A DNA stretch of 64,000 nt, taken from NCBI RefSeq assembly GCF_004365635.1, contig NZ_SOBH01000001.1:496001-560000 (forward strand). Direction: 5' to 3'. Origin of the DNA: Litoreibacter halocynthiae (GTDB lineage Bacteria; Pseudomonadota; Alphaproteobacteria; Rhodobacterales; Rhodobacteraceae). The notes under the pieces were generated by a model. It was given only the letters and a program-made list of their open reading frames with translations, was not told where the DNA came from and searched no databases. The number at the start of each line of letters is the position of its first letter. Within the stretch, counting starts at the first letter, position 1. This document shows positions 1 through 64,000 of this stretch, piece after piece. The translations under genes and the position numbers were made by a program.

Positions 1-1269
1 GATGGAGATCGGGCGGCCGCGCATCGAGCCGGAATTGTCAATGAGCAGGGTCACGCAGGTGTCACGGAACTCCATATCCTTTTCCTGCTTGAAGCTGAGC
101 GGCGTCGTCGGGTTGGCGACCACACGGGCGAGGCGGCCTGCATCAAGGATGCCTTCCTCCAGATCGAACTCCCACGAGCGGTTTTGCTGCGCCTGCAAGC
201 GGCGTTGCAGCTTGTTGGCGAGCCGCGACACTGCGCCTTTCAAAGGCTCCAGCTGCTGGTCGAGATAGGCGCGCAGGCGTTCCAGCTCGGCGGGTTCTGC
301 CAGCTCCTCGGCGCGGATTTCCTCGTCATGTTCTGTGGCATAGACCGTGTAATTCGGGTCCGCGTCGGAATGCGGCGCGGGGGGCGGCGGGTCCATCGGG
401 GCCTCGCCCTCGGGCAGTTCCGCCTCGTCGCCCATTTCGGCATCGGCCATGTCGTCAAGTTGCACCGTCGCCTGAGAGGCGTCGTCCTGCTGCTCTTGCG
501 ACTGCTCGGCCGACGCGTCCTGATCCTCGGAGTTGTCCTCCTTATCGGGGTTCGCGTCGTCGTTCTCGTCCTGCTCCTGCTGGTCCTCGGAGGCTTCGTC
601 TTCCTGATCCTCGTTGATGTCGTCAGGATCGTCGCCCAGCTGGTCGCCATAGCCCAGATCGTCGATGATCTGGCGTGCAAATTTGGCAAAACTGGTCTGA
701 TCGGACAGAACGTCTTGCAGGTTTTCCAGCGTCCCGCCTGCGGCGCCTTCGATGAAGTCCTTCCACAGGTTCATCACGTTGGCGGCATCTGCTGGTAACT
801 CGCGCCCTGTTGCCAAGTGGCGGATCAGATAGCCCGCCGCGACAGACAGCGGCGCCTGGCCGGCTTCGGTGATTTGCCCGTAGCCCTTGCGTTCCGCCTC
901 TGCGCCGATTTTGGCGTCGATATTGCCTGCGGTGCCGGGCATGGTGCGTGCGCCCATCGCCTCGCAGCGGGCGGTTTCCATCGCGTCGTAAAGTTCCCGC
1001 GCCATGTTGCCTTGCGGCAGATAGCGGTTGGCTGTGGTGTCGTTGTGGAAGCGGCGGCGCAGCGCGAATGCATCCGCCGTGCCGCGCGCCAGCAGCACTT
1101 CGGCCTTCGTCATCCGCCGTGTGACCTGTGGCAGGCGCACCTGATCGTTGGTCATCCCCGGAGGGTCGACCGAAAAGGCCACACCCAGATCAGGATCGTT
1201 GGCGAGCGTCTTCGTCGCCTCAGCCAGCGCCTTCTTGAACGGGTCGGCGGGGTTGTCGTTGTTAGCCAA
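1..1269 (-). CDS. cobT: Cobaltochelatase subunit CobT (C-terminus cut by window edge)
   Basis: CobT works with CobS and CobN in the aerobic, ATP-dependent chelatase that inserts cobalt into hydrogenobyrinic acid a,c-diamide in the cytoplasm during vitamin B12 synthesis. The frame stays open to base 1, giving 423 residues without the C-terminus. A conserved N-terminal region is followed by a very acidic Asp/Glu/Gln-rich linker (about residues 215-300) and the beginning of a C-terminal VWA domain with the MIDAS motif DNSGSM near residue 411. TTG at 1269 is the likely start: an in-frame stop lies two codons upstream and the next ATG is near residue 39, inside conserved sequence. It overlaps the end of cobS by 8 bases, so translation is probably coupled. 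Confidence 0.93.
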
Positions 1270-2248
1270 GGCTCACACTCGCAGCGCTCTCCGGAAGCTC
1301 CTCGTCAAAGCAGCGCTGGTAGAACTCGGCCACGGTTTCGCGCTCCAGCTCGTCGCATTTGTTCAGGAAACTCAGGCGGAAGGCGTAGCCCACGTCGTTG
1401 AAGATCAACGCGTTTTGCGCCCATGCGATGACGGTCCGTGGCGACATCAGCGTCGACAGGTCGCCATTCATGAACGCGGTGCGGGTCAGGTCGGCCACGG
1501 TGACCATCTGGCCCACGATTTTGCGGCGTTCTTCGGTGTTGTAATACGGGTTCTTGGCCAGCACGATCGCGGCCTCCGCGTCATGGCTCAGGTAGTTCAG
1601 CGTGGTGACCAGCGACCAACGGTCCATCTGGCCTTGGTTAATCTGCTGGGTGCCGTGATACAGCCCCGTCGTGTCGCCCAGGCCGACCGTGTTGGCGGTG
1701 GCGAACAGGCGGAAATAGGGGTGCGGGTTGATCACTTTGTTCTGATCCAGCAGCGTCAGCTTGCCGTCCACTTCCAGCACGCGCTGGATCACAAACATCA
1801 CGTCAGCGCGGCCCGCGTCGTATTCGTCGAACACGATGGCGGTCGGGGTGCGCAGCGCCCAAGGCAGAATGCCTTCTTGGAATTCAGTCACTTGCACGCC
1901 GTCTTTCAGCTTGATCGCGTCCTTACCGATCAGGTCGATGCGCGAAATATGGCTGTCGAGGTTCACCCGCACACATGGCCAGTTCAGCCGCGAGGCGACT
2001 TGCTCGATATGGGTGGATTTGCCCGTGCCGTGATAGCCCTGGATCATCACGCGGCGGTTATGGGTGAAGCCCGCAAGGATCGCGAGGGTGGTGTCGCGGT
2101 CGAACTTGTAGGTGCTGTCATGCTCCGGCACGCGGTCCGTCCGGTCGGCAAAGCCTTTGACCTTCATGTCGCTGTCGATGCCAAAAACTTCGCGAACCGA
2201 GATATCCTCGGTTGGTTTCGCGTTCAAATCCATGCTGCCGTCGGCCAT
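1262..2248 (-). CDS. cobS: Cobaltochelatase AAA+ subunit CobS
   Basis: CobS is the AAA+ ATPase that forms a ring with CobT and powers cobalt insertion by CobN in aerobic cobalamin synthesis. The 328-residue protein has the usual family length. Walker [10 protein letters not shown] is at residues 71-79 and Walker [10 protein letters not shown] begins near residue 138; a sensor-like ATANT segment follows. The N-terminal 50 residues carry the conserved [12 protein letters not shown] region. A GAGGGA ribosome-binding site precedes the ATG. The gene lies downstream of the J-domain gene on the same strand and overlaps cobT, forming a dnaJ-like/cobS/cobT run. No cobalamin riboswitch was recognised upstream. 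Confidence 0.96.
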
Positions 2249-2358
2249 ATTTTCGTTCCCTCAGAATAACCCCATCGGGATGCAACATATCGCGGGGAAG
2301 GGCAAGGGGAAGGCCCGCGCCGGATCTGAATTCACAGACGACCCGACGCCGCGTTTTA

Positions 2359-2997
2359 TCAACCCGAGAAGTTGCGGCTGTCTTTGAGCTGGTCCCATGC
2401 CCAGACAACCTGCTGCAACTGCTCCTCGTCGGTGCGGTTGCCACCATTCATGTCGGGGTGCAGCTCTTTGATCAGGCTTTTGTATTTCTTGCGCAGGTCG
2501 GGTTTGCTCATGTGAACAGTGCCTTCCAGAATCTCCAGCGCCTTGCGTTCAATCGCGGGCAGCTTGCGCCCTGCGCCATTGGGGTTGCGGCCCGGGTTGC
2601 GGGTGGCGTTTTCGCCCAGCACGGCCATCGGATCATCGACGCCAAGGCGCGACCACGCGCGTTGCTCCTCGCCTTTTTTCATCGGCTTGGTCGGGCGTTC
2701 CCAGACCTTGTCTGAGGACATCTGGCGCTCCATCTCTTCTTGCGTGTGGGTCTCGAAGAAATTCCACTTCAGGTTGTATTCGCGGACATGCGCTTGGCAG
2801 AACCAATAGAAATCATCCAGCACATCCGGCGATTTCGGTGCACGGTATTTGCCGGGCTCCTGACAGTCCGGTGCCTCGCAGGTCCGCTGGGATGTCTCCA
2901 CGGCACCTGACATACCCCGACGCCCTTTGGCGCGACGAGCTTTGTCGGTTTTAGCGGAAATATCGAATTCAAACGGATCAAACGGAGGACGGGCCAT
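2359..2997 (-). CDS. J-domain (DnaJ-like) protein with C-terminal J domain
   Basis: This 212-residue protein ends in a J domain (about residues 145-205) with the diagnostic HPD motif at residues 180-182, the element that stimulates the ATPase of DnaK/Hsp70. Unlike DnaJ, the J domain is C-terminal. The N-terminal part has cysteines in CEAPDC and WFCQAH contexts that could bind a metal, plus a conserved FYWFCQAHVREYN stretch. It sits upstream of cobS on the same strand with a gap of about 110 bases, an order I recall from other Rhodobacterales genomes. A co-chaperone role is inferred from the J domain; the client is unknown. Confidence 0.85.
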   Translation of the reverse strand: MARPPFDPFEFDISAKTDKARRAKGRRGMSGAVETSQRTCEAPDCQEPGKYRAPKSPDVLDDFYWFCQAHVREYNLKWNFFETHTQEEMERQMSSDKVWERPTKPMKKGEEQRAWSRLGVDDPMAVLGENATRNPGRNPNGAGRKLPAIERKALEILEGTVHMSKPDLRKKYKSLIKELHPDMNGGNRTDEEQLQQVVWAWDQLKDSRNFSG

Positions 2998-3071
2998 GAC
3001 TTAACCTTTTAGACTCGGAGAAGACACTTTAGGGTTTTGAGCAGCGAGGTGAAGGGCAGATTGGAAAAAAT

Positions 3072-3329
3072 ATGGGAATAACTCAGCAGATTGACGACAA
3101 ACTGCGCACAGCCTTCGCGCCGACGCATCTAGAGGTGGTCGATGACAGCGAAAGTCACCGTGGGCATGGCGGATACCGCGAGGGGGGCGAGAGCCATTTC
3201 AACGTGGCCATCCGCGCGCCTGCATTCGCCGACATGTCGCGTTTGCAACGGCACCGTGCGGTGCACGCGGCGTTAGGGCCCGAACTGATCGGGCGCATTC
3301 ATGCGCTGGCTTTGGATATCTCGGGCTGA
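3072..3329 (+). CDS. BolA family protein
   Basis: An 85-residue protein of BolA length. The family core is visible: an ESHFNVAI strand and a helix ending in RLQRHRAVHAALG, which supplies the conserved histidine and arginine used with monothiol glutaredoxins to coordinate [2Fe-2S] clusters. BolA proteins act in the cytoplasm in iron-sulfur trafficking and iron regulation. It is transcribed divergently from the J-domain gene and converges with the DUF4177-like gene, separated by only 12 bases. The ATG is preceded by a GGAAAA sequence, a weak ribosome site. Exact BolA subclass cannot be decided by eye. Confidence 0.9.
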   Translation: MGITQQIDDKLRTAFAPTHLEVVDDSESHRGHGGYREGGESHFNVAIRAPAFADMSRLQRHRAVHAALGPELIGRIHALALDISG

Positions 3330-3341
3330 TTTCCGCGAAAC

Positions 3342-3776
3342 TTACTCGGCGGCGACGCCCTTGCGATCCTCGGACGGCGTCTCGGTCTCGGTCTCGCTCA
3401 TGAACCCTTCGGAGGCGGGTCCTTCCGTGCGGCTTAGAACCGGCTCTGGACGGGCGTTCTCGACCGGGGTCTCAACGACCTTTTCGACCACAGGCGCAGC
3501 AACCACCGCGGCCGCGGGCGCGTCTGCGATGACTTCTTCTGCGGACATTTCACGGCGGAAAATCAGCATCGAATGGTATTTGATGGTCTTGCCGGTAAAG
3601 CCCTGACGCTCTTCGCAGGGCAGGGTCTCGGCGCGCTGGTATTCCCAGCCCTCTGCCGCCATTTCGTTCATCAACTCACTGATCGTGTTGGCAAACTTGG
3701 CTTCGGAGCCACGAATTTTACGCGCGGACTTGCCCTTGCGCGGCGCCGGAACAACTTGGTATTCAAAATTTGGCAT
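3342..3776 (-). CDS. DUF4177-like protein with Ala/Pro/Glu-rich tail
   Basis: The first 80 residues of this 144-residue protein resemble the DUF4177 fold: FEYQVVPAP at the start, a helix with LMNEMAAEGWEYQ, and a closing strand with HSMLIFRR. The function of the family is unknown. The remaining 60 residues are low complexity, rich in Ala, Val, Pro and Glu, and probably disordered. No signal peptide or membrane segment is seen, so it should be cytoplasmic. It converges on the BolA gene. Conserved in related bacteria as far as I recall, but not tested here. Confidence 0.7.
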   Translation of the reverse strand: MPNFEYQVVPAPRKGKSARKIRGSEAKFANTISELMNEMAAEGWEYQRAETLPCEERQGFTGKTIKYHSMLIFRREMSAEEVIADAPAAAVVAAPVVEKVVETPVENARPEPVLSRTEGPASEGFMSETETETPSEDRKGVAAE

Positions 3777-3849
3777 CGCTTATACCCCCTGCAGCAGAAG
3801 GCTTTGTGTTACAAAAGCCCTGCATCCGAGTCCAGCGAAAGCCGCGCTG

Positions 3850-4119
3850 TCAGCCCAACTGGTGCGCGGACGCCACGGCAAGCCGCCTGCGATAAAGGCC
3901 AAGCAGTCCAAGGACGATCCAAGCCACCTGAATCAACGCGGAGGCAAGGTTGAACGCGTGATACAGGCTGACCAACACCAAGGACGCACCGATAATATTG
4001 CTCACGCAATAAGCGCATCCATTGCCGTCCAGCCAGCCCAGTTGGAGCCCCGCAAATCCCGTCATATAGGCGATGAAACCACATACTCCGATAACTTGAT
4101 ACAGCATCGCTGGGTCCAT
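3850..4119 (-). CDS. Small membrane protein (CBU_0592-like)
   Basis: An 89-residue, very hydrophobic protein with three likely transmembrane helices (about residues 5-24, 33-52, 56-75) and a short basic loop LYRRR. It resembles the small CBU_0592-type inner-membrane proteins, whose role is unknown. I place the start at the ATG at 4119 (MDPAMLYQ) because the upstream 29 codons of the open frame are polar and unlike a leader; ATG at 4107 is a possible alternative. Nothing in the neighbourhood suggests a function. Confidence 0.6.
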   Translation of the reverse strand: MDPAMLYQVIGVCGFIAYMTGFAGLQLGWLDGNGCAYCVSNIIGASLVLVSLYHAFNLASALIQVAWIVLGLLGLYRRRLAVASAHQLG

Positions 4120-4760
4120 GACGGTGGGGCTCCGGGGAAAAAGGTTACTCGTTACTACTGTAGAAGCATCATGCACGAAGGGCGTGTGTGAAAGCGAGTG
4201 AAACAAGTGTGAATGAAACGTTCCCCGGGCTGCGCGCGCTGTCTTTCCAGATTGCTAACGCCTTGCGGCTAAATCCTGCCCTCGGTACCGCGCGGCGGGG
4301 TGACACCCTCCGCACTCAAGACATCAGAAACATGCGGCAGTCCGTTCGGGCTGCTTGCGTTTCGCGAAACAATGGCCGCCGGAAGGGAAACCTTTTGGGG
4401 GAACCGCATGGATCATGGCCGTCTGACTTCGGTGACGCCACCATTTCGCTAACTTAATATGCGAGACGCTTTCCCCCGCCACGGCATCCCAGCCGTTGGT
4501 GGGTGGAGGTGCGTCGGATACCTGTATGGCTCCGAATGAAAGTTGCTAAAGCTGCGACTGGATCCCTCCGGACACCAAGTGATGGGCAATGAGCCGACCC
4601 AAAGACCTGAACGCGCAAAGCCTCAAATACGAAGTCCTACTTTTTTTGAAGGCTTGGGAATATTCTTTGATGTTCAGGTATAGTGCTATTGAGGCGCTCG
4701 TCTCATCTTTTAGGTTTGCTGCTTGCGTAATGCTGGCACAATTCATCAAAGGACTTTGCC
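4120..4760. other. Gene-free intergenic region of about 640 bases
   Basis: I found no convincing protein gene or recognisable RNA here. Short open frames exist on both strands but none has a good ribosome site or familiar sequence. Spaced GTGTGAA/GAGTGAAAC elements occur around 4187-4219, and the segment from about 4290 to 4540 contains several GC-rich complementary stretches, for example around 4377-4402, that could fold. The last 80 bases are AT-rich and probably hold the promoter of the cupredoxin gene. An unannotated small RNA is possible; comparison with the 4.5S, 6S and tmRNA consensus from memory gave no match. Confidence 0.45.
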
Positions 4761-5072
4761 ATGACTTTTAGATCAATTCTTATTGCTGGCGCTCTGTTGG
4801 CTTCGACAACCATCGCAAATGCAGCTGACCATGTTGTCACTATCAGTGGATTCGCCTTTCAACCTGCCAATCTGACCATCGCGGCGGGCGACCGCGTAAC
4901 TTTTATCAACAAAGACGGTGCGCCTCATACGGCCACAGCAAAAAAGGGTGCCTTCGATACTGGTCGTCTGGCGCGGAACGCACAAAGCACGGTTACTTTC
5001 GCTTCGTCCGGTTCGTTCGGTTATTTCTGCAAAATCCACCCCAAGATGAAAGGTCAGATCAAGGTCAAATAA
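4761..5072 (+). CDS. Amicyanin/pseudoazurin-like type 1 copper protein
   Basis: A 103-residue exported cupredoxin. A cleavable signal peptide (about residues 1-21, ending ANA-A) is followed by one plastocyanin-like domain. The type 1 copper ligands are all present: His56 in GAPHTA, then Cys90, His93 and Met96 in the pattern C-x2-H-x2-M, which is the spacing of amicyanin. Such proteins shuttle electrons between periplasmic redox enzymes. No methylamine dehydrogenase or nitrite reductase gene is nearby, so its partner is unknown. It stands alone, preceded by an AT-rich upstream region. Confidence 0.88.
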   Translation: MTFRSILIAGALLASTTIANAADHVVTISGFAFQPANLTIAAGDRVTFINKDGAPHTATAKKGAFDTGRLARNAQSTVTFASSGSFGYFCKIHPKMKGQIKVK

Positions 5073-5183
5073 CTGCGCATTGGCTTTGATGGTAGGGGTA
5101 GGCTTGCAGATAAATACAATTAGCCGTCAAACCAGCCGCCCGACATCGTTGTCGGATGACTAGTTTTCATGCGCTAAAACTCG

Positions 5184-6698
5184 CTACCCAGCCAGCTTCT
5201 TCGCCACCAACTCGTTCACCGCTTTCGGGTTGGCCTTGCCACCCGTCGCCTTCATCACCTGACCGACAAACCAGCCTGCCAGTTTGGGGTTCTCTTTCAC
5301 CTTCTCCACCTGCGCGGGGTTGGCGGCGATGATTTCGTCCAGAGCGGCCTCGATCGGGCCGAGGTCCGTGACCTGCTTCATGCCGCGGGCCTCGACGATC
5401 TCAGAGGGGTCGCCACCCTCAGAGTAAACGATCTCGAACAGGTCCTTGGCGATCTTGCCGGAGATGGCATCCGACGCGATCAGGTCGATGATGCCACCCA
5501 GCTGGGCGGGGGAAACGGGGCTGTCCCCAATCGCCTTGTCGTCGTCCTTTTTCAGACGCCCAAACAGCTCGTTAATCACCCAGTTCGCGGCTATTTTGCC
5601 GTCGCGACCTTTGGCTACTTCCTCGAAGTAAGCCGCATCAGCGGTATCCGCTGTCAGCACGCCTGAATCGTAATCCGACAGGCCGAACTCCTCCATAAAG
5701 CGCAGGCGCTTTTCGTCGGGCAGTTCCGGCAAATGGGCTTTCAGATCGTCAACCCAAGCTTGCTCGATCTCCAACGGCAGCAGGTCGGGGTCGGGGAAGT
5801 AGCGGTAGTCATGCGCCTCTTCCTTGGAGCGCATCGACCGCGTCTCGCCCTTGTCGGGATCATACAAACGGGTCTCTTGGCTCACCGTGCCGCCACCCTC
5901 AACGATGGCGATCTGGCGCTTCGCCTCGACCTCAATCGCCTGTTGGATAAACCGCAGCGAGTTCATGTTCTTGATCTCGCACCGCGTCCCCAGATGGGAA
6001 AAATCGCCGCTCTCTTGGTACTTCTCGTATTGCCCCGGCGCACAGATCGACACGTTCACATCGGCGCGCATGGAGCCGTTTTGCATGTTCCCGTCACATG
6101 TCCCCAGATAGCGCATGATCTGGCGCAGTTTGGAGACATAGGCGGCGGCTTCTTCCGGCCCACGGATATCGGGCATGGAGACGATCTCCATTAGCGCGAC
6201 ACCGGTGCGGTTCAGGTCCACGAAAGACATCGTCGGGTCCATGTCGTGGATGGATTTGCCCGCGTCCTGCTCCAGATGGATACGCTCGATGCGCACGGTG
6301 CGCGCAACGCCGGAGCCCATTTCAACCAGCACTTCGCCGACGCCTACGATGGGGTGGTACAGCTGCGAAATTTGGTAGCCTTGCGGCAAGTCAGGGTAGA
6401 AATAGTTCTTCCGGTCGAAGGCCGAATAAAGGTTAATTTTTGCTTTTAATCCAAGGCCGGTGCGCACGGCTTGGGCGACGCATTCCTCGTTGATAACCGG
6501 CAACATGCCGGGCATGCCTGCGTCCACAAAGGCCACGTTGGAGTTCGGCTCCGCTCCGAATTTGGTCGACGCCCCCGAGAACAGCTTGGCGTTGGAGGAC
6601 ACCTGCGCGTGCACCTCAAGGCCAATCACCAGCTCCCAATCCTGCTTGGCGCCAGCAATCACTTTGGGCTTCGGGGTCTCGTAGGTCAAATCAAGCAT
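5184..6698 (-). CDS. gatB: Aspartyl/glutamyl-tRNA amidotransferase subunit B
   Basis: GatB is the kinase/transamidase subunit of GatCAB, which converts misacylated Glu-tRNA(Gln) and Asp-tRNA(Asn) to the correct amide forms. The 504-residue protein shows the family start [12 protein letters not shown], the [19 protein letters not shown] segment and a C-terminal YqeY-like tail domain ending in NELVAKKL. I choose ATG 6698 because GGAG lies six bases upstream; the ATG four codons earlier at 6710 is the alternative and contains that GGAG. gatA and gatC are not adjacent. It converges with the cupredoxin gene. Confidence 0.96.
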
Positions 6699-6926
6699 GG
6701 GGGTCTCCATTAGGTCGTCCGCGTTCTAGTGAAATTCCAAGGGTCGGGCAAGGTGACAAAGGCGTATCGGCCTGCTTTGTTGAAGTCGCGTCCAAGCCCC
6801 TGAATCGGCTTAACAGGTGTGTAGTCCCGCGAAATTCAGCGGATTGTTGCGAGATTGGAGACAGTTAGGGGGCGGAACCTACAATGTTGTTGTCAGCGTT
6901 CCTTATCTCTGATTGTCATAATCGCC

Positions 6927-7706
6927 ATGCGCTGCCACGCACTTATAATCGCCGCCTGTTTCGCGGCAGGATCCGCATTTGCTCAGGATCAAGGTACCCC
7001 AAATTCGGGCGCCGACAATGTCGTGCCCGCGTCGTTGACGGTTGCATCGCCCGATATCGTGCGGCCTATCCCCCGTAAAGACCACATACCCCGTGCCCGC
7101 TGGGACTTCCGCCCCGAAGGCCGGCTGTGGACCCGCACCACGTTGGAGGCGTTGAAGGGCCACGGCCTGCCGCTTCTAACAATGGTGCCCCGCGACATGG
7201 CCGACTGGTGTCCGAGCTACGAAGCCAACGGTTTGGACAAGCGCGCGGCGTTCTGGAACGGGTTTCTCAGCGCGCTGGCCAAGCATGAAAGCACATGGAA
7301 GCCCCGCGCGGTGGGCGGCGGGGGCCTCTGGTACGGGCTGACCCAGATTTTACCCGGCACGGCGCGCGGCTATAAATGCCGCGTCGGCTCGGGGGAGGCG
7401 TTGAAGAACGGCTCCGACAATCTCAGCTGCGCGGTGCGGATCATGGCCCACACGGTGGTCCGCGACAATGCCGTGGCCCGCAAGGCCAATGGCCGTTTGG
7501 GGGGCGTGGCGGCTGATTGGGGCCCGATGATCAAAGCGGGCAAGCGCAATGAAATGGCGTCGTGGCTGCGTAAGCAGAAATACTGCAAGCTGCTGAGCGA
7601 CACCAAGCCGATCCCGCGTCCGCGCGAAATTACCCAGCGTTTGCCGCTCGAAAAGCGGCTTGTCGACATCAAGCCTGCCGCACGTCCGCTGGCGACCACA
7701 GACTAG
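6927..7706 (+). CDS. Exported lytic transglycosylase (SLT domain)
   Basis: A 259-residue secreted protein with a signal peptide (residues 1-19, ending SAFA-Q). The SLT/lysozyme-like domain spans about residues 105-200: the probable catalytic Glu121 is in ALAKHESTW, followed by GLWYGLTQILPGTARGY, the typical second motif. Such enzymes cleave the glycan strands of peptidoglycan with formation of 1,6-anhydromuramic acid in the periplasm. The C-terminal 50 residues are basic and proline-rich. ATG 6927 is preferred over the upstream frame start because it begins the signal peptide. It converges on the SDR gene, 13 bases away. Confidence 0.85.
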   Translation: MRCHALIIAACFAAGSAFAQDQGTPNSGADNVVPASLTVASPDIVRPIPRKDHIPRARWDFRPEGRLWTRTTLEALKGHGLPLLTMVPRDMADWCPSYEANGLDKRAAFWNGFLSALAKHESTWKPRAVGGGGLWYGLTQILPGTARGYKCRVGSGEALKNGSDNLSCAVRIMAHTVVRDNAVARKANGRLGGVAADWGPMIKAGKRNEMASWLRKQKYCKLLSDTKPIPRPREITQRLPLEKRLVDIKPAARPLATTD

Positions 7707-7719
7707 GCACGCCGTCGAT

Positions 7720-8475
7720 TTAGCGCCCGCCCGAAATGTCCAACGTTGTGCCAGTGATGTAGCTGGCACCTTCCCCCATCAAGAACAAGATCGCATGGGC
7801 GCATTCCTCGGCCTCGCCGGAGCGTTTCATCGGCACGGTGTCAGCAAGGTCGTCGCAGCGGTCGGGCAGGCCGCCCTTGGCGTGGATCGCGGTCTCGATC
7901 AGGCCGGGGCGGATCGCCACCACGCGCACACCGTCCGCTGCCACCTCGTCGCTTAAGCCTTTGGTAAAGATGTCGATGCCGGCCTTGGTCGCAGCATAGT
8001 CCACATATTGACCCGCCGATCCCAGTCGCGCCGCGGCAGAGCTGGTATTGACGATCACGCCCCCATCGCCGCCAAAGGCTTTGGACATGCGCAAAACGCC
8101 CTGTTGGGCCACCATCATTGCCCCGATCAGGTTGACGTCGACCATCCGGCGCAAACGCTCGTAGGACATTTCCTCCACCCGCTGCGGCTTGTCGACGATG
8201 CCTGCGTTGTTCACCAGCGCGTCCATCTGCGGGAAGGCCGCGTCGAACTCTTCGAAGATGCGCTCCACGTCGGCCTCGACCGACACATCGCCTTGAAACA
8301 TGTGGGTGATCGCGCCTTCCTGCTCGCACATCTGCGCGACCAGCTGCGCGCCCTTCAGATCGCTGTTGTATTGTATGCCTACGTCATAGCCGCTTTTGGA
8401 GGCCAGAACGGCAGTGGCTGCCCCGATGCCGGAACTTGCGCCAGTGATCAGAACGGTTTTGGTTTTGCGAGCCAT
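7720..8475 (-). CDS. SDR family NAD(P)-dependent oxidoreductase
   Basis: A classical short-chain dehydrogenase/reductase of 251 residues. The cofactor-binding TGASSGIG is at residues 11-18, NNAG at 89-92, the catalytic Ser near 145, and the active-site pair Tyr160-x3-Lys164 in YAATK. The closing TGTTLDISGGR is typical of FabG-like members. An AAGGAGA ribosome site precedes the ATG. The substrate cannot be told; family members reduce sugars, acyl intermediates and alcohols. It is a single gene with no obvious operon partner. Confidence 0.92.
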   Translation of the reverse strand: MARKTKTVLITGASSGIGAATAVLASKSGYDVGIQYNSDLKGAQLVAQMCEQEGAITHMFQGDVSVEADVERIFEEFDAAFPQMDALVNNAGIVDKPQRVEEMSYERLRRMVDVNLIGAMMVAQQGVLRMSKAFGGDGGVIVNTSSAAARLGSAGQYVDYAATKAGIDIFTKGLSDEVAADGVRVVAIRPGLIETAIHAKGGLPDRCDDLADTVPMKRSGEAEECAHAILFLMGEGASYITGTTLDISGGR

Positions 8476-8589
8476 TGGGGCATCTCCTTGATTGCGGTGT
8501 TGGACGGGTTCAACAGCCGAACTCTGGCGGATTTATGGCGGCGCAGGCAAGTTTAAAGCTTTGGGCAGACTACCACTGGATGCTTTCGG

Positions 8590-9222
8590 TTAGGACAGCT
8601 GCGCCAGCACTTCTTTGGCCAAGGCGGCCACTTCAAGTGCTGCGGGATTGTTCGGTGCCGCGTCCTGCACGGCGCGGCCTTGCCCGAAAGTTTCGGCATA
8701 GGCGACCCTGTTGGCAAGGCTCGCCGTGGCCAAACCTGCGTCGATCTTCGCGGCGGCTTCGGCGATGTCACGGCCCAGCCGCGTGCCAGCCCGCGTGCGG
8801 TTCAGCACCATCAGCGCGGGCGTGCCTTCGCGGCGGCACAGATCCAGCACCCCTTCGGTCGCCCACAGGTCCACATGGCTGGTCGCCACCGGCACAAGGG
8901 TTAATGCCGCCTTGCGCAGGGCAGGGCGCAGGTCGCTGTCGGCCTTGGGCGGTGTGTCCACCAGCACGATGTCGGCATCACCGAGCATCTTGCCAATTTC
9001 GTATTCGATCCCCCACGCGGAGGCGGTCGAGAACTCCATCCCCGGATCCTCCATCACGTCGCGGCGTGCCATGAACCAGCGGCCAAGGCTGCCTTGCGGG
9101 TCGGTGTCGATGATCGCCACCCGCTTGCCGAGCTTGGTGAAAGCCACGGCCAGATTTGCGGTTAGCGTGGTTTTGCCGCTGCCGCCCTTTTGTTGGGCAA
9201 TCGTGATCACTGAGCCTGACAT
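8590..9222 (-). CDS. ParA/MinD-type ATPase
   Basis: A 210-residue P-loop ATPase of the ParA family. The deviant Walker A motif KGGSGKTT is at residues 12-19, the A' motif IIDTDPQGS follows, and VLVDTPPKAD is the Walker B region. The size fits the short ParA-like proteins found outside the true parAB locus; no parB or parS is nearby, so a role in positioning some cargo is only an inference. I prefer ATG 9222 (MSGSVIT) over 9234 because the family usually begins close to the first strand. A small palindrome (TGCTGC-GGC-GCAGCA, 9246-9260) lies just upstream and could be an operator. Confidence 0.85.
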   Translation of the reverse strand: MSGSVITIAQQKGGSGKTTLTANLAVAFTKLGKRVAIIDTDPQGSLGRWFMARRDVMEDPGMEFSTASAWGIEYEIGKMLGDADIVLVDTPPKADSDLRPALRKAALTLVPVATSHVDLWATEGVLDLCRREGTPALMVLNRTRAGTRLGRDIAEAAAKIDAGLATASLANRVAYAETFGQGRAVQDAAPNNPAALEVAALAKEVLAQLS

Positions 9223-9349
9223 GGGGTGTTCCATCCGTGAATTGTGCTGCGGCGCAGCATGTCATGGATCGCGGCGGGATGCACGTCCCTGATAGTGGGC
9301 GGTTTCAGTCGCTTAGGGTATGCCTGTCGCGACTCAGTGTCAGGTATGA

Positions 9350-9877
9350 TCAGAGTTTGAAGGCGTATTTTATATCGTCGAGCGCACTGCGTTGGCGCTC
9401 CGACAAGGTGCCGTTGCCAGAAGTGCCAATCGCGTTGAGGACCTGCATCAGCGGCGCGAGGTGCTCGCTACCGCCCAGTTTGTAGAGCTTTTTGGACAGG
9501 CGCGTCACGGTTTGCTCCGGCCCGCCACATTCGCTCATCATCCAGCGGCCAAGGATTGCCAACTCCTCCGCGTCCTCAAGGGTGACGTTGGTGGCTTGCT
9601 GCAATTCGCGGGTCATGGCGATCCGGGCCTCTTGCGAGGGCAGGTCGTCGAGCTCTAGAAAGGCAACCGCGAGCGCGCCAATGGCGACCTTCGGGTCCTC
9701 GATGCTTTCGGCGGGGTGCACATTGGCGTTGCGTTTGAAGCCAAAGCGGCGCGCGGCGAGGCGCACGTCGTTGGCAACATTGACCAAATCGCGACCGGCC
9801 ACGCCGATGTCACGCATGCGGAAGTACCAGTAGGCGGCGGCGCCCAAGGCCCCGATGATGGCGATAAGAATAGGCAT
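9350..9877 (-). CDS. Membrane-anchored protein of unknown function
   Basis: A 175-residue protein with one N-terminal transmembrane segment (about residues 3-19, ending YWYFRMRD) and a soluble, mainly helical remainder. The region around LAVAFLELDDLPSQEARIAM to EELAILGRWMMSECG is reminiscent of all-helical tellurite-resistance TerB-like folds, but I cannot confirm this. It probably sits in the inner membrane with the bulk in the cytoplasm. It lies between the ParA-like gene and pepN on the same strand; no function can be assigned. Confidence 0.72.
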   Translation of the reverse strand: MPILIAIIGALGAAAYWYFRMRDIGVAGRDLVNVANDVRLAARRFGFKRNANVHPAESIEDPKVAIGALAVAFLELDDLPSQEARIAMTRELQQATNVTLEDAEELAILGRWMMSECGGPEQTVTRLSKKLYKLGGSEHLAPLMQVLNAIGTSGNGTLSERQRSALDDIKYAFKL

Positions 9878-9939
9878 AGGTCTCGACCCGTTATTGATTT
9901 GCGCCAGTTATAGCGTGGATTTTGGCTGAACTATGACTG

Positions 9940-12492
9940 CTATGCGTTCAAAATTCGGGTCACCATTTCCAACAGATCGCCACTGAGGTTCGGGGCGGCT
10001 TTCATCCGCTCCAGCGCCTCGCGCATCATTGCCTGCCGGTCCGCGTCATAGCGCGTCCACGTCTCGAAGGCCGTGGACATACGCGCGGCGGTTTGCGGGT
10101 TCATCGCGTCCAGCTTGATCAGCCAGTCCGCCAGCAGCGCGTAGCCGGAGCCGTCGGGCGAGTGGAACCCCGCCGTGTTGCCCGCCAGCGCGCCAAAGAC
10201 CGCGCGGAAGCGGTTGGGGTTGGTCAGCGCAAAGTCCGGATGCGTGGTCAGGCTTGCCGCCACAGCGGGGGCGGCGTCCAGCTTGGCGTAACCCACCTGC
10301 ATGGCGAACCATTTGTCGATGACCAAGCGGTCGTCTTTCCATTGGGTGTAGAAGGCGTTCGATGCCTCTTCACCGACCTCCGCGCGCAGCAACGCCCCGA
10401 GTGCGGACAGTTGCTGGGTCATGTTGTCCGCGCTGTCGAACTGCGCGCGGGCCTGCGCGCCGCCGTCCAAGCGCGACAGCAGCGACAAAGCCACATTGCC
10501 CCACGCGCGTTTGCCTGCGGCCTTTGCACCCGCATCGAACGGGCCGTCCACCTGCATCTCCGCATAGATGCGGGGCAGGGTGTCTTGCATGGCCTGCGCG
10601 ATGGATTGGCTCAGGGTCTGGGCTGTCAGGTAAATCTTGGTCGGGTCCGGCGTCATGCCGCCGTCGAACAAGGCTTGCGCGATGTCGTCGCCCGACGGCA
10701 GCGAGAAGGCCAGCGCCTTGAACGCGGGGTCCAGCGTGTCGTCTCGGGCGACAGCGAGCAGCGCGTCCAGATAGGCTTGGTCCGGCGTCGCGTCCTCGGT
10801 CACCATGCGGATCATCACGTCGCGGGCCAGCGCACGGCCTGCCTCCCATTTGTTGAACGGGTCGGTGTCATGGGCCAGCAGGAAGGCGCGGGTGGCGTTG
10901 TCTTGGTCCTGCTCCAGAATGATTGGGGCGGAGAAGCCGCGATTGATCGACGGGATCGGCATGGTGTCTAGGCCAGTAAAGCGGAAGGCGTGGACCACGT
11001 CCGTCATCTCGCAGATGCGGGTCGCGTGGACCTCCTCGCCCGCGTCGTTCAGCAGGCCCACGGCGATCGGGATCACCTTGGGGTCCTTAGTGTCCTGCCC
11101 CGGTGTGGGGGGCGTGTGCTGCGTGAAGGTCAGCGTGTAAGTGCCGTCTTTCCAAGCCTCTTTTACCGCCACGCGCGGCGTGCCTGCTTGGGAATACCAC
11201 AGCTTGAACTGGGTCAAATCGCGGCCTGTGACCTCCTCGAAACAGGCCAGCCAGTCCTCGATTGTGCAGGCCTGCCCGTCATGGCGGGTGAAATACAGAT
11301 CGCACCCTTTATAATAAGCGTCATCCCCGATCAGGGTCTTGAGCATGCCGATGACTTCGGCGCCTTTTTCGTAGACGGTGGCGGTGTAGAAGTTGTTGAT
11401 CTCGACGAAGCTCTCGGGGCGCACCGGATGCGCCAATGGTCCGTTATCCTCGCGGAATTGCCGCGCGCGCAGAGCGATCACGTCCTCGATACGCTTGACG
11501 GCGGGGGAGCGTTCGTCGGCGGTGAACTGGCTGTCACGATAGACGGTCAGACCTTCCTTCAGGCACAGCTGGAACCAGTCGCGGCAAGTGATGCGGTTGC
11601 CGGTCCAGTTGTGGAAATACTCATGGGCGATGATTGCTTCGATACGTTCGAAATTTGCATCTGTGGAGGTCTCAGGGCTGGCCAGAACGGCGGAAGAGTT
11701 GAAAATGTTCAAGCCCTTGTTTTCCATCGCTCCCATGTTGAAGTCGTCCACGGCGACGATATTGAACAGATCGAGGTCATATTCGCGGCCATAGACCTCC
11801 TCGTCCCACTTCATGGATCGTTTCAGCGCGTCCATGCCGAAAGCGCATTTGTTCAGGTCGCCCGGACGGACCCAGATGTTCAATTCGACCTCTTTCCCCG
11901 ACATTGTGGTGAACGTGTCAGGGTGGTTGACCAGATCGCCTGCGACCAGCGCGAACAGGTAGGCGGGTTTGGGCCATGGGTCGTGCCATTTGCCGCCGCC
12001 AAGGTCGTTGCCGTTGGACAGCTTTACCACCTCGTCACCTTCGATGGTCACGGTGAAGACGCCCATCACGTCGGGGCGGTCAGGATAGTAGGTGATCTTG
12101 CGGAAACCCTCGGCCTCGCATTGGGTGCAATACATGCCATTCGACATATAAAGCCCCTCCAGCGCGGTGTTGGTCTGCGGGCTGATTTCCACCTCCGCCT
12201 CGAAGACAAACGGCGCGTTTGGAGCCTGCGCGGTCAGGCCTAGGTCGGTAACCTTGGCGTTCGCGTCGGTGCCGTCGATGGTAGCGGAAATCAGTTTAAG
12301 CTGCTCGCCATGCAGGTAAAACGTCCGGTCCGTCGCATCTGGATTGGGTCGAAACGCGATCTTCGAGATCACCCGCGTGGCGGTGGGGTGTAGCTTGAAC
12401 ACCAGCTCGACCGTGTCGACCAGATAGGCAGGTGGGGTGTAGTCGCTGAGGAAGATTTCCAAAGGGGCGTTGGCAGGGCTGGCGTCTTTCAT
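9940..12492 (-). CDS. pepN: Aminopeptidase N
   Basis: A zinc M1 aminopeptidase of 850 residues, close to the bacterial family length of about 870. The substrate-recognition motif GAMEN and the zinc site HEYFHNWTGNRI (HExxH) are present, with the second-shell glutamate in LKEGLTVYRD. It removes N-terminal residues from peptides in the cytoplasm. ATG at 12492 (MKDASPAN) is chosen because the preceding 32 codons of the open frame are basic and unlike the family. Long open frames on the opposite strand are shadows of its GC-biased codons. Confidence 0.96.
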   Translation of the reverse strand: MKDASPANAPLEIFLSDYTPPAYLVDTVELVFKLHPTATRVISKIAFRPNPDATDRTFYLHGEQLKLISATIDGTDANAKVTDLGLTAQAPNAPFVFEAEVEISPQTNTALEGLYMSNGMYCTQCEAEGFRKITYYPDRPDVMGVFTVTIEGDEVVKLSNGNDLGGGKWHDPWPKPAYLFALVAGDLVNHPDTFTTMSGKEVELNIWVRPGDLNKCAFGMDALKRSMKWDEEVYGREYDLDLFNIVAVDDFNMGAMENKGLNIFNSSAVLASPETSTDANFERIEAIIAHEYFHNWTGNRITCRDWFQLCLKEGLTVYRDSQFTADERSPAVKRIEDVIALRARQFREDNGPLAHPVRPESFVEINNFYTATVYEKGAEVIGMLKTLIGDDAYYKGCDLYFTRHDGQACTIEDWLACFEEVTGRDLTQFKLWYSQAGTPRVAVKEAWKDGTYTLTFTQHTPPTPGQDTKDPKVIPIAVGLLNDAGEEVHATRICEMTDVVHAFRFTGLDTMPIPSINRGFSAPIILEQDQDNATRAFLLAHDTDPFNKWEAGRALARDVMIRMVTEDATPDQAYLDALLAVARDDTLDPAFKALAFSLPSGDDIAQALFDGGMTPDPTKIYLTAQTLSQSIAQAMQDTLPRIYAEMQVDGPFDAGAKAAGKRAWGNVALSLLSRLDGGAQARAQFDSADNMTQQLSALGALLRAEVGEEASNAFYTQWKDDRLVIDKWFAMQVGYAKLDAAPAVAASLTTHPDFALTNPNRFRAVFGALAGNTAGFHSPDGSGYALLADWLIKLDAMNPQTAARMSTAFETWTRYDADRQAMMREALERMKAAPNLSGDLLEMVTRILNA

Positions 12493-12606
12493 GGGGGCTC
12501 CGTTCGACAAATCAGGGAACTTATGTCGCGCTGGCACGTTAGGTTTGTGAAGCGGGCCACGCAACCGGATTGCGCGCCCGATAGCCATATTGGAAGGAGA
12601 GCGACA

Positions 12607-12810
12607 ATGTCCTCACCAAATACAAATCTGGAGAAGCAGCAGCGCCAGCACAAAGGGCCGCTGACCGGCATCGCGGGCGTCCTTGTCTTTGCGGGTGTTC
12701 TGCTTGCCGCGTTGATCGGCTGGACCGTGTACCAGGGCGGCGAGCCGCAGGGTGCCGAGGTTCAAATCGACGGGCGCACCGGAGACGCTTCCGTGGTTGC
12801 GACCGAATAG
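12607..12810 (+). CDS. Small single-pass membrane protein
   Basis: A 67-residue protein with a charged N-terminus rich in Gln and Lys, one transmembrane helix (about residues 19-42) and a short acidic C-terminal tail. A GGAAGGAGAG ribosome site sits directly before the ATG, and a strong stem-loop terminator follows at 12838, which supports a real, independently transcribed gene. No family recognised. It is divergent from pepN, with only 114 bases between the two start codons, so the two may share a control region. Confidence 0.72.
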   Translation: MSSPNTNLEKQQRQHKGPLTGIAGVLVFAGVLLAALIGWTVYQGGEPQGAEVQIDGRTGDASVVATE

Positions 12811-12837
12811 TCCCCTCGGCTATCGACGCAACGCGGG

Positions 12838-12867
12838 ACCGGTCTGCCATTGGCAGGCCGGTTTTTT
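12838..12867 (+). terminator. Rho-independent terminator
   Basis: An 11-base stem (ACCGGTCTGCC with GGCAGGCCGGT, one G-T pair) closes on a three-base loop and is followed by six T. It ends the 67-residue membrane protein gene and insulates the DUF2256 gene 19 bases further on. Confidence 0.85.
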
Positions 12868-12885
12868 GCTGCCACGGTGTGGGAT

Positions 12886-13029
12886 ATGGCTAGAATGCGA
12901 AAGAAATCAGACCTGCCTACGAAGATTTGCGCGACATGCGGCAAGCCGTTCGCGTGGCGCAAGAAATGGGCGCAGGTCTGGGACGAGGTGCGCTATTGCT
13001 CCGAGCGGTGCCGCAACGCCAAGGACTGA
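12886..13029 (+). CDS. DUF2256-type small zinc-binding protein
   Basis: A 47-residue basic protein with the two cysteine pairs of DUF2256: CATCG near residues 15-19 and CSERC near residues 38-42, separated by a Trp-rich stretch (WRKKWAQVW). The cysteines probably hold a zinc ion in a treble-clef-like knuckle. Function unknown; often found near photolyase-related genes elsewhere, but here it is followed by malate synthase. ATG 12886 or ATG 12895 could be the start. It was missed as a main reading frame because it is so short. Confidence 0.8.
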
Positions 13030-13136
13030 AACCGGCGGGTGTTTGCACCCAAGCGTGTTGCCTATCGGAAACTTTTTTTCTAGACAGCATACGATTGTAT
13101 TCAGACACGCCCCCGCCCATCGAAAGGGACCCCGAG

Positions 13137-15293
13137 ATGACCAAGACCTCCGCCACGCGTCAAGATAAGCACGGTTTGCAGGTAGACAGCCTTCTGGCCG
13201 ACTTCGTGGAAACCAAAGCACTGCCCGGCACAGGCGTTGCGGCGGATGATTTCTGGAAAGGATTCTCTGAACTGGCGCATGAGCTGGGGCCCAAAAACGC
13301 AGCGCTGCTGGACAAACGCGAGTCGCTGCAAACGCAGATTGACGCGTGGCACATCGCCAACCGCGACCAGCCGCATGACCACGCGGCCTATAAGGCGTTC
13401 CTGAGCAAGATCGGGTATCTGCTGCCCGAGGGCGGAGAGTTCCAGATCGACACCGCGAATGTCGATCCCGAGATCGCCTCGGTGCCCGGTCCGCAACTGG
13501 TGGTGCCGATCACCAACGCCCGCTACGCGCTGAACGCCGCCAATGCCCGCTGGGGCAGCCTCTATGACGGGTTCTACGGCACGGACGCCATGGGAACGCT
13601 GCCGCCGAAAGGTGGCTACGACAAGGGCCGCGGCTCTCGTGTGGTGGCCCGTGTTCGGGTGTTTCTGGATGAGGCCTTCCCGCTGGAAGGCACCAGCCAC
13701 GCTGACGTGAAAATCTACGAAGTGCGCGACGGCGCGTTGATGGCCGATGGCAAACCGCTGGCGGACCCGTCGAAATTCGTCGGCTACAAGGGCGATGCGG
13801 GCAACCCCGACGCGGTGCTGCTGTGCAACCACGGGTTGCATGTGGAGCTGGTTTTTGACCGTTCGCATTTCATCGGCAAGCATGATCAGGCGGGCCTTGC
13901 CGATGTGCGGCTGGAAAGCGCTATGTCGGCTATTATGGATTGCGAAGATTCCGTGGCCTGTGTGGATGCCGAGGACAAGGTGCAGGCCTATTCCAACTGG
14001 CTGGGCTTGATGCAGGGTGACTTGCAGGAAAGCGTGGAGAAGGGCGGCAAGACCATCACCCGCAAGCTGCGCGATGACATGACCTACACCGCGCCGGACG
14101 GCGGCGAGTTGGTGGTCAAGGGCCGCGCACTGATGCTGGTGCGCAATGTGGGCCACCTGATGACCAACCCCGCCGTGCTCGACCGTGACGGCGGCGAGGT
14201 CTACGAGGGGTTGATGGATGCGATGGTGACGACGCTGATCGCCATGCATGATTTGCAAAAGACCGAAGGTCTGCGGAACTCCGTCAAAGGGTCGGTCTAT
14301 GTGGTGAAGCCGAAGATGCACGGGCCGGAAGAGGTGGCTTTCGCCGACGAGATTTTCACCCGCGTGGAGGACATCCTCGGGCTTCCTGCCAACACCGTGA
14401 AACTGGGCATCATGGACGAGGAGCGCCGCACGTCGGTCAACCTCAAGCAGTGCATCTTTGCCGCCAAATCGCGCGTGGCGTTCATCAACACCGGCTTCCT
14501 TGATCGCACCGGCGACGAGATCCACACCTCGATGGAGGCGGGGGCATTCTCGCGCAAGGACTTCATCAAGCGCAAGGCGTGGATCGGCGGCTACGAGAAC
14601 CGCAATGTCGATATCGGTCTGGAATGCGGCCTGTCGGGCCGCGCCCAGATTGGCAAAGGCATGTGGGCGATCCCCGACCAGATGGCCGCGATGCTGGAGC
14701 AGAAGATCGAGCACCCCAAAGCCGGTGCCAACTGCGCATGGGTGCCGTCGCCGACCGCCGCGACCCTGCACGCGCTGCATTACCACAAGGTCGATGTGTT
14801 TGCGGTGCAGGAAAAGCTGAAGGCAGGCGGGCGGCGCGCGCATGTGGAGACGATCCTCGACATTCCGCTGGCGACCTACCAGATGTGGAATGACGAGCAG
14901 GTTATGCGCGAGGTCGAGAACAACGCCCAAGGCATCCTTGGCTATGTGGTGCGCTGGATTGATCAGGGCGTGGGCTGCTCCAAGGTGCCGGACATCAACG
15001 ATGTGGGCCTGATGGAAGACCGCGCCACTTGCCGGATTTCTTCGCAGGCGCTGGCCAACTGGTTGCTGCATGGTGTCGTCTCGGAAGAGGCGGTGATGGG
15101 TGCGATGAAGAAGATGGCCGCTGTGGTGGACGGACAGAACGCGGGCGATGCGAGCTATACTCCGATGGCACCGGGCTTTGACGGGATCGCGTTTCAGGCC
15201 TGCTGTGATCTGGTGTTCAAGGGGCGTGTCCAGCCGTCGGGCTATACCGAGCCGGTGCTGCATGCGCGGCGTCTGGAGCTGAAAGCCAGCTGA
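13137..15293 (+). CDS. glcB: Malate synthase G
   Basis: Condenses glyoxylate with acetyl-CoA to malate, the second step of the glyoxylate shunt or of glycolate use. The 718-residue protein matches the long monomeric G isoform. Visible are the N-terminal [16 protein letters not shown] region, the [22 protein letters not shown] metal/substrate site (first part only quoted by position, about residues 261-282), [10 protein letters not shown] and the C-terminal SSQALANWL helix with a catalytic aspartate upstream in MEDRAT. The ATG at 13137 follows a GGGACC-type site; the open frame extends 70 codons upstream but that part is unlike the family. No glcDEF or aceA is present in the window. Confidence 0.96.
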
Positions 15294-15320
15294 TTTCGCC
15301 ACGCCTGCGGCGTGCCGATC

Positions 15321-15432
15321 CGCGGGGGCGCTGCCCCCGCACCCCCGATTTTTGCGGGGCGCTGCCCCACACTCGTGATTTTTGTGGGGCGCTGCCCCAC
15401 ACCCCGAGGTATTTGTGAAGCAATGATGGGGG
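15321..15432. repeat. Three tandem GGGGCGCTGCCCC units, dispersed intergenic repeat
   Basis: Three consecutive copies of a GGGGCGCTGCCCC palindrome, each followed by a C-rich, then T-rich tail, start at about 15323, 15356 and 15386. The third unit ends in CCCCGAGGTATTTGTGAAG and CAATGATGGGGG, a tail that recurs almost exactly at 33050-33081. Each unit can form a stem-loop followed by GATTTTTG, so they may act as terminators after glcB. This repeat type is familiar from intergenic regions of Rhodobacterales, but its role is not established. Confidence 0.8.
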
Positions 15433-15542
15433 CTCGTGAGTCTGCTTTGGATTTCTGCAGGCCGGCTGTGCGTGTGAGTGGCTATTCATGCCTTGAAACT
15501 TGGAGTAGATATACTTCGAGCAGTCAGCGGAGTTTAAGGTTT

Positions 15543-16319
15543 ATGGTGCGTCCGGTCATTGGTATTATTGGCAACTCGTATCTGATCAACGATCAATATC
15601 CCGCCCATGCGGCTGGCAGCATGAACTGTCAGGCGATTGCCGAAGTGTCGCGCGCGGTGCCGGTGATTGTCCCCTCCTGTCCTTCGCTGATTGAGGTCCA
15701 AGACCTGCTGGATACCTGCGACGGCTTTTTGTTCACTGGCGGTCGCCCGAATGTGCATCCCGAAGAATATGGCGAGGCGGAGACCGAGGCGCATGGCGCG
15801 TTTGACCGGTCGCGTGACCGCATCGCGCTGCCGCTGATCCGGGCCTGCATCGAACGGGGGCAGCCGATTTTTGGCGTGTGTCGCGGCTTTCAAGAGGTCA
15901 ATGTGGCCATGGGCGGCACGCTATATCCTGAAATTCGCGATCTGCCGGGGCGGATGAACCACCGCATGCCGCCCGACGGGACATTGGAAGAAAAATTCGA
16001 GCTGCGCCACGCGGTGACCTTCTCCGAAGGCGGGCCGTTTCACAAATTGCTGGGCGCGCGCGAGGTGATGACCAACACCCTGCATGGCCAAGGCATCAAG
16101 GCCGCGGGCGAGCGGGTGGTGATTGACGGGTTCGCGCCGGACGGCACACCGGAAGCGATCTATATCAAGGACGCGCCGGGGTTCAGCCTGTCGGTGCAGT
16201 GGCACCCTGAATACCGCGCGGCGCAAGATCCGGTTTCCAGGCCGTTGTTCAAGGCCTTCGGGGAGGCGGCGGCGCAATGGGCCGCAGGCGAGCGGCCACA
16301 AATTTTGAAGTCGGCCTAG
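15543..16319 (+). CDS. Class I glutamine amidotransferase-like hydrolase (PuuD-like)
   Basis: A 258-residue protein of the gamma-glutamyl-GABA hydrolase family (peptidase C26). The nucleophile elbow is GVCRGFQEVN (Cys near residue 111), the oxyanion/substrate region FTGGRPNVHPEEYG precedes it, and the His-Glu of the triad is in SVQWHPEY. PuuD releases GABA in putrescine degradation; other members cleave gamma-glutamyl amides or act in peptide tailoring. No other put/puu genes are adjacent. The ATG at 15543 begins right at the first strand (MVRPVIGIIGN); the upstream open frame runs through the repeat array and is not coding. Confidence 0.88.
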   Translation: MVRPVIGIIGNSYLINDQYPAHAAGSMNCQAIAEVSRAVPVIVPSCPSLIEVQDLLDTCDGFLFTGGRPNVHPEEYGEAETEAHGAFDRSRDRIALPLIRACIERGQPIFGVCRGFQEVNVAMGGTLYPEIRDLPGRMNHRMPPDGTLEEKFELRHAVTFSEGGPFHKLLGAREVMTNTLHGQGIKAAGERVVIDGFAPDGTPEAIYIKDAPGFSLSVQWHPEYRAAQDPVSRPLFKAFGEAAAQWAAGERPQILKSA

Positions 16320-16321
16320 CG

Positions 16322-16612
16322 TCAGGACGTCAGGATTTCGCTGACCTTCAAGGCGCGCATCTGGTTGCCATCAACCTTCAGCTTCCCCGTCATCACCGCA
16401 GTGATAGGATTTTGACTGCCGTCCAGAATGGCACGGAACACCTGCTCGCTGGCCTTCAGGGTCACATCCGCCTCTGCGTCTGATTGCACGGCACCGTCTT
16501 CCGTCAGCAACACAGAGCCTTGATCGGTGATGACCAGCTTGGCGGTACCTTTGATGGCGCCTTTGGCTTTTTCATGCAGCAGGGCGGTCAGGGTGTCGAG
16601 ATGAGTGGTCAT
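16322..16612 (-). CDS. SCP2 sterol-carrier domain protein
   Basis: A 96-residue, single-domain SCP2 protein. The pattern KLVITDQGSVLLTEDGAV with ADVTLKASEQVFRAILDGSQNP and AVMTGKLKVDGNQ is the family core that forms a lipid-binding tunnel. Such proteins bind fatty acyl chains or other lipids in the cytoplasm. ATG 16612 is chosen because GGAG lies eight bases upstream. It is followed closely, convergently, by the PuuD-like gene and preceded by the esterase gene on the same strand, so the two may form an operon for lipid or ester metabolism. Confidence 0.9.
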   Translation of the reverse strand: MTTHLDTLTALLHEKAKGAIKGTAKLVITDQGSVLLTEDGAVQSDAEADVTLKASEQVFRAILDGSQNPITAVMTGKLKVDGNQMRALKVSEILTS

Positions 16613-16688
16613 GCGAGGGGGCTCCGGCAGGATGACGTTCGCGTCACTTTGGCGGCGGGATCGGGGATCGCGCAAGCGGGACGTGGCG

Positions 16689-17597
16689 TCAATTCTCGGG
16701 CTGCACGGGATGTTCTGGCAGGTGCGTGCGGAGCTTTTCGGCCAGCTGCCCGATCGATGCGTCGGCCTCTGTGGTCCAGCCTGCCGCAAGCTGCCAGACA
16801 TGGGGCACATTGGTCCATGTGTGAAAGTCGACATCCGGCAGGATTTCAGCCAATTGGGCGGCGTCGTCGTAAAGCACCTCCCCGGTCGCCACGTGCAGCG
16901 CTGCCGGCGGCGCCATGGACAGATCGGCATAGGCGGGGGAAATGTCGGGGTCTTTCGGGTCGCGGCCCGCCAGATAGGCGGGCATGCAGCGTGTGACCCA
17001 TTTATGCGGCAACAGCATGTCGGTGTCGCGGAACGCCGTGCGGCTTGGGTTGGTATGCGCCAGATCGGTGAGCGGCGACAGCAATGCAAGCGCTGCGGGT
17101 TGGGGCAGGCCGAGGGCCGCGAGGCGGGTTACCGTGTTGAGCACCAGCGTGCCGCCCGCGCTGTCACCACCCAGCACGATCCGCTCGGGCGGGAAACAGG
17201 TCAGGGCCAGCTTGTAGGCGGTGATGCAATCGTCGGGGGCTGCGGGGTAGGGATGCGCAGGCGCGAGGCGGTAGTCGGGCAACCACGCCTCCGCCCCGAT
17301 GCCCGCGGCGATGCGGGCGGCGAGCCAGCGATGGGTGTAGGACGAGCCGACGGTGAAGCCACCGCCGTGAAAATAGAGCATAAGATTGCCCTGCGCGGCG
17401 CGGGGGATCATCCGGCGGATGCGGAAATTCGGGGTTTGCAAGAAGGCGCATTTGGTGCCACGCAGCGGGCGCATGCCGGTGACGGCCAGAGCGTCCAGCA
17501 CGCGGGCCAGCGTGGTCTGGTTCGCAATATGCGCCAGCAGCGGTTTCTCGATATATCGGGCAAAGCCGTTGAACAGCTTTTGCGGCAAAGAGGTCAT
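16689..17597 (-). CDS. Alpha/beta hydrolase, HSL-family esterase
   Basis: A 302-residue esterase/lipase of the hormone-sensitive lipase (bacterial family IV) group. The oxyanion motif HGGGF is near residue 77, the nucleophile serine in GGDSAGGTLV near residue 145, and the catalytic Asp and His follow in the EVLYDDA and VPHVW regions. It should hydrolyse short-chain esters in the cytoplasm. GGAG eight bases before the ATG supports the start. Same strand as the SCP2 gene, 76 bases upstream of it. Opposite strand from the aldolase gene. Confidence 0.92.
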   Translation of the reverse strand: MTSLPQKLFNGFARYIEKPLLAHIANQTTLARVLDALAVTGMRPLRGTKCAFLQTPNFRIRRMIPRAAQGNLMLYFHGGGFTVGSSYTHRWLAARIAAGIGAEAWLPDYRLAPAHPYPAAPDDCITAYKLALTCFPPERIVLGGDSAGGTLVLNTVTRLAALGLPQPAALALLSPLTDLAHTNPSRTAFRDTDMLLPHKWVTRCMPAYLAGRDPKDPDISPAYADLSMAPPAALHVATGEVLYDDAAQLAEILPDVDFHTWTNVPHVWQLAAGWTTEADASIGQLAEKLRTHLPEHPVQPEN

Positions 17598-17733
17598 GTG
17601 GCGGTCTCCGGCGCGACCGCGGGTGGGCAGAGCAGCATTTTCATAGACCTCACCCTAGCAGCGACAGGTCCGGTTGCCAGCGCCGGATTTTCGCGCTCTT
17701 ATGAATGTGATGGATAACGGGGAGCATCACGGC

Positions 17734-18495
17734 ATGGGGTTTGCAGGGTTCAAGGCTCGGATGCAGTCGGGAGAACGGCTGCTGGGGACTTTTGTGAAAA
17801 CGCCCTCGGTAGAGATTGTCGAGGTTTTGGCAAAATCGGGTCTCGATTTCATCTGTCTGGATGCCGAACATGCGGCATGGGACCGGATGCGTATGGATGC
17901 CTGCCTTGCGGTGGCGCGGGCGCTCGATCTGCCAACGCTGGTGCGGGTGACATCGGGCGGGGCGGATGACATTCTGAAGGCGATGGACGCAGGCGCTGTG
18001 GGCATTGTGGTGCCCCATGTAGACAGCCCCGAGAAGGCCCGCGCGGTCGCCAAGGCGGCGCGGTTCGGTCATGGCGGGCGCGGCTTTGCAGGCTCGACCC
18101 GTTGGGCGGGCTATGCGACGCGACCGATGGGCGACATTCTGGAGCAGTCGAAATCGGAGACGGTGGTGATTGTGCAGATCGAGGAGCCGGAGGCCGTCGA
18201 CGAGATTGACGGCATCGCCGGAGCACAAGGGGTGGACGCTGTGTTCATCGGGCCGGCCGACCTGACGGTGAGCTATGGCGAGACCTCGGTGGACAATGAC
18301 AAGGTCAAGGACGCTATGCAGCGCGTCGGGGACGCAGCGCGGCGTGCGGGCGTGGGGTTTGTCACTTGGGTGCCGAACGCCGCTGCGGCCAAGGCGTGGG
18401 AAAGCTACGGCTTCACTATGTTCGTGATGGGGTCGGAGCATTCATGGATGCTGGCAGGCGCGAAGGCGGCTGTTGCGGAGATGCGAAAGGAATGA
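17734..18495 (+). CDS. HpcH/HpaI family aldolase
   Basis: A 253-residue class II pyruvate-dependent aldolase. Family signatures are FICLDAEHAAWD (catalytic histidine), IVVPHVDSPEKA, GFAGSTRW, the metal ligand in IVQIEEPEAV, and GPADLTVSYG. It cleaves or forms 2-keto-3-deoxy acids such as 4-hydroxy-2-oxoheptanedioate or 2-keto-3-deoxy-sugar acids; which one cannot be told. I prefer ATG 17734, since GGGGAG lies upstream, but ATG 17701 or 17710 is also possible. It stands alone. Confidence 0.9.
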   Translation: MGFAGFKARMQSGERLLGTFVKTPSVEIVEVLAKSGLDFICLDAEHAAWDRMRMDACLAVARALDLPTLVRVTSGGADDILKAMDAGAVGIVVPHVDSPEKARAVAKAARFGHGGRGFAGSTRWAGYATRPMGDILEQSKSETVVIVQIEEPEAVDEIDGIAGAQGVDAVFIGPADLTVSYGETSVDNDKVKDAMQRVGDAARRAGVGFVTWVPNAAAAKAWESYGFTMFVMGSEHSWMLAGAKAAVAEMRKE

Positions 18496-18620
18496 CCTAA
18501 GGTCAAAGGTTTAAGGGGTCGCTATGCAAATGCTGCATGGCGGCATTTCGCCTTTGGGTGATGTCTTGGGGCGGGGGCTGACCTATCTGTAGGTCAACAA
18601 ACGAACCAAAGGAAATTGTT

Positions 18621-18779
18621 ATGACACATCTCAACGACGCCCCGATCGACATGCACGCCATCGAACTTGAAGCCCGCAAATTGCGCGCTGAATACACCGC
18701 ACAGCTTATGGCATCTGCCCGCGCGTGGATTGCATCGAAGTTCTCCACATCTGTGCCTGCCACTGCCAAAACCGCCTAA
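18621..18779 (+). CDS. Small RSP_7527-like protein
   Basis: A 52-residue, helix-forming protein with conserved-looking core IDMHAIELEARKLRAEY and ARAWIASKF. It resembles a short family found in Rhodobacterales that I recall under the name RSP_7527; function unknown. An AAAGGAA ribosome site before the ATG and a strong terminator 42 bases after the stop support a real monocistronic gene. It is cytoplasmic by composition. Confidence 0.72.
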   Translation: MTHLNDAPIDMHAIELEARKLRAEYTAQLMASARAWIASKFSTSVPATAKTA

Positions 18780-18821
18780 TTCCGGCAATTTGGCCCTGAA
18801 TTGGGCCGCCGCCGAGTGCCA

Positions 18822-18867
18822 AAAATCCCGGTTCCGCCATCAAAGCGGACCGGGATTTTCTCATTTT
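18822..18867 (+). terminator. Rho-independent terminator
   Basis: A long stem, AAAATCCCGGTTCCGC pairing with GCGGACCGGGATTTT across a short loop, is followed by a T-rich tail. It ends the small RSP_7527-like gene. The flanking A and T runs make it potentially active in both directions. Confidence 0.85.
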
Positions 18868-18944
18868 AGCCTGATTTCAAAGCCATATTTACTCAATCTT
18901 AAGCAACACGCGCCCGATGACGGAGCGCCGGAAAGGTTGAGAAC

Positions 18945-19616
18945 ATGAAGTTTACGAAGCTGATCGCCGGACTTGCTGTTGCCGTTGGATTGAGCGCTTG
19001 CGCTTCCTCCGGCCCGATTTCCGAGACTGCAACACGTAACACGCCTGATGTTGCCCCGGTTGTGGCGGCTGAATTGACCGCCCGCAGCGCCGACTGGCGT
19101 TTGGCCGATGTGCGGGTGAACGTTTCGGGGGACCTGAAGGTCTCGGAGGCCAACCGCTACTACCCGATCGCAGACATTGTCTGGCGTGAAGACCCGTATG
19201 GGGACCGCCGCGCCCAAGTCGCGAAGATTCTTGATGATGGTCTGACCAGCGGCCTGACCCATCTTAAGGGCGACCGCCCGGTGTTTTTCGACATCGAGTT
19301 AAGCCGCTTCCACTCGCTGTCGGAAAAGACCCGTGTTTCAATCGGTGGTGTTCACAACATCATCTACACCCTGACCGTGGTTGATGCGGCGACCGGCGTT
19401 GCATTGCATGGCCCGATTGAAATGGAAATTGCCCTGAAGGCTTTCGGCGGCGACCAAGCTTTTGAAGCAGAGCGTCGTGGCCAGACCCAGAAGGTGCGTA
19501 TCCAGACCCATTTGGCCAGCCTGATGCGCCAAGCCTTCAATGGCGGGCAGGAAATGCGCGTTGTTGCACAGGCCGCGGTTGCACCGCTGGACGTCAATAG
19601 CGGCGCCACTCAGTAA
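18945..19616 (+). CDS. Lipoprotein, DUF6778-like
   Basis: A 223-residue lipoprotein: the signal peptide ends in the lipobox LSAC (cysteine at residue 19). The mature part has a segment DWRLADVRVNVSGDLKVSEANR and a later strand-rich domain with SRFHSLSEKTRVSIGG. I recall a Rhodobacterales family DUF6778 of this look; function unknown. It should be anchored to the inner face of the outer membrane or the outer face of the inner membrane. The residue after Cys is Ala then Ser, compatible with outer-membrane sorting. A good GGAAAGG site precedes the ATG. Confidence 0.8.
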   Translation: MKFTKLIAGLAVAVGLSACASSGPISETATRNTPDVAPVVAAELTARSADWRLADVRVNVSGDLKVSEANRYYPIADIVWREDPYGDRRAQVAKILDDGLTSGLTHLKGDRPVFFDIELSRFHSLSEKTRVSIGGVHNIIYTLTVVDAATGVALHGPIEMEIALKAFGGDQAFEAERRGQTQKVRIQTHLASLMRQAFNGGQEMRVVAQAAVAPLDVNSGATQ

Positions 19617-19672
19617 CAGCACGACGCACAGTCGGGCTTTCGCCTGACGAAAATACCGACTAAGGGGAGGAT

Positions 19673-20884
19673 ATGACATCCTCCCCTTTTTCCGCCTCAC
19701 CCTATCCTGTTATCCGCCTGAAGCCGAAGGCCAACGCCCTGACCATCCGTGGCGGCGCCCCTTGGGTTTATTCAGACGAGCTGGTCACCGACCGCCGCGC
19801 CCGCCGCCTTGAGGCCGGATCGCTGGCTGTGCTGGAGGATAGCGACCGCGAGCCAATCGCCGTGGTCACCATCAACAACGACTCCAAGATCATCTGCCGC
19901 GTCATGGACCGCGACCCTGCCGCCGTGCTGGATCAGGACTGGCTGGTCACCCGCGTGCGCCGAGCCTTGGCGCTGCGCGAACATCTGTATGACGCGCCGT
20001 TCTACCGCCTGATCCACGCCGAGGCCGACGGGTTGCCGGGTGTGATCGTCGACCGCTTTGGCGACGTACTGGTGTTGCAACCGAACGCCGCGTGGGCCGA
20101 GACGGCCTGCGAAGGTTTGGCCGCGGCTTTGGTCGATGTCACGGGTGCTTCCACGGTTATCAAGAATGCTGCGGGCCGAGCGCGCGGGCTGGAAGGGTTG
20201 GACGACGTGTCGACAACCTTGGTCGGCGCTCATGAAGGGCTGATCGACGTCCCGATGAACGGTGCCACCTATATGGCGGATGTGGTGGATGGCCAGAAAA
20301 CCGGCCTGTTCTTTGACCAGCGCGACAACCACGCATGGGCGGCAAAGCTGCCACGCGGCGGGAGCGTACTGGACGTGTTCTCCCATGTGGGGGGCTTCTC
20401 GCTGGCGGCTTTGGCGGCGGGGGCGTCCTCTGCTTTGGCGGTTGACGGCTCGGAGCCTGCCTTGGCACTGGCCGAAAAAGGCGCACAAGCCTCTGGCGTG
20501 GCAGACAAATTTACGACCCGCAAGGGCGATGCGTTCAAGGTGATGGAAGCGCTGGCCAGCGAAGGCGAGTTGTTCGATTTAGTCGTCGCCGACCCGCCGG
20601 CCTTTGCACCCAACAAGCAAGCTTTGTCGAACGGGCTGACGGCGTATAGCCGCGTCGGCTCGATGGCGGCGAAGCTGGTGAAGCCGGGCGGGTATCTGGT
20701 GCTGTGCTCCTGTTCCCACGCGGCGGACCTGACCAAGTTCCGCCAAGCGTCACTGCGTGGCGTCGGTAAGGCGGGACGTCAGGCGCAGATCATCCACACA
20801 GGCTCTGCCGGTGCAGACCACCCGCTGCATCCCGCCTTGGCGGAAAGCGGATATCTCAAGGCCATCTTCCTGCGTCTCGACTGA
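19673..20884 (+). CDS. RlmI-like class I SAM-dependent rRNA methyltransferase
   Basis: A 403-residue methyltransferase. An N-terminal PUA RNA-binding domain (about residues 10-80, with GGAPWVYSDEL) is followed by an EEHUD-like linker and a Rossmann SAM domain: LDVFSHVGGFSLAAL is motif I and VVADPPAFAPNK is the catalytic motif IV. RlmI makes m5C1962 in 23S rRNA; that activity is likely but not proven here. GGGGAGG stands just before the ATG. The stop overlaps the next start (TGATG), so the PIN protein is translated with it. Confidence 0.88.
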   Translation: MTSSPFSASPYPVIRLKPKANALTIRGGAPWVYSDELVTDRRARRLEAGSLAVLEDSDREPIAVVTINNDSKIICRVMDRDPAAVLDQDWLVTRVRRALALREHLYDAPFYRLIHAEADGLPGVIVDRFGDVLVLQPNAAWAETACEGLAAALVDVTGASTVIKNAAGRARGLEGLDDVSTTLVGAHEGLIDVPMNGATYMADVVDGQKTGLFFDQRDNHAWAAKLPRGGSVLDVFSHVGGFSLAALAAGASSALAVDGSEPALALAEKGAQASGVADKFTTRKGDAFKVMEALASEGELFDLVVADPPAFAPNKQALSNGLTAYSRVGSMAAKLVKPGGYLVLCSCSHAADLTKFRQASLRGVGKAGRQAQIIHTGSAGADHPLHPALAESGYLKAIFLRLD

Positions 20885-21423
20885 TGCGCGCGCTGCTTGA
20901 TGCCTGCGTGATTTACCCCACCGTACTTCGCGAAGTGCTGGTGGGTTGCGCGGGGTTGGGTTTGTACGAGGCCTTGTGGTCCGAGCGTATTCTGGAGGAA
21001 TGGGCGCGGGCGACGGTCAAGCTGGGGCCGGAGGCCGAAGTGCAAGCGCGGGGTGAGGTGGCGGTGCTGAAAGCGCAGTTCCCAAATGCCTGTGTGCGCC
21101 CGCGGGATGGTGACATGGCGCGGCTGCATTTGCCGGACGAGAACGACATTCATGTTTTGGCTGCTGCGATTGCCGGATCAGCGGATGTGATCGTGACGAT
21201 GAACGCCAAAGACTTTCCACGCCAGACACTGGCGTTTGAGGGCTTGAAACGCCTCAGCCCCGACGAGTTCATGATGGAGCTGTGGTTCGAGACGCCGGAA
21301 GCCGTCGAACAGGTGGTGCGAGGCGTCCATAAAGTTGCGTGCGATATGTCGGGGGAAGCGCTGGAGTTGCGTGCCTTGATGAAGCGCGCGCGGTTGCCGC
21401 GACTGGGCAAGGCGATCAGCTAG
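20884..21423 (+). CDS. PIN domain protein coupled to the methyltransferase
   Basis: A 179-residue PIN-fold protein, a putative Mg2+-dependent ribonuclease. Acidic residues expected for the active site are seen in LLDACVIYP (Asp5), LPDENDIHVLAAA and DVIVTMNAKDFP. Many PIN proteins are VapC toxins, but no antitoxin gene precedes it: the start codon overlaps the stop of the rRNA methyltransferase gene by one base. This suggests RNA processing rather than a toxin-antitoxin pair. I recall the pair as RSP_2647/RSP_2648 in Rhodobacter sphaeroides. Its 3' end overlaps the convergent M48 gene by four bases. Confidence 0.85.
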   Translation: MRALLDACVIYPTVLREVLVGCAGLGLYEALWSERILEEWARATVKLGPEAEVQARGEVAVLKAQFPNACVRPRDGDMARLHLPDENDIHVLAAAIAGSADVIVTMNAKDFPRQTLAFEGLKRLSPDEFMMELWFETPEAVEQVVRGVHKVACDMSGEALELRALMKRARLPRLGKAIS

Positions 21424-22112
21424 GTTTCGGTCACGCCCCACTTGGCCTCGCGCGCCTCGATGGCGGCGATGCGCTCTGCGGTTTTCGGATGGCTCAGGAG
21501 CCACGCAGGCGTTCCCGCGCCAAGACTGCCCGTCAGCTTGTCCAGTTTCAGAAACAGCGATTTTTGCGGTGCTGTGCCGATGCCCGCCTTGGTGAGCAGG
21601 GCGGAGGCATAGGCGTCGGCTTCATATTCGTCGCTGCGCGACAGGCGGGCGGCGAGCATGGTGGTGAGCATATTGGCGATCCAGACCCCGATGCCGGGCA
21701 GGAAGCGGCCCAGAACGGTGGCCAAAGCAACGCGAATGGCGTTCTGGCCAGAGAAGTCGATCATCCGGCGACGGGAATGGCCCAAGGCGACGTGACCCAG
21801 CTCATGCGCGATGACCGAGGCCATTTCGGCGGCACTAACAGAGCCGTCTTTATACTTGTTGAAAAACCCACGGGTAATGAAGATGCGCCCATCAGGGGCG
21901 GCAAGGCCGTTGATCGGCTCGATCTCGTAGATATGGACCTTGATCTTGGGCAGGTCCAACGCACCGGCCATATCAAGGTTGAGCAGGTCCAATTCTGGAT
22001 CATTGAGCAGCGAGGATTGCTGATCCAGCGTCCGCGCGGTGTTCCACGCGGAGAATTTATACATCACCAAAGCGTAGATGATGGCGATCAGGATCGGGGT
22101 CAGCTTCAGCAT
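21420..22112 (-). CDS. M48 family zinc metalloprotease
   Basis: A 230-residue membrane metalloprotease. The N-terminal helix (about residues 3-20) anchors it; the zinc motif HELGH is in SVIAHELGHVALGH and the downstream glutamate ligand in DEYEADAYA. Two further hydrophobic segments near LATVLGRFLPGIGVWIANML may also be membrane-embedded. It resembles the HtpX/BepA peptidase group but is short. M48 proteases take part in membrane or envelope protein quality control. ATG 22112 (MLKLTPIL) is chosen because it begins the membrane helix and has AAAGGG upstream. Confidence 0.9.
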   Translation of the reverse strand: MLKLTPILIAIIYALVMYKFSAWNTARTLDQQSSLLNDPELDLLNLDMAGALDLPKIKVHIYEIEPINGLAAPDGRIFITRGFFNKYKDGSVSAAEMASVIAHELGHVALGHSRRRMIDFSGQNAIRVALATVLGRFLPGIGVWIANMLTTMLAARLSRSDEYEADAYASALLTKAGIGTAPQKSLFLKLDKLTGSLGAGTPAWLLSHPKTAERIAAIEAREAKWGVTET

Positions 22113-22403
22113 ACCCTTTGATATGGGGCGTGGGACACATGCAGGCAAGGCCCAAGACGGAATCACGATTCCACCGGATATTTCAGTGATCTCACACTCT
22201 GTGATCCGCTTCTCACGGGGGCGTTACGTGGTGCGCGGATGGGAGCTGAAGTGTGTGCGCAAACGCACGATAGATCACCAAAATGCGATAATAGTTGCGT
22301 TGAAGCGCCGATCTGTATGCCCCATATTGGTCTCATCAAACGGCGACACGCCAACACACATATCGGTCAACAGCCTGAAAACAAACAAAAGAGAGAACTT
22401 AAA

Positions 22404-22703
22404 ATGAAAACTGTCATCGCAACCGTCATCGCCCTGTCCGTATCTGCTCCTGCATTCGCTGCTCAAGTGACAGACGCCGCCGCATTCTTCGCTCTGGGTA
22501 ACAATTCTGCCGCCGAGCGCGTAATCTCCGACACATCAACCGGCGATGTATTCCAAGCGCAACTGGCTGGCGCTCAGGCCAACGACTCCGCTGTTGAAAG
22601 CACCGTGGACGTGACAGCTGGTCAAGCAACCCGCACAAGCTCCGACTTGCTGTCCTTCTTCGCACTGAGCAACGACTCGGCCGCCGAGCGCGTTAACTAC
22701 TAA
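22404..22703 (+). CDS. Small exported protein with duplicated FFALxNxSAAERV motif
   Basis: A 99-residue protein with a clear signal peptide (residues 1-19, SAPAFA-A). The mature chain of about 80 residues holds two near-identical 13-residue segments, FFALGNNSAAERV (28-40) and FFALSNDSAAERV (85-97); the second lies at the very C-terminus followed by only NY. The linker is Ala/Thr/Ser/Asp-rich. AGAGAGA lies upstream of the ATG and a strong terminator follows, so it is monocistronic. I do not recognise a function; a processed signal peptide, an adhesive or an assembly motif are all possible. Confidence 0.78.
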   Translation: MKTVIATVIALSVSAPAFAAQVTDAAAFFALGNNSAAERVISDTSTGDVFQAQLAGAQANDSAVESTVDVTAGQATRTSSDLLSFFALSNDSAAERVNY

Positions 22704-22733
22704 GTTCACTGATGCTCTTCTCCCAAGGCCAAA

Positions 22734-22762
22734 GGCCCCTCCGGAAACGGGGGGGCTTTTTT
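22734..22762 (+). terminator. Rho-independent terminator
   Basis: A GC-rich stem (GCCCCTCCG with CGGGGGGGC) closes on GAAA-type loop sequence and is followed by six T. It terminates the duplicated-motif gene 30 bases after its stop. Confidence 0.85.
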
Positions 22763-22903
22763 GTGCGGAGTGTCTGCTTTGAGCCCGACCTGTACCTTGT
22801 TTCTGCGCTGCGGCGAATGTGCATTAACTGCTACATAAGCTATCTGGTTGCTCCCTTGCATATGACGATCTACGATCTCGCGCCGGTTGTTGGGAGAATT
22901 GAA

Positions 22904-23464
22904 TTGACTTCAGAAAAGAAACAAATTGACAAACAGGTAGCGGTTGCCAAAGAGCGTATCTCTTCGCTATCCGACCCGAAGGCTCTTTTGCGGTTTCATG
23001 AGAATGTCGAACGGTTTCAGGGCATTGATGAGGTGCAGCGCGAAGATCTCATTCAATTGATTGAAGAACGGCTGCGGAGTGTTTCACCGAGTGCAGCAAC
23101 AAAAGTATTTGGTCCAAAGGATTCAGAAGCCCGAGAGATACTTGAACAGGTCTTTCTGCGAACTTGCTCGGAGTTCGACTTATCCCAAAATCAAGTCAAG
23201 AACGGTGTAAAGACCGGCGGCGATATGATCGCAGGCCGAAAGCACGTTGATGTCTACATCTCCTACAAAAACGACGACAAATGGCGCGCCTCACTGGCTT
23301 GGCTGCAGGATACTACGGCAGACGTTCCAAATCTGCGTGTAGAAAAGCTTCAGGTCGGATCACAGGACAAGACCAATCGAGAAGAGGCGTTGTTTACGGT
23401 GCTTCAGGTCGATTTAGCAGAGCAAAAATATCGACAGATGCTGCGGACAATAGTCCATCAATGA
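22904..23464 (+). CDS. Orphan protein of unknown function, AT-richer than surroundings
   Basis: A 186-residue soluble, charged protein if translation begins at TTG 22904, which has GGGAG seven bases upstream; an in-frame ATG at 22862 would give 200 residues. The N-terminal half is helical and rich in Lys, Glu and Gln (KQIDKQVAVAKERISSL); the rest contains RKHVDVYISYKNDDKW. I recognise no domain. Base composition is clearly lower in G+C than the neighbours, which suggests recent acquisition. It is followed by about 220 bases with no gene. Confidence that it is expressed is only moderate. Confidence 0.5.
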   Translation: MTSEKKQIDKQVAVAKERISSLSDPKALLRFHENVERFQGIDEVQREDLIQLIEERLRSVSPSAATKVFGPKDSEAREILEQVFLRTCSEFDLSQNQVKNGVKTGGDMIAGRKHVDVYISYKNDDKWRASLAWLQDTTADVPNLRVEKLQVGSQDKTNREEALFTVLQVDLAEQKYRQMLRTIVHQ

Positions 23465-23685
23465 TTTTATCGCTCGAATTACCATGGATAATAACCCTGA
23501 CTGACTGATTGGTGTTTCTGTAAGCGGACCTTGGCGCAGCCGCAGCGAATTCACACTTTGTCCCGCATAGCGGACTTTAACTGAAGCCCGAGCCTACAAC
23601 CTCGACCTCTTTGCTCCAAACTCCACGATGAGGGGTCACTTATTATTCACCAGCCAACTCCGTTGCACTGAACGGTGCTTGGCTT

Positions 23686-24876
23686 TCAGCCGCGGGTAAG
23701 GGCTTTCATGCCTGCCTCAATACCTTGCAGGGTCATCGGCACCATGCGGTCCGCGCCGAAGATGGCTTGGATCATCGTGATTGACTGGGTGTAGCGCCAG
23801 AAGCGTTGTTCCAGCGGGTTGATCCACAGGTGGCTTGGCCATTGGTCGCGGGCGCGTTCCAGCCAGACTTGTCCGGCCTCCGCGTTCATATGCTCGTTCG
23901 CGCCACCGGGATAGGCGATCTCGTAAGGCGACATGGAGGCATCCCCGACGAAGATGCATTTGTAATCGGAACCGTAGGTACGCAGGATTTCGTGGGTCGG
24001 AATTTGCTCGTTCCAGCGGCGGGAATTGTCTTTCCACACACCTTCATAGAGGCAGTTGTGGAAGTAGAAATGCTCCATGTGCTTGAACTCGGTGCGCGCG
24101 GCACTGAACAACTCTTCTACAACGCGGATATGCGGGTCCATGGAGCCGCCGATATCGAGAAACAGCAGGACTTTGACGGCGTTGCGCCGTTCGGGGCGAG
24201 TTTTGACGTCGAGATATCCGTGTTCGGCAGTGGCTTGGATCGTGCCGTTCAGGTCCAGCTCCTCGGCCGCGCCATCGCGCGCCCATTTGCGCAAGCGTTT
24301 CAGGGCGACTTTGATGTTGCGGGTGCCAAGTTCGATCGTATCGTCAAGATTGCGGAACTCGCGTTTGTCCCAGACCTTGACCGCGCGCTGGTGGCGGGAA
24401 CCGTCTTGGCCGATGCGGATGCCTTCGGGGTTGTAGCCATAGGCGCCGAAGGGGGAGGTGCCAGCGGTACCGATCCATTTGTTGCCGCCTTGGTGGCGGC
24501 CTTTTTGTTCTTCCAGACGCTTTTTCAGCGTCTCCATCAGCTTGTCGAAACCGCCCAAGGCTTCGATTTCCGCGCGTTCTTCTTCGCTAAGGTGCTTTTC
24601 GGCCATCTTGCGCAGCCAGTCTTCGGGGAGGTCCATCGCCTCCAGCACGTCCTCGGGGCTGATCTTTTCAAGCCCTTGGAATGTATGCGCGAAAGCGCGA
24701 TCGAAGCGGTCCAGATGCCGCTCGTCCTTCACCATCACCGTGCGGGCGAGGTAGTAGAACCCGTCGATGTCATAGGTGACGAGACCCGCCTGCATACCTT
24801 CAAGGAAGGCCAGATATTCGCGCAAGCTGACGGGGATTTTGGCCGCCCGCAGGTTGTCGAAGAAGGGCAGAAACAT
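23686..24876 (-). CDS. VWA domain protein (CoxE-like)
   Basis: A 396-residue protein with a C-terminal von Willebrand A domain (about residues 225-390). The MIDAS core reads LLFLDIGGSMDPHI, a variant of DxSxS in which the first Ser is Gly; FVGDASMSPYE supplies a later metal-site aspartate. The N-terminal part holds conserved SPEDVLEAMDLPEDW. CoxE-like VWA proteins act as substrate adaptors of MoxR ATPases, and a MoxR gene lies in the same transcription direction 1.8 kb upstream. Its start overlaps the stop of a 57-residue membrane protein (TGATG), so the two are coupled. Confidence 0.92.
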   Translation of the reverse strand: MFLPFFDNLRAAKIPVSLREYLAFLEGMQAGLVTYDIDGFYYLARTVMVKDERHLDRFDRAFAHTFQGLEKISPEDVLEAMDLPEDWLRKMAEKHLSEEERAEIEALGGFDKLMETLKKRLEEQKGRHQGGNKWIGTAGTSPFGAYGYNPEGIRIGQDGSRHQRAVKVWDKREFRNLDDTIELGTRNIKVALKRLRKWARDGAAEELDLNGTIQATAEHGYLDVKTRPERRNAVKVLLFLDIGGSMDPHIRVVEELFSAARTEFKHMEHFYFHNCLYEGVWKDNSRRWNEQIPTHEILRTYGSDYKCIFVGDASMSPYEIAYPGGANEHMNAEAGQVWLERARDQWPSHLWINPLEQRFWRYTQSITMIQAIFGADRMVPMTLQGIEAGMKALTRG

Positions 24877-25049
24877 CAGGCTGCGACGGCGGCGCGGGCC
24901 AGATAGATGGCGATGAACAGCCCGATCAGCCCGAAGATGATCGCGAAACCGCCCGCATATTGCGCCATGTCGAGGCGGTTGCCGCCTTTGCGTTTTGCCA
25001 CGACCGCGCCAAGAAGCGCGCCCAGAAGCATACCGATGAGAGGGGCCAT
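24876..25049 (-). CDS. 57-residue two-helix membrane protein
   Basis: Too short to stand out, but supported by context: it begins seven bases after the DUF2927 gene and its stop overlaps the start of the VWA gene by one base. The sequence has an N-terminal hydrophobic segment (residues 2-17, rich in Gly/Leu/Ala), a basic loop AKRKGGNR and a second helix (residues 33-51), followed by ARAAVAA. It should lie in the inner membrane. No known family recognised; its place between a lipoprotein gene and a VWA gene suggests that it works in that module. Confidence 0.75.
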   Translation of the reverse strand: MAPLIGMLLGALLGAVVAKRKGGNRLDMAQYAGGFAIIFGLIGLFIAIYLARAAVAA

Positions 25050-25056
25050 TTAGTGC

Positions 25057-26421
25057 CTAGCTCCGTACCCGGCGGGGGGCCAATGCTTTGATCTCATTGA
25101 GCCGCGCCCGCACATTGCGTTCCGAGCCGAAGCCATAGCGGCCCCAACCCAGACTGTCGAGCCTGACGCGGCGGGCCTCTTCGTCGCGGCCAGCGGCTTG
25201 AAGCGCCTCGGCTTTGATCATCAGAAGCGTCGCCAGCAACGCTGCGTTCGATGAGTTGCGTGCAGCGGGGATGCCTTCGTCGGTGAGACGGATCGCCACC
25301 TCAAGCTGGCCGGAGGACAGCGCGAAAGCGGCCATTTGGGTGTTGACATGGGCGGCGTGGACGGAGGCACCGTAGAGTTGTTTGTAGATATTGCCGGACT
25401 GCACAAAGGCGGAAATCGCGGTTTCCGGCTTGGAGCCCAATGTGACACGGCCTTGCACGAACAAGGAAAACGCGAGGCGGTTGTCTTTCCAGCCCTGCGC
25501 TTGGGCGATTTTCACCGCCTTGGCGGCGGAGGCCGCGCGTTGTGATTGCGATGTGCGCATGGCCAGCGCCGAGGTGATGGCGTCGTTCCATTGCTTGGGC
25601 GTGCGATTAGCCCCTGCATTGCTGGCGCGGTTGCCGCGCGGATTCAGTCGGCTCAGGACAGCCGGCAGAGCGCGGGCCACTTGGCCGCGTGTCATGCCGT
25701 TGCGCAATTCCGGCGAATAGTAGGCACGCAGGATCAGCATGTCGAAGCCGGTCAGGATGGTGTGGAAGTTGTCATCGTTGAAGATGCTGTCGGGCAAGCG
25801 GTACAAATCGTTCAGCGGGCCGAGGGCCTGCGAAATTTCCTCGTGCAAGCAGTCGCGCACTTCCTGCGGGGACACATCGTTTGGAATGATGACGGTCGCT
25901 TTTTTGCGGTTGGACAGGCGGGTCCAATCGGTTTTGCCGTTGCCACGATTGCGCTTGAACTCGGACCAGCCGGAGACGTTCGGCACCACAAAGCACGCGG
26001 CTTGAGGGACGGCTTTTTGCAAGGTCTTGCGCGGAATGGCCTCGATGATGATCTGGGCATCTTCGCCACGCGCAGCGCGCGAGATGTTGATACCAGCCTC
26101 GGAGCGCAACCGTGCGAGCAAGCGGGCAAGATCACCCTCAAGCGAGCCGGGGGCCTGTCCGGTGACGGCGACTTTGATCGGGCCTTCGAACTTGGTGAGC
26201 CATGGCAGCGGGCGACCGCTTTCCATTTGGAACGTCAGGTCCAGAAAATCCTGTGCGATTTGCGAATTCGGCCTGTTCACACCGCCACCGCGTTGGGTGG
26301 CAAAGGTTTTCATCGGCGGCAGGGCCGTTGCAACGGGTGAATTACGGCCGGGGACCTCGTTCTTCGTCGAGGGTACACAGGCGGCCATGAGGCACAGAAT
26401 CGGAATAGCTAAGCGGCGCAT
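25057..26421 (-). CDS. DUF2927 lipoprotein
   Basis: A 454-residue lipoprotein with signal peptide and lipobox LMAAC (Cys15). The DUF2927 domain covers about residues 55-250 and contains the conserved CLHEEISQALGPLND segment, which looks like a degenerate zinc-protease signature: HE is present but the second histidine is not in the expected place. The C-terminal 200 residues are helical and resemble TPR-like repeats (LAFSLFVQGRVTLG, QMAAFALSSGQLEVAIRL). Function of the family is unknown. It lies between MoxR and the VWA gene on the same strand, so a role as client or partner of that chaperone pair is an inference. Confidence 0.88.
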   Translation of the reverse strand: MRRLAIPILCLMAACVPSTKNEVPGRNSPVATALPPMKTFATQRGGGVNRPNSQIAQDFLDLTFQMESGRPLPWLTKFEGPIKVAVTGQAPGSLEGDLARLLARLRSEAGINISRAARGEDAQIIIEAIPRKTLQKAVPQAACFVVPNVSGWSEFKRNRGNGKTDWTRLSNRKKATVIIPNDVSPQEVRDCLHEEISQALGPLNDLYRLPDSIFNDDNFHTILTGFDMLILRAYYSPELRNGMTRGQVARALPAVLSRLNPRGNRASNAGANRTPKQWNDAITSALAMRTSQSQRAASAAKAVKIAQAQGWKDNRLAFSLFVQGRVTLGSKPETAISAFVQSGNIYKQLYGASVHAAHVNTQMAAFALSSGQLEVAIRLTDEGIPAARNSSNAALLATLLMIKAEALQAAGRDEEARRVRLDSLGWGRYGFGSERNVRARLNEIKALAPRRVRS

Positions 26422-26689
26422 TAGAGCGTTATACCCGCGTTTTCGCGATCTGGTGCGAAATTAATGCAAAGGTCGGTTATCGTGGCCCTGTGGACACAAT
26501 GCCGCCGAGGGCTGTGCATTGACGCGAAAACAGGGTCAATAATTTCGGCCCGCGATGGGCGCACTGAATTGCTCTTCACGGACTTGTCCCGCCTTATTGC
26601 TCGATTACCGATCTGTTAACCGATTCATTAAGGCGCGAGTTGGGGACGATTTAGGCATTTTGCAGGCGACTGTTTCGGTGGTTGGCGCG

Positions 26690-27559
26690 TTAGCGTTGAC
26701 CCCGTGCCAGAAAGGCCAGCCTTTCGAAAAGGTGGACGTCCTGCTCGTTCTTCAACAAGGCCCCGTGCAGACGCGGCAGTGCGGATGTGCCTTTTTTGGC
26801 GAGGTCTTCGGCGGACAAGTCCTCTGCCAGCAACAATTTTAACCAATCCAGCACCTCGGAGGTCGACGGTTTCTTCTTCAATCCGTTGGTCTCGCGGATT
26901 TCGTAGAATTGGGTCAGCGCGGCGGTTAGCAGGGCGGGCTTAAGGCCGGGGAAGTGGACGTCGACGATGGCCCGCATGGTGTCGATATCGGGGAAGCGGA
27001 TGTAGTGGAAAAAGCAGCGGCGCAGGAAGGCGTCGGGCAGTTCTTTTTCATTGTTGGAGGTAATTATGACGATGGGGCGTTGTCGGGCTTTGACCGTCTC
27101 GCCTGTCTCGTAGACATGGAATTCCATCCGGTCGAGTTCTTGCAGCAGGTCGTTCGGGAACTCGATATCGGCCTTGTCGATCTCGTCGATCAGCAGGACA
27201 CATTTCTCTTCACGTTCAAAGGCTTGCCAGAGCTTTCCGCGCTTGATGTAATTGGCGACATCATGGACTTTCTCGTCGCCCAACTGGCTGTCGCGCAGGC
27301 GGGAGACGGCATCGTATTCATACAGACCTTGCTGCGCTTTTGTGGTAGACTTGATGTGCCACTCGATCATCTCCAGCCCGAGCGCGTCGGAGACCTGACG
27401 GGCAAGCTCTGTCTTACCAGTGCCGGGTTCGCCCTTGACCAGCAACGGGCGCTCCAGTGTGACGGCGGCGTTGACGGCAACGGTCAGATCATCGGTTGCC
27501 ACGTAACTCTTGGTGCCTGTGAACTTCAGCGGGCGGGTAGGGGGCGTCGTGGAATCCAT
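26690..27559 (-). CDS. MoxR family AAA+ ATPase
   Basis: A 289-residue AAA+ ATPase. Walker A GEPGTGKTE is near residue 43, Walker B VLLIDEIDKAD near residue 115, and sensor 1 is in IVIITSNNEKELPDAF. MoxR proteins act with VWA-domain partners to mature or activate client complexes, often metal enzymes; the VWA gene is 1.8 kb downstream on the same strand. ATG 27559 is taken as start; TTG 27565 has GAGG at better distance and is a fair alternative. It is divergent from dksA, with about 190 bases between them. Confidence 0.93.
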   Translation of the reverse strand: MDSTTPPTRPLKFTGTKSYVATDDLTVAVNAAVTLERPLLVKGEPGTGKTELARQVSDALGLEMIEWHIKSTTKAQQGLYEYDAVSRLRDSQLGDEKVHDVANYIKRGKLWQAFEREEKCVLLIDEIDKADIEFPNDLLQELDRMEFHVYETGETVKARQRPIVIITSNNEKELPDAFLRRCFFHYIRFPDIDTMRAIVDVHFPGLKPALLTAALTQFYEIRETNGLKKKPSTSEVLDWLKLLLAEDLSAEDLAKKGTSALPRLHGALLKNEQDVHLFERLAFLARGQR

Positions 27560-27746
27560 AAACAAAACAAGCCTCTGTGACGTGGAGTTGATTAACGTAT
27601 AATTGATCGTGCTAAGGGTCTTTTAACGGTCCTTATATGCGTGACAAGGGGGGGAGCTTCGGTTACGAGGACGCAGGGAAGTTAAAGCATGACGTGTTTT
27701 TGAGTCGGACTTGAGAACACGGACTGAGTTAGAGTGAGGAACTGGG

Positions 27747-28169
27747 ATGAAAGCCGAAGCATTTCTACCCGATGATTATCGCCCGGCAGAAGACGAGCCG
27801 TTCATGAACGACCGTCAGACCGAGTATTTCCGTCGCAAGCTGCTGGATTGGAAGGCTTCCATTATGGAAGAGACCGCCCAAACCATCGAAGGCATGAAGG
27901 ACGGTACACGCAACATTCCGGACGTCGCGGACCGTGCGTCGGAAGAAACAGATATGGCGTTGGAGCTGCGTACCCGTGATCGGGAGCGCAAACTGATCTC
28001 CAAGATTGATGCCGCGTTGCGCCGCATTGACGAAGGTGAATACGGATATTGCAGCGAGACCGGCGAGCCCATTTCGCTGAAGCGTCTTGATGCGCGTCCG
28101 GTGGCAACCATGAGCCTTGAGGCGCAAGAGCGTCACGAGCGCCGCGAAAAAGTCCACCGCGATACGTGA
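27747..28169 (+). CDS. dksA: RNA polymerase-binding transcription factor DksA
   Basis: DksA binds the secondary channel of RNA polymerase and, with ppGpp, adjusts promoter activity in the stringent response. The 140-residue protein has the coiled-coil with its acidic tip DVADRASEETD, the following LRTRDRERKL helix and the C-terminal globular part. The zinc finger is degenerate: a single cysteine remains in YGYCSETGEPISLKRL, and the other positions are replaced. This is the form I recall for alphaproteobacteria, so it should still be active. GAGG lies upstream of the ATG. A terminator follows. Confidence 0.94.
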   Translation: MKAEAFLPDDYRPAEDEPFMNDRQTEYFRRKLLDWKASIMEETAQTIEGMKDGTRNIPDVADRASEETDMALELRTRDRERKLISKIDAALRRIDEGEYGYCSETGEPISLKRLDARPVATMSLEAQERHERREKVHRDT

Positions 28170-28195
28170 TCAGGTCTGATCACAATCACACTGCA

Positions 28196-28230
28196 AACGC
28201 CGCCGGTGCCGCAAGGTTTCGGCGGTTTTT
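28196..28230 (+). terminator. Terminator after dksA
   Basis: CCGCCG (28200-28205) pairs with CGGCGG (28220-28225), followed by five T. It ends dksA. The LysE-like gene starts 15 bases beyond it. Confidence 0.7.
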
Positions 28231-28245
28231 CTTTACGGGTCTTGG

Positions 28246-28836
28246 ATGCTGAATTTCGCTTTGGCCATTTTCCTGCTGATCAGCACCCCCGGACCGGGCG
28301 TGTTGTCTTTGGCGGGCGTGGGGGCGGCGTTCGGGTTCAAGTCCGGTCTGCGCTACCTCACAGGGCTTTTCATCGGTGGAAACCTTGTGGCGTTGGCGGT
28401 CGTCAGCGGGCTGGGGGCGTTGGTGTTGGCGAACCCCACGATCCGGCTGGTCCTGCTGGGCGCGTCGACCTGCTATTTGCTGTATCTGGCGGCGCGGATC
28501 GCCTTGGCGGGCTCCAACATCGCCTTTTCACCAGCGCGCCGACAGCCCGGCGTCCGCGACGGATTGCTGCTACAGGCGGTGAACCCGAAGGCTTACGTGG
28601 TCAACACCACGCTATTTTCCGGCTTCCCGATTTTCCCCGATGCCTACGGGCTGGAGGTGGCCGCGAAGTTTGCGATCATCAACGTGATCTGGTTGGGGAT
28701 CCACTTCGTGTGGCTTTGGGCGGGGAGCGCCGTCAAACGTATGGCCCTGCCTCCGCGCACGCAGCGGGTGATCAATGTCGGCATGGCCTTGGCGATGCTG
28801 GCGGTGGTCGGCTTGGCCGCGTGGAGCGCCTTTTAG
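28246..28836 (+). CDS. LysE/RhtB family exporter
   Basis: A 196-residue inner-membrane protein with about six transmembrane helices. The N-terminal LISTPGPGVLSLAGVGAAFGFKSGL is the family signature, as is the later LLLQAVNPKAYV. LysE/RhtB proteins export amino acids or their derivatives; the substrate cannot be told from sequence. It overlaps the stop of the convergent xthA gene by four bases. Confidence 0.9.
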   Translation: MLNFALAIFLLISTPGPGVLSLAGVGAAFGFKSGLRYLTGLFIGGNLVALAVVSGLGALVLANPTIRLVLLGASTCYLLYLAARIALAGSNIAFSPARRQPGVRDGLLLQAVNPKAYVVNTTLFSGFPIFPDAYGLEVAAKFAIINVIWLGIHFVWLWAGSAVKRMALPPRTQRVINVGMALAMLAVVGLAAWSAF

Positions 28837-29615
28837 GCGGCAAGCTCCACCCAGACGGGTACGTGATCTGACGGCTTTTCGCGCCCGCGATATTCCTTGT
28901 CGATCTGGCAATCCTTCAGCAAGTCTGCCGCTTGTGGGGTCAACAACAGGTGGTCGATGCGGATGCCGTCGTTTTTGTTCCAAGCCCCCGCTTGATAGTC
29001 CCAGAAGCTGTATTGCTCTGGCGCAGGGTTGCGGGTGCGGAAGGCCTCGGTGAAGCCGAGGTTCAGTATCCGGCGATAGGCGGCACGGCTGTCGGGGTGG
29101 AATAAGGCATCCTCGCGCCATGCCTCGGGGCGGGCGGCGTCGATGGCTTGCGGGATGATATTGTAATCCCCTGCCATCATCGCGGGCATCTCGTCTGCCA
29201 TGAGTTTTTGGGCGCGGGTATACATCCGCTCCATCCATGCGAGCTTGTAGTCGAATTTCGGACCCGGGCGGGGGTTGCCGTTGGGCAGGTACAGGCCACA
29301 TAGGCGCACCGCATGTTGATCGCCCATGACTGTCGCCTCGATCCAGCGGGCTTGTTCGTCACTGTCGTCGCCGGGAAGGCCGCGGGTCACGTCCTCCAAG
29401 GGCAGCTTGGACAGGATGGCCACCCCGTTGAAGCTTTTCATGCCGTGGGTTTCGACATTATAGCCCATGTCCTCGAAATGCTGGCGGGGGAAGCCTTCAT
29501 CGACGGTTTTGATCTCTTGCAGCAGGGCGACGTCGGGCTGAGTTTCCGCCAGCCAGTCGGTCAGCGCATTGATGCGTGCCTTGATCCCGTTGATGTTGAA
29601 CGTGGCGATTTTCAT
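28833..29615 (-). CDS. xthA: Exodeoxyribonuclease III / AP endonuclease
   Basis: A 260-residue member of the exonuclease III family that cleaves at abasic sites and removes 3'-blocking groups in base-excision repair. Catalytic elements: Asn7 in TFNINGI, Glu34 in LLQEIKT, the GDYNI aspartate/asparagine pair, and the C-terminal SDHVPV histidine. ATG 29615 has GGGGG nearby upstream and gives the family length. The same frame stays open for another 245 codons upstream, but that stretch lies antisense to two small genes and is not coding. Confidence 0.95.
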   Translation of the reverse strand: MKIATFNINGIKARINALTDWLAETQPDVALLQEIKTVDEGFPRQHFEDMGYNVETHGMKSFNGVAILSKLPLEDVTRGLPGDDSDEQARWIEATVMGDQHAVRLCGLYLPNGNPRPGPKFDYKLAWMERMYTRAQKLMADEMPAMMAGDYNIIPQAIDAARPEAWREDALFHPDSRAAYRRILNLGFTEAFRTRNPAPEQYSFWDYQAGAWNKNDGIRIDHLLLTPQAADLLKDCQIDKEYRGREKPSDHVPVWVELAA

Positions 29616-29771
29616 AAAGTGGCCCCCTTCGTGTGCAAAAGGTATCACGCATGGCGTGCTGGGGGGCAAGAGGCGGAATTGCGCCAAGGGCAGGCGTTTT
29701 CCCCGCTGTAGAGACCGGACAAAACCGGTATAGATCGTGATGAATCGATCAATCGCGAAGTGGGAGACGCA

Positions 29772-30050
29772 ATGTTCAAGTTTTTGTTTCGGGGCCGCGA
29801 TAAAGATGCTGTGGTGGAAACCCAACGTCAAAGCTTCGAACGCATTGTGTCCGAGTTGAACGAGGCAATCGACGCATTGCCGGTCAAGCCAAGCGTGACG
29901 CTTGATCCTGAAAGCGGCCATATCACCCTGCACCTGCCGGAGCATATGCCCGATGAAGCGCTGGCCTTGCCTGCGCCGGAGGGTGATGCGACATCGGCGA
30001 ACGAGACACCAGAGGCTGTGACGCAAGCAGCGGAGACGAAAGTCGCCTGA
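29772..30050 (+). CDS. Small soluble protein of unknown function
   Basis: A 92-residue acidic protein: a basic start MFKFLFRGRDKD, a helix with RQSFERIVSELNEAIDAL, a strand pair PSVTLDPESGHITLHLPEH, and an Ala/Glu/Thr-rich tail. Not recognised as a known family. GGGAG lies upstream of ATG 29772, and a perfect 8-base-stem terminator follows 27 bases after the stop, which supports expression as a single gene. It is divergent from xthA. Confidence 0.72.
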   Translation: MFKFLFRGRDKDAVVETQRQSFERIVSELNEAIDALPVKPSVTLDPESGHITLHLPEHMPDEALALPAPEGDATSANETPEAVTQAAETKVA

Positions 30051-30077
30051 CAGGTCAAGCTGCGGGAGACCCCTATA

Positions 30078-30114
30078 CGGCCACGTCTGGGTGCACCGGC
30101 GTGGCCGATTTTTA
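30078..30114 (+). terminator. Rho-independent terminator
   Basis: CGGCCACG (30078-30085) and CGTGGCCG (30100-30107) form a perfect 8-base stem with a 14-base loop, followed by ATTTTTATT. It ends the 92-residue protein gene. Confidence 0.85.
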
Positions 30115-30210
30115 TTCACATTGCAGGAAAGTGGCCGATCTTGACCGCTAAATGACCGCGTCCACGCCGCTGACGTGCCGCATTGGTGCCGCGATTGCGG
30201 GTCAGGCATG

Positions 30211-30238
30211 GCGTTAACAAGTTTGAGAAGGTTAACGC
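30211..30238 (+). promoter_or_regulatory. Hairpin that presents the ribosome-binding site of the next gene
   Basis: GCGTTAAC (30211-30218) and GTTAACGC (30231-30238) are exact inverted copies separated by 12 bases that hold the GAGAAG ribosome-binding site. The ATG follows one base after the stem. In mRNA this would place the ribosome site in a loop and the start codon at the foot of the stem, so folding could change translation. The same sequence could also be a DNA operator. Confidence 0.55.
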
Positions 30239-30239
30239 T

Positions 30240-30443
30240 ATGAAACGTCTGATACCCCTCGCTGCGGTTGCCGCTTTGGCACTGGCCGGTGCAGCAAGCG
30301 CCAAAACAGTGACCTATGTGGAAACTGTGACGCGCGCGGACGGCTCGCAAGTTGTGACGATCACCAAAGTGCGTGTGCCTTCAGAAGTGCAAGTCACCCG
30401 CGCGTCGCTTGAGCGGTCGCTGTTGCGGTCCAACCTGCGCTAG
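30240..30443 (+). CDS. Small exported protein of unknown function
   Basis: A 67-residue protein with a signal peptide (residues 1-21, AGAASA-K). The mature part of about 46 residues is basic and strand-like (KTVTYVETVTRADGSQVV, ending RSLLRSNLR). No family recognised. The start is set by the ATG directly after a hairpin that carries the ribosome site. It is periplasmic or secreted by prediction. Confidence 0.68.
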   Translation: MKRLIPLAAVAALALAGAASAKTVTYVETVTRADGSQVVTITKVRVPSEVQVTRASLERSLLRSNLR

Positions 30444-30604
30444 GGCGACAATCCATAGCCTTTCGGCCCGGTTTTCTGTGGCTGAAAGGACACATCGGAT
30501 CTACTGATTCGGGGGCAATGACATAATTGCGCCCCATTGCTGTGTTTTGTTTCTACAAAAGAACCAAATAATAAACAAAAACAATACACTGCATGAGGCA
30601 GACA

Positions 30605-30790
30605 ATGAGAGTAGTTCTGGTACTGGGCGCAATGTTGGCGCTGACAGCCTGCGGAGTCCCGGAATCCGAGGACGTGCAGGCTTCGCGAGGAGCCATACAG
30701 GGGCTCTATTTCATCCCGTTTGACCCCGAAATTCTGGAGAATTCTCCGGCTTGGGACGCGGCGTTGGAAGAGTACAAACGCGAGATGTAA
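30605..30790 (+). CDS. Small lipoprotein
   Basis: A 61-residue lipoprotein with lipobox LTAC (Cys near residue 17). The mature 45 residues are acidic and contain FIPFDPEILENSPAW. ATG 30605 is favoured over ATG 30593 because GAGG lies at the right distance. An AT-rich stretch (30541-30590) upstream probably holds the promoter, and a strong terminator follows. Function unknown; conserved small lipoproteins of this type are common in the group. Confidence 0.65.
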   Translation: MRVVLVLGAMLALTACGVPESEDVQASRGAIQGLYFIPFDPEILENSPAWDAALEEYKREM

Positions 30791-30813
30791 TTTCTGGGAA
30801 ATGCCGGCAGGTC

Positions 30814-30845
30814 GGGGCGCGCTGAAAAGCGGCGCCCCTTTTTTG
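30814..30845 (+). terminator. Rho-independent terminator
   Basis: GGGGCGCGCT and AGCGGCGCCCC pair around GAAA, with a single bulged G, and are followed by six T. It ends the small lipoprotein gene and faces the erpA-like gene. Confidence 0.85.
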
Positions 30846-30852
30846 TGTTTGG

Positions 30853-31182
30853 CTACATCGAAAAAGACGTACCGCAGCCGCAAGATGATGTGGCGTTGGG
30901 GTTTTCGATCACGAAGCGCGCACCGATCAACTCTTCCGAGAAGTCGATAACTGCATTGGACAGGAAGGGCAGCGACACGGAATCCACCACCACCGTTTCC
31001 CCGTCTTTGGACAGGATCAGATCGTCCTCGGCGGGCGTGTCGAGCTTGATGTCATACTGAAAACCCGAACAACCGCCACCATCTACGGCGACGCGCAGGG
31101 CCTGGCCTTGACCGGACGCACCGATTTCGGCCAACCGCTCGAAAGCGCGGTCAGTGACTTTGGGGGGCAGGGTGAGTTCCAT
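30853..31182 (-). CDS. A-type iron-sulfur carrier (ErpA/IscA-like)
   Basis: A 109-residue HesB/IscA-type protein that carries [4Fe-4S] or [2Fe-2S] clusters to apo-proteins. The three cluster cysteines are present: one in GGCSGFQYDI and two in the C-terminal SSCGCGTSF. The spacing fits ErpA as well as IscA; the ErpA assignment is tentative. ATG 31182 is chosen because the AGGAT upstream is at the right distance; ATG 31191 is the alternative. It faces a terminator from the opposite strand. Confidence 0.9.
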   Translation of the reverse strand: MELTLPPKVTDRAFERLAEIGASGQGQALRVAVDGGGCSGFQYDIKLDTPAEDDLILSKDGETVVVDSVSLPFLSNAVIDFSEELIGARFVIENPNATSSCGCGTSFSM

Positions 31183-31257
31183 CGCTCGCATCCTATATGA
31201 GTGCGCGTTTGTCTAGAAGGTAAGGCGAGCGACGGGGTATCTCAAGACGTTCAGGCG

Positions 31258-31671
31258 TCAGACCGGAAAATTCTCGGTGTCGTCATCGTCGGAGGCAGAG
31301 GTGTCGGCCATGTCAAGATAGGCTTCGGCCTGCGCGCGGTCCTTGAACTCGAAGCTGCGGATGGTCATGCCAGGAATGATCTTGCCTTCCAGCATCGCCA
31401 TGTCGCGGATCCATTTCTGGTCTGACACAAGGGCCACCTTTTTTACCTTGCCGATCACGGCGAACAACTGGGGCAGTCGTTTCATTTCTTCAAGGATCGC
31501 GCCGGCTTCAGGAAATTCGATGTCGTGGTATAGCGCCAGCATCCGGCCGTCGGCCATGGCGGAGGTCAATGGTAGCAAGGTATCAAGGCCGCTCGACATT
31601 TCCTCGGCGGTGATCTTTCCACCAATTTCAATTTTCAGAAGGTCGGGGGCAAGGGTCTCAACGGTGAACAT
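31258..31671 (-). CDS. SpoIIAA-like (STAS) protein
   Basis: A 137-residue protein of the SpoIIAA-like / STAS-SEC14 type: it opens with LAPDLLKIEIGGKITAEEM, continues with LALYHDIEFPEAG and KVALVSDQKWIRDM, and ends in an acidic tail (SASDDDDTE). These proteins have an anti-sigma-antagonist-like fold; their role in proteobacteria is unknown. AAAGGA upstream supports ATG 31671. It is divergent from the dGTPase gene, about 150 bases apart. Confidence 0.8.
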   Translation of the reverse strand: MFTVETLAPDLLKIEIGGKITAEEMSSGLDTLLPLTSAMADGRMLALYHDIEFPEAGAILEEMKRLPQLFAVIGKVKKVALVSDQKWIRDMAMLEGKIIPGMTIRSFEFKDRAQAEAYLDMADTSASDDDDTENFPV

Positions 31672-31822
31672 GGTCTCGTGTCCTTTCGGGCAGGGGTAAG
31701 GTAGTCCTGTTCGCCCCTCATATATGGGCTTGGCTGCGGCGATCCGCAACGGGGTGCGCGCTCTCGTCACGGGGGGCACGGTGGTGTAGGACATAGGCGA
31801 AAAGAAGAACGAGGACACCGCA

Positions 31823-32995
31823 ATGCTCGCCCCCTTTGCCTGCCATCCAAGTGAAAGCCGCGGACGGCTTTATCCGGAGGATGAAAGCACGTTCCGGTCC
31901 TGCTTCCAGCGCGACCGGGACCGGATTATTCACGCCAGCGCGTTCCGGCGTCTGAAGCACAAAACCCAAGTGTTTATCGAGCATGAGGGGGACTATTTCC
32001 GCACGCGGCTGACCCATTCGATCGAAGTGGCGCAGGTGGCGCGGACGATTGCGGGGGTGCTGGGGCTGAACGAGGAGCTGACCGAGGCTGTCGCCTTGGC
32101 GCATGATCTGGGCCACACACCGTTCGGGCATACCGGCGAGGAGGCGCTGGATGCGTTGATGGCGCCCTATGGTGGCTTTGATCACAACGCGCAGGCGCTG
32201 AAGATTGTGACTTCGCTGGAGCGTCACTATGCCGAATGGGACGGGCTGAACCTGACATGGGAGACGCTGGAGGGGATCGCGAAGCATAACGGGCCGGTAA
32301 CCGGCAAATTGCCGTTTGCGCTGACTGAATACTCCGCGCGCCACGATCTGGAACTGGGCAGCTATGCCAGCGCCGAGGCGCAAGTGGCGGCTTTGGCGGA
32401 TGACATCGCGTATAACAACCACGACCTCCATGACGGGTTGCGAGCCGAACTGTTCTCGACGGATGAATTGGCAGAGCTGCCGCTGGTTGGACCGTGCTTT
32501 GCGCGGGTGGATGCGCTGTATCCGGGGTTGAATTACTACCGCCGCCGCCATGAGGCGCTGCGCCGGTTCTTTGGTGTATTGGTCGAGGATGTGATCGCCG
32601 TGGCGAAAGCGCGGTTGGAGGAGTTGGGGCCGACATCGGTGTCTGATATTCGCGGAGCCGGGCGCGCTATGGTGCAGTTCTCGCCGGAAGTTTGGACCCA
32701 GCTAAAAGTGATCCGTGCGTTCTTGTTCACCCGCATGTACCGCGCCCCTGCCGTGGTGGAAATGCGCGTGCAGGTGACCCAAGTGGTCGATGAGCTGTTC
32801 CCGCTGTTCATGACGCAAACGGACCTGCTGCCCAAACAGTGGCGCAAGGATGTGGAAGACGCGGATGACGAGACCGCGTTGGCGCGGATTGTGGCGGATT
32901 ACATTGCGGGGATGACGGACCGCTTTGCGTTGCAGGAGCACGAGCGGCTGATTGGCGGCGTTGCGGCGGACAGTTATGTGGTGGAACGCGGGTAG
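31823..32995 (+). CDS. Deoxyguanosinetriphosphate triphosphohydrolase-like protein
   Basis: A 390-residue HD-domain dNTP triphosphohydrolase. The metal-binding residues are in RLTHSIEVAQVAR and in ALAHDLGHTPFGHTGEE, and the later aspartate in ALADDIAYNNHD. The start FACHPSESRGRLYPEDES and FRRLKHKTQV are typical of the proteobacterial type. It cleaves dNTPs to nucleosides and triphosphate, so it lowers the dNTP pool. GAGG lies just before the ATG. It is followed by a dispersed repeat and argS. Confidence 0.94.
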   Translation: MLAPFACHPSESRGRLYPEDESTFRSCFQRDRDRIIHASAFRRLKHKTQVFIEHEGDYFRTRLTHSIEVAQVARTIAGVLGLNEELTEAVALAHDLGHTPFGHTGEEALDALMAPYGGFDHNAQALKIVTSLERHYAEWDGLNLTWETLEGIAKHNGPVTGKLPFALTEYSARHDLELGSYASAEAQVAALADDIAYNNHDLHDGLRAELFSTDELAELPLVGPCFARVDALYPGLNYYRRRHEALRRFFGVLVEDVIAVAKARLEELGPTSVSDIRGAGRAMVQFSPEVWTQLKVIRAFLFTRMYRAPAVVEMRVQVTQVVDELFPLFMTQTDLLPKQWRKDVEDADDETALARIVADYIAGMTDRFALQEHERLIGGVAADSYVVERG

Positions 32996-33028
32996 CAAGA
33001 ATGGGCGCTGCGCGCGCTTGAAGTTTTG

Positions 33029-33081
33029 ATGGGGGCGCTGCCCCCAAACCCCCGAGGTATTTTTGAAGCAATGATGGGGGT
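33029..33081. repeat. Second copy of the GGGGCGCTGCCCC dispersed repeat
   Basis: One unit GGGGGCGCTGCCCCCAAAC followed by CCCCGAGGTATTTTTGAAGC and AATGATGGGGG. The palindrome and the tail match the third unit at 15386-15432 with only a few differences. It lies between the dGTPase gene and argS and may act as a terminator for the former. Confidence 0.8.
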
Positions 33082-33132
33082 GGACCGTGCATCTGGGCAT
33101 GGTAAACCGCGCGGGACTGATGAGGTGAGATG

Positions 33133-34875
33133 ATGAACCTGTTTTCCGATATTCGTGCTGTTGTGATTGCATCGCTTGACGCGATGGTGGCAGCGGGCAC
33201 GTTGCCCGAGGGGCTGGACTTTGCCAATGTGGCGGTCGAGCCGCCGCGTGACGCGGCGCATGGCGACATGGCGACCAATGCGGCGATGGTGTTGGCGAAA
33301 CCTGCCAAGAAAAACCCGCGAGAGATTGCGGAGGCTTTGGCGGCCAAGCTGATGGCTGACGCCCGTGTGGCCTTGGCCGAAGTGGCCGGACCGGGGTTCT
33401 TGAACTTGCGTTTGGAAACGGGTGTTTGGTCGGGCGTGGTTCAGGGTGCACTCGAGACGGGGACGGATTTCGGGCGCTCCGACATGGGGGCGGGCCGGAA
33501 GGTGAACGTGGAATATGTCTCGGCCAACCCGACGGGGCCTTTGCATGTGGGCCACACCCGTGGTGCTGTGTTCGGGGACGCGCTGGCCTCGCTGCTGGAC
33601 TATGCGGGCTACGATGTGACCCGCGAGTATTACATCAACGACGGTGGCGCGCAGGTCGATGTTTTGGCGCGGTCTGTCTATCTGCGCTATCTGGAAGCGC
33701 ATGGACAAGACGTGGCGTTTGAGGATGGGACTTATCCCGGTGACTATCTGGTGGCAGTGGGCGAGGCGTTGAAAGCCAAGGTTGGCGATGCGTATGTGGG
33801 CGAAGGGGAAGACGTCTGGCTAGACGACGTGCGCGAATTTTCCACGGACGCGATGATGGAGCTGATCCGTGCCGATTTGGCGTCTTTGGGCGTCGAGATG
33901 GACGTGTTTTACTCGGAAAAATCGCTTTACGGCACTGGCCAGATCGAGGCGGCGATTGCTGATCTTAAAGGCAAAGACCTTATTTACCGTGGCACGCTGG
34001 AGCCGCCCAAAGGCAAGGTGCCGGAAGATTGGGAGCCGCGCGAACAGATGCTGTTCCGCTCCACTGCGCATGGCGATGACGTGGATCGCCCGATCCAGAA
34101 ATCTGACGGAGCATGGACCTATTTCGCACCGGATATCGCCTATCACTACGACAAGGTGCAGCGCGGGTTTGACGAGCTGATCGACGTGTTCGGCGCAGAT
34201 CATGGCGGCTATGTGAAGCGGATGAAAGCGGCGGTCTCGGCACTGTCGGATGGCCGCGTGCCGTTGGATATCAAGCTGACGCAACTGGTGCGCTTGTTCA
34301 AAAATGGCGAGCCGTTCAAGATGTCGAAACGGGCAGGGACCTTTGTGACCTTGCGCGATGTGGTCGATCTGGTCGGTGCGGATGTGACGCGCTTCGTGAT
34401 GCTGACCCGTAAGCAGGATGCCCCCTTGGATTTCGACTTTGCCAAGGTGCTGGAACAGTCCAAGGATAACCCGGTTTTCTACGTGCAATATGCCCATGCG
34501 CGGGTGTGTTCGGTGCTGCGCAAGGCGCAGGCTGAAGGCTGGGGTACCTCTGATGCGGTGCTGGCCAAGGTGGACCTGTCGGGCAACACCCACGAGGCGG
34601 AGCTGAAGCTGGCGACGAAGCTGGCGGAATGGCCGCGTTTGGTGGAGATCGCGGCCCGCACGAACGAGCCGCATCGCATCGCGTTCTACCTTTATGAGCT
34701 GGCCGGAGAGCTGCATGCGCTGTGGAACCGGGGCAACGATGTACCGGAACTGCGCTTTTTGCAGGACAGTGAAAGCGCGAGTTTGCCAAAAATTGCCCTC
34801 GCACGTGCCACGGCGATTGTTATTTCCGCAGGTCTTGGTATTCTAGGCGTGGCTCCTGCCGAAGAGATGCGCTGA
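33133..34875 (+). CDS. argS: Arginine--tRNA ligase
   Basis: A class I aminoacyl-tRNA synthetase of 580 residues. The N-terminal Add-1 domain, the HIGH motif variant in NPTGPLHVGHTRGA, and the KMSKR-type motif PFKMSKRAG are all visible, followed by the DALR anticodon-binding domain with QYAHARVCSVLRK. GAGG stands upstream; ATG 33133 has the better spacing although ATG 33130 is also possible. It heads a same-strand run with the SPOR gene, nagZ, scpA and scpB. Confidence 0.97.
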   Translation: MNLFSDIRAVVIASLDAMVAAGTLPEGLDFANVAVEPPRDAAHGDMATNAAMVLAKPAKKNPREIAEALAAKLMADARVALAEVAGPGFLNLRLETGVWSGVVQGALETGTDFGRSDMGAGRKVNVEYVSANPTGPLHVGHTRGAVFGDALASLLDYAGYDVTREYYINDGGAQVDVLARSVYLRYLEAHGQDVAFEDGTYPGDYLVAVGEALKAKVGDAYVGEGEDVWLDDVREFSTDAMMELIRADLASLGVEMDVFYSEKSLYGTGQIEAAIADLKGKDLIYRGTLEPPKGKVPEDWEPREQMLFRSTAHGDDVDRPIQKSDGAWTYFAPDIAYHYDKVQRGFDELIDVFGADHGGYVKRMKAAVSALSDGRVPLDIKLTQLVRLFKNGEPFKMSKRAGTFVTLRDVVDLVGADVTRFVMLTRKQDAPLDFDFAKVLEQSKDNPVFYVQYAHARVCSVLRKAQAEGWGTSDAVLAKVDLSGNTHEAELKLATKLAEWPRLVEIAARTNEPHRIAFYLYELAGELHALWNRGNDVPELRFLQDSESASLPKIALARATAIVISAGLGILGVAPAEEMR

Positions 34876-34962
34876 CGTCTAATGATCCGCGCCCGGTCCA
34901 GGAGCCACGAGCAGGCTTAAAGACAGACCACCCGAAACCAATTCGGGGGCGGAGAGGCGAGT

Positions 34963-35922
34963 ATGGCAGATATGGAATTCGGCGCGTTTGAGGCGCCTGC
35001 GACCCCGCAACAAGGGGGTTTTTCGCGTATGATGAACCTTGTGGGCGCTGGCAGCTCCGTGGTGTTGGTGCTTGGGTTGGCCGTTTGGGGCTATCAATTG
35101 ACCGTGCGCGACGTCACCGATGTGCCTGTGATCCGCGCGCTGGAAGGACCGGCCCGTGTGCAACCCGCTGATCCCGGTGGTCAATTGGCGCAACATACTG
35201 GTTTGGCTGTAAATTCTGTGCAATCCGAAGGCGAGGCCGAAGGGCCGACACCGCAAGTGATCCTTGCGCCAGAGCCGATTGATTTGACGCAGGAAGACGC
35301 GATTGTTGCCTCACCGAGCGAAATTGAAGTCGAAGCCGAAGGCGTCGTGGAAGAAGCCGTAGGCACGATGGTGTCGCTGAACGGCGAGCTGCGCGACGAT
35401 GATGATGTGGCCTCCGCTTTGGCGCTGGCGGACCGAATGGCCGACGGCGTGGAGCCGCTGGAAAGTACGGCCCCTGCCGAAGACAAGGCCGCGCTGAACC
35501 TTGCGCGCCCCATTCTTGACCCGAAAGTTCCGGGTGTGAGCCGCTCTCCCGTGCCAGCCCGAAAGCCGAAAGTTGATTTGGCAGCGTTGCAAGCGCAGGC
35601 TGCCGTCGCCTCCGCCGTATCGGCAGTGGGTGGCGGAGCGACGGAAGACGTCGATCCGGCGAGCATCGTATCGGGAACACGACTGGTGCAGTTGGGCGCG
35701 TTTGACGACGCGGAAACCGCACGCGCCGAATGGGATAAAATCGCTGCGCGGTTCGAGAACTATATCGACGGCAAGTCGCGGGTCATTCAGGAAGCCACCT
35801 CTGGTGGGCGGAAATTCTACCGCCTTCGCGCGGTCGGTTTCGACGATCTGAACGCCTCGCGCCGCTTTTGTGCGGTCCTTGTGGCCGGAAAAGCCGCGTG
35901 TATCCCCGTACTGGCCCGTTAA
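34963..35922 (+). CDS. SPOR domain protein
   Basis: A 319-residue bitopic protein: a short cytoplasmic part, one transmembrane helix (about residues 22-44, VGAGSSVVLVLGLAVWGYQL), a long acidic, disordered periplasmic linker and a C-terminal SPOR domain (about residues 235-319, starting GTRLVQLGAFDD). SPOR domains bind glycan strands stripped of stem peptides, typically at the division site. GGAGAGG precedes the ATG. The following gene is nagZ, so both concern peptidoglycan. Confidence 0.92.
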   Translation: MADMEFGAFEAPATPQQGGFSRMMNLVGAGSSVVLVLGLAVWGYQLTVRDVTDVPVIRALEGPARVQPADPGGQLAQHTGLAVNSVQSEGEAEGPTPQVILAPEPIDLTQEDAIVASPSEIEVEAEGVVEEAVGTMVSLNGELRDDDDVASALALADRMADGVEPLESTAPAEDKAALNLARPILDPKVPGVSRSPVPARKPKVDLAALQAQAAVASAVSAVGGGATEDVDPASIVSGTRLVQLGAFDDAETARAEWDKIAARFENYIDGKSRVIQEATSGGRKFYRLRAVGFDDLNASRRFCAVLVAGKAACIPVLAR

Positions 35923-35983
35923 ACGGTCCTTTGTTCGGTTTGTGCAAGTGCACGAAGCGAGCCTAGTTTAAGAGGTTCAAGCA

Positions 35984-36976
35984 ATGCCCTCAGGCGCATA
36001 CATTTTTGGCTGCGAGGGGGTGAAGCTCTCGGACGCGGAACGTCGCTTTTTTGCAAGCGCAAACCCTTGGGGATTTATCCTTTTTGCCCGAAATGTGGAA
36101 AATCGCGACCAATTATCGGCGCTTACGGCGGATTTGCGGGATGCTGTGGGCTGGAATGCTCCGGTCTTGATCGATCAGGAGGGCGGGCGCGTTCAGCGGA
36201 TGCGGGCGCCGGAATGGCGGGAATATCCACCGGCCTTGGACCAGATGGACATGGCCGGACCGAACGCCGCGCGCGCAATGTATCTGCGCAACCGGATGAT
36301 TGCCGAGGAGCTGTTCGAGGTCGGGATCGACGTGAACTGTGCGCCGTTGGCAGATGTGATCTGGCCCGAAAGCCACCCTGTGCTGCGCAACCGGTGCTAT
36401 GGCTCGGACGTCGATACGGTGGTGGAGATGTGTCTTGCGACCGAGCAGGGCTTGTTGGACGGCGGCGTGCTTCCGGTGCTCAAACATATTCCTGGCTATG
36501 GCCGTGCGGTGGTTGACGGGCATAAGGATTTGCCACGGGTCGATGTTTCGCGCGACGAGCTCGACGCGCTGGACTTCGCGCCATTCAAACGGCTGACCCA
36601 TATGGCGATGGGGATGACAGCGCATATCGTTTTCCCGTGCATTGATGATCTGCCCGCGACGACCTCTCCCAAGGCGATGAAGATGATCCGCGAAAATATC
36701 GGGTTCGACAATCTGATCATGACCGATGACATCTCCATGGAAGCGCTGTCTGGCACGGTGGCGGAGCGGGCGCGGGCCTCGCTGGATGCGGGCTGCGATA
36801 TTGCGCTGCATTGCAACGGGAAGATGGCGGAAATGCAGGCTGTCGCGGATGTATGCGGACCGATGACGGACGCGATGGTCACGCGCGCAACGCGGGCAAT
36901 CGCCTATCGCAAAACCCCAACAGATATTGACATTTCGGCGCTTGAAGCGGAGTTTCGCACCCTAGTTGCAAGGTAG
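35984..36976 (+). CDS. nagZ: Beta-N-acetylhexosaminidase
   Basis: A glycoside hydrolase family 3 enzyme that removes GlcNAc from GlcNAc-anhydroMurNAc peptides during peptidoglycan recycling in the cytoplasm. The 330-residue protein has the family motif KHIPGYGR (167-174, usually KHFPG), the mobile-loop histidine at 180 and the nucleophile Asp248 in IMTDDISME. AGAGG upstream supports the start. It is followed by scpA after three bases. Confidence 0.95.
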   Translation: MPSGAYIFGCEGVKLSDAERRFFASANPWGFILFARNVENRDQLSALTADLRDAVGWNAPVLIDQEGGRVQRMRAPEWREYPPALDQMDMAGPNAARAMYLRNRMIAEELFEVGIDVNCAPLADVIWPESHPVLRNRCYGSDVDTVVEMCLATEQGLLDGGVLPVLKHIPGYGRAVVDGHKDLPRVDVSRDELDALDFAPFKRLTHMAMGMTAHIVFPCIDDLPATTSPKAMKMIRENIGFDNLIMTDDISMEALSGTVAERARASLDAGCDIALHCNGKMAEMQAVADVCGPMTDAMVTRATRAIAYRKTPTDIDISALEAEFRTLVAR

Positions 36977-36979
36977 CGC

Positions 36980-37774
36980 ATGAGCGAGCAGGACCAGACC
37001 GGAATAGAGTGGGACGAGGGCACTGTCGAAGCGCGCTTGGCCGCCGAGGCGTTGATCGTCGATGTCGACGGGTTTGAAGGCCCGCTGGACCTGCTTTTGA
37101 CCCTATCGCGGACGCAGAAAGTCGATCTGCGCAAGGTCTCGATCTTGCAATTGGCCGAGCAATATCTGGTCTTTATCGAACGCGCCAAGGCGCTGCGGTT
37201 GGAACTTGCTGCGGATTATCTGGTGATGGCGGCATGGCTGGCCTTCCTGAAATCCCGCCTGTTGTTGCCCCCTGATCCGTCAGAAGAAGGACCGTCGGGG
37301 GAAGAGCTTGCGGCGCATCTGGCTTTCCAGCTAGAGCGCTTGAGCGCGATGCGCGAGGCATCGGCCAAGCTGATGGCGCGCGACCAGTTGGGGCGTGATT
37401 TCTTTGCCCGTGGCCTGCCCGAAGACGTCACGCGGGTGCGCAAGGTGACCTATACGGCGACGTTGCTCGACCTGATGCAAGGCTATGCGCGGATTAAGAC
37501 CAAGGATGAGTTCCGCCCCTTTGTGATGGACCGCGAGAAAGTGTTCACCATGGAACAGGCTTTGGACCGGATGCGCAGCCTGATCGGCTATGCGGGTGAC
37601 TGGTCGGATCTGAATTCGTGGCTGCCGGATGGCTGGGAGACGGACCCGGTGAAGCGCCGCTCCGCGACGGCTGCGACCTTTGCAGCCTCGCTTGAGATGG
37701 TCAAGCAGGGGCAACTTGAACTGCGGCAGGGCGACGCCTTCGCCCCCATACAAATTCGCAAGAAGGGCAGTTAG
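36980..37774 (+). CDS. scpA: Segregation and condensation protein A
   Basis: The kleisin subunit of the SMC-ScpAB condensin, 264 residues. The N-terminal DGFEGPLDLLLTLSRTQKVDL is the ScpA signature that binds SMC, and the C-terminal winged helix follows (TFAASLEMVKQGQLELRQ). Starts three bases after nagZ and ends directly before scpB, so it is translated as part of the operon. The smc gene is not in the window. Confidence 0.96.
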   Translation: MSEQDQTGIEWDEGTVEARLAAEALIVDVDGFEGPLDLLLTLSRTQKVDLRKVSILQLAEQYLVFIERAKALRLELAADYLVMAAWLAFLKSRLLLPPDPSEEGPSGEELAAHLAFQLERLSAMREASAKLMARDQLGRDFFARGLPEDVTRVRKVTYTATLLDLMQGYARIKTKDEFRPFVMDREKVFTMEQALDRMRSLIGYAGDWSDLNSWLPDGWETDPVKRRSATAATFAASLEMVKQGQLELRQGDAFAPIQIRKKGS

Positions 37775-38422
37775 ATGTCTGAAGAACAAGAAGAATCCCT
37801 GTTCGAAGCCCCGCCCATGGGCGAGCAGGAGCGGATGGTGGAGGCAATTTTGTTTGCCTCGGTCGAGCCTGTGACGATCAGGGAATTGTCCGACCGTATG
37901 CCCCATGGGGCGGACCCTGCGGAAGCACTGGTTTACCTCAAGAAGCGCTATGAAGGGCGTGGCGTGCATCTGGTGCGCGTGGGCGACGCTTGGGCGATAC
38001 GTACGGCGGGCGATCTGGGCTTTTTGATGCAGAAAGAGACCGTCGAGACGCGTAAACTGTCGCGCGCGGCGATCGAGACTTTGGCGATTGTGGCCTATCA
38101 CCAGCCCGTCACCCGCGCCGAAATCGAAGAAATTCGCGGTGTGTCCGTGTCGCGTGGCACTGTGGACCAGTTGATTGAGATGGAATGGATCCGGTTCGGG
38201 CGTCGTCGCATGACACCGGGGCGGCCCGTGACCTTCGTGGTGACGCAAGGCTTCCTAGACCATTTCGGTCTGGAAAATGCCCGCGATCTGCCGGGGCTGA
38301 AAGAGCTGCGGTCTGCCGGATTGCTGGACAACCGACCTCTGCCCGGTGCCGCGATGGGCAGCGACGACGTGGACGACGAAGATGAAAGCCCGGAAGGCCA
38401 GAACGAGCTTTTCGAGGATTAA
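37775..38422 (+). CDS. scpB: Segregation and condensation protein B
   Basis: Partner of ScpA, 215 residues with two winged-helix domains. Signatures are MVEAILFASVEPVTIREL at the start and ETLAIVAYHQPVTRAEIEEIRGV in the second domain. The ATG follows the scpA stop with no gap, and AGAAGGGCAG at the end of scpA is its ribosome site. The C-terminus is acidic (DDVDDEDESPEGQNELFED). It acts in chromosome segregation with SMC. Confidence 0.96.
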   Translation: MSEEQEESLFEAPPMGEQERMVEAILFASVEPVTIRELSDRMPHGADPAEALVYLKKRYEGRGVHLVRVGDAWAIRTAGDLGFLMQKETVETRKLSRAAIETLAIVAYHQPVTRAEIEEIRGVSVSRGTVDQLIEMEWIRFGRRRMTPGRPVTFVVTQGFLDHFGLENARDLPGLKELRSAGLLDNRPLPGAAMGSDDVDDEDESPEGQNELFED

Positions 38423-38457
38423 GCCCTATTTATAAGGGGCAACGCAGGAGAGGCGAG

Positions 38458-38658
38458 ATGAACCAGATAATAAACATGGTGATCCGGATGGTCATGCGCC
38501 GCATGGTCAATTTGGGGATCAACAAGGGCATCGACGTGGCTGCCAAACGCGGGAAAGGCGGCAAGGATTTGACGCCCGAGCAACGCCAAGCGGCCGGACA
38601 GCAAACCAAACGCGCCAAGCAAGCGGTGCGGATGAGCCGCCGGATCGGGCGGTTTTAA
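38458..38658 (+). CDS. Small basic protein after scpB
   Basis: A 66-residue, strongly basic protein: a hydrophobic, Met-rich first helix (NQIINMVIRMVMRRMVN) and a Lys/Arg/Gln-rich remainder ending SRRIGRF. GGAGAGG before the ATG is a good ribosome site, and it lies 35 bases after scpB on the same strand, so it is probably co-transcribed. No known family recognised; membrane association or nucleic-acid binding are both possible from composition. Confidence 0.72.
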   Translation: MNQIINMVIRMVMRRMVNLGINKGIDVAAKRGKGGKDLTPEQRQAAGQQTKRAKQAVRMSRRIGRF

Positions 38659-38667
38659 AACAGCCTC

Positions 38668-39408
38668 ATGTACGATCCCAAAGGAAACGGCAAAGACAAA
38701 GCTGTGCCGGAAGTGCAGTTTGTCGAGGCAGAGCCACCAAGCCACTTGCGTGGAATTGTTCACCGTTTTCTGGAGCTTAAGACGGATGGTACACTGCTTG
38801 CAGACTACCGTTTTCATGCGTTGCCGGATGCCTGTGCCTATATCGTTTTCGACCAGTTAGATCGAAAAGTCGCGGGGGTATCGAAGCTGCGCGCCGAGTC
38901 CGAAGAGTTCAACTTGGGCAAGCGGTTCCACTTCGTAAACATCCGCTTCTTGCCTGGTGTTTGGCAGGGCGATGAGGCGCAGGTCTCTCACGGAATGGTG
39001 GACGCGCCCTATGCGGGAGATTTGCCCCTGCTCGACATTAACCGTGACCTGTCGGATTGCGGTTTTGTCGACCAGCAAGCGATCTTGTCGCAGCTTGTCG
39101 AGGCTTTGATTGACGCCAAGCTGGTTGCGCCAAACCCCGTTACCGAGAAGGTATTCCAGCATCTCGACGACATTCACACAGTAGCAGACATGGCCGAGCT
39201 TTCGGACCTGTCGACGCGACAACTACAGCGAACGCTGAAACGGACCACCGGATTTGCTCCGCATGACTTCCTCAAGATTCTGCGATTACAGCAGGCATTG
39301 AACGGCAAGGACACGTGGTCTTATGCGGACCAGTCGCATTTTATCCATTCATTTCGGAAGGCTACAGGCTACACGCCAGGAAAGTACTCCCGAAAGTTTG
39401 ATGTCTGA
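38668..39408 (+). CDS. AraC family transcriptional regulator
   Basis: A 246-residue regulator with a C-terminal AraC DNA-binding domain (about residues 155-246) of two helix-turn-helix units: DMAELSDLSTRQLQRTLKRTTGF and the closing DQSHFIHSFRKATGYTPGKY. The N-terminal part is like the DUF6597-type sensor region of this subgroup. It starts ten bases after the small basic gene, with no strong ribosome site, and lies just upstream of a VOC protein gene that it may control. Confidence 0.88.
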   Translation: MYDPKGNGKDKAVPEVQFVEAEPPSHLRGIVHRFLELKTDGTLLADYRFHALPDACAYIVFDQLDRKVAGVSKLRAESEEFNLGKRFHFVNIRFLPGVWQGDEAQVSHGMVDAPYAGDLPLLDINRDLSDCGFVDQQAILSQLVEALIDAKLVAPNPVTEKVFQHLDDIHTVADMAELSDLSTRQLQRTLKRTTGFAPHDFLKILRLQQALNGKDTWSYADQSHFIHSFRKATGYTPGKYSRKFDV

Positions 39409-39476
39409 TATCTACAATACGCGGCAACTCGGCTTTGTTAGATCAAGGACATGATCGACAAATAATGGAGTTGAAG

Positions 39477-39857
39477 ATGTCTAAAATGAACGCAGTCGGA
39501 TGGTTTGATATCTACGTGGACGACTTGGACCGTGCCGTGGCTTTTTACGAAACCGTATTGGGCCAGACGCTTGAAAAAATGGATGATCCCACAGGTCAGT
39601 CACAGATGATGAGCTTTCCTGCCGATATGGGGGCTTACGGGGCCGGTGGCGCTTTGACCAAGGCTGAATACGCCTCGCCGGGCGTCGGAGGCACGATCGT
39701 CTATTTCATGGTGGAAGACACCGCAGTGCAAGAAACGCGGGTCGCTGAAGCCGGAGGAGTGGTCATCCGACCGAAGTTTTCCATCGGAGAGTTCGGCTGG
39801 ATTACCCTGTGCCAAGACACCGAGGGCAACATGGTTGGCTTCAACTCGATGAAATAG
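39477..39857 (+). CDS. VOC (glyoxalase-like) family protein
   Basis: A 126-residue single-domain vicinal-oxygen-chelate protein. It has the usual start VGWFDIYVDDLDRAVAFYETVLG and end FGWITLCQDTEGNMVGFNSMK. Substrate unknown: members include glyoxalase I, antibiotic-resistance proteins and dioxygenases. ATG 39477 is chosen because GGAG sits six bases upstream. AraC regulator plus VOC protein is a common pair, which suggests a small regulated unit. Confidence 0.9.
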   Translation: MSKMNAVGWFDIYVDDLDRAVAFYETVLGQTLEKMDDPTGQSQMMSFPADMGAYGAGGALTKAEYASPGVGGTIVYFMVEDTAVQETRVAEAGGVVIRPKFSIGEFGWITLCQDTEGNMVGFNSMK

Positions 39858-39893
39858 GGTTTTCTTGGCCCTAGTCTGACACCGATTTATTTC

Positions 39894-39921
39894 CACGGGC
39901 GGCTCTAACGGGCTGCCCGTG
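39894..39921. terminator. Stem-loop between convergent VOC and dcd genes
   Basis: CACGGGC (39894-39900) and GCCCGTG (39915-39921) form a 7-base stem with a 14-base loop, placed between two convergent genes. There is no strong T-run, so termination is likely but not certain. Confidence 0.45.
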
Positions 39922-39926
39922 TTGCG

Positions 39927-41018
39927 TTATGCTGGCGTCTTGAAGTGCTTCGACAGTTTTAGGCCTTGGCCTTGGTAATTCGACTTGATGTCGGTGCCAT
40001 AGAGCTGCGTCGGCACCTCGGACATATGTTCGTAAACCAAACGGCCCACGGTTTGACCGTGCTCCAAAACGAAAGGGGCCTCATGACAGCGCACTTCCAG
40101 CACCCCGCGCGAGCCTGTTCCACCTGCGGCGGAATAGCCGAAACCGGGGTCGAAGAAGCCCGCGTAATGCACGCGAAACTCGCCAACCATTGCAAGGTAG
40201 GGAGCCATTTCAGCGGCACAATTCGGTGGAATAACAATGCTTTGCTGGCTGACGAGGATATAGAATGCACCGGGATCAAGGATGATGCGGCCCTCATCGG
40301 TGCGCAGCTCCTCCCAGTAGTCCGACGGATCATAGTGGCCCAGCTTGTCTAGGTCGATCACGCCTGTATGCGGCTTGGCGCGGTAGCCGACCAGATCACC
40401 GCGTTCGGGCTTCAGATCGACCGAGAAGCCGAGACCGTCAGAGATCACCGCCTCGCCCGAGACGATGGGGGAGGTTGCGTGCAACCTGCGAAGTTCGTCG
40501 TCGTCCATGACGGTTTTACCGACGCGGAAGATGATTTGGTTGAGCATTTGGCCCGTGCGCGCCACGACCGAGAAGGAACGCGGGCAGATTTCCGCATAAA
40601 GCGGCCCGATATAGCCCGCAGGGACGCGGTCGAATTCCACGCCATAATCGGTAATTACACGGGTCAGAAGGTCCAGACGCCCGATGGAGGACTTGGCGGA
40701 AGCGGCGGCGGACATATCCTCGGCCAGAGCCAAGTGTTCGAGCAGCGGGACGACATAGACGCAGCCCTTTTCCAATACGGCCCCGTTGGTCAGGTCAATC
40801 TTGTGCATGGTGAAATCATGAAGGCGACGCTCCACCGGATGGTCACGGCCCGTCAGGAAAGAGGCGCGGACCCGGTAGGCATGGGTGCCAAGGCGCAAAT
40901 CAAGGGATGCGGGCTGGATCTGGCCGTCGCTGATCGGCTCCTCGGCGGTAATCGCACCGGACTCGACCATTGCTTGCATTTGGTGATCGGCGAGCACGCC
41001 ACGATTGAAATCAACCAC
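39927..41018 (-). CDS. dcd: 2'-deoxycytidine 5'-triphosphate deaminase, long form
   Basis: Converts dCTP to dUTP for thymidylate synthesis. At 363 residues it is about twice the length of E. coli Dcd and matches the long form I recall from alphaproteobacteria. The first half has SDGQIQPASLDLRLG and SAKSSIGRLDLLTRV; the second half has IPPNCAAEMAPYLAMVGEFRVHYAGFFDPGFG, given by position. GTG 41018 is taken as start because GGGGAAG lies three bases upstream; the open frame beyond it enters the tRNA terminator. Confidence 0.9.
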   Translation of the reverse strand: MVDFNRGVLADHQMQAMVESGAITAEEPISDGQIQPASLDLRLGTHAYRVRASFLTGRDHPVERRLHDFTMHKIDLTNGAVLEKGCVYVVPLLEHLALAEDMSAAASAKSSIGRLDLLTRVITDYGVEFDRVPAGYIGPLYAEICPRSFSVVARTGQMLNQIIFRVGKTVMDDDELRRLHATSPIVSGEAVISDGLGFSVDLKPERGDLVGYRAKPHTGVIDLDKLGHYDPSDYWEELRTDEGRIILDPGAFYILVSQQSIVIPPNCAAEMAPYLAMVGEFRVHYAGFFDPGFGYSAAGGTGSRGVLEVRCHEAPFVLEHGQTVGRLVYEHMSEVPTQLYGTDIKSNYQGQGLKLSKHFKTPA

Positions 41019-41040
41019 TATCTTCCCCCTGGATACACGA

Positions 41041-41071
41041 AACGCCCGGCGCTTGAGCACACGGGCGTTTT
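41041..41071 (-). terminator. Stem-loop after tRNA-Pro
   Basis: AAACGCCCG and CGGGCGTTT pair around a short loop just downstream of the tRNA (minus strand), with T/A runs on both sides. It probably ends the tRNA transcript; read on the plus strand it has the longer T-run. Confidence 0.65.
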
Positions 41072-41076
41072 GTTAT

Positions 41077-41153
41077 TGGTCGGGCTAGCAGGACTCGAAC
41101 CTGCGACCTTCCGTCCCCCAGACGGACGCGCTACCAGGCTGCGCCATAGCCCG
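41077..41153 (-). tRNA. tRNA-Pro (anticodon GGG)
   Basis: A complete 77-base cloverleaf with encoded CCA. The acceptor stem CGGGCTA pairs with TAGCCCG, the anticodon stem TCCGT with ACGGA, and the loop CTGGGGG places GGG at the anticodon, so it reads CCC codons for proline. The T-arm has the standard GGTTCGAATCC. It lies between merR and dcd on the same strand. Confidence 0.97.
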
Positions 41154-41249
41154 ACTAATGGCGTCATGTCATAGCCAAATTCCAAGCGGTGGCAAGGGCT
41201 TTGGCCAGAATATTGCGGAGCCGGAGGAAACATCGCGGCGCACAGCGGC

Positions 41250-42290
<1,041 letters not shown>

Positions 42291-42316
42291 AAAATCAGAC
42301 CTCCCTTATCGGCGGG

Positions 42317-42619
42317 TCAGGACTTGTTGCCAGAGGCCACGCGATCTTTCATCAAATGCGACGGACGAAATGTCAGCACGCGGCGGGGATGGATCGGAAC
42401 CTCTTCGCCCGTCTTGGGGTTGCGGCCGACCCTTGCGGACTTTTCACGGACCGAGAATGTGCCAAAAGACGAAATTTTAACCTGCTGTCCGGTGACAAGC
42501 GCGTCTGACATGTGCTTGAGCACACTTTCGACCAAATCGGCGCTTTCATTGCGCGATAGGCCGACCTCTCGGAACACGGCTTCGCTTAAATCCATGCGGG
42601 TCAATGTTTTGGCAGTCAT
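42317..42619 (-). CDS. ihfA: Integration host factor subunit alpha
   Basis: A 100-residue nucleoid protein of the HU/IHF family that bends DNA as a heterodimer with IHF-beta. The signature [20 protein letters not shown] is present, followed by the proline-bearing arm and [35 protein letters not shown] marks it as the alpha subunit. ATG 42619 is chosen because the upstream part of the open frame is unlike the family. Lies between fabH and merR on the same strand. Confidence 0.95.
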
Positions 42620-42730
42620 GTCGTCCCCCTTGTCGTTGTTTTCAAGACGATAGGCTTGGGGGAATTTCCGAGTCAATATCAAGGGCTTGTATTGCACCCT
42701 TTATGCGCGCTTTAGGCGGGTTTTCCCCGT

Positions 42731-43708
42731 TCAGAGGCGCAAAACCACGGCACCCCATGCCAATCCGCCACCAATCGCCTCCATTACAAGCAACTGTCCC
42801 GGTGCAAATTTGCCTTCGGACTTGGCCACCGACAGGGCAAGGGGAATCGATGCGGCAGAGGTGTTTCCGTGGTCCTGAACGGTCACGACGACCTGATCCA
42901 TGGGGATATTCATCTTGGTGGCAGTCGCCTTGATGATGCGCAAATTGGCTTGGTGTGGCACGACCCAATCGACATCCGCGTCGCTCAATCCGGCTTTCCC
43001 AAGCGCGGTTTCGGCGGTTTTCGCGAGCTTCTCGACGGCGTGGCGGAAGACTTCCTTGCCTTGCATCACCAATACGCCGGTGGTCTGGGTCTTGGAGACG
43101 CCGCCATCGACATAAAGCAGGTCGCGGTAGGTTCCGTCAGAGTTCAGGTCAGTGGCGAGGATGCCTGCATCTTGCGGGGTCCCATCACCCTCTACGGCTT
43201 CCAGAACCACGGCACCGGCACCGTCGCCGAACAGAACGCAAGTGGTCCGGTCTTCCCAGTTCATGATGCGCGAGAAGGTCTCCGCACCGATGACCAGCAC
43301 CCGCTTGGCCTGACCGGATTTGATCAGCGCGTCGGCGTTGGACATGGCAAAGACGAAGCCCGCGCAGACGGCTTGCACATCGAAGGCAAAGCCGCTTTTC
43401 ATGCCAAGATTACCTTGGACCATGGTCGCGACAGAGGGAAAAGTTGTGTCGGGGGTCGAGGTGGCGACGACGATCGCGTCCAGCGTTTCGGGGTCCATGC
43501 CCGCATCTGCAAGCGCTGCGCGCGCGGCTTCGGTGGCCAGATCGGAGGTGGTTTGCCCTTCGGCAGCGAAGTGACGGCGCTCAATGCCAGATCGGGACTT
43601 GATCCACGCGTCGCTGGTTTCCATCCAAGTTTCAAACTCGGCGTTTTCGACGACGCGTTCGGGCAGGGCGTGGCCCATGCCACGCAAAACGGACCGGATC
43701 ATGCTCAT
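42731..43708 (-). CDS. fabH: 3-oxoacyl-ACP synthase III
   Basis: Starts fatty-acid synthesis by condensing acetyl-CoA with malonyl-ACP. The 325-residue protein has the catalytic Cys115 in AVCAGF, His252 in PHQANLRI and Asn282 in DHGNTSA, which is the FabH triad. Its ATG overlaps the plsX stop in an ATGA arrangement, so the two are coupled. It lies upstream of ihfA in the run rpmF-plsX-fabH-ihfA-merR. Confidence 0.97.
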   Translation of the reverse strand: MSMIRSVLRGMGHALPERVVENAEFETWMETSDAWIKSRSGIERRHFAAEGQTTSDLATEAARAALADAGMDPETLDAIVVATSTPDTTFPSVATMVQGNLGMKSGFAFDVQAVCAGFVFAMSNADALIKSGQAKRVLVIGAETFSRIMNWEDRTTCVLFGDGAGAVVLEAVEGDGTPQDAGILATDLNSDGTYRDLLYVDGGVSKTQTTGVLVMQGKEVFRHAVEKLAKTAETALGKAGLSDADVDWVVPHQANLRIIKATATKMNIPMDQVVVTVQDHGNTSAASIPLALSVAKSEGKFAPGQLLVMEAIGGGLAWGAVVLRL

Positions 43709-44796
43709 GTGTTGGATTTGCCCTTTGTCGCATCCGGCGTTTTCAAAGCCGGTTCTGAAGATTGACCCGCTTCGGTAATGGATGCAACCCGCGCCGCCAG
43801 CTTCTCACCAAAACCTGATTGAGCCAGCTGCACCGCCAGTTTGATCGCCGCCGATACGCCAGTGGCATCCGCCGACCCGTGGGATTTTACCACGGTGCCG
43901 TTGAGGCCCAAAAACACCCCGCCATTCGCCTGACGCGGGTCGATACGTTTTTTGAGCCGCTGCAAGGCCGGATAAGCGAGCAAGGCCGCGAAGCGCGAGA
44001 AGACCGAATGCTGGAACGACTCACGCATCCTGCCGGAAATCAGGCTCGCCGTGCCTTCGGCGGTTTTAAGGGCGACGTTGCCGGTAAATCCGTCGGTCAC
44101 GATCACATCGACGCGGTCAGACGGGATGTCGCCACCTTCGATGAAGCCGACATATTCGAAGTCATTGTACTTTGCCGCGGCCTCGATCATCTCGTGGGCG
44201 ACCTTAAGTTCTGCGCGGCCTTTATGCTCCTCGGTGCCCACATTCAGCAGCCCGATGCGCGGGCGGGCGAGGCCGAAGCCGTTGCGGGCGTAGCTGAGAC
44301 CCATAAGGGCGTATTGTAGCAAATCATCCTGATCGGCGCGTATATCGGCGCCGACGTCAAGCATCACGTTGAAGCCGGAGGGATTGCGCGACGGCCAGAG
44401 GCAGGCAATGGCGGGGCGGTTTACACCTGCCACCTTGCGCAGCCGGATCATGGAGACCGCCATCAGCGCGCCGGTATTTCCGCAGCTGACACAGACAGTG
44501 GCGTCACCCGCGCGCACGGCGTCGATGGCCGACCACATTGACGTGTTCTTGCCGTGCCGCATCACATGGGACGGCTTCTCATGCATGGTGACCACATCAT
44601 CGGTGTGGCGAATATCGCAGCGGTCCGTGATGCCGCGTTTTGCGATGTGTTTCTCCAGCTCGGCGCTGTCGCCGTGCACGATGAAGCGAAGATCGGGGTT
44701 TATTGCGGCAGACTTTGCCATACCCTCAACGACAACGGCGGGGCCCAAGTCCCCGCCCATAGCGTCAATAGAAATGACTGTGTCAGTTGAACTCAC
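43705..44796 (-). CDS. plsX: Phosphate acyltransferase PlsX
   Basis: Makes acyl-phosphate from acyl-ACP for the PlsY-dependent start of phospholipid synthesis. The family start TVISIDAMGGDLGP and GNTGALMA, GGVFLGLNG segments are clear. GTG 44796 (363 residues) gives the usual N-terminus; ATG 44820, eight codons upstream, is the alternative. Neither has a strong ribosome site. The extra C-terminal tail of about 20 residues is polar. Downstream of rpmF on the same strand and coupled to fabH. Confidence 0.95.
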   Translation of the reverse strand: MSSTDTVISIDAMGGDLGPAVVVEGMAKSAAINPDLRFIVHGDSAELEKHIAKRGITDRCDIRHTDDVVTMHEKPSHVMRHGKNTSMWSAIDAVRAGDATVCVSCGNTGALMAVSMIRLRKVAGVNRPAIACLWPSRNPSGFNVMLDVGADIRADQDDLLQYALMGLSYARNGFGLARPRIGLLNVGTEEHKGRAELKVAHEMIEAAAKYNDFEYVGFIEGGDIPSDRVDVIVTDGFTGNVALKTAEGTASLISGRMRESFQHSVFSRFAALLAYPALQRLKKRIDPRQANGGVFLGLNGTVVKSHGSADATGVSAAIKLAVQLAQSGFGEKLAARVASITEAGQSSEPALKTPDATKGKSNT

Positions 44797-44843
44797 CGGA
44801 AGCCTGCCTGTTTGCCGCATTATTGTTGCGACGCAGCCTAGGC

Positions 44844-45050
44844 TTAAGCGGCGTCGTCGTCCAGATCGACTTCGTTCGCCAGAGCGACAACTTCGCGCTC
44901 TGCATAGTGGCCGCAAGACGGGCAAACGTGGTGTGGGCGTTTCAGCTCACCGCAGTTGCTGCACTCGTTCGGGTTCGCAGCCACCAGCGCGTCATGGGCG
45001 CGGCGATTGTTGCGGCGCGACTTGGATACTTTATTCTGCTGGACGGCCAT
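44844..45050 (-). CDS. rpmF: 50S ribosomal protein L32
   Basis: A 68-residue L32. It begins [19 protein letters not shown], and the zinc-ribbon cysteines are retained as CSNCG and CPSCG, so it is the zinc-binding form. The C-terminus is acidic (DLDDDAA). It lies between the DUF177 gene and plsX on the same strand, the usual bacterial arrangement. Confidence 0.97.
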
Positions 45051-45233
45051 GTCTCAACCTTTGGTGTTTAAGGGGCCATCGTTGGCCCGTGTGTCAATGT
45101 AGCGTCTGTCGACGGCGTTCCGTGGGCGTCTAACGCCTCAGGCGCGGCACGTCCAGAGCCATAATCTCAAGAAGCGCGGAAAATACCCATTCCGTTGCGT
45201 TTGGCAAGAGATTCGCGACGCTTATGTGCGGGA

Positions 45234-45776
45234 CTAGTGTTTGTCTGGGTTTTCCAGCTTGGCTTTCAGCGAGGCAAGACCCGCAAAAGGCTTCACATCT
45301 TCGTCAGTCATTGCTTCCGCACCGGGTTCGGTGAAATCAGTTTGGGCAAGTTTCGCGCCGTCAATGCGTGGGTAGCGCGGAACGGCCAGCGCAAGGGCCT
45401 CGGCCGCGACTTCTGCGATGTCGATCGCGTCCGGCAGCGGCTCGGAGACGTCGTCGCCATCCATTTCGGCCTCCGCATCTGTCGGGGGCTGCCAGTCAGA
45501 CAGGTACTGGCGCAACACCGGCTCCTCAATGCGTGTGGTCACAGGCTCCAGCGTTACAACGCAGGGTTGCACGACCGTTGCACCAAAACGGGCCTCCAGA
45601 CGCCAGTCCTTGTTACCAAGCGGCTGGAGCGTTCCTTCCAGCCGCATTTTGCGCAGGGCGCTCAGGTCCATCTCCTCGGCCAACTGCGCCATCGCGTCGG
45701 TATCGGGGATGTAACTGATCTGGGTGGCTTTGCGGCTGGGCAGGTCTGCGAGCCGTAGGAGAGTTGTCTTAGCCAT
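45234..45776 (-). CDS. DUF177 (YceD-like) protein
   Basis: A 180-residue protein of the DUF177/YceD family that normally precedes rpmF; members are linked to 23S rRNA metabolism. Visible are the core LRLEGTLQPLGNKDWRLEARF-type strand region (about residues 48-68), the single cysteine in VVQPCVVTLEPV, and the acidic second half. ATG 45776 is preferred because it begins the conserved part (MAKTTLLRLADLP). It is divergent from bamE. Confidence 0.88.
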   Translation of the reverse strand: MAKTTLLRLADLPSRKATQISYIPDTDAMAQLAEEMDLSALRKMRLEGTLQPLGNKDWRLEARFGATVVQPCVVTLEPVTTRIEEPVLRQYLSDWQPPTDAEAEMDGDDVSEPLPDAIDIAEVAAEALALAVPRYPRIDGAKLAQTDFTEPGAEAMTDEDVKPFAGLASLKAKLENPDKH

Positions 45777-45880
45777 AGGAGAGCTATCTTTCTTGATCAC
45801 TTGCGCGTCCTTCTGTAAGTCCTTCTCTAAGCCTTTGGGCCCGAGTAGAGCAAGACACGAACAAAAAACGGGGGTCGCGC

Positions 45881-46354
45881 ATGCGGCACGGTGAGAACAA
45901 GCAGGCCTCGCGGCTGGTGAAGCTGGTCGCAGCGACGGTACTGCTGGTCGTGGCAGGCTGCTCCGAGATCATCCGCAATCACGGGTATATCCCGATTGAA
46001 GAGGACCTGCAGTCGCTGACTGTCGGCGTCGACACACGCGGAACCGTTGAAGAGCTTGTTGGCAAGCCGTCCTCGTCCGGTGTCTTACGCGGTGGTGACT
46101 GGTTCTATGTGGGCAGCAAAATGCGCCACTACGCCTACAAGAAGCCTCAGGAAATTGATCGTCAGGTCGTCGCCTTGCGCTTTAGCGGTGATGATGTGCT
46201 GCAAAATGTGGAACGGTTCGGGCTGGAAGACGGTCGTGTCGTTACGCTGTCGCGCCGCGTCACCGAAACCACGGTGCGCGATGTGACCTTCATTCGCCAG
46301 ATCATCCGCAACTTCGGCCGGATCGACTTGGGTGAGGCGCTGGGCGACAACTAA
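45881..46354 (+). CDS. bamE: Outer membrane assembly lipoprotein BamE
   Basis: A 157-residue SmpA/OmlA lipoprotein that forms part of the BAM complex for outer-membrane protein insertion. The lipobox VAGC places the acylated cysteine near residue 27. The family pattern NHGYIPIEEDLQSLTVGVDT and VEELVGKPSSSG, DWFYVGSKM is clear. The longer C-terminal region (DVTFIRQIIRNFGRIDLGEAL) is typical for alphaproteobacterial members. It is divergent from yceD, about 100 bases apart. Confidence 0.92.
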   Translation: MRHGENKQASRLVKLVAATVLLVVAGCSEIIRNHGYIPIEEDLQSLTVGVDTRGTVEELVGKPSSSGVLRGGDWFYVGSKMRHYAYKKPQEIDRQVVALRFSGDDVLQNVERFGLEDGRVVTLSRRVTETTVRDVTFIRQIIRNFGRIDLGEALGDN

Positions 46355-46473
46355 TCCTGCCCTAACCGGCCTTCCAGACCGACGCGTCCTTGCGTAAGTG
46401 CTTGTATGATACTTAGGTAATTGGAAGAAAGTGGCCTCACCAATGGGGTCACTGGTGCCGGAGGTCGATAGAT

Positions 46474-47211
46474 ATGCCGTTGCTGAGCAAAGGCCGCTAT
46501 GTCGCCCGCTTTGCGGAAGGCCCCGCCGATGTCGACGCAACCCAACGTCTGCGCGCGCTGGTGTTTCGCAACGCGCCCGCCGGACTTGATGCCGACGATT
46601 TTGACGACCAGTGTTTGCACATGCTGGTTGAAGACGTGTCGAGCAATACGCTGGTCTGCTGCTTCCGCCTGATGCCACTGGATAACGGACGCGCCATCGA
46701 GCAGAGCTATTCCGCCCAGCATTACGGCCTGTCCAAACTGGCAAAATTCGAAGGTGCGATGGTCGAAATGGGCCGGTTTTGCGTGCACCCGGACCATGCC
46801 GATCCCGACATCCTGCGCGTCGCGTGGGGGGCGCTGACCAAATATGTGGACGAGGCAGGGGTGGAGATGCTTTTCGGCTGCTCATCCTTCAAAGGAACCT
46901 CGGAGGTGGCCTATCTGGACGCGTTTTCGTTGCTAAAAGACCGCCACTTGGCCCCCAAACGCTGGTTGCCGCGGGTCAAAGCGCCTTTCGTGTTTCCGTT
47001 TGCCCGCAAGCTGCGGTTGATGCGACCTGACCTGAAGGCCGCGATGAGTGCGATGCCGCCCTTGTTGCGCACCTACCTGATGATGGGTGGCTGGGGCAGC
47101 GATCATGCGGTGGTCGATCGCGACCTGAACACCCTGCATGTCTTTACGGGGCTGGAAATCAGCGCGATTCCCCCCGCCCGCAAGAAGCTTTTACGTGCCA
47201 TCGCAGGGTGA
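46474..47211 (+). CDS. olsB: Ornithine lipid 3-hydroxyacyltransferase OlsB
   Basis: A 245-residue GNAT-like N-acyltransferase that transfers 3-hydroxyacyl from ACP to ornithine to make lyso-ornithine lipid. Family sequence: RYVARFAEGPADVDATQRLR, VEMGRFCVHPDHADPDILR, GVEMLFGCSSFKGT and the C-terminal LMRPDLKAAMSAMPPLLRTYL region (by position about 180-200). GGAGG precedes the ATG. The second enzyme, OlsA, is often adjacent but is not in this window; the next gene is an ABC-F ATPase. Confidence 0.93.
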   Translation: MPLLSKGRYVARFAEGPADVDATQRLRALVFRNAPAGLDADDFDDQCLHMLVEDVSSNTLVCCFRLMPLDNGRAIEQSYSAQHYGLSKLAKFEGAMVEMGRFCVHPDHADPDILRVAWGALTKYVDEAGVEMLFGCSSFKGTSEVAYLDAFSLLKDRHLAPKRWLPRVKAPFVFPFARKLRLMRPDLKAAMSAMPPLLRTYLMMGGWGSDHAVVDRDLNTLHVFTGLEISAIPPARKKLLRAIAG

Positions 47212-47252
47212 TGTGTTGACGCCATTGCCGCGACGCCGTAGCGGGTGGTCCC

Positions 47253-49070
47253 ATGGCACGTACACCTTATTTACAACTCACCGATATATCGCTGACCTTC
47301 GGCGGTGATCCCTTGTTTTCAGACCTGAGCCTCGTGGTTCAGCCCGGTGACCGCGTGGCCCTTGTGGGCCGCAACGGCTCGGGCAAGTCGACCTTGATGA
47401 AGGTCATGGGCGGTCTGATCGAGCCTGATGCGGGTGCACGGTTCCTCGCTCCGGGCGTGACCACCGGCTACATGCAGCAACACCCTGATTTGACGGGCTT
47501 TGCGACGTTGGGCGATTTCGCATTGAGCGAGATGGACCCAAGCGAGGAATACAAGCTTTTGAGCGCGGCTGAAGGGTTGAAGCTGAATCTTGAGGCCGAA
47601 GTGTCCGCGGCCTCTGGCGGGGAGCGTCGTCGTGCCGCCTTGGCGAAGCTGCTGGCCGAAGCGCCGGAGTTGATGCTGCTGGACGAGCCGACCAACCATC
47701 TGGATATCGAGGCGATTGCCTGGCTGGAATCGCACCTGTCCTCGACCCGCGCTGCATTTATCCTGATCTCGCACGACCGCGCCTTCCTGCGCGCGCTGAC
47801 CCGCGCGACCCTGTGGGTGGATCGCGGGCAGGTGCGCCGTCAGGAAACGGGGTTTGACCGTTTCGAGGAATGGCGCGACAAGATGTGGGAAGAGGAAGAC
47901 CAGCAACGCCACAAGCTGAACCGCAAGATCAAGGCCGAGGCCCGCTGGGCCGTCGAGGGCATCTCGGCGCGACGCAAGCGTAATCAGGGCCGCGTGCGGG
48001 CGTTGCAGGATTTGCGGGCGGAACGCGCCAGCCAGATTCAACGGCAAGGCTCTGCCGCGATGGCATTGGAGGCGGGGCCGAAATCCGGCAAGCAGGTGTT
48101 CGTGATGGAGGACGTGTCGCTGTCCTTAGATGACAAGACCATCGTCAAGAACTTCTCGCTGAAGGTGAACCGTGGCGACCGCATCGCTTTGGTCGGGCCG
48201 AACGGGGCGGGGAAGACGTCTTTGCTTAAGCTGATGACCGGCGAAATCTCCCCCGACTCCGGCACGGTAAAGATCGGCACCAATCTGGAAATGGCGGTGT
48301 TCGACCAGAACCGCGCGGCGCTGGACCCCGAGGCGACCTTGTGGGCGTCGCTGACCGAAGACCCGACCACCCGCGTGCGCGGGCAGGGCGACCACATCAT
48401 GGTGCGCGGCACGCCCAAGCATGTGGTGGGCTACCTCAAGGAATTCCTGTTCGACGAAGCACAGGCCCGCGCGCCGGTAAAATCCCTGTCGGGCGGCGAG
48501 AAAGCCCGCCTGCTGCTGGCGCGGATCATGGCGCGGGAAAGCAACCTGCTGATCCTCGACGAGCCGACCAACGATCTGGACATCGAGACGCTGGACCTGT
48601 TGCAGGAGCTGATCGGCGATTATGACGGCACGGTCATTCTGGTCAGCCACGACCGTGACTTTCTGGACCGCGTCGCTTCAACCACTGTGGCGCTGAAAGA
48701 TGGCAAAGCGACCGTCTATGCGGGCGGCTGGTCAGACTACAAATCGCAGGCCATCGAAGGCGGGGACGACACGGTCCTGTCCGACAAGCCCGTGCAGACG
48801 CGCCGAGAAAAGGGGCGTAAGGCAGCCGAGGAAAAGAAATCCGACGGTGGGCTGTCCTTCACCGAGAAGCACCGCTTGGAAGCCTTGCCTGCCGAAATGG
48901 AACGTTTGGAGGCAGAGATTGCCAAACTGGTCGAGTTCCTGTCTGATCCGAACCTGTTCACCGACCATCCGGCCAAGTTCCAAAAGGCCACGGATGCGCT
49001 GGTGGAGCGGCAGGCTGTCCTCGACGCCGCCGAAGAAGAATGGATGATGCTGGAAGAAAAGGCGGGATAG
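47253..49070 (+). CDS. ABC-F family ATPase (Uup-like)
   Basis: A 605-residue soluble protein with two ABC domains and no membrane segment. The first has Walker A GRNGSGKST and signature ASGGERRRAALA, the second GPNGAGKTS and LSGGEKARLLLA; each Walker B ends LLDEPTNHLD or LILDEPTNDLD. The linker between them and a C-terminal coiled coil (EKHRLEALPAEMERLEAEI) match Uup-type proteins, which act at the ribosome or on DNA. The next gene begins three bases after its stop. Confidence 0.94.
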   Translation: MARTPYLQLTDISLTFGGDPLFSDLSLVVQPGDRVALVGRNGSGKSTLMKVMGGLIEPDAGARFLAPGVTTGYMQQHPDLTGFATLGDFALSEMDPSEEYKLLSAAEGLKLNLEAEVSAASGGERRRAALAKLLAEAPELMLLDEPTNHLDIEAIAWLESHLSSTRAAFILISHDRAFLRALTRATLWVDRGQVRRQETGFDRFEEWRDKMWEEEDQQRHKLNRKIKAEARWAVEGISARRKRNQGRVRALQDLRAERASQIQRQGSAAMALEAGPKSGKQVFVMEDVSLSLDDKTIVKNFSLKVNRGDRIALVGPNGAGKTSLLKLMTGEISPDSGTVKIGTNLEMAVFDQNRAALDPEATLWASLTEDPTTRVRGQGDHIMVRGTPKHVVGYLKEFLFDEAQARAPVKSLSGGEKARLLLARIMARESNLLILDEPTNDLDIETLDLLQELIGDYDGTVILVSHDRDFLDRVASTTVALKDGKATVYAGGWSDYKSQAIEGGDDTVLSDKPVQTRREKGRKAAEEKKSDGGLSFTEKHRLEALPAEMERLEAEIAKLVEFLSDPNLFTDHPAKFQKATDALVERQAVLDAAEEEWMMLEEKAG

Positions 49071-49073
49071 ATA

Positions 49074-50048
49074 ATGGCTGCAGTGACACTTGACGAGATT
49101 GAAACCCTAAGTGTCGCGGCCCTGACCCGTCACGGGGCGGCCCCTTGGGTGGCGGCGGAAGTCGCCCGCGCGGTGCGCCGCGCCGAGGAGACCGGCAACG
49201 TCATTTGTGGCCTCTACTATCTGGAAAGCTACTGTCTGCAACTGGCCTCCGGCCGCGTAAAAGGTGATGTGGAGCCTGTGGTCACACGCCCGCGCCCTGC
49301 ATCGGTCAAGGCGGATGCGAAATTCGGTTTTGCGCAAGCGGCCTTTGCCCGCGCGTTGCCAGAGGCCATTGCGGCGGCCAAGGAAAACGGCACCGCATCG
49401 CTGGCGGTCGCCCACGCTCATACCTGCACCTCGCTGGGGTATTTTACCGAGCAGATCGCGGCACATGGGCTGGTGGGGATCGGTTTCACCAATGCGTCGC
49501 CCGTTGTGGCCCCTCCGGGGGGCAACAAAGCGGTGATCGGCACCAATCCGATGGCCATGACGGTGCCGGGGCAGGACGCGCCGGCGATGCATTTCGACTT
49601 TTCCACTTCCGCTGTGGCTTTGGGTAAAATCACCATGGCCAAGGCCGCAGGGGAGAGCATTCCTTTGGGCTGGGCTGTGGACGCGGAGGGCCAGCCGACC
49701 ACCGATCCGGAAGCCGCGCTGGAAGGCGCTCTGGTCTCTGCGGGCGGCTATAAGGGGTGGGGTTTTGGTCTGATGGGCGAGGTGATGGCCGCGGCCATGA
49801 CAGGCTCTGTCAACTCGCTGGATGTAGGCGGATTGAAGCTGGCGGATGGCCCGCCGCACGGGTTGGGGCAGTTCTACCTGTTGCTCGATCCGGGTACTTA
49901 CACGGATGCCTTCGATGCGCGCGTGGCAGGTGTGGTCGACGCGGTTGCAGAGCAGTCCGGCGCGCGTATCCCTGGCGCATCGCGCGCGGAAGCGACGGTT
50001 GTTCAGGTCGCAGACGAGCTTTGGAGCAAGCTGTCACAGCTCGCTTAG
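49074..50048 (+). CDS. Ldh family (malate/lactate dehydrogenase-type) oxidoreductase
   Basis: A 324-residue NAD(P)-dependent oxidoreductase of the YlbC/AllD/DlgD fold, which is unlike classical lactate dehydrogenase. The pattern THTSxGYFTEQIAAHG (here HTCTSLGYFTEQ), NASPVVAPPGGNKAVIGTNPM and FDFSTSAVALGKI is the family core. Substrate may be a 2-keto acid such as ureidoglycolate, 2,3-diketogulonate or sulfolactate; not decidable. It follows the ABC-F gene by three bases and overlaps the convergent transporter gene by four. Confidence 0.9.
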   Translation: MAAVTLDEIETLSVAALTRHGAAPWVAAEVARAVRRAEETGNVICGLYYLESYCLQLASGRVKGDVEPVVTRPRPASVKADAKFGFAQAAFARALPEAIAAAKENGTASLAVAHAHTCTSLGYFTEQIAAHGLVGIGFTNASPVVAPPGGNKAVIGTNPMAMTVPGQDAPAMHFDFSTSAVALGKITMAKAAGESIPLGWAVDAEGQPTTDPEAALEGALVSAGGYKGWGFGLMGEVMAAAMTGSVNSLDVGGLKLADGPPHGLGQFYLLLDPGTYTDAFDARVAGVVDAVAEQSGARIPGASRAEATVVQVADELWSKLSQLA

Positions 50049-50494
50049 GCACGGCCTGTTATCTGGGTCAGGAAAACGCCGGCTGCCATAACGGCGATAC
50101 CTGTCGCCCGCGTCAGCGTGAGTGGCGTTTGGAGCGCGCCGAACAAGCCGAAATGGTCGATTAGCGCAGCAGAGATGAGCTGGCCCAGTAGCACAAAGAA
50201 CACCGCGTTACCGATGCCGAAATGCGGCGCGATATAGGTGATGGTCAACACGTAGAATGCGATAAGCACACCTGCGAACAGGAGGTGCTTGGGAGCGCTG
50301 GCGACACTGGCAATCGCCGCAGGACCGGTGATCAGAACCACCACAAGCGCGCTAATTAACGCCACCGCGAACAGCACGACAGACGCCGCCGCAGGTGCGC
50401 CGATAGTGCGCCCCAAACTGGCGTTCAGTGCTGCGAGCACGGGGATGCCGATACCCGCGGCGAGCATGATCAGGGCGTAGGATGTGTTGCTCAC
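50045..50494 (-). CDS. YdcZ/DUF606-type DMT transporter
   Basis: A 149-residue inner-membrane protein with about five transmembrane helices, the single-repeat DMT type (DUF606). The conserved start LIMLAAGIGIPVLAALNASLG and the end TLTRATGIAVMAAGVFLTQ fit the family; function is unknown. GTG 50494 is chosen because GGAGG is eight bases upstream; the frame is open further but has no membrane character. Confidence 0.85.
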   Translation of the reverse strand: MSNTSYALIMLAAGIGIPVLAALNASLGRTIGAPAAASVVLFAVALISALVVVLITGPAAIASVASAPKHLLFAGVLIAFYVLTITYIAPHFGIGNAVFFVLLGQLISAALIDHFGLFGALQTPLTLTRATGIAVMAAGVFLTQITGRA

Positions 50495-50611
50495 GGGCGG
50501 AGCCTCCGGCGGGAATATTTGTGCCAAAGTGAAACATGGGCGCGATAGCGGGGCAAGCGGGCATTATTGGTGCAGTGGGGCAAAAAATGCAGCTTTCTGA
50601 GTTGGGTCATG

Positions 50612-50968
50612 TCACCTCGGCTTGCACATCTCTATCGGCACCAGTGCCAGCTTTTGAGCGCCGCTGAACCGGCCTTTGCTAATGTTGAGACAGGCGATCT
50701 CAAGCTCGGAGTGTATGGCGTAATACAGGCTGGGCAGGTGGCGCGTTTGTCCATCTGCCAGCCGTATTTCGATAATTGGTTCACTTCTCGCCGCAGAGGC
50801 GTCGTTCACGCTCGAGGGACCGCGTGCTGTGATTTTAACTGTTTGGTACATAACGGATTTTTGCGGCTCGAATTTCGAAAGGATAGCTACAGATCCGCCA
50901 ACCACAATTAAGAGTGCAACAAGCGAATAGCCGATGATGCTGACAATGGTCCGTGGGGTTGCGCTCAA
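50612..50968 (-). CDS. Membrane-anchored protein coupled to the SDR gene
   Basis: A 118-residue protein with one N-terminal transmembrane helix (about residues 9-30) and a soluble remainder of unknown fold (ITARGPSSVNDASAARSEPIIEI by position 46-68). The start is TTG 50968, which overlaps the stop of the upstream SDR gene as TTGA, so it is probably translated by re-initiation. Two cysteines (IACLNIS, EMCKPR) lie near the C-terminus. No family recognised. Confidence 0.6.
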   Translation of the reverse strand: MSATPRTIVSIIGYSLVALLIVVGGSVAILSKFEPQKSVMYQTVKITARGPSSVNDASAARSEPIIEIRLADGQTRHLPSLYYAIHSELEIACLNISKGRFSGAQKLALVPIEMCKPR

Positions 50969-51684
50969 TATGTCGCCCGACCGCCGGACAGATCAAACAC
51001 AGCACCAGTGGTAAACGAGTTCTCGGCGGAGACGATCCACGCGATCATGCTGGCAGCTTCCTCGACCTCCAGGAACCGCGCGCGGGGAATTTTGGAAAGC
51101 ATGTAGCCGATATGCTCCTCGCTCATCTGGTCGAAGATCGGCGTACGGGCAGCGGCGGGCGTCAGGCAGTTCACTGCGATGTTGTGGCCTGCGTTTTCCT
51201 TGCCTGCGGATTTGGTGAAGCCAATGACGCCCGCCTTGGACGCCGAATATGCGCAGGCGTTCGGGTTGCCTTCCTTGCCCGCAATCGAGGCGATGTTTAG
51301 GATGCGGCCATAGTCGCGGGCCTGCATGCCCGGCAGCACCGCCTTGTTGGTGTTGTATGTGCCGGTCAGGTTGATGGCGACGATCTGTGCCCATGCGTCG
51401 TCGTCATAGTCTTGGATCGGGGCGTTTGGGCCTGCAATGCCTGCGGAATTGACCAGAATGTCGACAGGCCCAAGCGCGACTTCCGTGGAGGTGAGTGCGG
51501 CTTTGACTGATGCCATATCCGAGATGTCGCATATGGTATTGAAGTCACCGGAGGTCGCGTCCTGCATGTCCCAGACCGCAACCTTTGCACCTGAGGCCTG
51601 AAGGCGTTCGGTCACAGCCAGCCCGATACCTTGAGCGCCGCCGGTGACTACGGCTACGCGGCCGGACAAATCGTATGTGTTCAT
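50965..51684 (-). CDS. SDR family oxidoreductase (FabG-like)
   Basis: A 239-residue short-chain dehydrogenase. TGGAQGIG (residues 14-21) binds the cofactor, NSAG replaces the usual NNAG, and the active-site pair is in YSASK. It ends GGRATY, unlike most FabG proteins. GGAGGG is seven bases before ATG 51684. Substrate not known; the sequence resembles 2-keto-sugar or arabinitol-type dehydrogenases. The next gene on the strand is coupled to its stop. Confidence 0.92.
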   Translation of the reverse strand: MNTYDLSGRVAVVTGGAQGIGLAVTERLQASGAKVAVWDMQDATSGDFNTICDISDMASVKAALTSTEVALGPVDILVNSAGIAGPNAPIQDYDDDAWAQIVAINLTGTYNTNKAVLPGMQARDYGRILNIASIAGKEGNPNACAYSASKAGVIGFTKSAGKENAGHNIAVNCLTPAAARTPIFDQMSEEHIGYMLSKIPRARFLEVEEAASMIAWIVSAENSFTTGAVFDLSGGRATY

Positions 51685-51708
51685 CAAGAATCCCTCCAGT
51701 TGTTCAGG

Positions 51709-52392
51709 CTAATCGCAGATGCCGTCCAACTCTACCCCTTTCCATGGTAGCACCATCTTGGCGTTGTCGAGGCGGGTTGTCATGGCGGCAAGGTCGAAAT
51801 GGGGTTGCATTAGCCGCTCCAGCCGCGTGGTGCGTGGGGCCTTGGGGGCGAGGGCGGCGCAGCAGACGTATTCTGCGGCGATAGCACCTTGTTGCTCGTA
51901 GCCGAAATCGAGAAACTCTGCGGTGTTGGACAGCTCGAACAGGTAGGGGTCGGGGTGGCTTTGGTGTTCCTGCGCGGCTTTGAGCGGGTGGTAGCCGGTG
52001 GCCGCGCGGTTTTGCCATTGCCAGACATGGACCAACTCATGGGCCAGAAACATCGACGCCAGAAGCAAGGCCGCGTCCGGGTAGGCGGGCAGGTAGTCTC
52101 GGGCAATGTAGTCCGGGTTCACGTTGATTGTATTGAATAAAACTGTGGCGCCCGGGGCGCTGGTGATGGTCGGCTCGGTCACTGGCGGCAGGATTTTCTG
52201 CGCACAGGTGGTGCGGGGCGGGGTCGGGTAGGTGGCGTTATAAAGCTTCAGGACAGGGGCCTGACGGATGCGCACTTTGGAGGTGTCGAGATCGGGACCG
52301 TGGAATTCGGCCGCGAAGCGCATCTCGGCCTCGGACAGGGGGCGACCGCAGGCGGTAAGGCTCAGGAAAGCAAGGAGAATTAGCGTGCGCAT
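51709..52392 (-). CDS. Lipoprotein with HELVH zinc motif
   Basis: A 227-residue lipoprotein with lipobox LTAC (Cys15). The central part holds FLAHELVHVWQWQNR, an HExxH motif followed by an aromatic stretch, as in DUF4157-like metallopeptidase-type domains. C-terminal AAEYVCCAAL may add a ligand. It could be a minor zinc peptidase at the envelope, but the activity is not proven. ATG 52392 starts the signal peptide. Co-directional with the SDR gene. Confidence 0.78.
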   Translation of the reverse strand: MRTLILLAFLSLTACGRPLSEAEMRFAAEFHGPDLDTSKVRIRQAPVLKLYNATYPTPPRTTCAQKILPPVTEPTITSAPGATVLFNTINVNPDYIARDYLPAYPDAALLLASMFLAHELVHVWQWQNRAATGYHPLKAAQEHQSHPDPYLFELSNTAEFLDFGYEQQGAIAAEYVCCAALAPKAPRTTRLERLMQPHFDLAAMTTRLDNAKMVLPWKGVELDGICD

Positions 52393-52498
52393 GGCGCACA
52401 GTGGCAAGTCTTCGCGACTAGGGCAAGAGGGTTTGACTTGGCGCAAGACGAGGGGCGTTGAAGCTGTTAGTCTTACCGCAAAACGAATGGAGGCGCAG

Positions 52499-52885
52499 AT
52501 GAAAATTGTTTATTTACTGGCACTTGGCCTGTTGGCAGGATGCACGCAGGAGCCGCCCACAGGGGCGCAGTTGTTTGCGGATAATTGCACGGCGTGTCAT
52601 GGCGCGGATGGCACCGGATCGGGCTGGGTGGCGTCGGGTCTGGAGCGCAAGCCAGCGAACCTGACGACCTTAAGTGCCCGTAACAAAGGCGTTTTCCCTA
52701 TGGAGCGGGTGTTGAGCACCATTGACGGTTTCCACCGGAATCCGGCGTTCGAGACGGCGATGCCGGAGTTTGGCAGCTTCTTTTCGGGGCCGATGGACCA
52801 GATCGAACTGGACGGGGTGATGACGCCTGTGCCGGAGCCGTTGCTGCTGGTGGCGGAGTATCTGCGAAGCCTTCAAACGGAGTGA
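52499..52885 (+). CDS. Small c-type cytochrome, lipoprotein form
   Basis: A 128-residue class I cytochrome c. The lipobox LAGC (Cys15) anchors it to a membrane. Heme attachment is at CTACH (residues 30-34), and MPEFG near residue 88 probably supplies the axial methionine. The region ANLTTLSARNKGVFPMERVL has a direct counterpart in the next gene. A GGAGGCGC ribosome site precedes the ATG. It may pass electrons in a respiratory chain; partner unknown. Confidence 0.88.
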   Translation: MKIVYLLALGLLAGCTQEPPTGAQLFADNCTACHGADGTGSGWVASGLERKPANLTTLSARNKGVFPMERVLSTIDGFHRNPAFETAMPEFGSFFSGPMDQIELDGVMTPVPEPLLLVAEYLRSLQTE

Positions 52886-53015
52886 TTTTTGCGGTCTGCA
52901 AACGGTCGGCAAAGCGTCGGCTTTGCGTCGGGCATTGAAGCGCGGTTGACGCATATCAAGGCGTGAGGGGCGGTCGCCCTGTAGACTTGGACGTGTCAGC
53001 AGAGGAGTGCACATC

Positions 53016-53411
53016 ATGATCCGATCCATCGCTTTGGCCGTCGCAATTCTGGCCCCACTCACCGCCGCAGCACAGGACGTGGAGGCGGGTGGCGACCTGT
53101 TCATGCAATACTGCGCCACCTGCCACGGGGTGGACGCGAAGGGGGGCGGGCCGATGAACTCGGTCTTGGTGATCCAGCCGACGGACCTGACCCGGCTTGC
53201 GTCCGAGAATGACGGGGTCTTTCCGCGTGTCCGTGCGATCAGCCGGATCGACGGGCGGGACCCGCTGGTGTCGCATGGCAGCCCGATGCCGGTTTTTGGG
53301 CAGTTCTTCGAGGGCCGTGGCGAGACCATCCGCGGCGAGGACGGGGTGATGATCATGACCAGCCAGCCGGTGATTGATCTGGTGGGGTATTTGGAAGGGG
53401 TACAGGAGTAG
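53016..53411 (+). CDS. Small c-type cytochrome, soluble periplasmic form
   Basis: A 131-residue class I cytochrome c with a cleavable signal peptide (residues 1-19, TAAA-Q). Heme is bound at CATCH (33-37) and the axial methionine is probably in MPVFG. The stretch TDLTRLASENDGVFPRVRAI parallels the preceding gene, so the two are paralogues in tandem. GAGGAG lies eight bases before ATG 53016; GTG 53007 is less likely. Confidence 0.9.
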   Translation: MIRSIALAVAILAPLTAAAQDVEAGGDLFMQYCATCHGVDAKGGGPMNSVLVIQPTDLTRLASENDGVFPRVRAISRIDGRDPLVSHGSPMPVFGQFFEGRGETIRGEDGVMIMTSQPVIDLVGYLEGVQE

Positions 53412-53452
53412 GGGTTACTCTTGCTTAACCGGTTTGGGGCAATGTGCCCCCC

Positions 53453-54094
53453 ATGCCGAATTACCGCCGCTTGTGGTCCAAAGGGGCCAGCTATTTCTTT
53501 ACAGTGAACCTCGCCGACCGCCGTGGGCGGTTGTTGGTGGAGCATGTCGATGTGTTGCGCGACGCGGTGCGCCAGACGCGGGCGGAGCGTCCGTTCAAAG
53601 TGGATGCGATGGTGGTGTTGCCAGATCATTTGCATGCGGTGTGGACATTGCCGGAAGGGGACGCGGATTTTTCGACGCGGTGGGGCGCGATCAAGGGGCG
53701 GTTTACACGGGCGGTTGGTAGGGTGGGTTTTCAACCCACCGGTGGCGCAGGTAATGGTGGTGGAGTGGTGGGGTGGAACCCCACCCTACGATCGAGATCG
53801 AAGGTCATGCGCCAAGAGGGCAAGGTGTGGCAGCGGCGGTTTTGGGAGCATTGCATCCGCGACGAGGCCGATTACCGCGCGCATGTGGAGTATTGTTGGA
53901 TCAATCCAGTGAAGCACGGATATGTGGTGCGGGCGGCGGAGTGGCCGTATTCGTCGATCCACCGCGACATCGCGCGCGGGGTGGTCGGGGCCGAGCATGT
54001 AGGGTGGGTGGTACCCGACGGCAAAGCCGGAGGGGTTCACCCACCGACTGGAGAGCGCGGGGAGGCGGTGTTTGATTGGCGGCGTGGTGGGTGA
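53453..54094 (+). CDS. REP-associated tyrosine transposase (RAYT)
   Basis: A 213-residue single-stranded-DNA transposase of the Y1/HUH type that acts on REP hairpins. The HUH-type pair is His59-Leu-His61 in LPDHLHAVWTLP, and the catalytic tyrosine is probably Tyr147 in HVEYCWINPVKHG, preceded by VWQRRFWEHCIRDE. Residues 89-113 (VGRVGFQPT to TLRSRS) are encoded by an inverted REP pair, which interrupts the family sequence between FTRA and the WQRRFWEH block. Residues 183-198 come from a third REP, and the TGA stop lies inside a fourth. ATG 53453 is preferred over GTG 53444. Full activity is uncertain because of the insert. Confidence 0.9.
   Translation: MPNYRRLWSKGASYFFTVNLADRRGRLLVEHVDVLRDAVRQTRAERPFKVDAMVVLPDHLHAVWTLPEGDADFSTRWGAIKGRFTRAVGRVGFQPTGGAGNGGGVVGWNPTLRSRSKVMRQEGKVWQRRFWEHCIRDEADYRAHVEYCWINPVKHGYVVRAAEWPYSSIHRDIARGVVGAEHVGWVVPDGKAGGVHPPTGERGEAVFDWRRGG
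53718..53740 (+). repeat. REP1, inside the RAYT gene
   Basis: GTAG followed by a 7-base stem GGTGGGT-TTTCA-ACCCACC; 23 bases in all. The GTAG foot is the tetranucleotide that RAYT enzymes recognise. It lies in frame inside the coding sequence. Confidence 0.85.
53767..53789 (-). repeat. REP2, inverted to REP1, inside the RAYT gene
   Basis: Read on the minus strand: GTAG followed by GGTGGGG-TTCCA-CCCCACC, again 23 bases. Together with REP1 and the 26-base spacer it forms a BIME-like pair of exactly 72 bases (24 codons). Confidence 0.85.
53999..54045 (+). repeat. REP3, near the 3' end of the RAYT gene
   Basis: GTAG followed by an 8-base stem GGTGGGTG / CACCCACC that encloses a longer imperfect hairpin; 47 bases. 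Same foot and outer stem as REP1. It encodes residues 183-198 of the transposase. Confidence 0.85.
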
Positions 54095-54128
54095 ACCCTC
54101 GCCGTTGGCTCGGAACCACCCACCTTAC
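54086..54128 (-). repeat. REP4, inverted to REP3, spans the RAYT stop codon
   Basis: On the minus strand it starts GTAA (one base different from GTAG) and continues with GGTGGGTG... CACCCACC as in REP3. The stop codon at 54092-54094 is part of the repeat. REP3 and REP4 form the second inverted pair. Confidence 0.85.
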
Positions 54129-54222
54129 AGGTTGGTTAAGCGAGCGGCCTGAGAATGTGAGATGTCGCAACACAGGCCAACATGTGCTAGATAGCGCAAG
54201 CTGAAAATCAGGAATTTTGATG

Positions 54223-54858
54223 TTACACTTCTGTGCCGCTTTCGCCACTTCTAGGAATTTCCTGTTGCTCGGAGTGGTTGGATTCTTCTTCGGTTTTTTC
54301 TTGGAAACTGTCTTTAACTTGATCTAGTGGGGTCTCCGGATGAGGCTCAAATAGTTCATCTTTCTGGTATCGATCCCAGACATCATCAGCTGTGATGAGC
54401 CCGCCTCCCACTGCCGCAGCTGTTCCAGCAATCAATACACAAATTTTGGCAACATCCTTGATTATTTCAATTGCAGTTTTTGTGTCTTTTTCTGATTTTG
54501 CGGCTCTCGTTAATTCAGCGAAAGCTGGATTGATGAATTGACTTTGAAACTCTAGAGTAGAAATATCTGTGTACTTGTCTGCCTTTAGTGCAAAGCGCCT
54601 CGCCTGTTGTCGTGTGATCTTAGCTTGCGACAGGGTCTCAACAACCCGTTCTCTGAACTCATAGTAGGCATCTTTTACTCTAAGCAATTGACCACACTTC
54701 TGGCACGAATGAGTGGTGTTGCTCAATGATATGCTCTCAATGCCTTCCCCTGAAAAAGGAACAGAAATTGAAGTTGGTCCGCAATTCGAACAGAAGGCGG
54801 GCAGGGAATTGCCGAAGTTTCCAGAGAATGTACAATCAACGGCTGTTATTCTTACCAA
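54223..54858 (-). CDS. AT-rich zinc-ribbon membrane protein of unknown function
   Basis: A 211-residue protein with an N-terminal zinc ribbon: Cys23-x2-Cys26 and Cys52-x2-Cys55. A helical middle region (ETLSQAKITRQQARRFALKA), one transmembrane segment (about residues 136-156) and an acidic C-terminal tail rich in Glu and Gln follow. G+C content is far below that of neighbouring genes, and it sits directly beside the RAYT/REP cluster, so it was probably acquired by transfer. No known domain or defence family recognised; a membrane-bound sensor is a guess. Confidence 0.68.
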   Translation of the reverse strand: MVRITAVDCTFSGNFGNSLPAFCSNCGPTSISVPFSGEGIESISLSNTTHSCQKCGQLLRVKDAYYEFRERVVETLSQAKITRQQARRFALKADKYTDISTLEFQSQFINPAFAELTRAAKSEKDTKTAIEIIKDVAKICVLIAGTAAAVGGGLITADDVWDRYQKDELFEPHPETPLDQVKDSFQEKTEEESNHSEQQEIPRSGESGTEV

Positions 54859-54916
54859 TTCTAGGGCCTGCCTATATGCTTTAATTCGCTACAGAAATTT
54901 TGTCTCAAGTAAATTA

Positions 54917-56869
54917 TCATACATCCACATCCTCAACAAACTTGGCGTTCTGCTGGATATACTCGAACCGCAGTTCCGGTTTTTTGCCCATCAGGCGTTC
55001 GACCAGGTCGCCGGTCTCGCCCGGCTCGTCCTCTTGCACGGTGACGCGGATGAGGACGCGGGAGGCGGGGTCCATTGTGGTTTCTTTCAGATCCTTCGCA
55101 TCCATCTCGCCCAGACCCTTGAAGCGCTGCACGTCGATTTTTCCCTTGCCGCCCAAGCCCTTCGCCATAGCGGCTTCCTTCGCGACATCATCAGCGACGT
55201 AGAGCCGTTTGGGGCCTTGGGTCAGGCGATAGAGCGGCGGGCAGGCGAGGTAGAGGTGGCCCTGGTCGATCAGCGGGCGCATCTGGATGAAGAAGAAGGT
55301 CATCAGCAGCGACGCGATATGCGCGCCGTCGACATCGGCATCGGTCATGATGATGATCTTGTCGTAGCGCAAATCCTCGACGTTGAACTTGGTGCCCATG
55401 CCGACGCCCAAAGCTTCGCATAAATCGTTGATCTCGGAGTTCGAGTGCAGCTTGCCGGAAGCGGCCCCCAGCACGTTGAGGATTTTGCCCTTGAGCGGCA
55501 ACAGCGCCTGCGTGACGCGGTTGCGCGCGCCCTTGGCGGAGCCGCCCGCCGAGTCGCCCTCGACGATGAACAGCTCGGTGCCTTCGCGGGTTTTGCTGGT
55601 GCAGTCGGTGAGTTTGCCGGGCAGGCGCAGCTTCTTGGTGGCGGATTTGCGGGAGGTTTCCTTCTCCTGCTTGCGGCGCAGGCGTTCCTCGGCCCTGAGC
55701 ACGAGGAAATCTAGGATGGCACCGGCGGATTTGGTGTCGGAGGCGAGCCAGTTGTCGAAGTGGTCGCGGACGGCGGCCTCGCAATATTTGGCGGCGGCCT
55801 CGGTGGACAGGCGGTCCTTGGTCTGGCCGACGAAAGCGGGGTCGGCGATGAAGCACGACACCAGCGCACAGCCGCCGGACATCAGGTCGTCGCGGGTGAT
55901 CTGCGCGGCCTTCTTATTGTTGGTCAGCTCGCCATACGCCTTGATGCCCTTGAGGATCGCGGCCCAGAAGCCGGTGACATGGGTGCCGCCCTCGGGCGTG
56001 GGGACGGTGTTACAGTAGCTCTGGATGAAGCCGTCGCGGGCGGGGGTCCAGTTGATCGCCCACTCGACCTTGCCCGCGGCGTTGAACTTTTCGTTGAAGT
56101 CGACGGTGCCTGCGAAGGCGGTGTCGGCATAGGTGGTGGATTTGCCGAGCGTTTCCTTAAGGTAATCCGACAGGCCACCGGGGAAGTGGAAGGTGGCGGT
56201 GGCGGGGGTCTCGCCGTCGTCGATTTCCGTTTTCCAGCGGATTTCCACGCCGGAGAACAGATAGGCCTTGGAGCGGATGGACTTGAACAGGCGGGCGGGC
56301 TTGAAGCGGTGGTTGCCGAAGATTTCGGCGTCGGCGTGGAAGGTCACCGTGGTGCCGCGGCGGTTCTGGGTGGGGCCGATTTTTTCGATGGGGCCAAGGG
56401 GCAGACCACGGGAGAAGCGTTGCTCGAACAGCTCCTTGTTGCGGGCGACCTGGACGACCATGCTGTCGCTGAGCGCATTGACCACGGAGGCGCCGACGCC
56501 GTGCAGACCGCCGGAGGTCTGGTAGGCCTTGCCGGAGAACTTGCCGCCTGCGTGGAGCGTGCAGAGGATGACTTCGAGGGCGGATTTGTCGGGGAACTTG
56601 GGGTGCGGATCAATCGGGATACCGCGCCCGTTGTCGCTGATCGTGACGGAGTAGTCGGCGTTCAGCGTGACTTCGATGCGGTTGGCGTGCCCGGCGACGG
56701 CCTCGTCCATGGAGTTGTCGAGGACTTCCGCCACCAGATGGTGCAGCGCGCGCTCGTCGGTGCCGCCGATATACATGCCGGGACGTTTGCGGACGGGCTC
56801 CAGCCCCTCCAGCACCTCGATGGAGGAGGCGTTGTAGTCATCTGGCCCACTGGAAAGAAGGTCGCTCAT
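54917..56869 (-). CDS. parE: DNA topoisomerase IV subunit B
   Basis: The ATPase subunit of topoisomerase IV, which decatenates daughter chromosomes. The 650-residue protein has the GHKL motifs (EVLDNSMDEA, ISDNGRGIP, GGLHGVGASVVNALS), the transducer domain, and the TOPRIM domain with EGDSAGGSAKG, LPLKGKILNV and DADVDGAHI. The C-terminal ELRFEYIQQNAKFVEDVDV identifies ParE rather than GyrB, which is longer. parC is not in the window. Confidence 0.96.
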   Translation of the reverse strand: MSDLLSSGPDDYNASSIEVLEGLEPVRKRPGMYIGGTDERALHHLVAEVLDNSMDEAVAGHANRIEVTLNADYSVTISDNGRGIPIDPHPKFPDKSALEVILCTLHAGGKFSGKAYQTSGGLHGVGASVVNALSDSMVVQVARNKELFEQRFSRGLPLGPIEKIGPTQNRRGTTVTFHADAEIFGNHRFKPARLFKSIRSKAYLFSGVEIRWKTEIDDGETPATATFHFPGGLSDYLKETLGKSTTYADTAFAGTVDFNEKFNAAGKVEWAINWTPARDGFIQSYCNTVPTPEGGTHVTGFWAAILKGIKAYGELTNNKKAAQITRDDLMSGGCALVSCFIADPAFVGQTKDRLSTEAAAKYCEAAVRDHFDNWLASDTKSAGAILDFLVLRAEERLRRKQEKETSRKSATKKLRLPGKLTDCTSKTREGTELFIVEGDSAGGSAKGARNRVTQALLPLKGKILNVLGAASGKLHSNSEINDLCEALGVGMGTKFNVEDLRYDKIIIMTDADVDGAHIASLLMTFFFIQMRPLIDQGHLYLACPPLYRLTQGPKRLYVADDVAKEAAMAKGLGGKGKIDVQRFKGLGEMDAKDLKETTMDPASRVLIRVTVQEDEPGETGDLVERLMGKKPELRFEYIQQNAKFVEDVDV

Positions 56870-56952
56870 ACCGCTGCTCGTTTTTGTTGGTTTGAGCGTG
56901 ATTATGGCAGAGTGACGGAGGAGGGGGAAGGGCGGTTTCGCGCCCTTGTCCG

Positions 56953-57228
56953 TTACAGTTTGCTACAGCGGTTCTTGATGCGCTTCATCCGTCTGGCGTA
57001 ATCGTCGCCATTGTCACGGGTCCACATCTTGCCCTGAATTTTCATGCAGCGTTTGATGTCGGTGGAGGCGTTTTCCATCCCTGTGTTGATGGTGGTGGCC
57101 ACGGCCATGCTGATGCCCGCGATTGCGGCGGTCAGGAGGATCCAATCGACAACCACCGCGCCGGAGGTATCACGCAGGAAGCGGGAGATCGTGCGGCGCG
57201 GGGGCTGCTTACTTAACTGTTCGGTCAT
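56953..57228 (-). CDS. Flp pilin-like small membrane protein
   Basis: A 91-residue protein with a hydrophobic segment TSGAVVVDWILLTAAIAGISMAVATTI (about residues 20-46), which resembles the N-terminal part of Flp-type pilins (D...SGAVTVDWVVLTAAIVGL). The C-terminal part is basic with two cysteines (RCMKIQG, RCSKL). It lacks the exact Flp prepilin cleavage site as I know it and no tad cluster is near, so it may be an orphan pilin-like peptide. ATG 57228 starts the known part. Confidence 0.7.
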   Translation of the reverse strand: MTEQLSKQPPRRTISRFLRDTSGAVVVDWILLTAAIAGISMAVATTINTGMENASTDIKRCMKIQGKMWTRDNGDDYARRMKRIKNRCSKL

Positions 57229-57440
57229 TTTTAACACTGCTCTTGTTACTGGTTTCGCATTTGCGAGGCGGGCCACGATGAAACAGCCCGGTTTGAAGTT
57301 AACTTTACGTGATTTGGCGCCTGATTGGAGCCGCAGCTTGACCGAAACACGACATCGGTATGGCATTTCAGGCCGCCAGAAATGGCAGCTTCGCGCTATT
57401 TGGATTGCCCCTTCGCGGTCTTGCTTCTAAGGCTGGACGG

Positions 57441-58790
57441 ATGACATTTCCGCAGCATCTCCGCGCCGTCCTGATTTTGGGACTGCCCCTGGTCGGGTCC
57501 CATCTGGCCCAATTTGCCGTGCATATGGTCGATACGATCATGCTGGGGTGGTATGACGTGACCGCGCTGGCGGCGAGCGTGCTGGCGACGTCGTTCTTTT
57601 TCGTGGTGTTCATAATGGGCGCGGGCTTCTCCTTCGCCGTGATGCCGATGGTGGCAGAGGCTGCAGCATCGGAGAATGGCACCCGTATCCGCCGCGTCAC
57701 CCGCATGGGGCTTTGGCTGTCGTCGCTTTATGCGCTGGCGTTCCTGCCGTTGATGATCTGGTCAGACCCGTTGTTGCGGGCCTTGGGGCAGGATCCCGAA
57801 TTGTCGGCGCTGTCGCAGAACTATCTGAGGATCGCAGGGTTCGGGTTGTTTCCGGCCCTGTTGGTCATGGTGATCAAGAGCTACCTTGCCGCGTTGGAGC
57901 GCACCGGCGTTGTTCTGTGGGTCACCATTATGGCCGTGTTTTTGAACGTGCTGGTGAATTACGCGCTAATTTTCGGCAATTTGGGGATGCCGGAACTCGG
58001 GCTGCGCGGGGCCGCGATTGCCTCGGTGATTTCGCAGGTGGTGACGCTGGCGGTGCTGGGCGTCTACGTGGTGCGCGGATCGGCGACGCGGGAGCATGTG
58101 TTGTTCCAGCGCATCTGGCGACCGGACCCCGAAGCATTTCGCGAAGTGTTCCGTCTGGGCTGGCCCATCGGGCTGACCAATCTGGCAGAGAGCGGGATGT
58201 TCTCGGCCTCGGCCCTGATCATCGGGCTGATTGGCACCTTGCCTTTGGCGGCACATGGCATTGCGCTGCAAATCACCGCCGCGACTTTTATGGTCCATGT
58301 GGGGCTGAGCCAAGCGGCCACCGTGCGCGCGGGGCGTGCCTTGGGACGCAAGGATTGGGACGGGCTGGCCTTGGGCGCCCGCGCCGTGGTGATCCTGTCG
58401 ATGGGGGCCGTGGTCTTGGCAACCATCGCCTTCCTGACGGTGCCGGAGCTGTTAATGACGGGCTTCCTTGACCCCGACAGCCCTGACCGCACCGCCATTC
58501 TGACCATTGGTGCCGGCTTGCTGGCCGTTGCGGCACTGTTCCAACTGGTCGACGCGGGGCAGGTGATGGCGCTGGGCTTGTTGCGCGGCATACAGGACAC
58601 CCGCTGGCCGATGTATGCGGCGGCGCTGAGCTATTGGGGCTTGGGCATTCCGGCGAGCTACGTGCTGGGGGTGAGTTTGGGCTATGGCGGCGTCGGCGTC
58701 TGGCTTGGTTTGGTGATCGGGTTGATGTTTGCGGCGGGCGCGCTGTGGTGGCGCTTTGCGCGGCGGTATGCCGAACTGAAGGCCGCCTAG
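57441..58790 (+). CDS. MATE family efflux transporter
   Basis: A 449-residue inner-membrane protein with twelve predicted helices. The N-terminal LGLPLVGSHLAQFAVHMVDTIMLG and the repeat of that region in the second half (RLGWPIGLTNLAESGMFSASALIIG) are MATE signatures (NorM-like). MATE pumps export cationic compounds by Na+ or H+ exchange. ATG 57441 starts the family sequence; the preceding 27 codons are not conserved. It converges with the CAP-domain gene. Confidence 0.93.
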   Translation: MTFPQHLRAVLILGLPLVGSHLAQFAVHMVDTIMLGWYDVTALAASVLATSFFFVVFIMGAGFSFAVMPMVAEAAASENGTRIRRVTRMGLWLSSLYALAFLPLMIWSDPLLRALGQDPELSALSQNYLRIAGFGLFPALLVMVIKSYLAALERTGVVLWVTIMAVFLNVLVNYALIFGNLGMPELGLRGAAIASVISQVVTLAVLGVYVVRGSATREHVLFQRIWRPDPEAFREVFRLGWPIGLTNLAESGMFSASALIIGLIGTLPLAAHGIALQITAATFMVHVGLSQAATVRAGRALGRKDWDGLALGARAVVILSMGAVVLATIAFLTVPELLMTGFLDPDSPDRTAILTIGAGLLAVAALFQLVDAGQVMALGLLRGIQDTRWPMYAAALSYWGLGIPASYVLGVSLGYGGVGVWLGLVIGLMFAAGALWWRFARRYAELKAA

Positions 58791-58793
58791 CGG

Positions 58794-58826
58794 GAGGGGC
58801 AGCCGCTGGTCTGCGCCTGCCCCCTC
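58794..58826. terminator. Stem-loop between convergent MATE and CAP genes
   Basis: GAGGGGCAG (58794-58802) pairs with CTGCCCCCTC (58817-58826) with one bulged C and a 14-base loop. No T-run follows, so termination is probable but not sure. Confidence 0.4.
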
Positions 58827-58832
58827 GTTGAT

Positions 58833-59717
58833 CTAGATAAAGTCGAAGCTGAAGTCGAAGGTGTCGAGCATGGTTTGCGCGCCGCCGATATCGAAAGCCG
58901 CCATGTCGAACCAGTTCGTTGCAGGTGTGCCTGCAAATTCCGTGTCCAGCTGTGCGATCGTTTCATCCGCCCGTTTGCCTGTATCAGGATCGCAGTCGAA
59001 GGCGAACTGGAAAAAATCGCCGTTCTCTAGGCTGGCGAGCAGCTCGTCCAGGTTAAAGCCGCCGGAGGGGTCGGCGGGAGGTGCGGGGGCCGGGTCTGGC
59101 GCGGGTTCAGGTTCCGGCTCCGGTGTCGGTTCGGGGTCCGGCGTTGGTTCCGGTGTTGGTTCCGGCTCCGGTGTCGGTTCTGGTGTTGGCTCCGGTGTCG
59201 GTTCTGGCGTTGGCTCAGGGGTTGGCTCTGGGGCGGGCGCGCTGCCTGTGTCCAGATCGACCTCGCCTTGCGTGGAGCCGAAGTTCTGGGTCACGATCAC
59301 CGAATTGTATTCGCCACTGCCGTAGTCAAAGTCACCGACATCAATTCCGATGCCGATATAGTCCAGATCAGGGTCCAGCAGATTGGCGCGGTGGCCGGGG
59401 CTGTCCATTAGGTTTTCATGCAGCTGTGCCACGTCGTCCTCGTATCCGGGGTCGCCGCGCTCGGACTGGATGGCGATGTTTTCCGCCGTCTGCCAGCTGC
59501 CGTCGAGATCAAAACCGGCGGCCTCGATACGTTGCGTGGCGGACGAGCCGCCCGCGCCGGTATGTGAGAACACGTCGGCCTCCAGCATCCATTCGGAATG
59601 CGCATCGGCCGAAGCGTTCAGGTTTTGCTCCAGTTGCAGGGTGTCGAGGCCGCGGGACGTGCGCTCGTCGTTGATCAGGTCGAGCATGTAGCGCTCGAGA
59701 TCTGTGGCAATTGCCAT
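58833..59717 (-). CDS. CAP/SCP domain protein with Pro-Glu-Thr repeat
   Basis: A 294-residue protein with an N-terminal CAP (SCP/PR1) domain, about residues 1-155: [62 protein letters not shown] low-complexity EPTPEPTP linker (about residues 165-215) and a C-terminal acidic segment follow. There is no signal peptide at the N-terminus, so export by a type I system through the C-terminus is a reasonable inference for this group; a calcium-repeat was not seen. ATG 59717 is the start of the domain. Function unknown. Confidence 0.88.
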
Positions 59718-59938
59718 GGTGTGTCTCCTTGAGTTGCGATCTGCCTCGACCGAGGTCATGACGCAGGAAGGAGCGTGGGGAAACGGCCACGGGGGCTGCG
59801 ACGCGTTTTGAGCCAATCCTTGCGATCAAAGGCGGACCACGCCAGCGGTGATTGGCCGATGCTACGGTGCGCGGTCCGGTACGGCGGCGGATTGCCGAGG
59901 CGGGCTTGCGACAGGCGGGTTTTTTGGGGGAAGGGCGG

Positions 59939-60343
59939 CTAGTCTTCCTTCAGCAGCCGGTCGGCTTTCTTGCGGACCAGCACCGTGCGCAGATCGTGCA
60001 TGGCCAGCAGCAGCGCGTCGGTGACCTCGTCCAATTGGTCCTCCTCGGCGCGGGTTTGCGCCCAGTGGGTGGTCAGGTTGAGATAGTCGATGGCGCGGTA
60101 GATATCGTCGATTTCGCGAGTGGCGAGGACGGTTGTCCGCTCGTCCATCCAGTCCTCGATGACCTCGAGCTCCTCGGCGCTGATCTCGTGGTCACCATGG
60201 GGCTTGATCTGGCCATTGCGGATATTGACGACGGCGATTTCGGACATCTCGATGCGCCGCTGGCGGTTCTCGGTATCCACCCGAAACACGGTGGCCCCGT
60301 TCTCACGAACGCGAAAATAAAACTCTGGAAGCTCGGCTGACAT
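59939..60343 (-). CDS. Conserved-looking soluble protein, unknown function
   Basis: A 134-residue acidic protein. The N-terminal part is strand-like (EFYFRVRENGATVFRVDTENRQRR) and contains INIRNGQIKPHGDHE-type sequence (residues 40-53); the second half is helical (AIDYLNLTTHWAQTRAEEDQLDEVTDALLLAMHDL). No known family recognised. It lies alone between the CAP gene and the next hypothetical on the same strand. Confidence 0.7.
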   Translation of the reverse strand: MSAELPEFYFRVRENGATVFRVDTENRQRRIEMSEIAVVNIRNGQIKPHGDHEISAEELEVIEDWMDERTTVLATREIDDIYRAIDYLNLTTHWAQTRAEEDQLDEVTDALLLAMHDLRTVLVRKKADRLLKED

Positions 60344-60416
60344 ATGCTCGGTTTGACCCGTCTTGTTTTGGTTTGGGGGACGCTAACACAGGGCAGGGCA
60401 TTGAGGAAACAGGGAT

Positions 60417-60797
60417 TTACCCGGCAAATTCCCCCTTGGGCGCGCTATGCAGGTCCTTCCAATCCGACAGGTTATAGCGGCGTCGGCAGTGCTTGTAATA
60501 CAACGCCATAAACAGCCCGAAGAAGGCGCCCGCGATCACCGAGGAGACAAGCATGACGCCCATGGGCATGTTTTGTGGCCCCCAAGTGGTGGCGTACATG
60601 ATGAGACCCCAGAATGCGCCGAAGAACAGGCCTTGGCCCAAGGCCGCCCGCCAGAAGGGAAGATAGTGGGGCAGGCGCGGGTGCAGCCCCACGCTGCGCA
60701 TGACCCAAACGTAGGGCGGCTGGGCGTTGGAGCGCCAGATGCCGGCGACCTCAAGCTCTGACAGGGCGGCGTCGAAACGGGTTTCGTAGTCGGACAT
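60417..60797 (-). CDS. DUF6404-like membrane protein
   Basis: A 126-residue protein with an N-terminal amphipathic helix (ETRFDAALSELEVAGI), conserved PPYVWVMRSVGLHPRLPHYLPF, and two transmembrane helices (about 52-70, 77-96). It resembles DUF6404 as I recall it; function unknown. GGAGG six bases upstream fixes the start at ATG 60797. Divergent from the next gene pair. Confidence 0.72.
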   Translation of the reverse strand: MSDYETRFDAALSELEVAGIWRSNAQPPYVWVMRSVGLHPRLPHYLPFWRAALGQGLFFGAFWGLIMYATTWGPQNMPMGVMLVSSVIAGAFFGLFMALYYKHCRRRYNLSDWKDLHSAPKGEFAG

Positions 60798-60974
60798 GGG
60801 GGCCTCCGCTTTGGTTTGGGAGATATCTTGCGACGGTGATTGCCGCAGGACAAGCAGCGGCGACACCCCACCCGCACCATCAGCGAAGATTGGCCGCAGG
60901 TGCGGCACTGGAAGTTTGACCAAGGCTCTGCTTTGCTGGCGCTGACAATAGCGGCCAGAGGAGCGACGCGGGTG

Positions 60975-61340
60975 ATGGGTAAGGATCAGGCTGAACCGGA
61001 TCACGGCACGAAACTTCTGCGCTACGCCTTGATCGGGGTGCTTTGTATCGCGCTGGCCTTCATCGGGGTGTTCGGCTTTCGCGCGGTAGCGTCCTTTATA
61101 TTCTGGCAAGACGAGGCCAATCAGTTTCAGCCCATAGATGGATGGATGTCGCCGCGCTATGTTGTGCGCTCGTGGCAAGTACCGCCGAAAGTTGTCTCGG
61201 ACGCGCTGGGTGACAGGATCGAGGGCGGGACGCCGCGCACCTCGCTGGAAGAAATTGCCGAGGCGCGGGGCGTCGACGTCGAGGAGATCATCGCGATCTT
61301 GGAGGCGGCTATTGCAGCGCATCAGGCCAAGCACCCATGA
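60975..61340 (+). CDS. Membrane-anchored protein upstream of the DedA-type gene
   Basis: A 121-residue protein with one transmembrane helix (about residues 15-37), a short linker, FQPIDGWMSPRYVVRSWQVPPKVVSDALG and a C-terminal helical part like a helix-turn-helix (TSLEEIAEARGVDVEEIIAILEAA). The start may be GTG 60972 or ATG 60975. Its stop overlaps the start of the following DedA-type gene (ATGA), so they are co-translated. Function unknown, possibly envelope-related. Confidence 0.7.
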   Translation: MGKDQAEPDHGTKLLRYALIGVLCIALAFIGVFGFRAVASFIFWQDEANQFQPIDGWMSPRYVVRSWQVPPKVVSDALGDRIEGGTPRTSLEEIAEARGVDVEEIIAILEAAIAAHQAKHP

Positions 61341-61927
61341 CCGAATTCTTCTTTGAGCTTGTTGCCAGATGGGGCTTGGTAATCGTCGCCTTGTCGGCCT
61401 ATTTCTCCTGCCTCGCTGTGCCTGTCCCGACCTCTGCCGTGATGCTGGCGGGGGGCGCATTTGCCGCCGCAGGGGATCTGGTACTGTGGCAGGTCATCTC
61501 GGTCGCCTATGTGTCGGCATTGGCAGGGGACCAGACGGGATTCCAGATGGGCCGGTGGGGCGGAAGCTGGCTGACCAAGCGGCTGGAGGCCAAGCCAAGG
61601 CGCGCGGCGCTGTATGCACGGGCGCAGGACGCTGTCGGCAACTGGGGCGGCGTGGCGGTGTTTTTCAGCACGTGGGCCGTAGCGCCCTTGGGGCCGTGGG
61701 TGAATTTCGCGGCAGGTGCCGCCGGATACGGGCGTTTGTCGTTTACCATTCTCGATGCGCTGGGCGAGGCCATCTGGGTCAGCGCATATGTGACGCTCGG
61801 GTATGCGTTCGGGTCAAATCTGGAAGCCTTGGCGACTCTGGCCGCTGATTGGGGAGGCTTGCTGACAGCGGTGGTTGTGGCCGCCGTGGCGGCGATTGCG
61901 CTGGTGCGGTTGGGGAGGAAGCGGTGA
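61337..61927 (+). CDS. DedA/VTT family membrane protein
   Basis: A 196-residue protein with about five helices of the SNARE-associated (VTT/DedA) fold. The motif FFSTWAVAPLGPWVNFAAGAAGYGRLSF is typical (FLARFIPGVR in E. coli DedA). Members act as undecaprenyl-phosphate or phosphatidylethanolamine flippases and are linked to envelope stress. Start overlaps the preceding stop. Because it lacks the usual R of the motif, its activity is uncertain. Confidence 0.85.
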   Translation: MTEFFFELVARWGLVIVALSAYFSCLAVPVPTSAVMLAGGAFAAAGDLVLWQVISVAYVSALAGDQTGFQMGRWGGSWLTKRLEAKPRRAALYARAQDAVGNWGGVAVFFSTWAVAPLGPWVNFAAGAAGYGRLSFTILDALGEAIWVSAYVTLGYAFGSNLEALATLAADWGGLLTAVVVAAVAAIALVRLGRKR

Positions 61928-61978
61928 GGGGGCCGATATAGGCCGCTAACGGGATACCCTAAGGCGCAAGGCGTCAGT

Positions 61979-62923
61979 TTACGGAACCCCGAGTTCCGCG
62001 CGTGCGCCGATGTCGTCTATCATCGTGAAAAGGCTCTCCATCCAGCTTTCCTTCACCCGTGTCGCCAATTGCGAAAGAGGGCGATACAGCGGTGTCAAAG
62101 TTGCATATTCATATCGTATGGGCGCGTCAAAAGGCACAACGACGACCTGACCCCTGGAAATATCCAACTCTCGCTCTGTCACTACAGTCAGCGGATCCAC
62201 GATCGCACAGCAATGTCCAAGACTTATGAATGGTATCAGAGGCAGGAAGAACTGCGCTTCAATAGGGGACACATATGAAGCGTTTTCCTGCTCGAATGCC
62301 AGCGCCAGCTTGCGCGGGAAAGGATGATTGCCGTGCAGCGTCCCTATGGATTCACCATCCAGATCCGCAATGGTGACAGCATCAGCCTGGGCGAGCGGGT
62401 GATCCCGATGCAAAACGCAAAAGCAATCCGAGCTAATGGTTTCCGATCTGTATTGCGGCAGCTTCCCTTCTTGCCCATCGAAATCTGAAAAGCCGAAGTC
62501 GATGCTTTGCGTACTGGCCAACTCTCGTATCTGCGGAGAACTTCTCGAAGAAATGGTCGTCTGAAAATTGGCATCTTCCCCGATGTTATTGCTGATAAAT
62601 TTGGGGAAAATGAATGCGGACGGACCGGGCATCACCGCCACGTTCAAGCTTCCTGTCTCCGCTGACCTCAGTCCCTTCATCGTGCCCGAAATGGTCGACA
62701 GCCGATCAAGTACCATGGTCGCTTCGACGAGAAGGTATTGCGCCTCAGGAACTGGCACCAAGCGCCTGCCGCGCCGCTCAAACAAGGACAGCCCTAAGCT
62801 TTGTTCCAGGTTTTTGATTGCGTGGCTGATCGCTGGCTGGGTGCGCCCCAGTTTCTTGGCGGTCTGAGAGATGGAGCCGGACTCCATCACCTCGCGAAAG
62901 ACGGTGAGTTGGGTAAAGTTCAT
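61979..62923 (-). CDS. LysR family transcriptional regulator
   Basis: A 314-residue LysR-type regulator: N-terminal winged HTH (FTQLTVFREVMESGSISQTAKKLGRTQPAISHAI by position 3-36) and a C-terminal periplasmic-binding-protein-like effector domain. It is divergent from a TAXI-type TRAP binding-protein gene, with three short inverted repeats in the 129-base gap. By the usual LysR logic it represses itself and controls the transporter; the inducer is unknown. Confidence 0.94.
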   Translation of the reverse strand: MNFTQLTVFREVMESGSISQTAKKLGRTQPAISHAIKNLEQSLGLSLFERRGRRLVPVPEAQYLLVEATMVLDRLSTISGTMKGLRSAETGSLNVAVMPGPSAFIFPKFISNNIGEDANFQTTISSRSSPQIRELASTQSIDFGFSDFDGQEGKLPQYRSETISSDCFCVLHRDHPLAQADAVTIADLDGESIGTLHGNHPFPRKLALAFEQENASYVSPIEAQFFLPLIPFISLGHCCAIVDPLTVVTERELDISRGQVVVVPFDAPIRYEYATLTPLYRPLSQLATRVKESWMESLFTMIDDIGARAELGVP

Positions 62924-63052
62924 ACGAGATGTATAAGGAAAACTTTCCTTTTGTGAAATATAACAAATTTGTCTTTATGTGATTTTTCCATAACCTGATG
63001 GAAACAAAATTCGGCTGAACCGAATCTTGAATTCATCAACTGGGAGAAGACA
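62924..63052. promoter_or_regulatory. Divergent control region with three inverted repeats
   Basis: AAGGAAA-AC-TTTCCTT (62935-62950), TTTCCAT-N6-ATGGAAA (62985-63004) and ATTCGG-CTGAA-CCGAAT (63009-63025) are perfect dyads between the LysR gene and the TAXI gene. The middle one has the interrupted-dyad shape of LysR binding sites. The region is AT-rich. GGGAGAAG near 63042 is the ribosome site of the TAXI gene. Confidence 0.7.
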
Positions 63053-64000
63053 ATGAATATGATCAAAACCTTAGCGGGCATCGCATTGGCCGGCGCGTTG
63101 GCAGTGCCAGCGGTCGCACAAGACCCGACCTTTTTCCGCATCGGCACCGGCGGTGCAGGCGGCACCTATTTCCCCATCGGCGGCACCATCGCCAACGGCA
63201 TCTCCGCCCCTCCCGGTTCGCGGGCCTGCGATGACGGCGGCCAGTGCGGCGTGCCCGGTCTGATCGCGATTGCGCAATCGACCACAGCCTCCGTATTCAA
63301 CAACGCAGCCGTTCAAAATGGCGAGTTGGAAGCTGGACTTGCCGCCGCTGACGTCACCCGATCGATGTATCTGGGCGAAGGCAAGTTTGAAGGCAAAGAG
63401 CATCCCAAACTACGCATTGTCGCAAACCTTTACCCCGAGGACCTTCACCTCGTCATGCCCGCAGGCGCATCCATCAATGACCTTGGTGATCTGGCGGGCA
63501 AACGTGTCGGCATCGCGCAAGCAGGGTCCGGCACGCAAGTCGCCGTGCTGCAAATGCTCGAAGCCTGGGGTGTGACCCGTGACAACATGGAAGAAGCAGA
63601 ACTCAACAACAGCCAGTCCGCAGAACGTCTGGCAGATGGTCAGATTGATGCGTATTTCTATGCCGCAGGCTGGCCTGTGGCCGCCATGGTGCAACTGTCT
63701 TCCACCAAGGGCATGAGCTTGCATTCCTTCAGCGAAGCCGACCTTGCCAAGATCAACGAGATCGTCCCCGCCTACATCCCGTCCAAAATTCCGGGCGGCG
63801 TCTATGAGGGCGTTGACGAGGACATCATGACCCCAGCCGTGTCGGCAATGTTGGTCGTGTCGTCCGATCTGTCGGAAGAGCTGGTCTACGGTCTGACAAA
63901 GGCGCTGTGGAACGACAACACCCGCAAACTGCTCGATAACGGCCATGCCAAAGGCAAGCAGATCACGGCAGAAACCGCGCTTGACGGCGTCGCCGCCTTG
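63053..64000 (+). CDS. TAXI-type TRAP transporter solute-binding protein (C-terminus cut)
   Basis: The first 316 residues of a periplasmic TAXI-family binding protein; the frame runs off the window. The signal peptide ends AVPAVA-Q (residue 22), followed by FFRIGTGGAGGTYFPIGGTIANGI, the typical TAXI start. LDGQIDAYF-type sequence (ADGQIDAYFYAAGWP) and VGIAQAGSGTQ are further markers. It binds a solute, possibly a dicarboxylate or amino acid, for a DctM-type permease that should lie downstream. It is divergent from a LysR gene that probably controls it. Confidence 0.93.
   Translation, partial: MNMIKTLAGIALAGALAVPAVAQDPTFFRIGTGGAGGTYFPIGGTIANGISAPPGSRACDDGGQCGVPGLIAIAQSTTASVFNNAAVQNGELEAGLAAADVTRSMYLGEGKFEGKEHPKLRIVANLYPEDLHLVMPAGASINDLGDLAGKRVGIAQAGSGTQVAVLQMLEAWGVTRDNMEEAELNNSQSAERLADGQIDAYFYAAGWPVAAMVQLSSTKGMSLHSFSEADLAKINEIVPAYIPSKIPGGVYEGVDEDIMTPAVSAMLVVSSDLSEELVYGLTKALWNDNTRKLLDNGHAKGKQITAETALDGVAAL

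Follow-up and report, generated by a model that had tools for sequence, protein, structure and literature searches.

In-frame REP hairpins in the alphaC-beta4 loop of RAYT transposase genes from Rhodobacterales

Coevolution is assumed for RAYT transposases and their REPs, and to our knowledge it is not settled how such an enzyme and its dispersed substrate stay matched. In Litoreibacter halocynthiae, a RAYT gene carries REPs inside its own reading frame. This raises the question of whether the REPs are peculiar to one gene or recur in its relatives, and of how they relate to REPs elsewhere in the same genomes. The gene lies in the window, by which we mean the whole stretch of 64,000 nucleotides that was analysed; its features are collected in Table 1.

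Table 1. Features of the RAYT gene and its REPs, in positions of the window
Feature	Position	Strand	Evidence
RAYT / TnpAREP gene, 213 aa	53453..54094	+	ATG start, TGA stop; NCBIfam NF047646, phmmer and Foldseek to 4er8
HuH motif DHLH, residues 58-61	53624..53635	+	Sequence, alignment
Helix alphaC, residues 73-90 in predicted model	53669..53722	+	AlphaFold2 model
REP1, GTAG foot and hairpin, in frame (within VGRVGFQPT)	53718..53740	+	Sequence, inverted-arm search
REP1-REP2 spacer, coding	53741..53766	+	Sequence
REP2, inverted, in frame (within VGWNPTLR)	53767..53789	-	Sequence, inverted-arm search
WQ, residues 126-127, opens block WQRRFWEH	53828..53833	+	Invariant in alignments A1 and A2
Catalytic tyrosine codon, residue 147	53891..53893	+	Alignment
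REP3, longer, in frame in C-terminal tail (about 16 residues)	53999..54045	+	Sequence, tails compared
REP4, GTAA foot, inverted partner of REP3, contains stop codon 54092-54094	54086..54128	-	Sequence, folding

The window protein had no Pfam match at E 0.001, so NCBIfam was used; its model NF047646 (REP_Tyr_transpos) aligned from position 1 to 146 with residues 3-167 (E 1.5e-54), which indicates extra residues inside the protein. The only solved-structure sequence match is E. coli TnpAREP (4er8, group 2 / subclass 2.2), found by phmmer at 1.2e-50 in two blocks, residues 1-89 and 124-186, and ranked first by Foldseek for the predicted model (E 1.6e-19). Between the two blocks the window protein has 34 residues and the E. 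coli protein 2, in agreement with the sequence-only reading that this segment is an insertion relative to relatives. The two proteins are alike in fold, HuH motif, WQ block and tail; the REPs of E. coli TnpAREP lie outside its gene. In the AlphaFold2 model the mean pLDDT is 81.5 and the core is predicted with confidence, 134 of the 213 residues reaching at least 90. The model places a helix at residues 73-90 and a strand at 131-134, with pLDDT below 50 at 98-112, so the insert is predicted to be accommodated as a disordered loop. From the ungapped alignment of residues 1-89, helix 73-90 probably corresponds to the helix that contacts the REP stem in E. coli TnpAREP. We found no other RAYT in the genome, the window gene being the sole match at E 0.001, and an Rfam scan of 52500-55000 revealed no family reaching its gathering score.

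Four REPs lie within 411 nt (53718-54128), as the sequence-only reading had it, and its description of each of them held. REP1 and REP2 form an in-frame inverted pair of 72 nt with arms that are 87% complementary, REP3 is in frame near the C-terminus, and the GTAA foot of REP4 is on the minus strand, with the TGA stop inside this last REP. The outer arms of REP3 and REP4 (53998-54015 and 54112-54129) are 89% complementary and the inner arms (54033-54045 and 54086-54098) 100%. In single-stranded DNA folding, both stretches were more stable than shuffled sequences, with z of -2.67 for REP1-REP2 and -5.38 for REP3-REP4. Our strict hairpin detector found REP1 and REP2 but missed the longer REP3 and REP4, and a second detector of similar design gave the same result. 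The claim that the pair added 24 codons needs correction: the 72-nt pair is in frame, but the net gain is about 19 residues. The spacing from F84 to W126 is 42 residues in the window protein and 22 or 23 in 111 of 202 aligned RAYTs, and thus loop residues were partly replaced rather than a clean 24 being added.

To place the gene among its relatives, we collected 230 loci with a RAYT ORF, of which 219 were near full length and 202 remained after removal of duplicates over the first 150 residues; L054 and other partial copies were dropped by these filters. The sample is not random: it comprises the best 80 of 582 matches to the window protein, relatives, and 30 loci from a family search plus 100 that were fetched, and weaker and unlisted matches lie outside it. 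A loop of more than 25 residues or a loop REP was present in 80 of the 202 loci, with a GTAG or GTAA hairpin in 66 of these under a lenient threshold and none in 14; the insert is absent from the other 122. With the strict threshold, loop REPs remain in 61 loci, arranged as a plus-minus pair in 32, a single minus REP in 17, a single plus REP in 5, a minus-plus pair in 4, and more REPs in 3. The proposal that an enzyme had taken in its own substrate therefore stands in that the transposase does contain in-frame REPs, but this is no single-enzyme case. Wholly within the 202 ORFs we identified 117 REP-like sites, 104 in the loop (double-foot and nested sites, e.g. in L046, L128, L142 and L180, being counted once per strand), 13 in the tail and 0 elsewhere, compared with a mean of 0.05 and a maximum of 1 in 20 codon shuffles of the same ORFs. 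Among 77 titled loci, loop REPs occur in 14 of 38 from Rhodobacterales, in 1 of the 3 whose record gives no more than Alphaproteobacteria and in none of the remaining 36 (34 from other taxa and 2 without lineage); all hosts of loop REPs that are named to order are Rhodobacterales. For loci drawn from the window's own family, the count is 43 of 115. In the L180 loop, a REP inserted within another appears to move the local frame and to recode the loop's first half, with the LPVV part kept.

That REPs usually lie outside RAYT genes, as the sequence-only reading assumed, needs care, since the GTAG or GTAA foot of the 3' REP serves as the stop codon in 64 of the 202 loci (e.g. L039). In 14 of those 64 the C-terminus is GE, and the foot contributes to both the final Glu codon and the stop. 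Many relatives end in GE at the corresponding place in the tail, 80 of 202 having GE no more than 4 residues from the end. In the window gene, REP3 is out of the phase in which its foot would be the stop, and translation continues to REP4.

This extended tail, which passes the frequent end of relatives (FGE) and runs into REP4, might be taken together with the few REP copies in the genome to mean that the REP insertions mark the early decay of a gene losing function. We regard such decay as improbable. The window frame of 213 codons and its catalytic residues are intact, and the core is predicted with confidence. For the family as a whole, loss of function is disfavored by conserved motifs and a median dN/dS of 0.20 (1501 pairs with pS below 0.72; a rough value, given how close many pairs come to saturation at synonymous sites). 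Among the 66 proteins with loop REPs by the lenient threshold, [DN]HxH is present in at least 64 (counting the six commonest motifs listed), the catalytic tyrosine in 60 and WQ in all 66; the tyrosine is present in 94 of the 122 insert-free RAYTs.

The closest homologue of the window gene, L014 from a sister species of the same genus, is syntenic with it, since its sequence aligns with the window's flanks on either side of the gene (54921-55687 at 82% and 51856-52367 at 68%). Its loop codes for RVGLHPT...VGWKPTPR, but both hairpins fall short of the lenient threshold, the closing pair being gone from REP1 and the foot, together with a large part of the stem, from REP2. The L014 tail has an in-frame REP of its own. 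As L014 keeps the peptide while its hairpins are damaged, the pair is older than the split between the two lines and has decayed in one of them. Two findings speak in part against the sequence-only reading, namely this segment with damaged hairpins in a close homologue, and the presence outside the gene of only three near-copies of the window REP (C2:181821, C2:390423 and C2:518747). The commoner REP type in this genome is GGGCGGGG, with 7 copies. The 10-mer GTARGGTGGG gave 5+5 matches in the genome compared with 9+11 for the reversed control and was thus uninformative, so that only full hairpins were counted. A REPIN is a dispersed inverted pair of REPs. REP1-REP2 has this layout, two inverted REPs and a spacer in 72 nt, but not the copy number, as the genome holds only the three single near-copies outside the gene.

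We then asked whether the REPs in a loop resemble the other REPs around the same gene. Of the 47 loci that have both loop REPs and further REPs, either elsewhere in the ORF or up to 600 nt from it, 40 share a seven-base arm between the two sets; when partners were shuffled in 5000 rounds, a procedure that ignores kinship, the mean was 7.5 matching loci and the maximum 18. The seven loci without a match to their own other REPs are L017, L041, L042, L122, L128, L131 and L145. REP types were also counted in 34 chosen genomes, with in-gene copies included. Type GGCCGGGC occurs in all 9 genomes with such a loop REP (1 to 22 copies) and in 3 of 25 others, although in the genome of L040 the lone copy is the in-gene one. 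Type GGGCGGGG occurs in all 4 genomes with such a loop REP (5 to 40 copies) and in 9 of 30 others, including that of the window (7), and type GGGTGGGG in all 8 (1 to 40 copies) and in 8 of 26 others; the only GGGTGGGG copy in the window's genome is REP2 itself. The loop REP of L048 is of type GGCCGGGG. Single REPs of the loop type number 22, 21 and 40 in the genomes of L049, L050 and L140, respectively. Counted types are also present in 3 of 5 control genomes without a RAYT match, G022 (2 and 1), G023 (18) and G025 (18).

Type GGGCGGGG REPs number 7 in the window's genome and 18 in G023, and no RAYT of that type was found in either; these are possibly orphan REP families. The idea that the in-gene pair is a simple copy of a neighboring REPIN found no support, as the spacers differ even at equal length (L037, 78 nt in both).

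One account of these patterns is that they are a neutral by-product. REPs would land preferentially near RAYT genes, only the loop and the tail would tolerate them, they would have no role, and their likeness would reflect recent insertion or gene conversion. The confinement of REPs to the loop and tail is consistent with this, as are the decayed hairpins of L014 and the 14 of 80 long or REP-bearing loops that have none. New REP copies have been described, in the part of PMC2817692 covered here, as arising preferentially near the rayt gene. Ordinary genes also contain in-frame REPs: Pfam domains were detected in 2 of 10 long REP-spanning ORFs tested. In one (L267:805-826, at C2:210304-210325 of the window's genome) a GTAGGGCGGGGTTCACCCCGCC REP codes for GGGVNPALRG within a carboxyl transferase gene (PF01039, 9.4e-149), and in the other (L253:801-822, G179) a GTAGGGCGGGGTTCACCCCGCC-type REP lies in frame between the glutamine amidotransferase and SIS domains of a GlmS-like gene. 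Thus, tolerance alone could account for the presence of the REPs.

What makes the neutral account unlikely, though it keeps a real share of our belief, is the pattern of change at the DNA level. The comparison was limited to 12 loops of equal length with an LPVV-type spacer, as other lengths could not be codon-aligned safely. Synonymous identity, measured as identical codons where residues agree, reached 0.73 and 0.81 in REP1 and REP2, respectively; the spacer, at 0.45, was close to the core of the gene, at 0.44, where the highest of 125 seven-codon windows gave 0.672. The spacer has therefore drifted to background while the arms have not, so that in these 12 loops the insert has had time to diverge and its REPs have been maintained or rewritten. 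The stems also covary: pairing holds in 98.2% of cells, and 12 cells carry changes in both partners, values not reached in 500 shuffles, and control structures slid along the sequence pair at 33-57%. Two of five covariation measures, which count doubly changed pairs and pair types, fell within the shuffles (148 and 212 of 500). Ten of the 12 loops form the loop-closing pair in both REPs, and it is the same in both, C-G in five loops and G-C in five. Recent insertion is disfavored, because it would leave the spacer undiverged; gene conversion remains compatible with these data. In at least one loop group, then, the hairpins are kept at the DNA level while the spacer drifts, and the data fit upkeep by selection as well as by gene conversion or REP activity.

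Alternatively, the hairpins might be kept for autoregulation, with the RAYT binding its own in-gene REPs, or mRNA hairpins slowing translation or destabilizing the message, so that the amount of transposase is limited. The maintenance in the 12 loops and the foldback of both window pairs beyond shuffles (under single-stranded DNA parameters) would fit, and PMC3733652, in a covered passage, raises the possibility that RAYTs are down-regulated by REP hairpins. However, 122 of the 202 RAYTs lack the insert, and hairpins in the flanks could do equally well, and we give autoregulation only a small chance.

The reading phases of the REPs bear on how often the insertion occurred. Of 46 plus REPs, 44 are read in a single phase and the two exceptions are both in L180; a TAG codon would arise in the third phase. 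Among 58 minus REPs, 50 are in phase 1, 5 in phase 2 and 3 in phase 0. Five of these eight odd-phase cases (L052, L156, L158; L017, L125) belong to other REP families, from which we infer more than one insertion, and those in L142 and L180 are nested or mirrored readings. The uniform phase elsewhere fits common descent, and also protein constraint. The core tree (202 rows, 136 columns, 27 changes) is poorly resolved and leaves a single origin of the insert undecided, as the starred branches force only 1-3 changes.

Loop cassettes also seem to have moved between RAYT genes, as seen in one gene pair and supported for a group. The genes of L066 and L139 are closely related (pS 0.19, dN/dS 0.16). 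L139 has a type-A pair, and L066 a leftover type-A REP1 followed by a type-B cassette up to W126, which we read, from the two sequences, as a probable exchange of loop cassettes between RAYT genes. The 23 loops with an LPVV spacer are not a clade on the core tree; when they were forced together, the likelihood fell by 230 lnL units (p-AU 4.8e-76), a result to be read with the few columns in mind and with the fact that the group was set by loop peptide after an earlier tree had been seen.

In-frame REPs within tnpAREP genes are not new. In the sections of Quentin et al. 2018 (PMC6006769) covered here they are described as a unique feature of subclass 2.4, which has the motifs NH[IFV]H and YIxNNP and a variable insert between beta3 and alphaC and is abundant in Cyanobacteria and Bacteroidetes. 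The window gene shares the in-frame REPs, but its motifs are DHLH, WQ, YCWINP and PYSS, without NH[IFV]H or YIxNNP, its insert comes after alphaC and before beta4, and the hosts named to order here are Rhodobacterales. Agreement with subclass 2.2, as given in Table 1 and the covered text of that paper, is closer. The window protein has the DHLH motif of that subclass and its tail SS motif (WPYSS, 164-168), and its insert, between helix 73-90 and strand 131-134, is at the site of the short alphaC-beta4 insertion (10 aa), although 34 residues long against 2 in the E. coli protein. The Y motif YIHYNP is YCWINP in the window protein (147-152), with Y and NP kept and the middle residues different; the W motif is given as WE, whereas the window protein has WQ, like the E. 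coli example in the same paper (W94 Q95). By its motifs and insertion site the window protein thus appears to fit subclass 2.2 better than 2.4, with an equivocal match in the Y and W motifs.

Palindromes in frame within proteins have precedents of other kinds. GTAG REPs within host genes, described in PMC3733652, are likewise in frame, code for 20-30 residues and can supply TAG stops from their feet, but the targets named in the main-text section covered are repair, tRNA-related and other genes, and RAYTs are not among them. The Rickettsia palindromic elements (RPE) mentioned there are similar. In the literature covered, which excludes most subscription papers, we found no description of in-gene REPs for any RAYT from Rhodobacterales or from subclass 2.2, and the terms 'rhodobact' and 'alphaproteobacteria' are absent from the main text of PMC6006769. 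Nor did the covered parts of PMC3733652, PMC6006769, PMC2817692, PMC8266576 and PMC3686654 yield the cognate match, the DNA-level upkeep or the cassette exchange. In-frame REPs in RAYT genes are therefore known, and what is added here is the subclass, the site, the cognate match, the upkeep at the DNA level and the exchange of cassettes.

Taken together, we consider it somewhat probable that the alphaC-beta4 loop of these group-2 (subclass 2.2-like) Rhodobacterales RAYTs is a standing docking site for their own REPs. REPs, single or as a REPIN-like inverted pair, would have entered the loop in frame more than once, most likely through the RAYT acting near its own gene. They would then have been inherited, and cassettes swapped between RAYT genes by recombination. 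The hairpins may be kept by ongoing processing or rewriting by the enzyme, or because a linked substrate is useful, two possibilities that the data do not separate. The window copy has an intact loop pair and a further in-frame REP in its tail, but its present activity is doubtful, given the few other REP copies in the genome.

The position of the loop invites one further speculation. In the covered part of PMC8266576, K82 on helix alpha3 of E. coli TnpAREP contacts the REP stem, and GTAG is contacted by beta1, by residues around beta4 (Q95, R104) and by C-terminal residues. The short alphaC-beta4 insertions of subclass 2.2 are placed close to the REP-recognition region (PMC6006769, covered sections). 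As the REP-encoded loop sits between the stem-contacting helix and the GTAG-reading strand region, the peptide encoded by the in-gene REPs might help to recognize the same hairpin, and the cassette might be a swappable specificity module, although we think this very unlikely. If true, substrate and reader would be altered together by a single cassette swap. This would account for both the match between internal and flanking REPs and the movement of cassettes (L066 and L139). In these genes a copy of the substrate is physically within the gene of its enzyme; natural variants differ in REP type, some copies have decayed, and at least one cassette appears to have been swapped. This opens to direct testing the coevolution of RAYTs with their REPs, the upkeep of REPs in cis, and the possibility that a recognition loop is encoded by the substrate.
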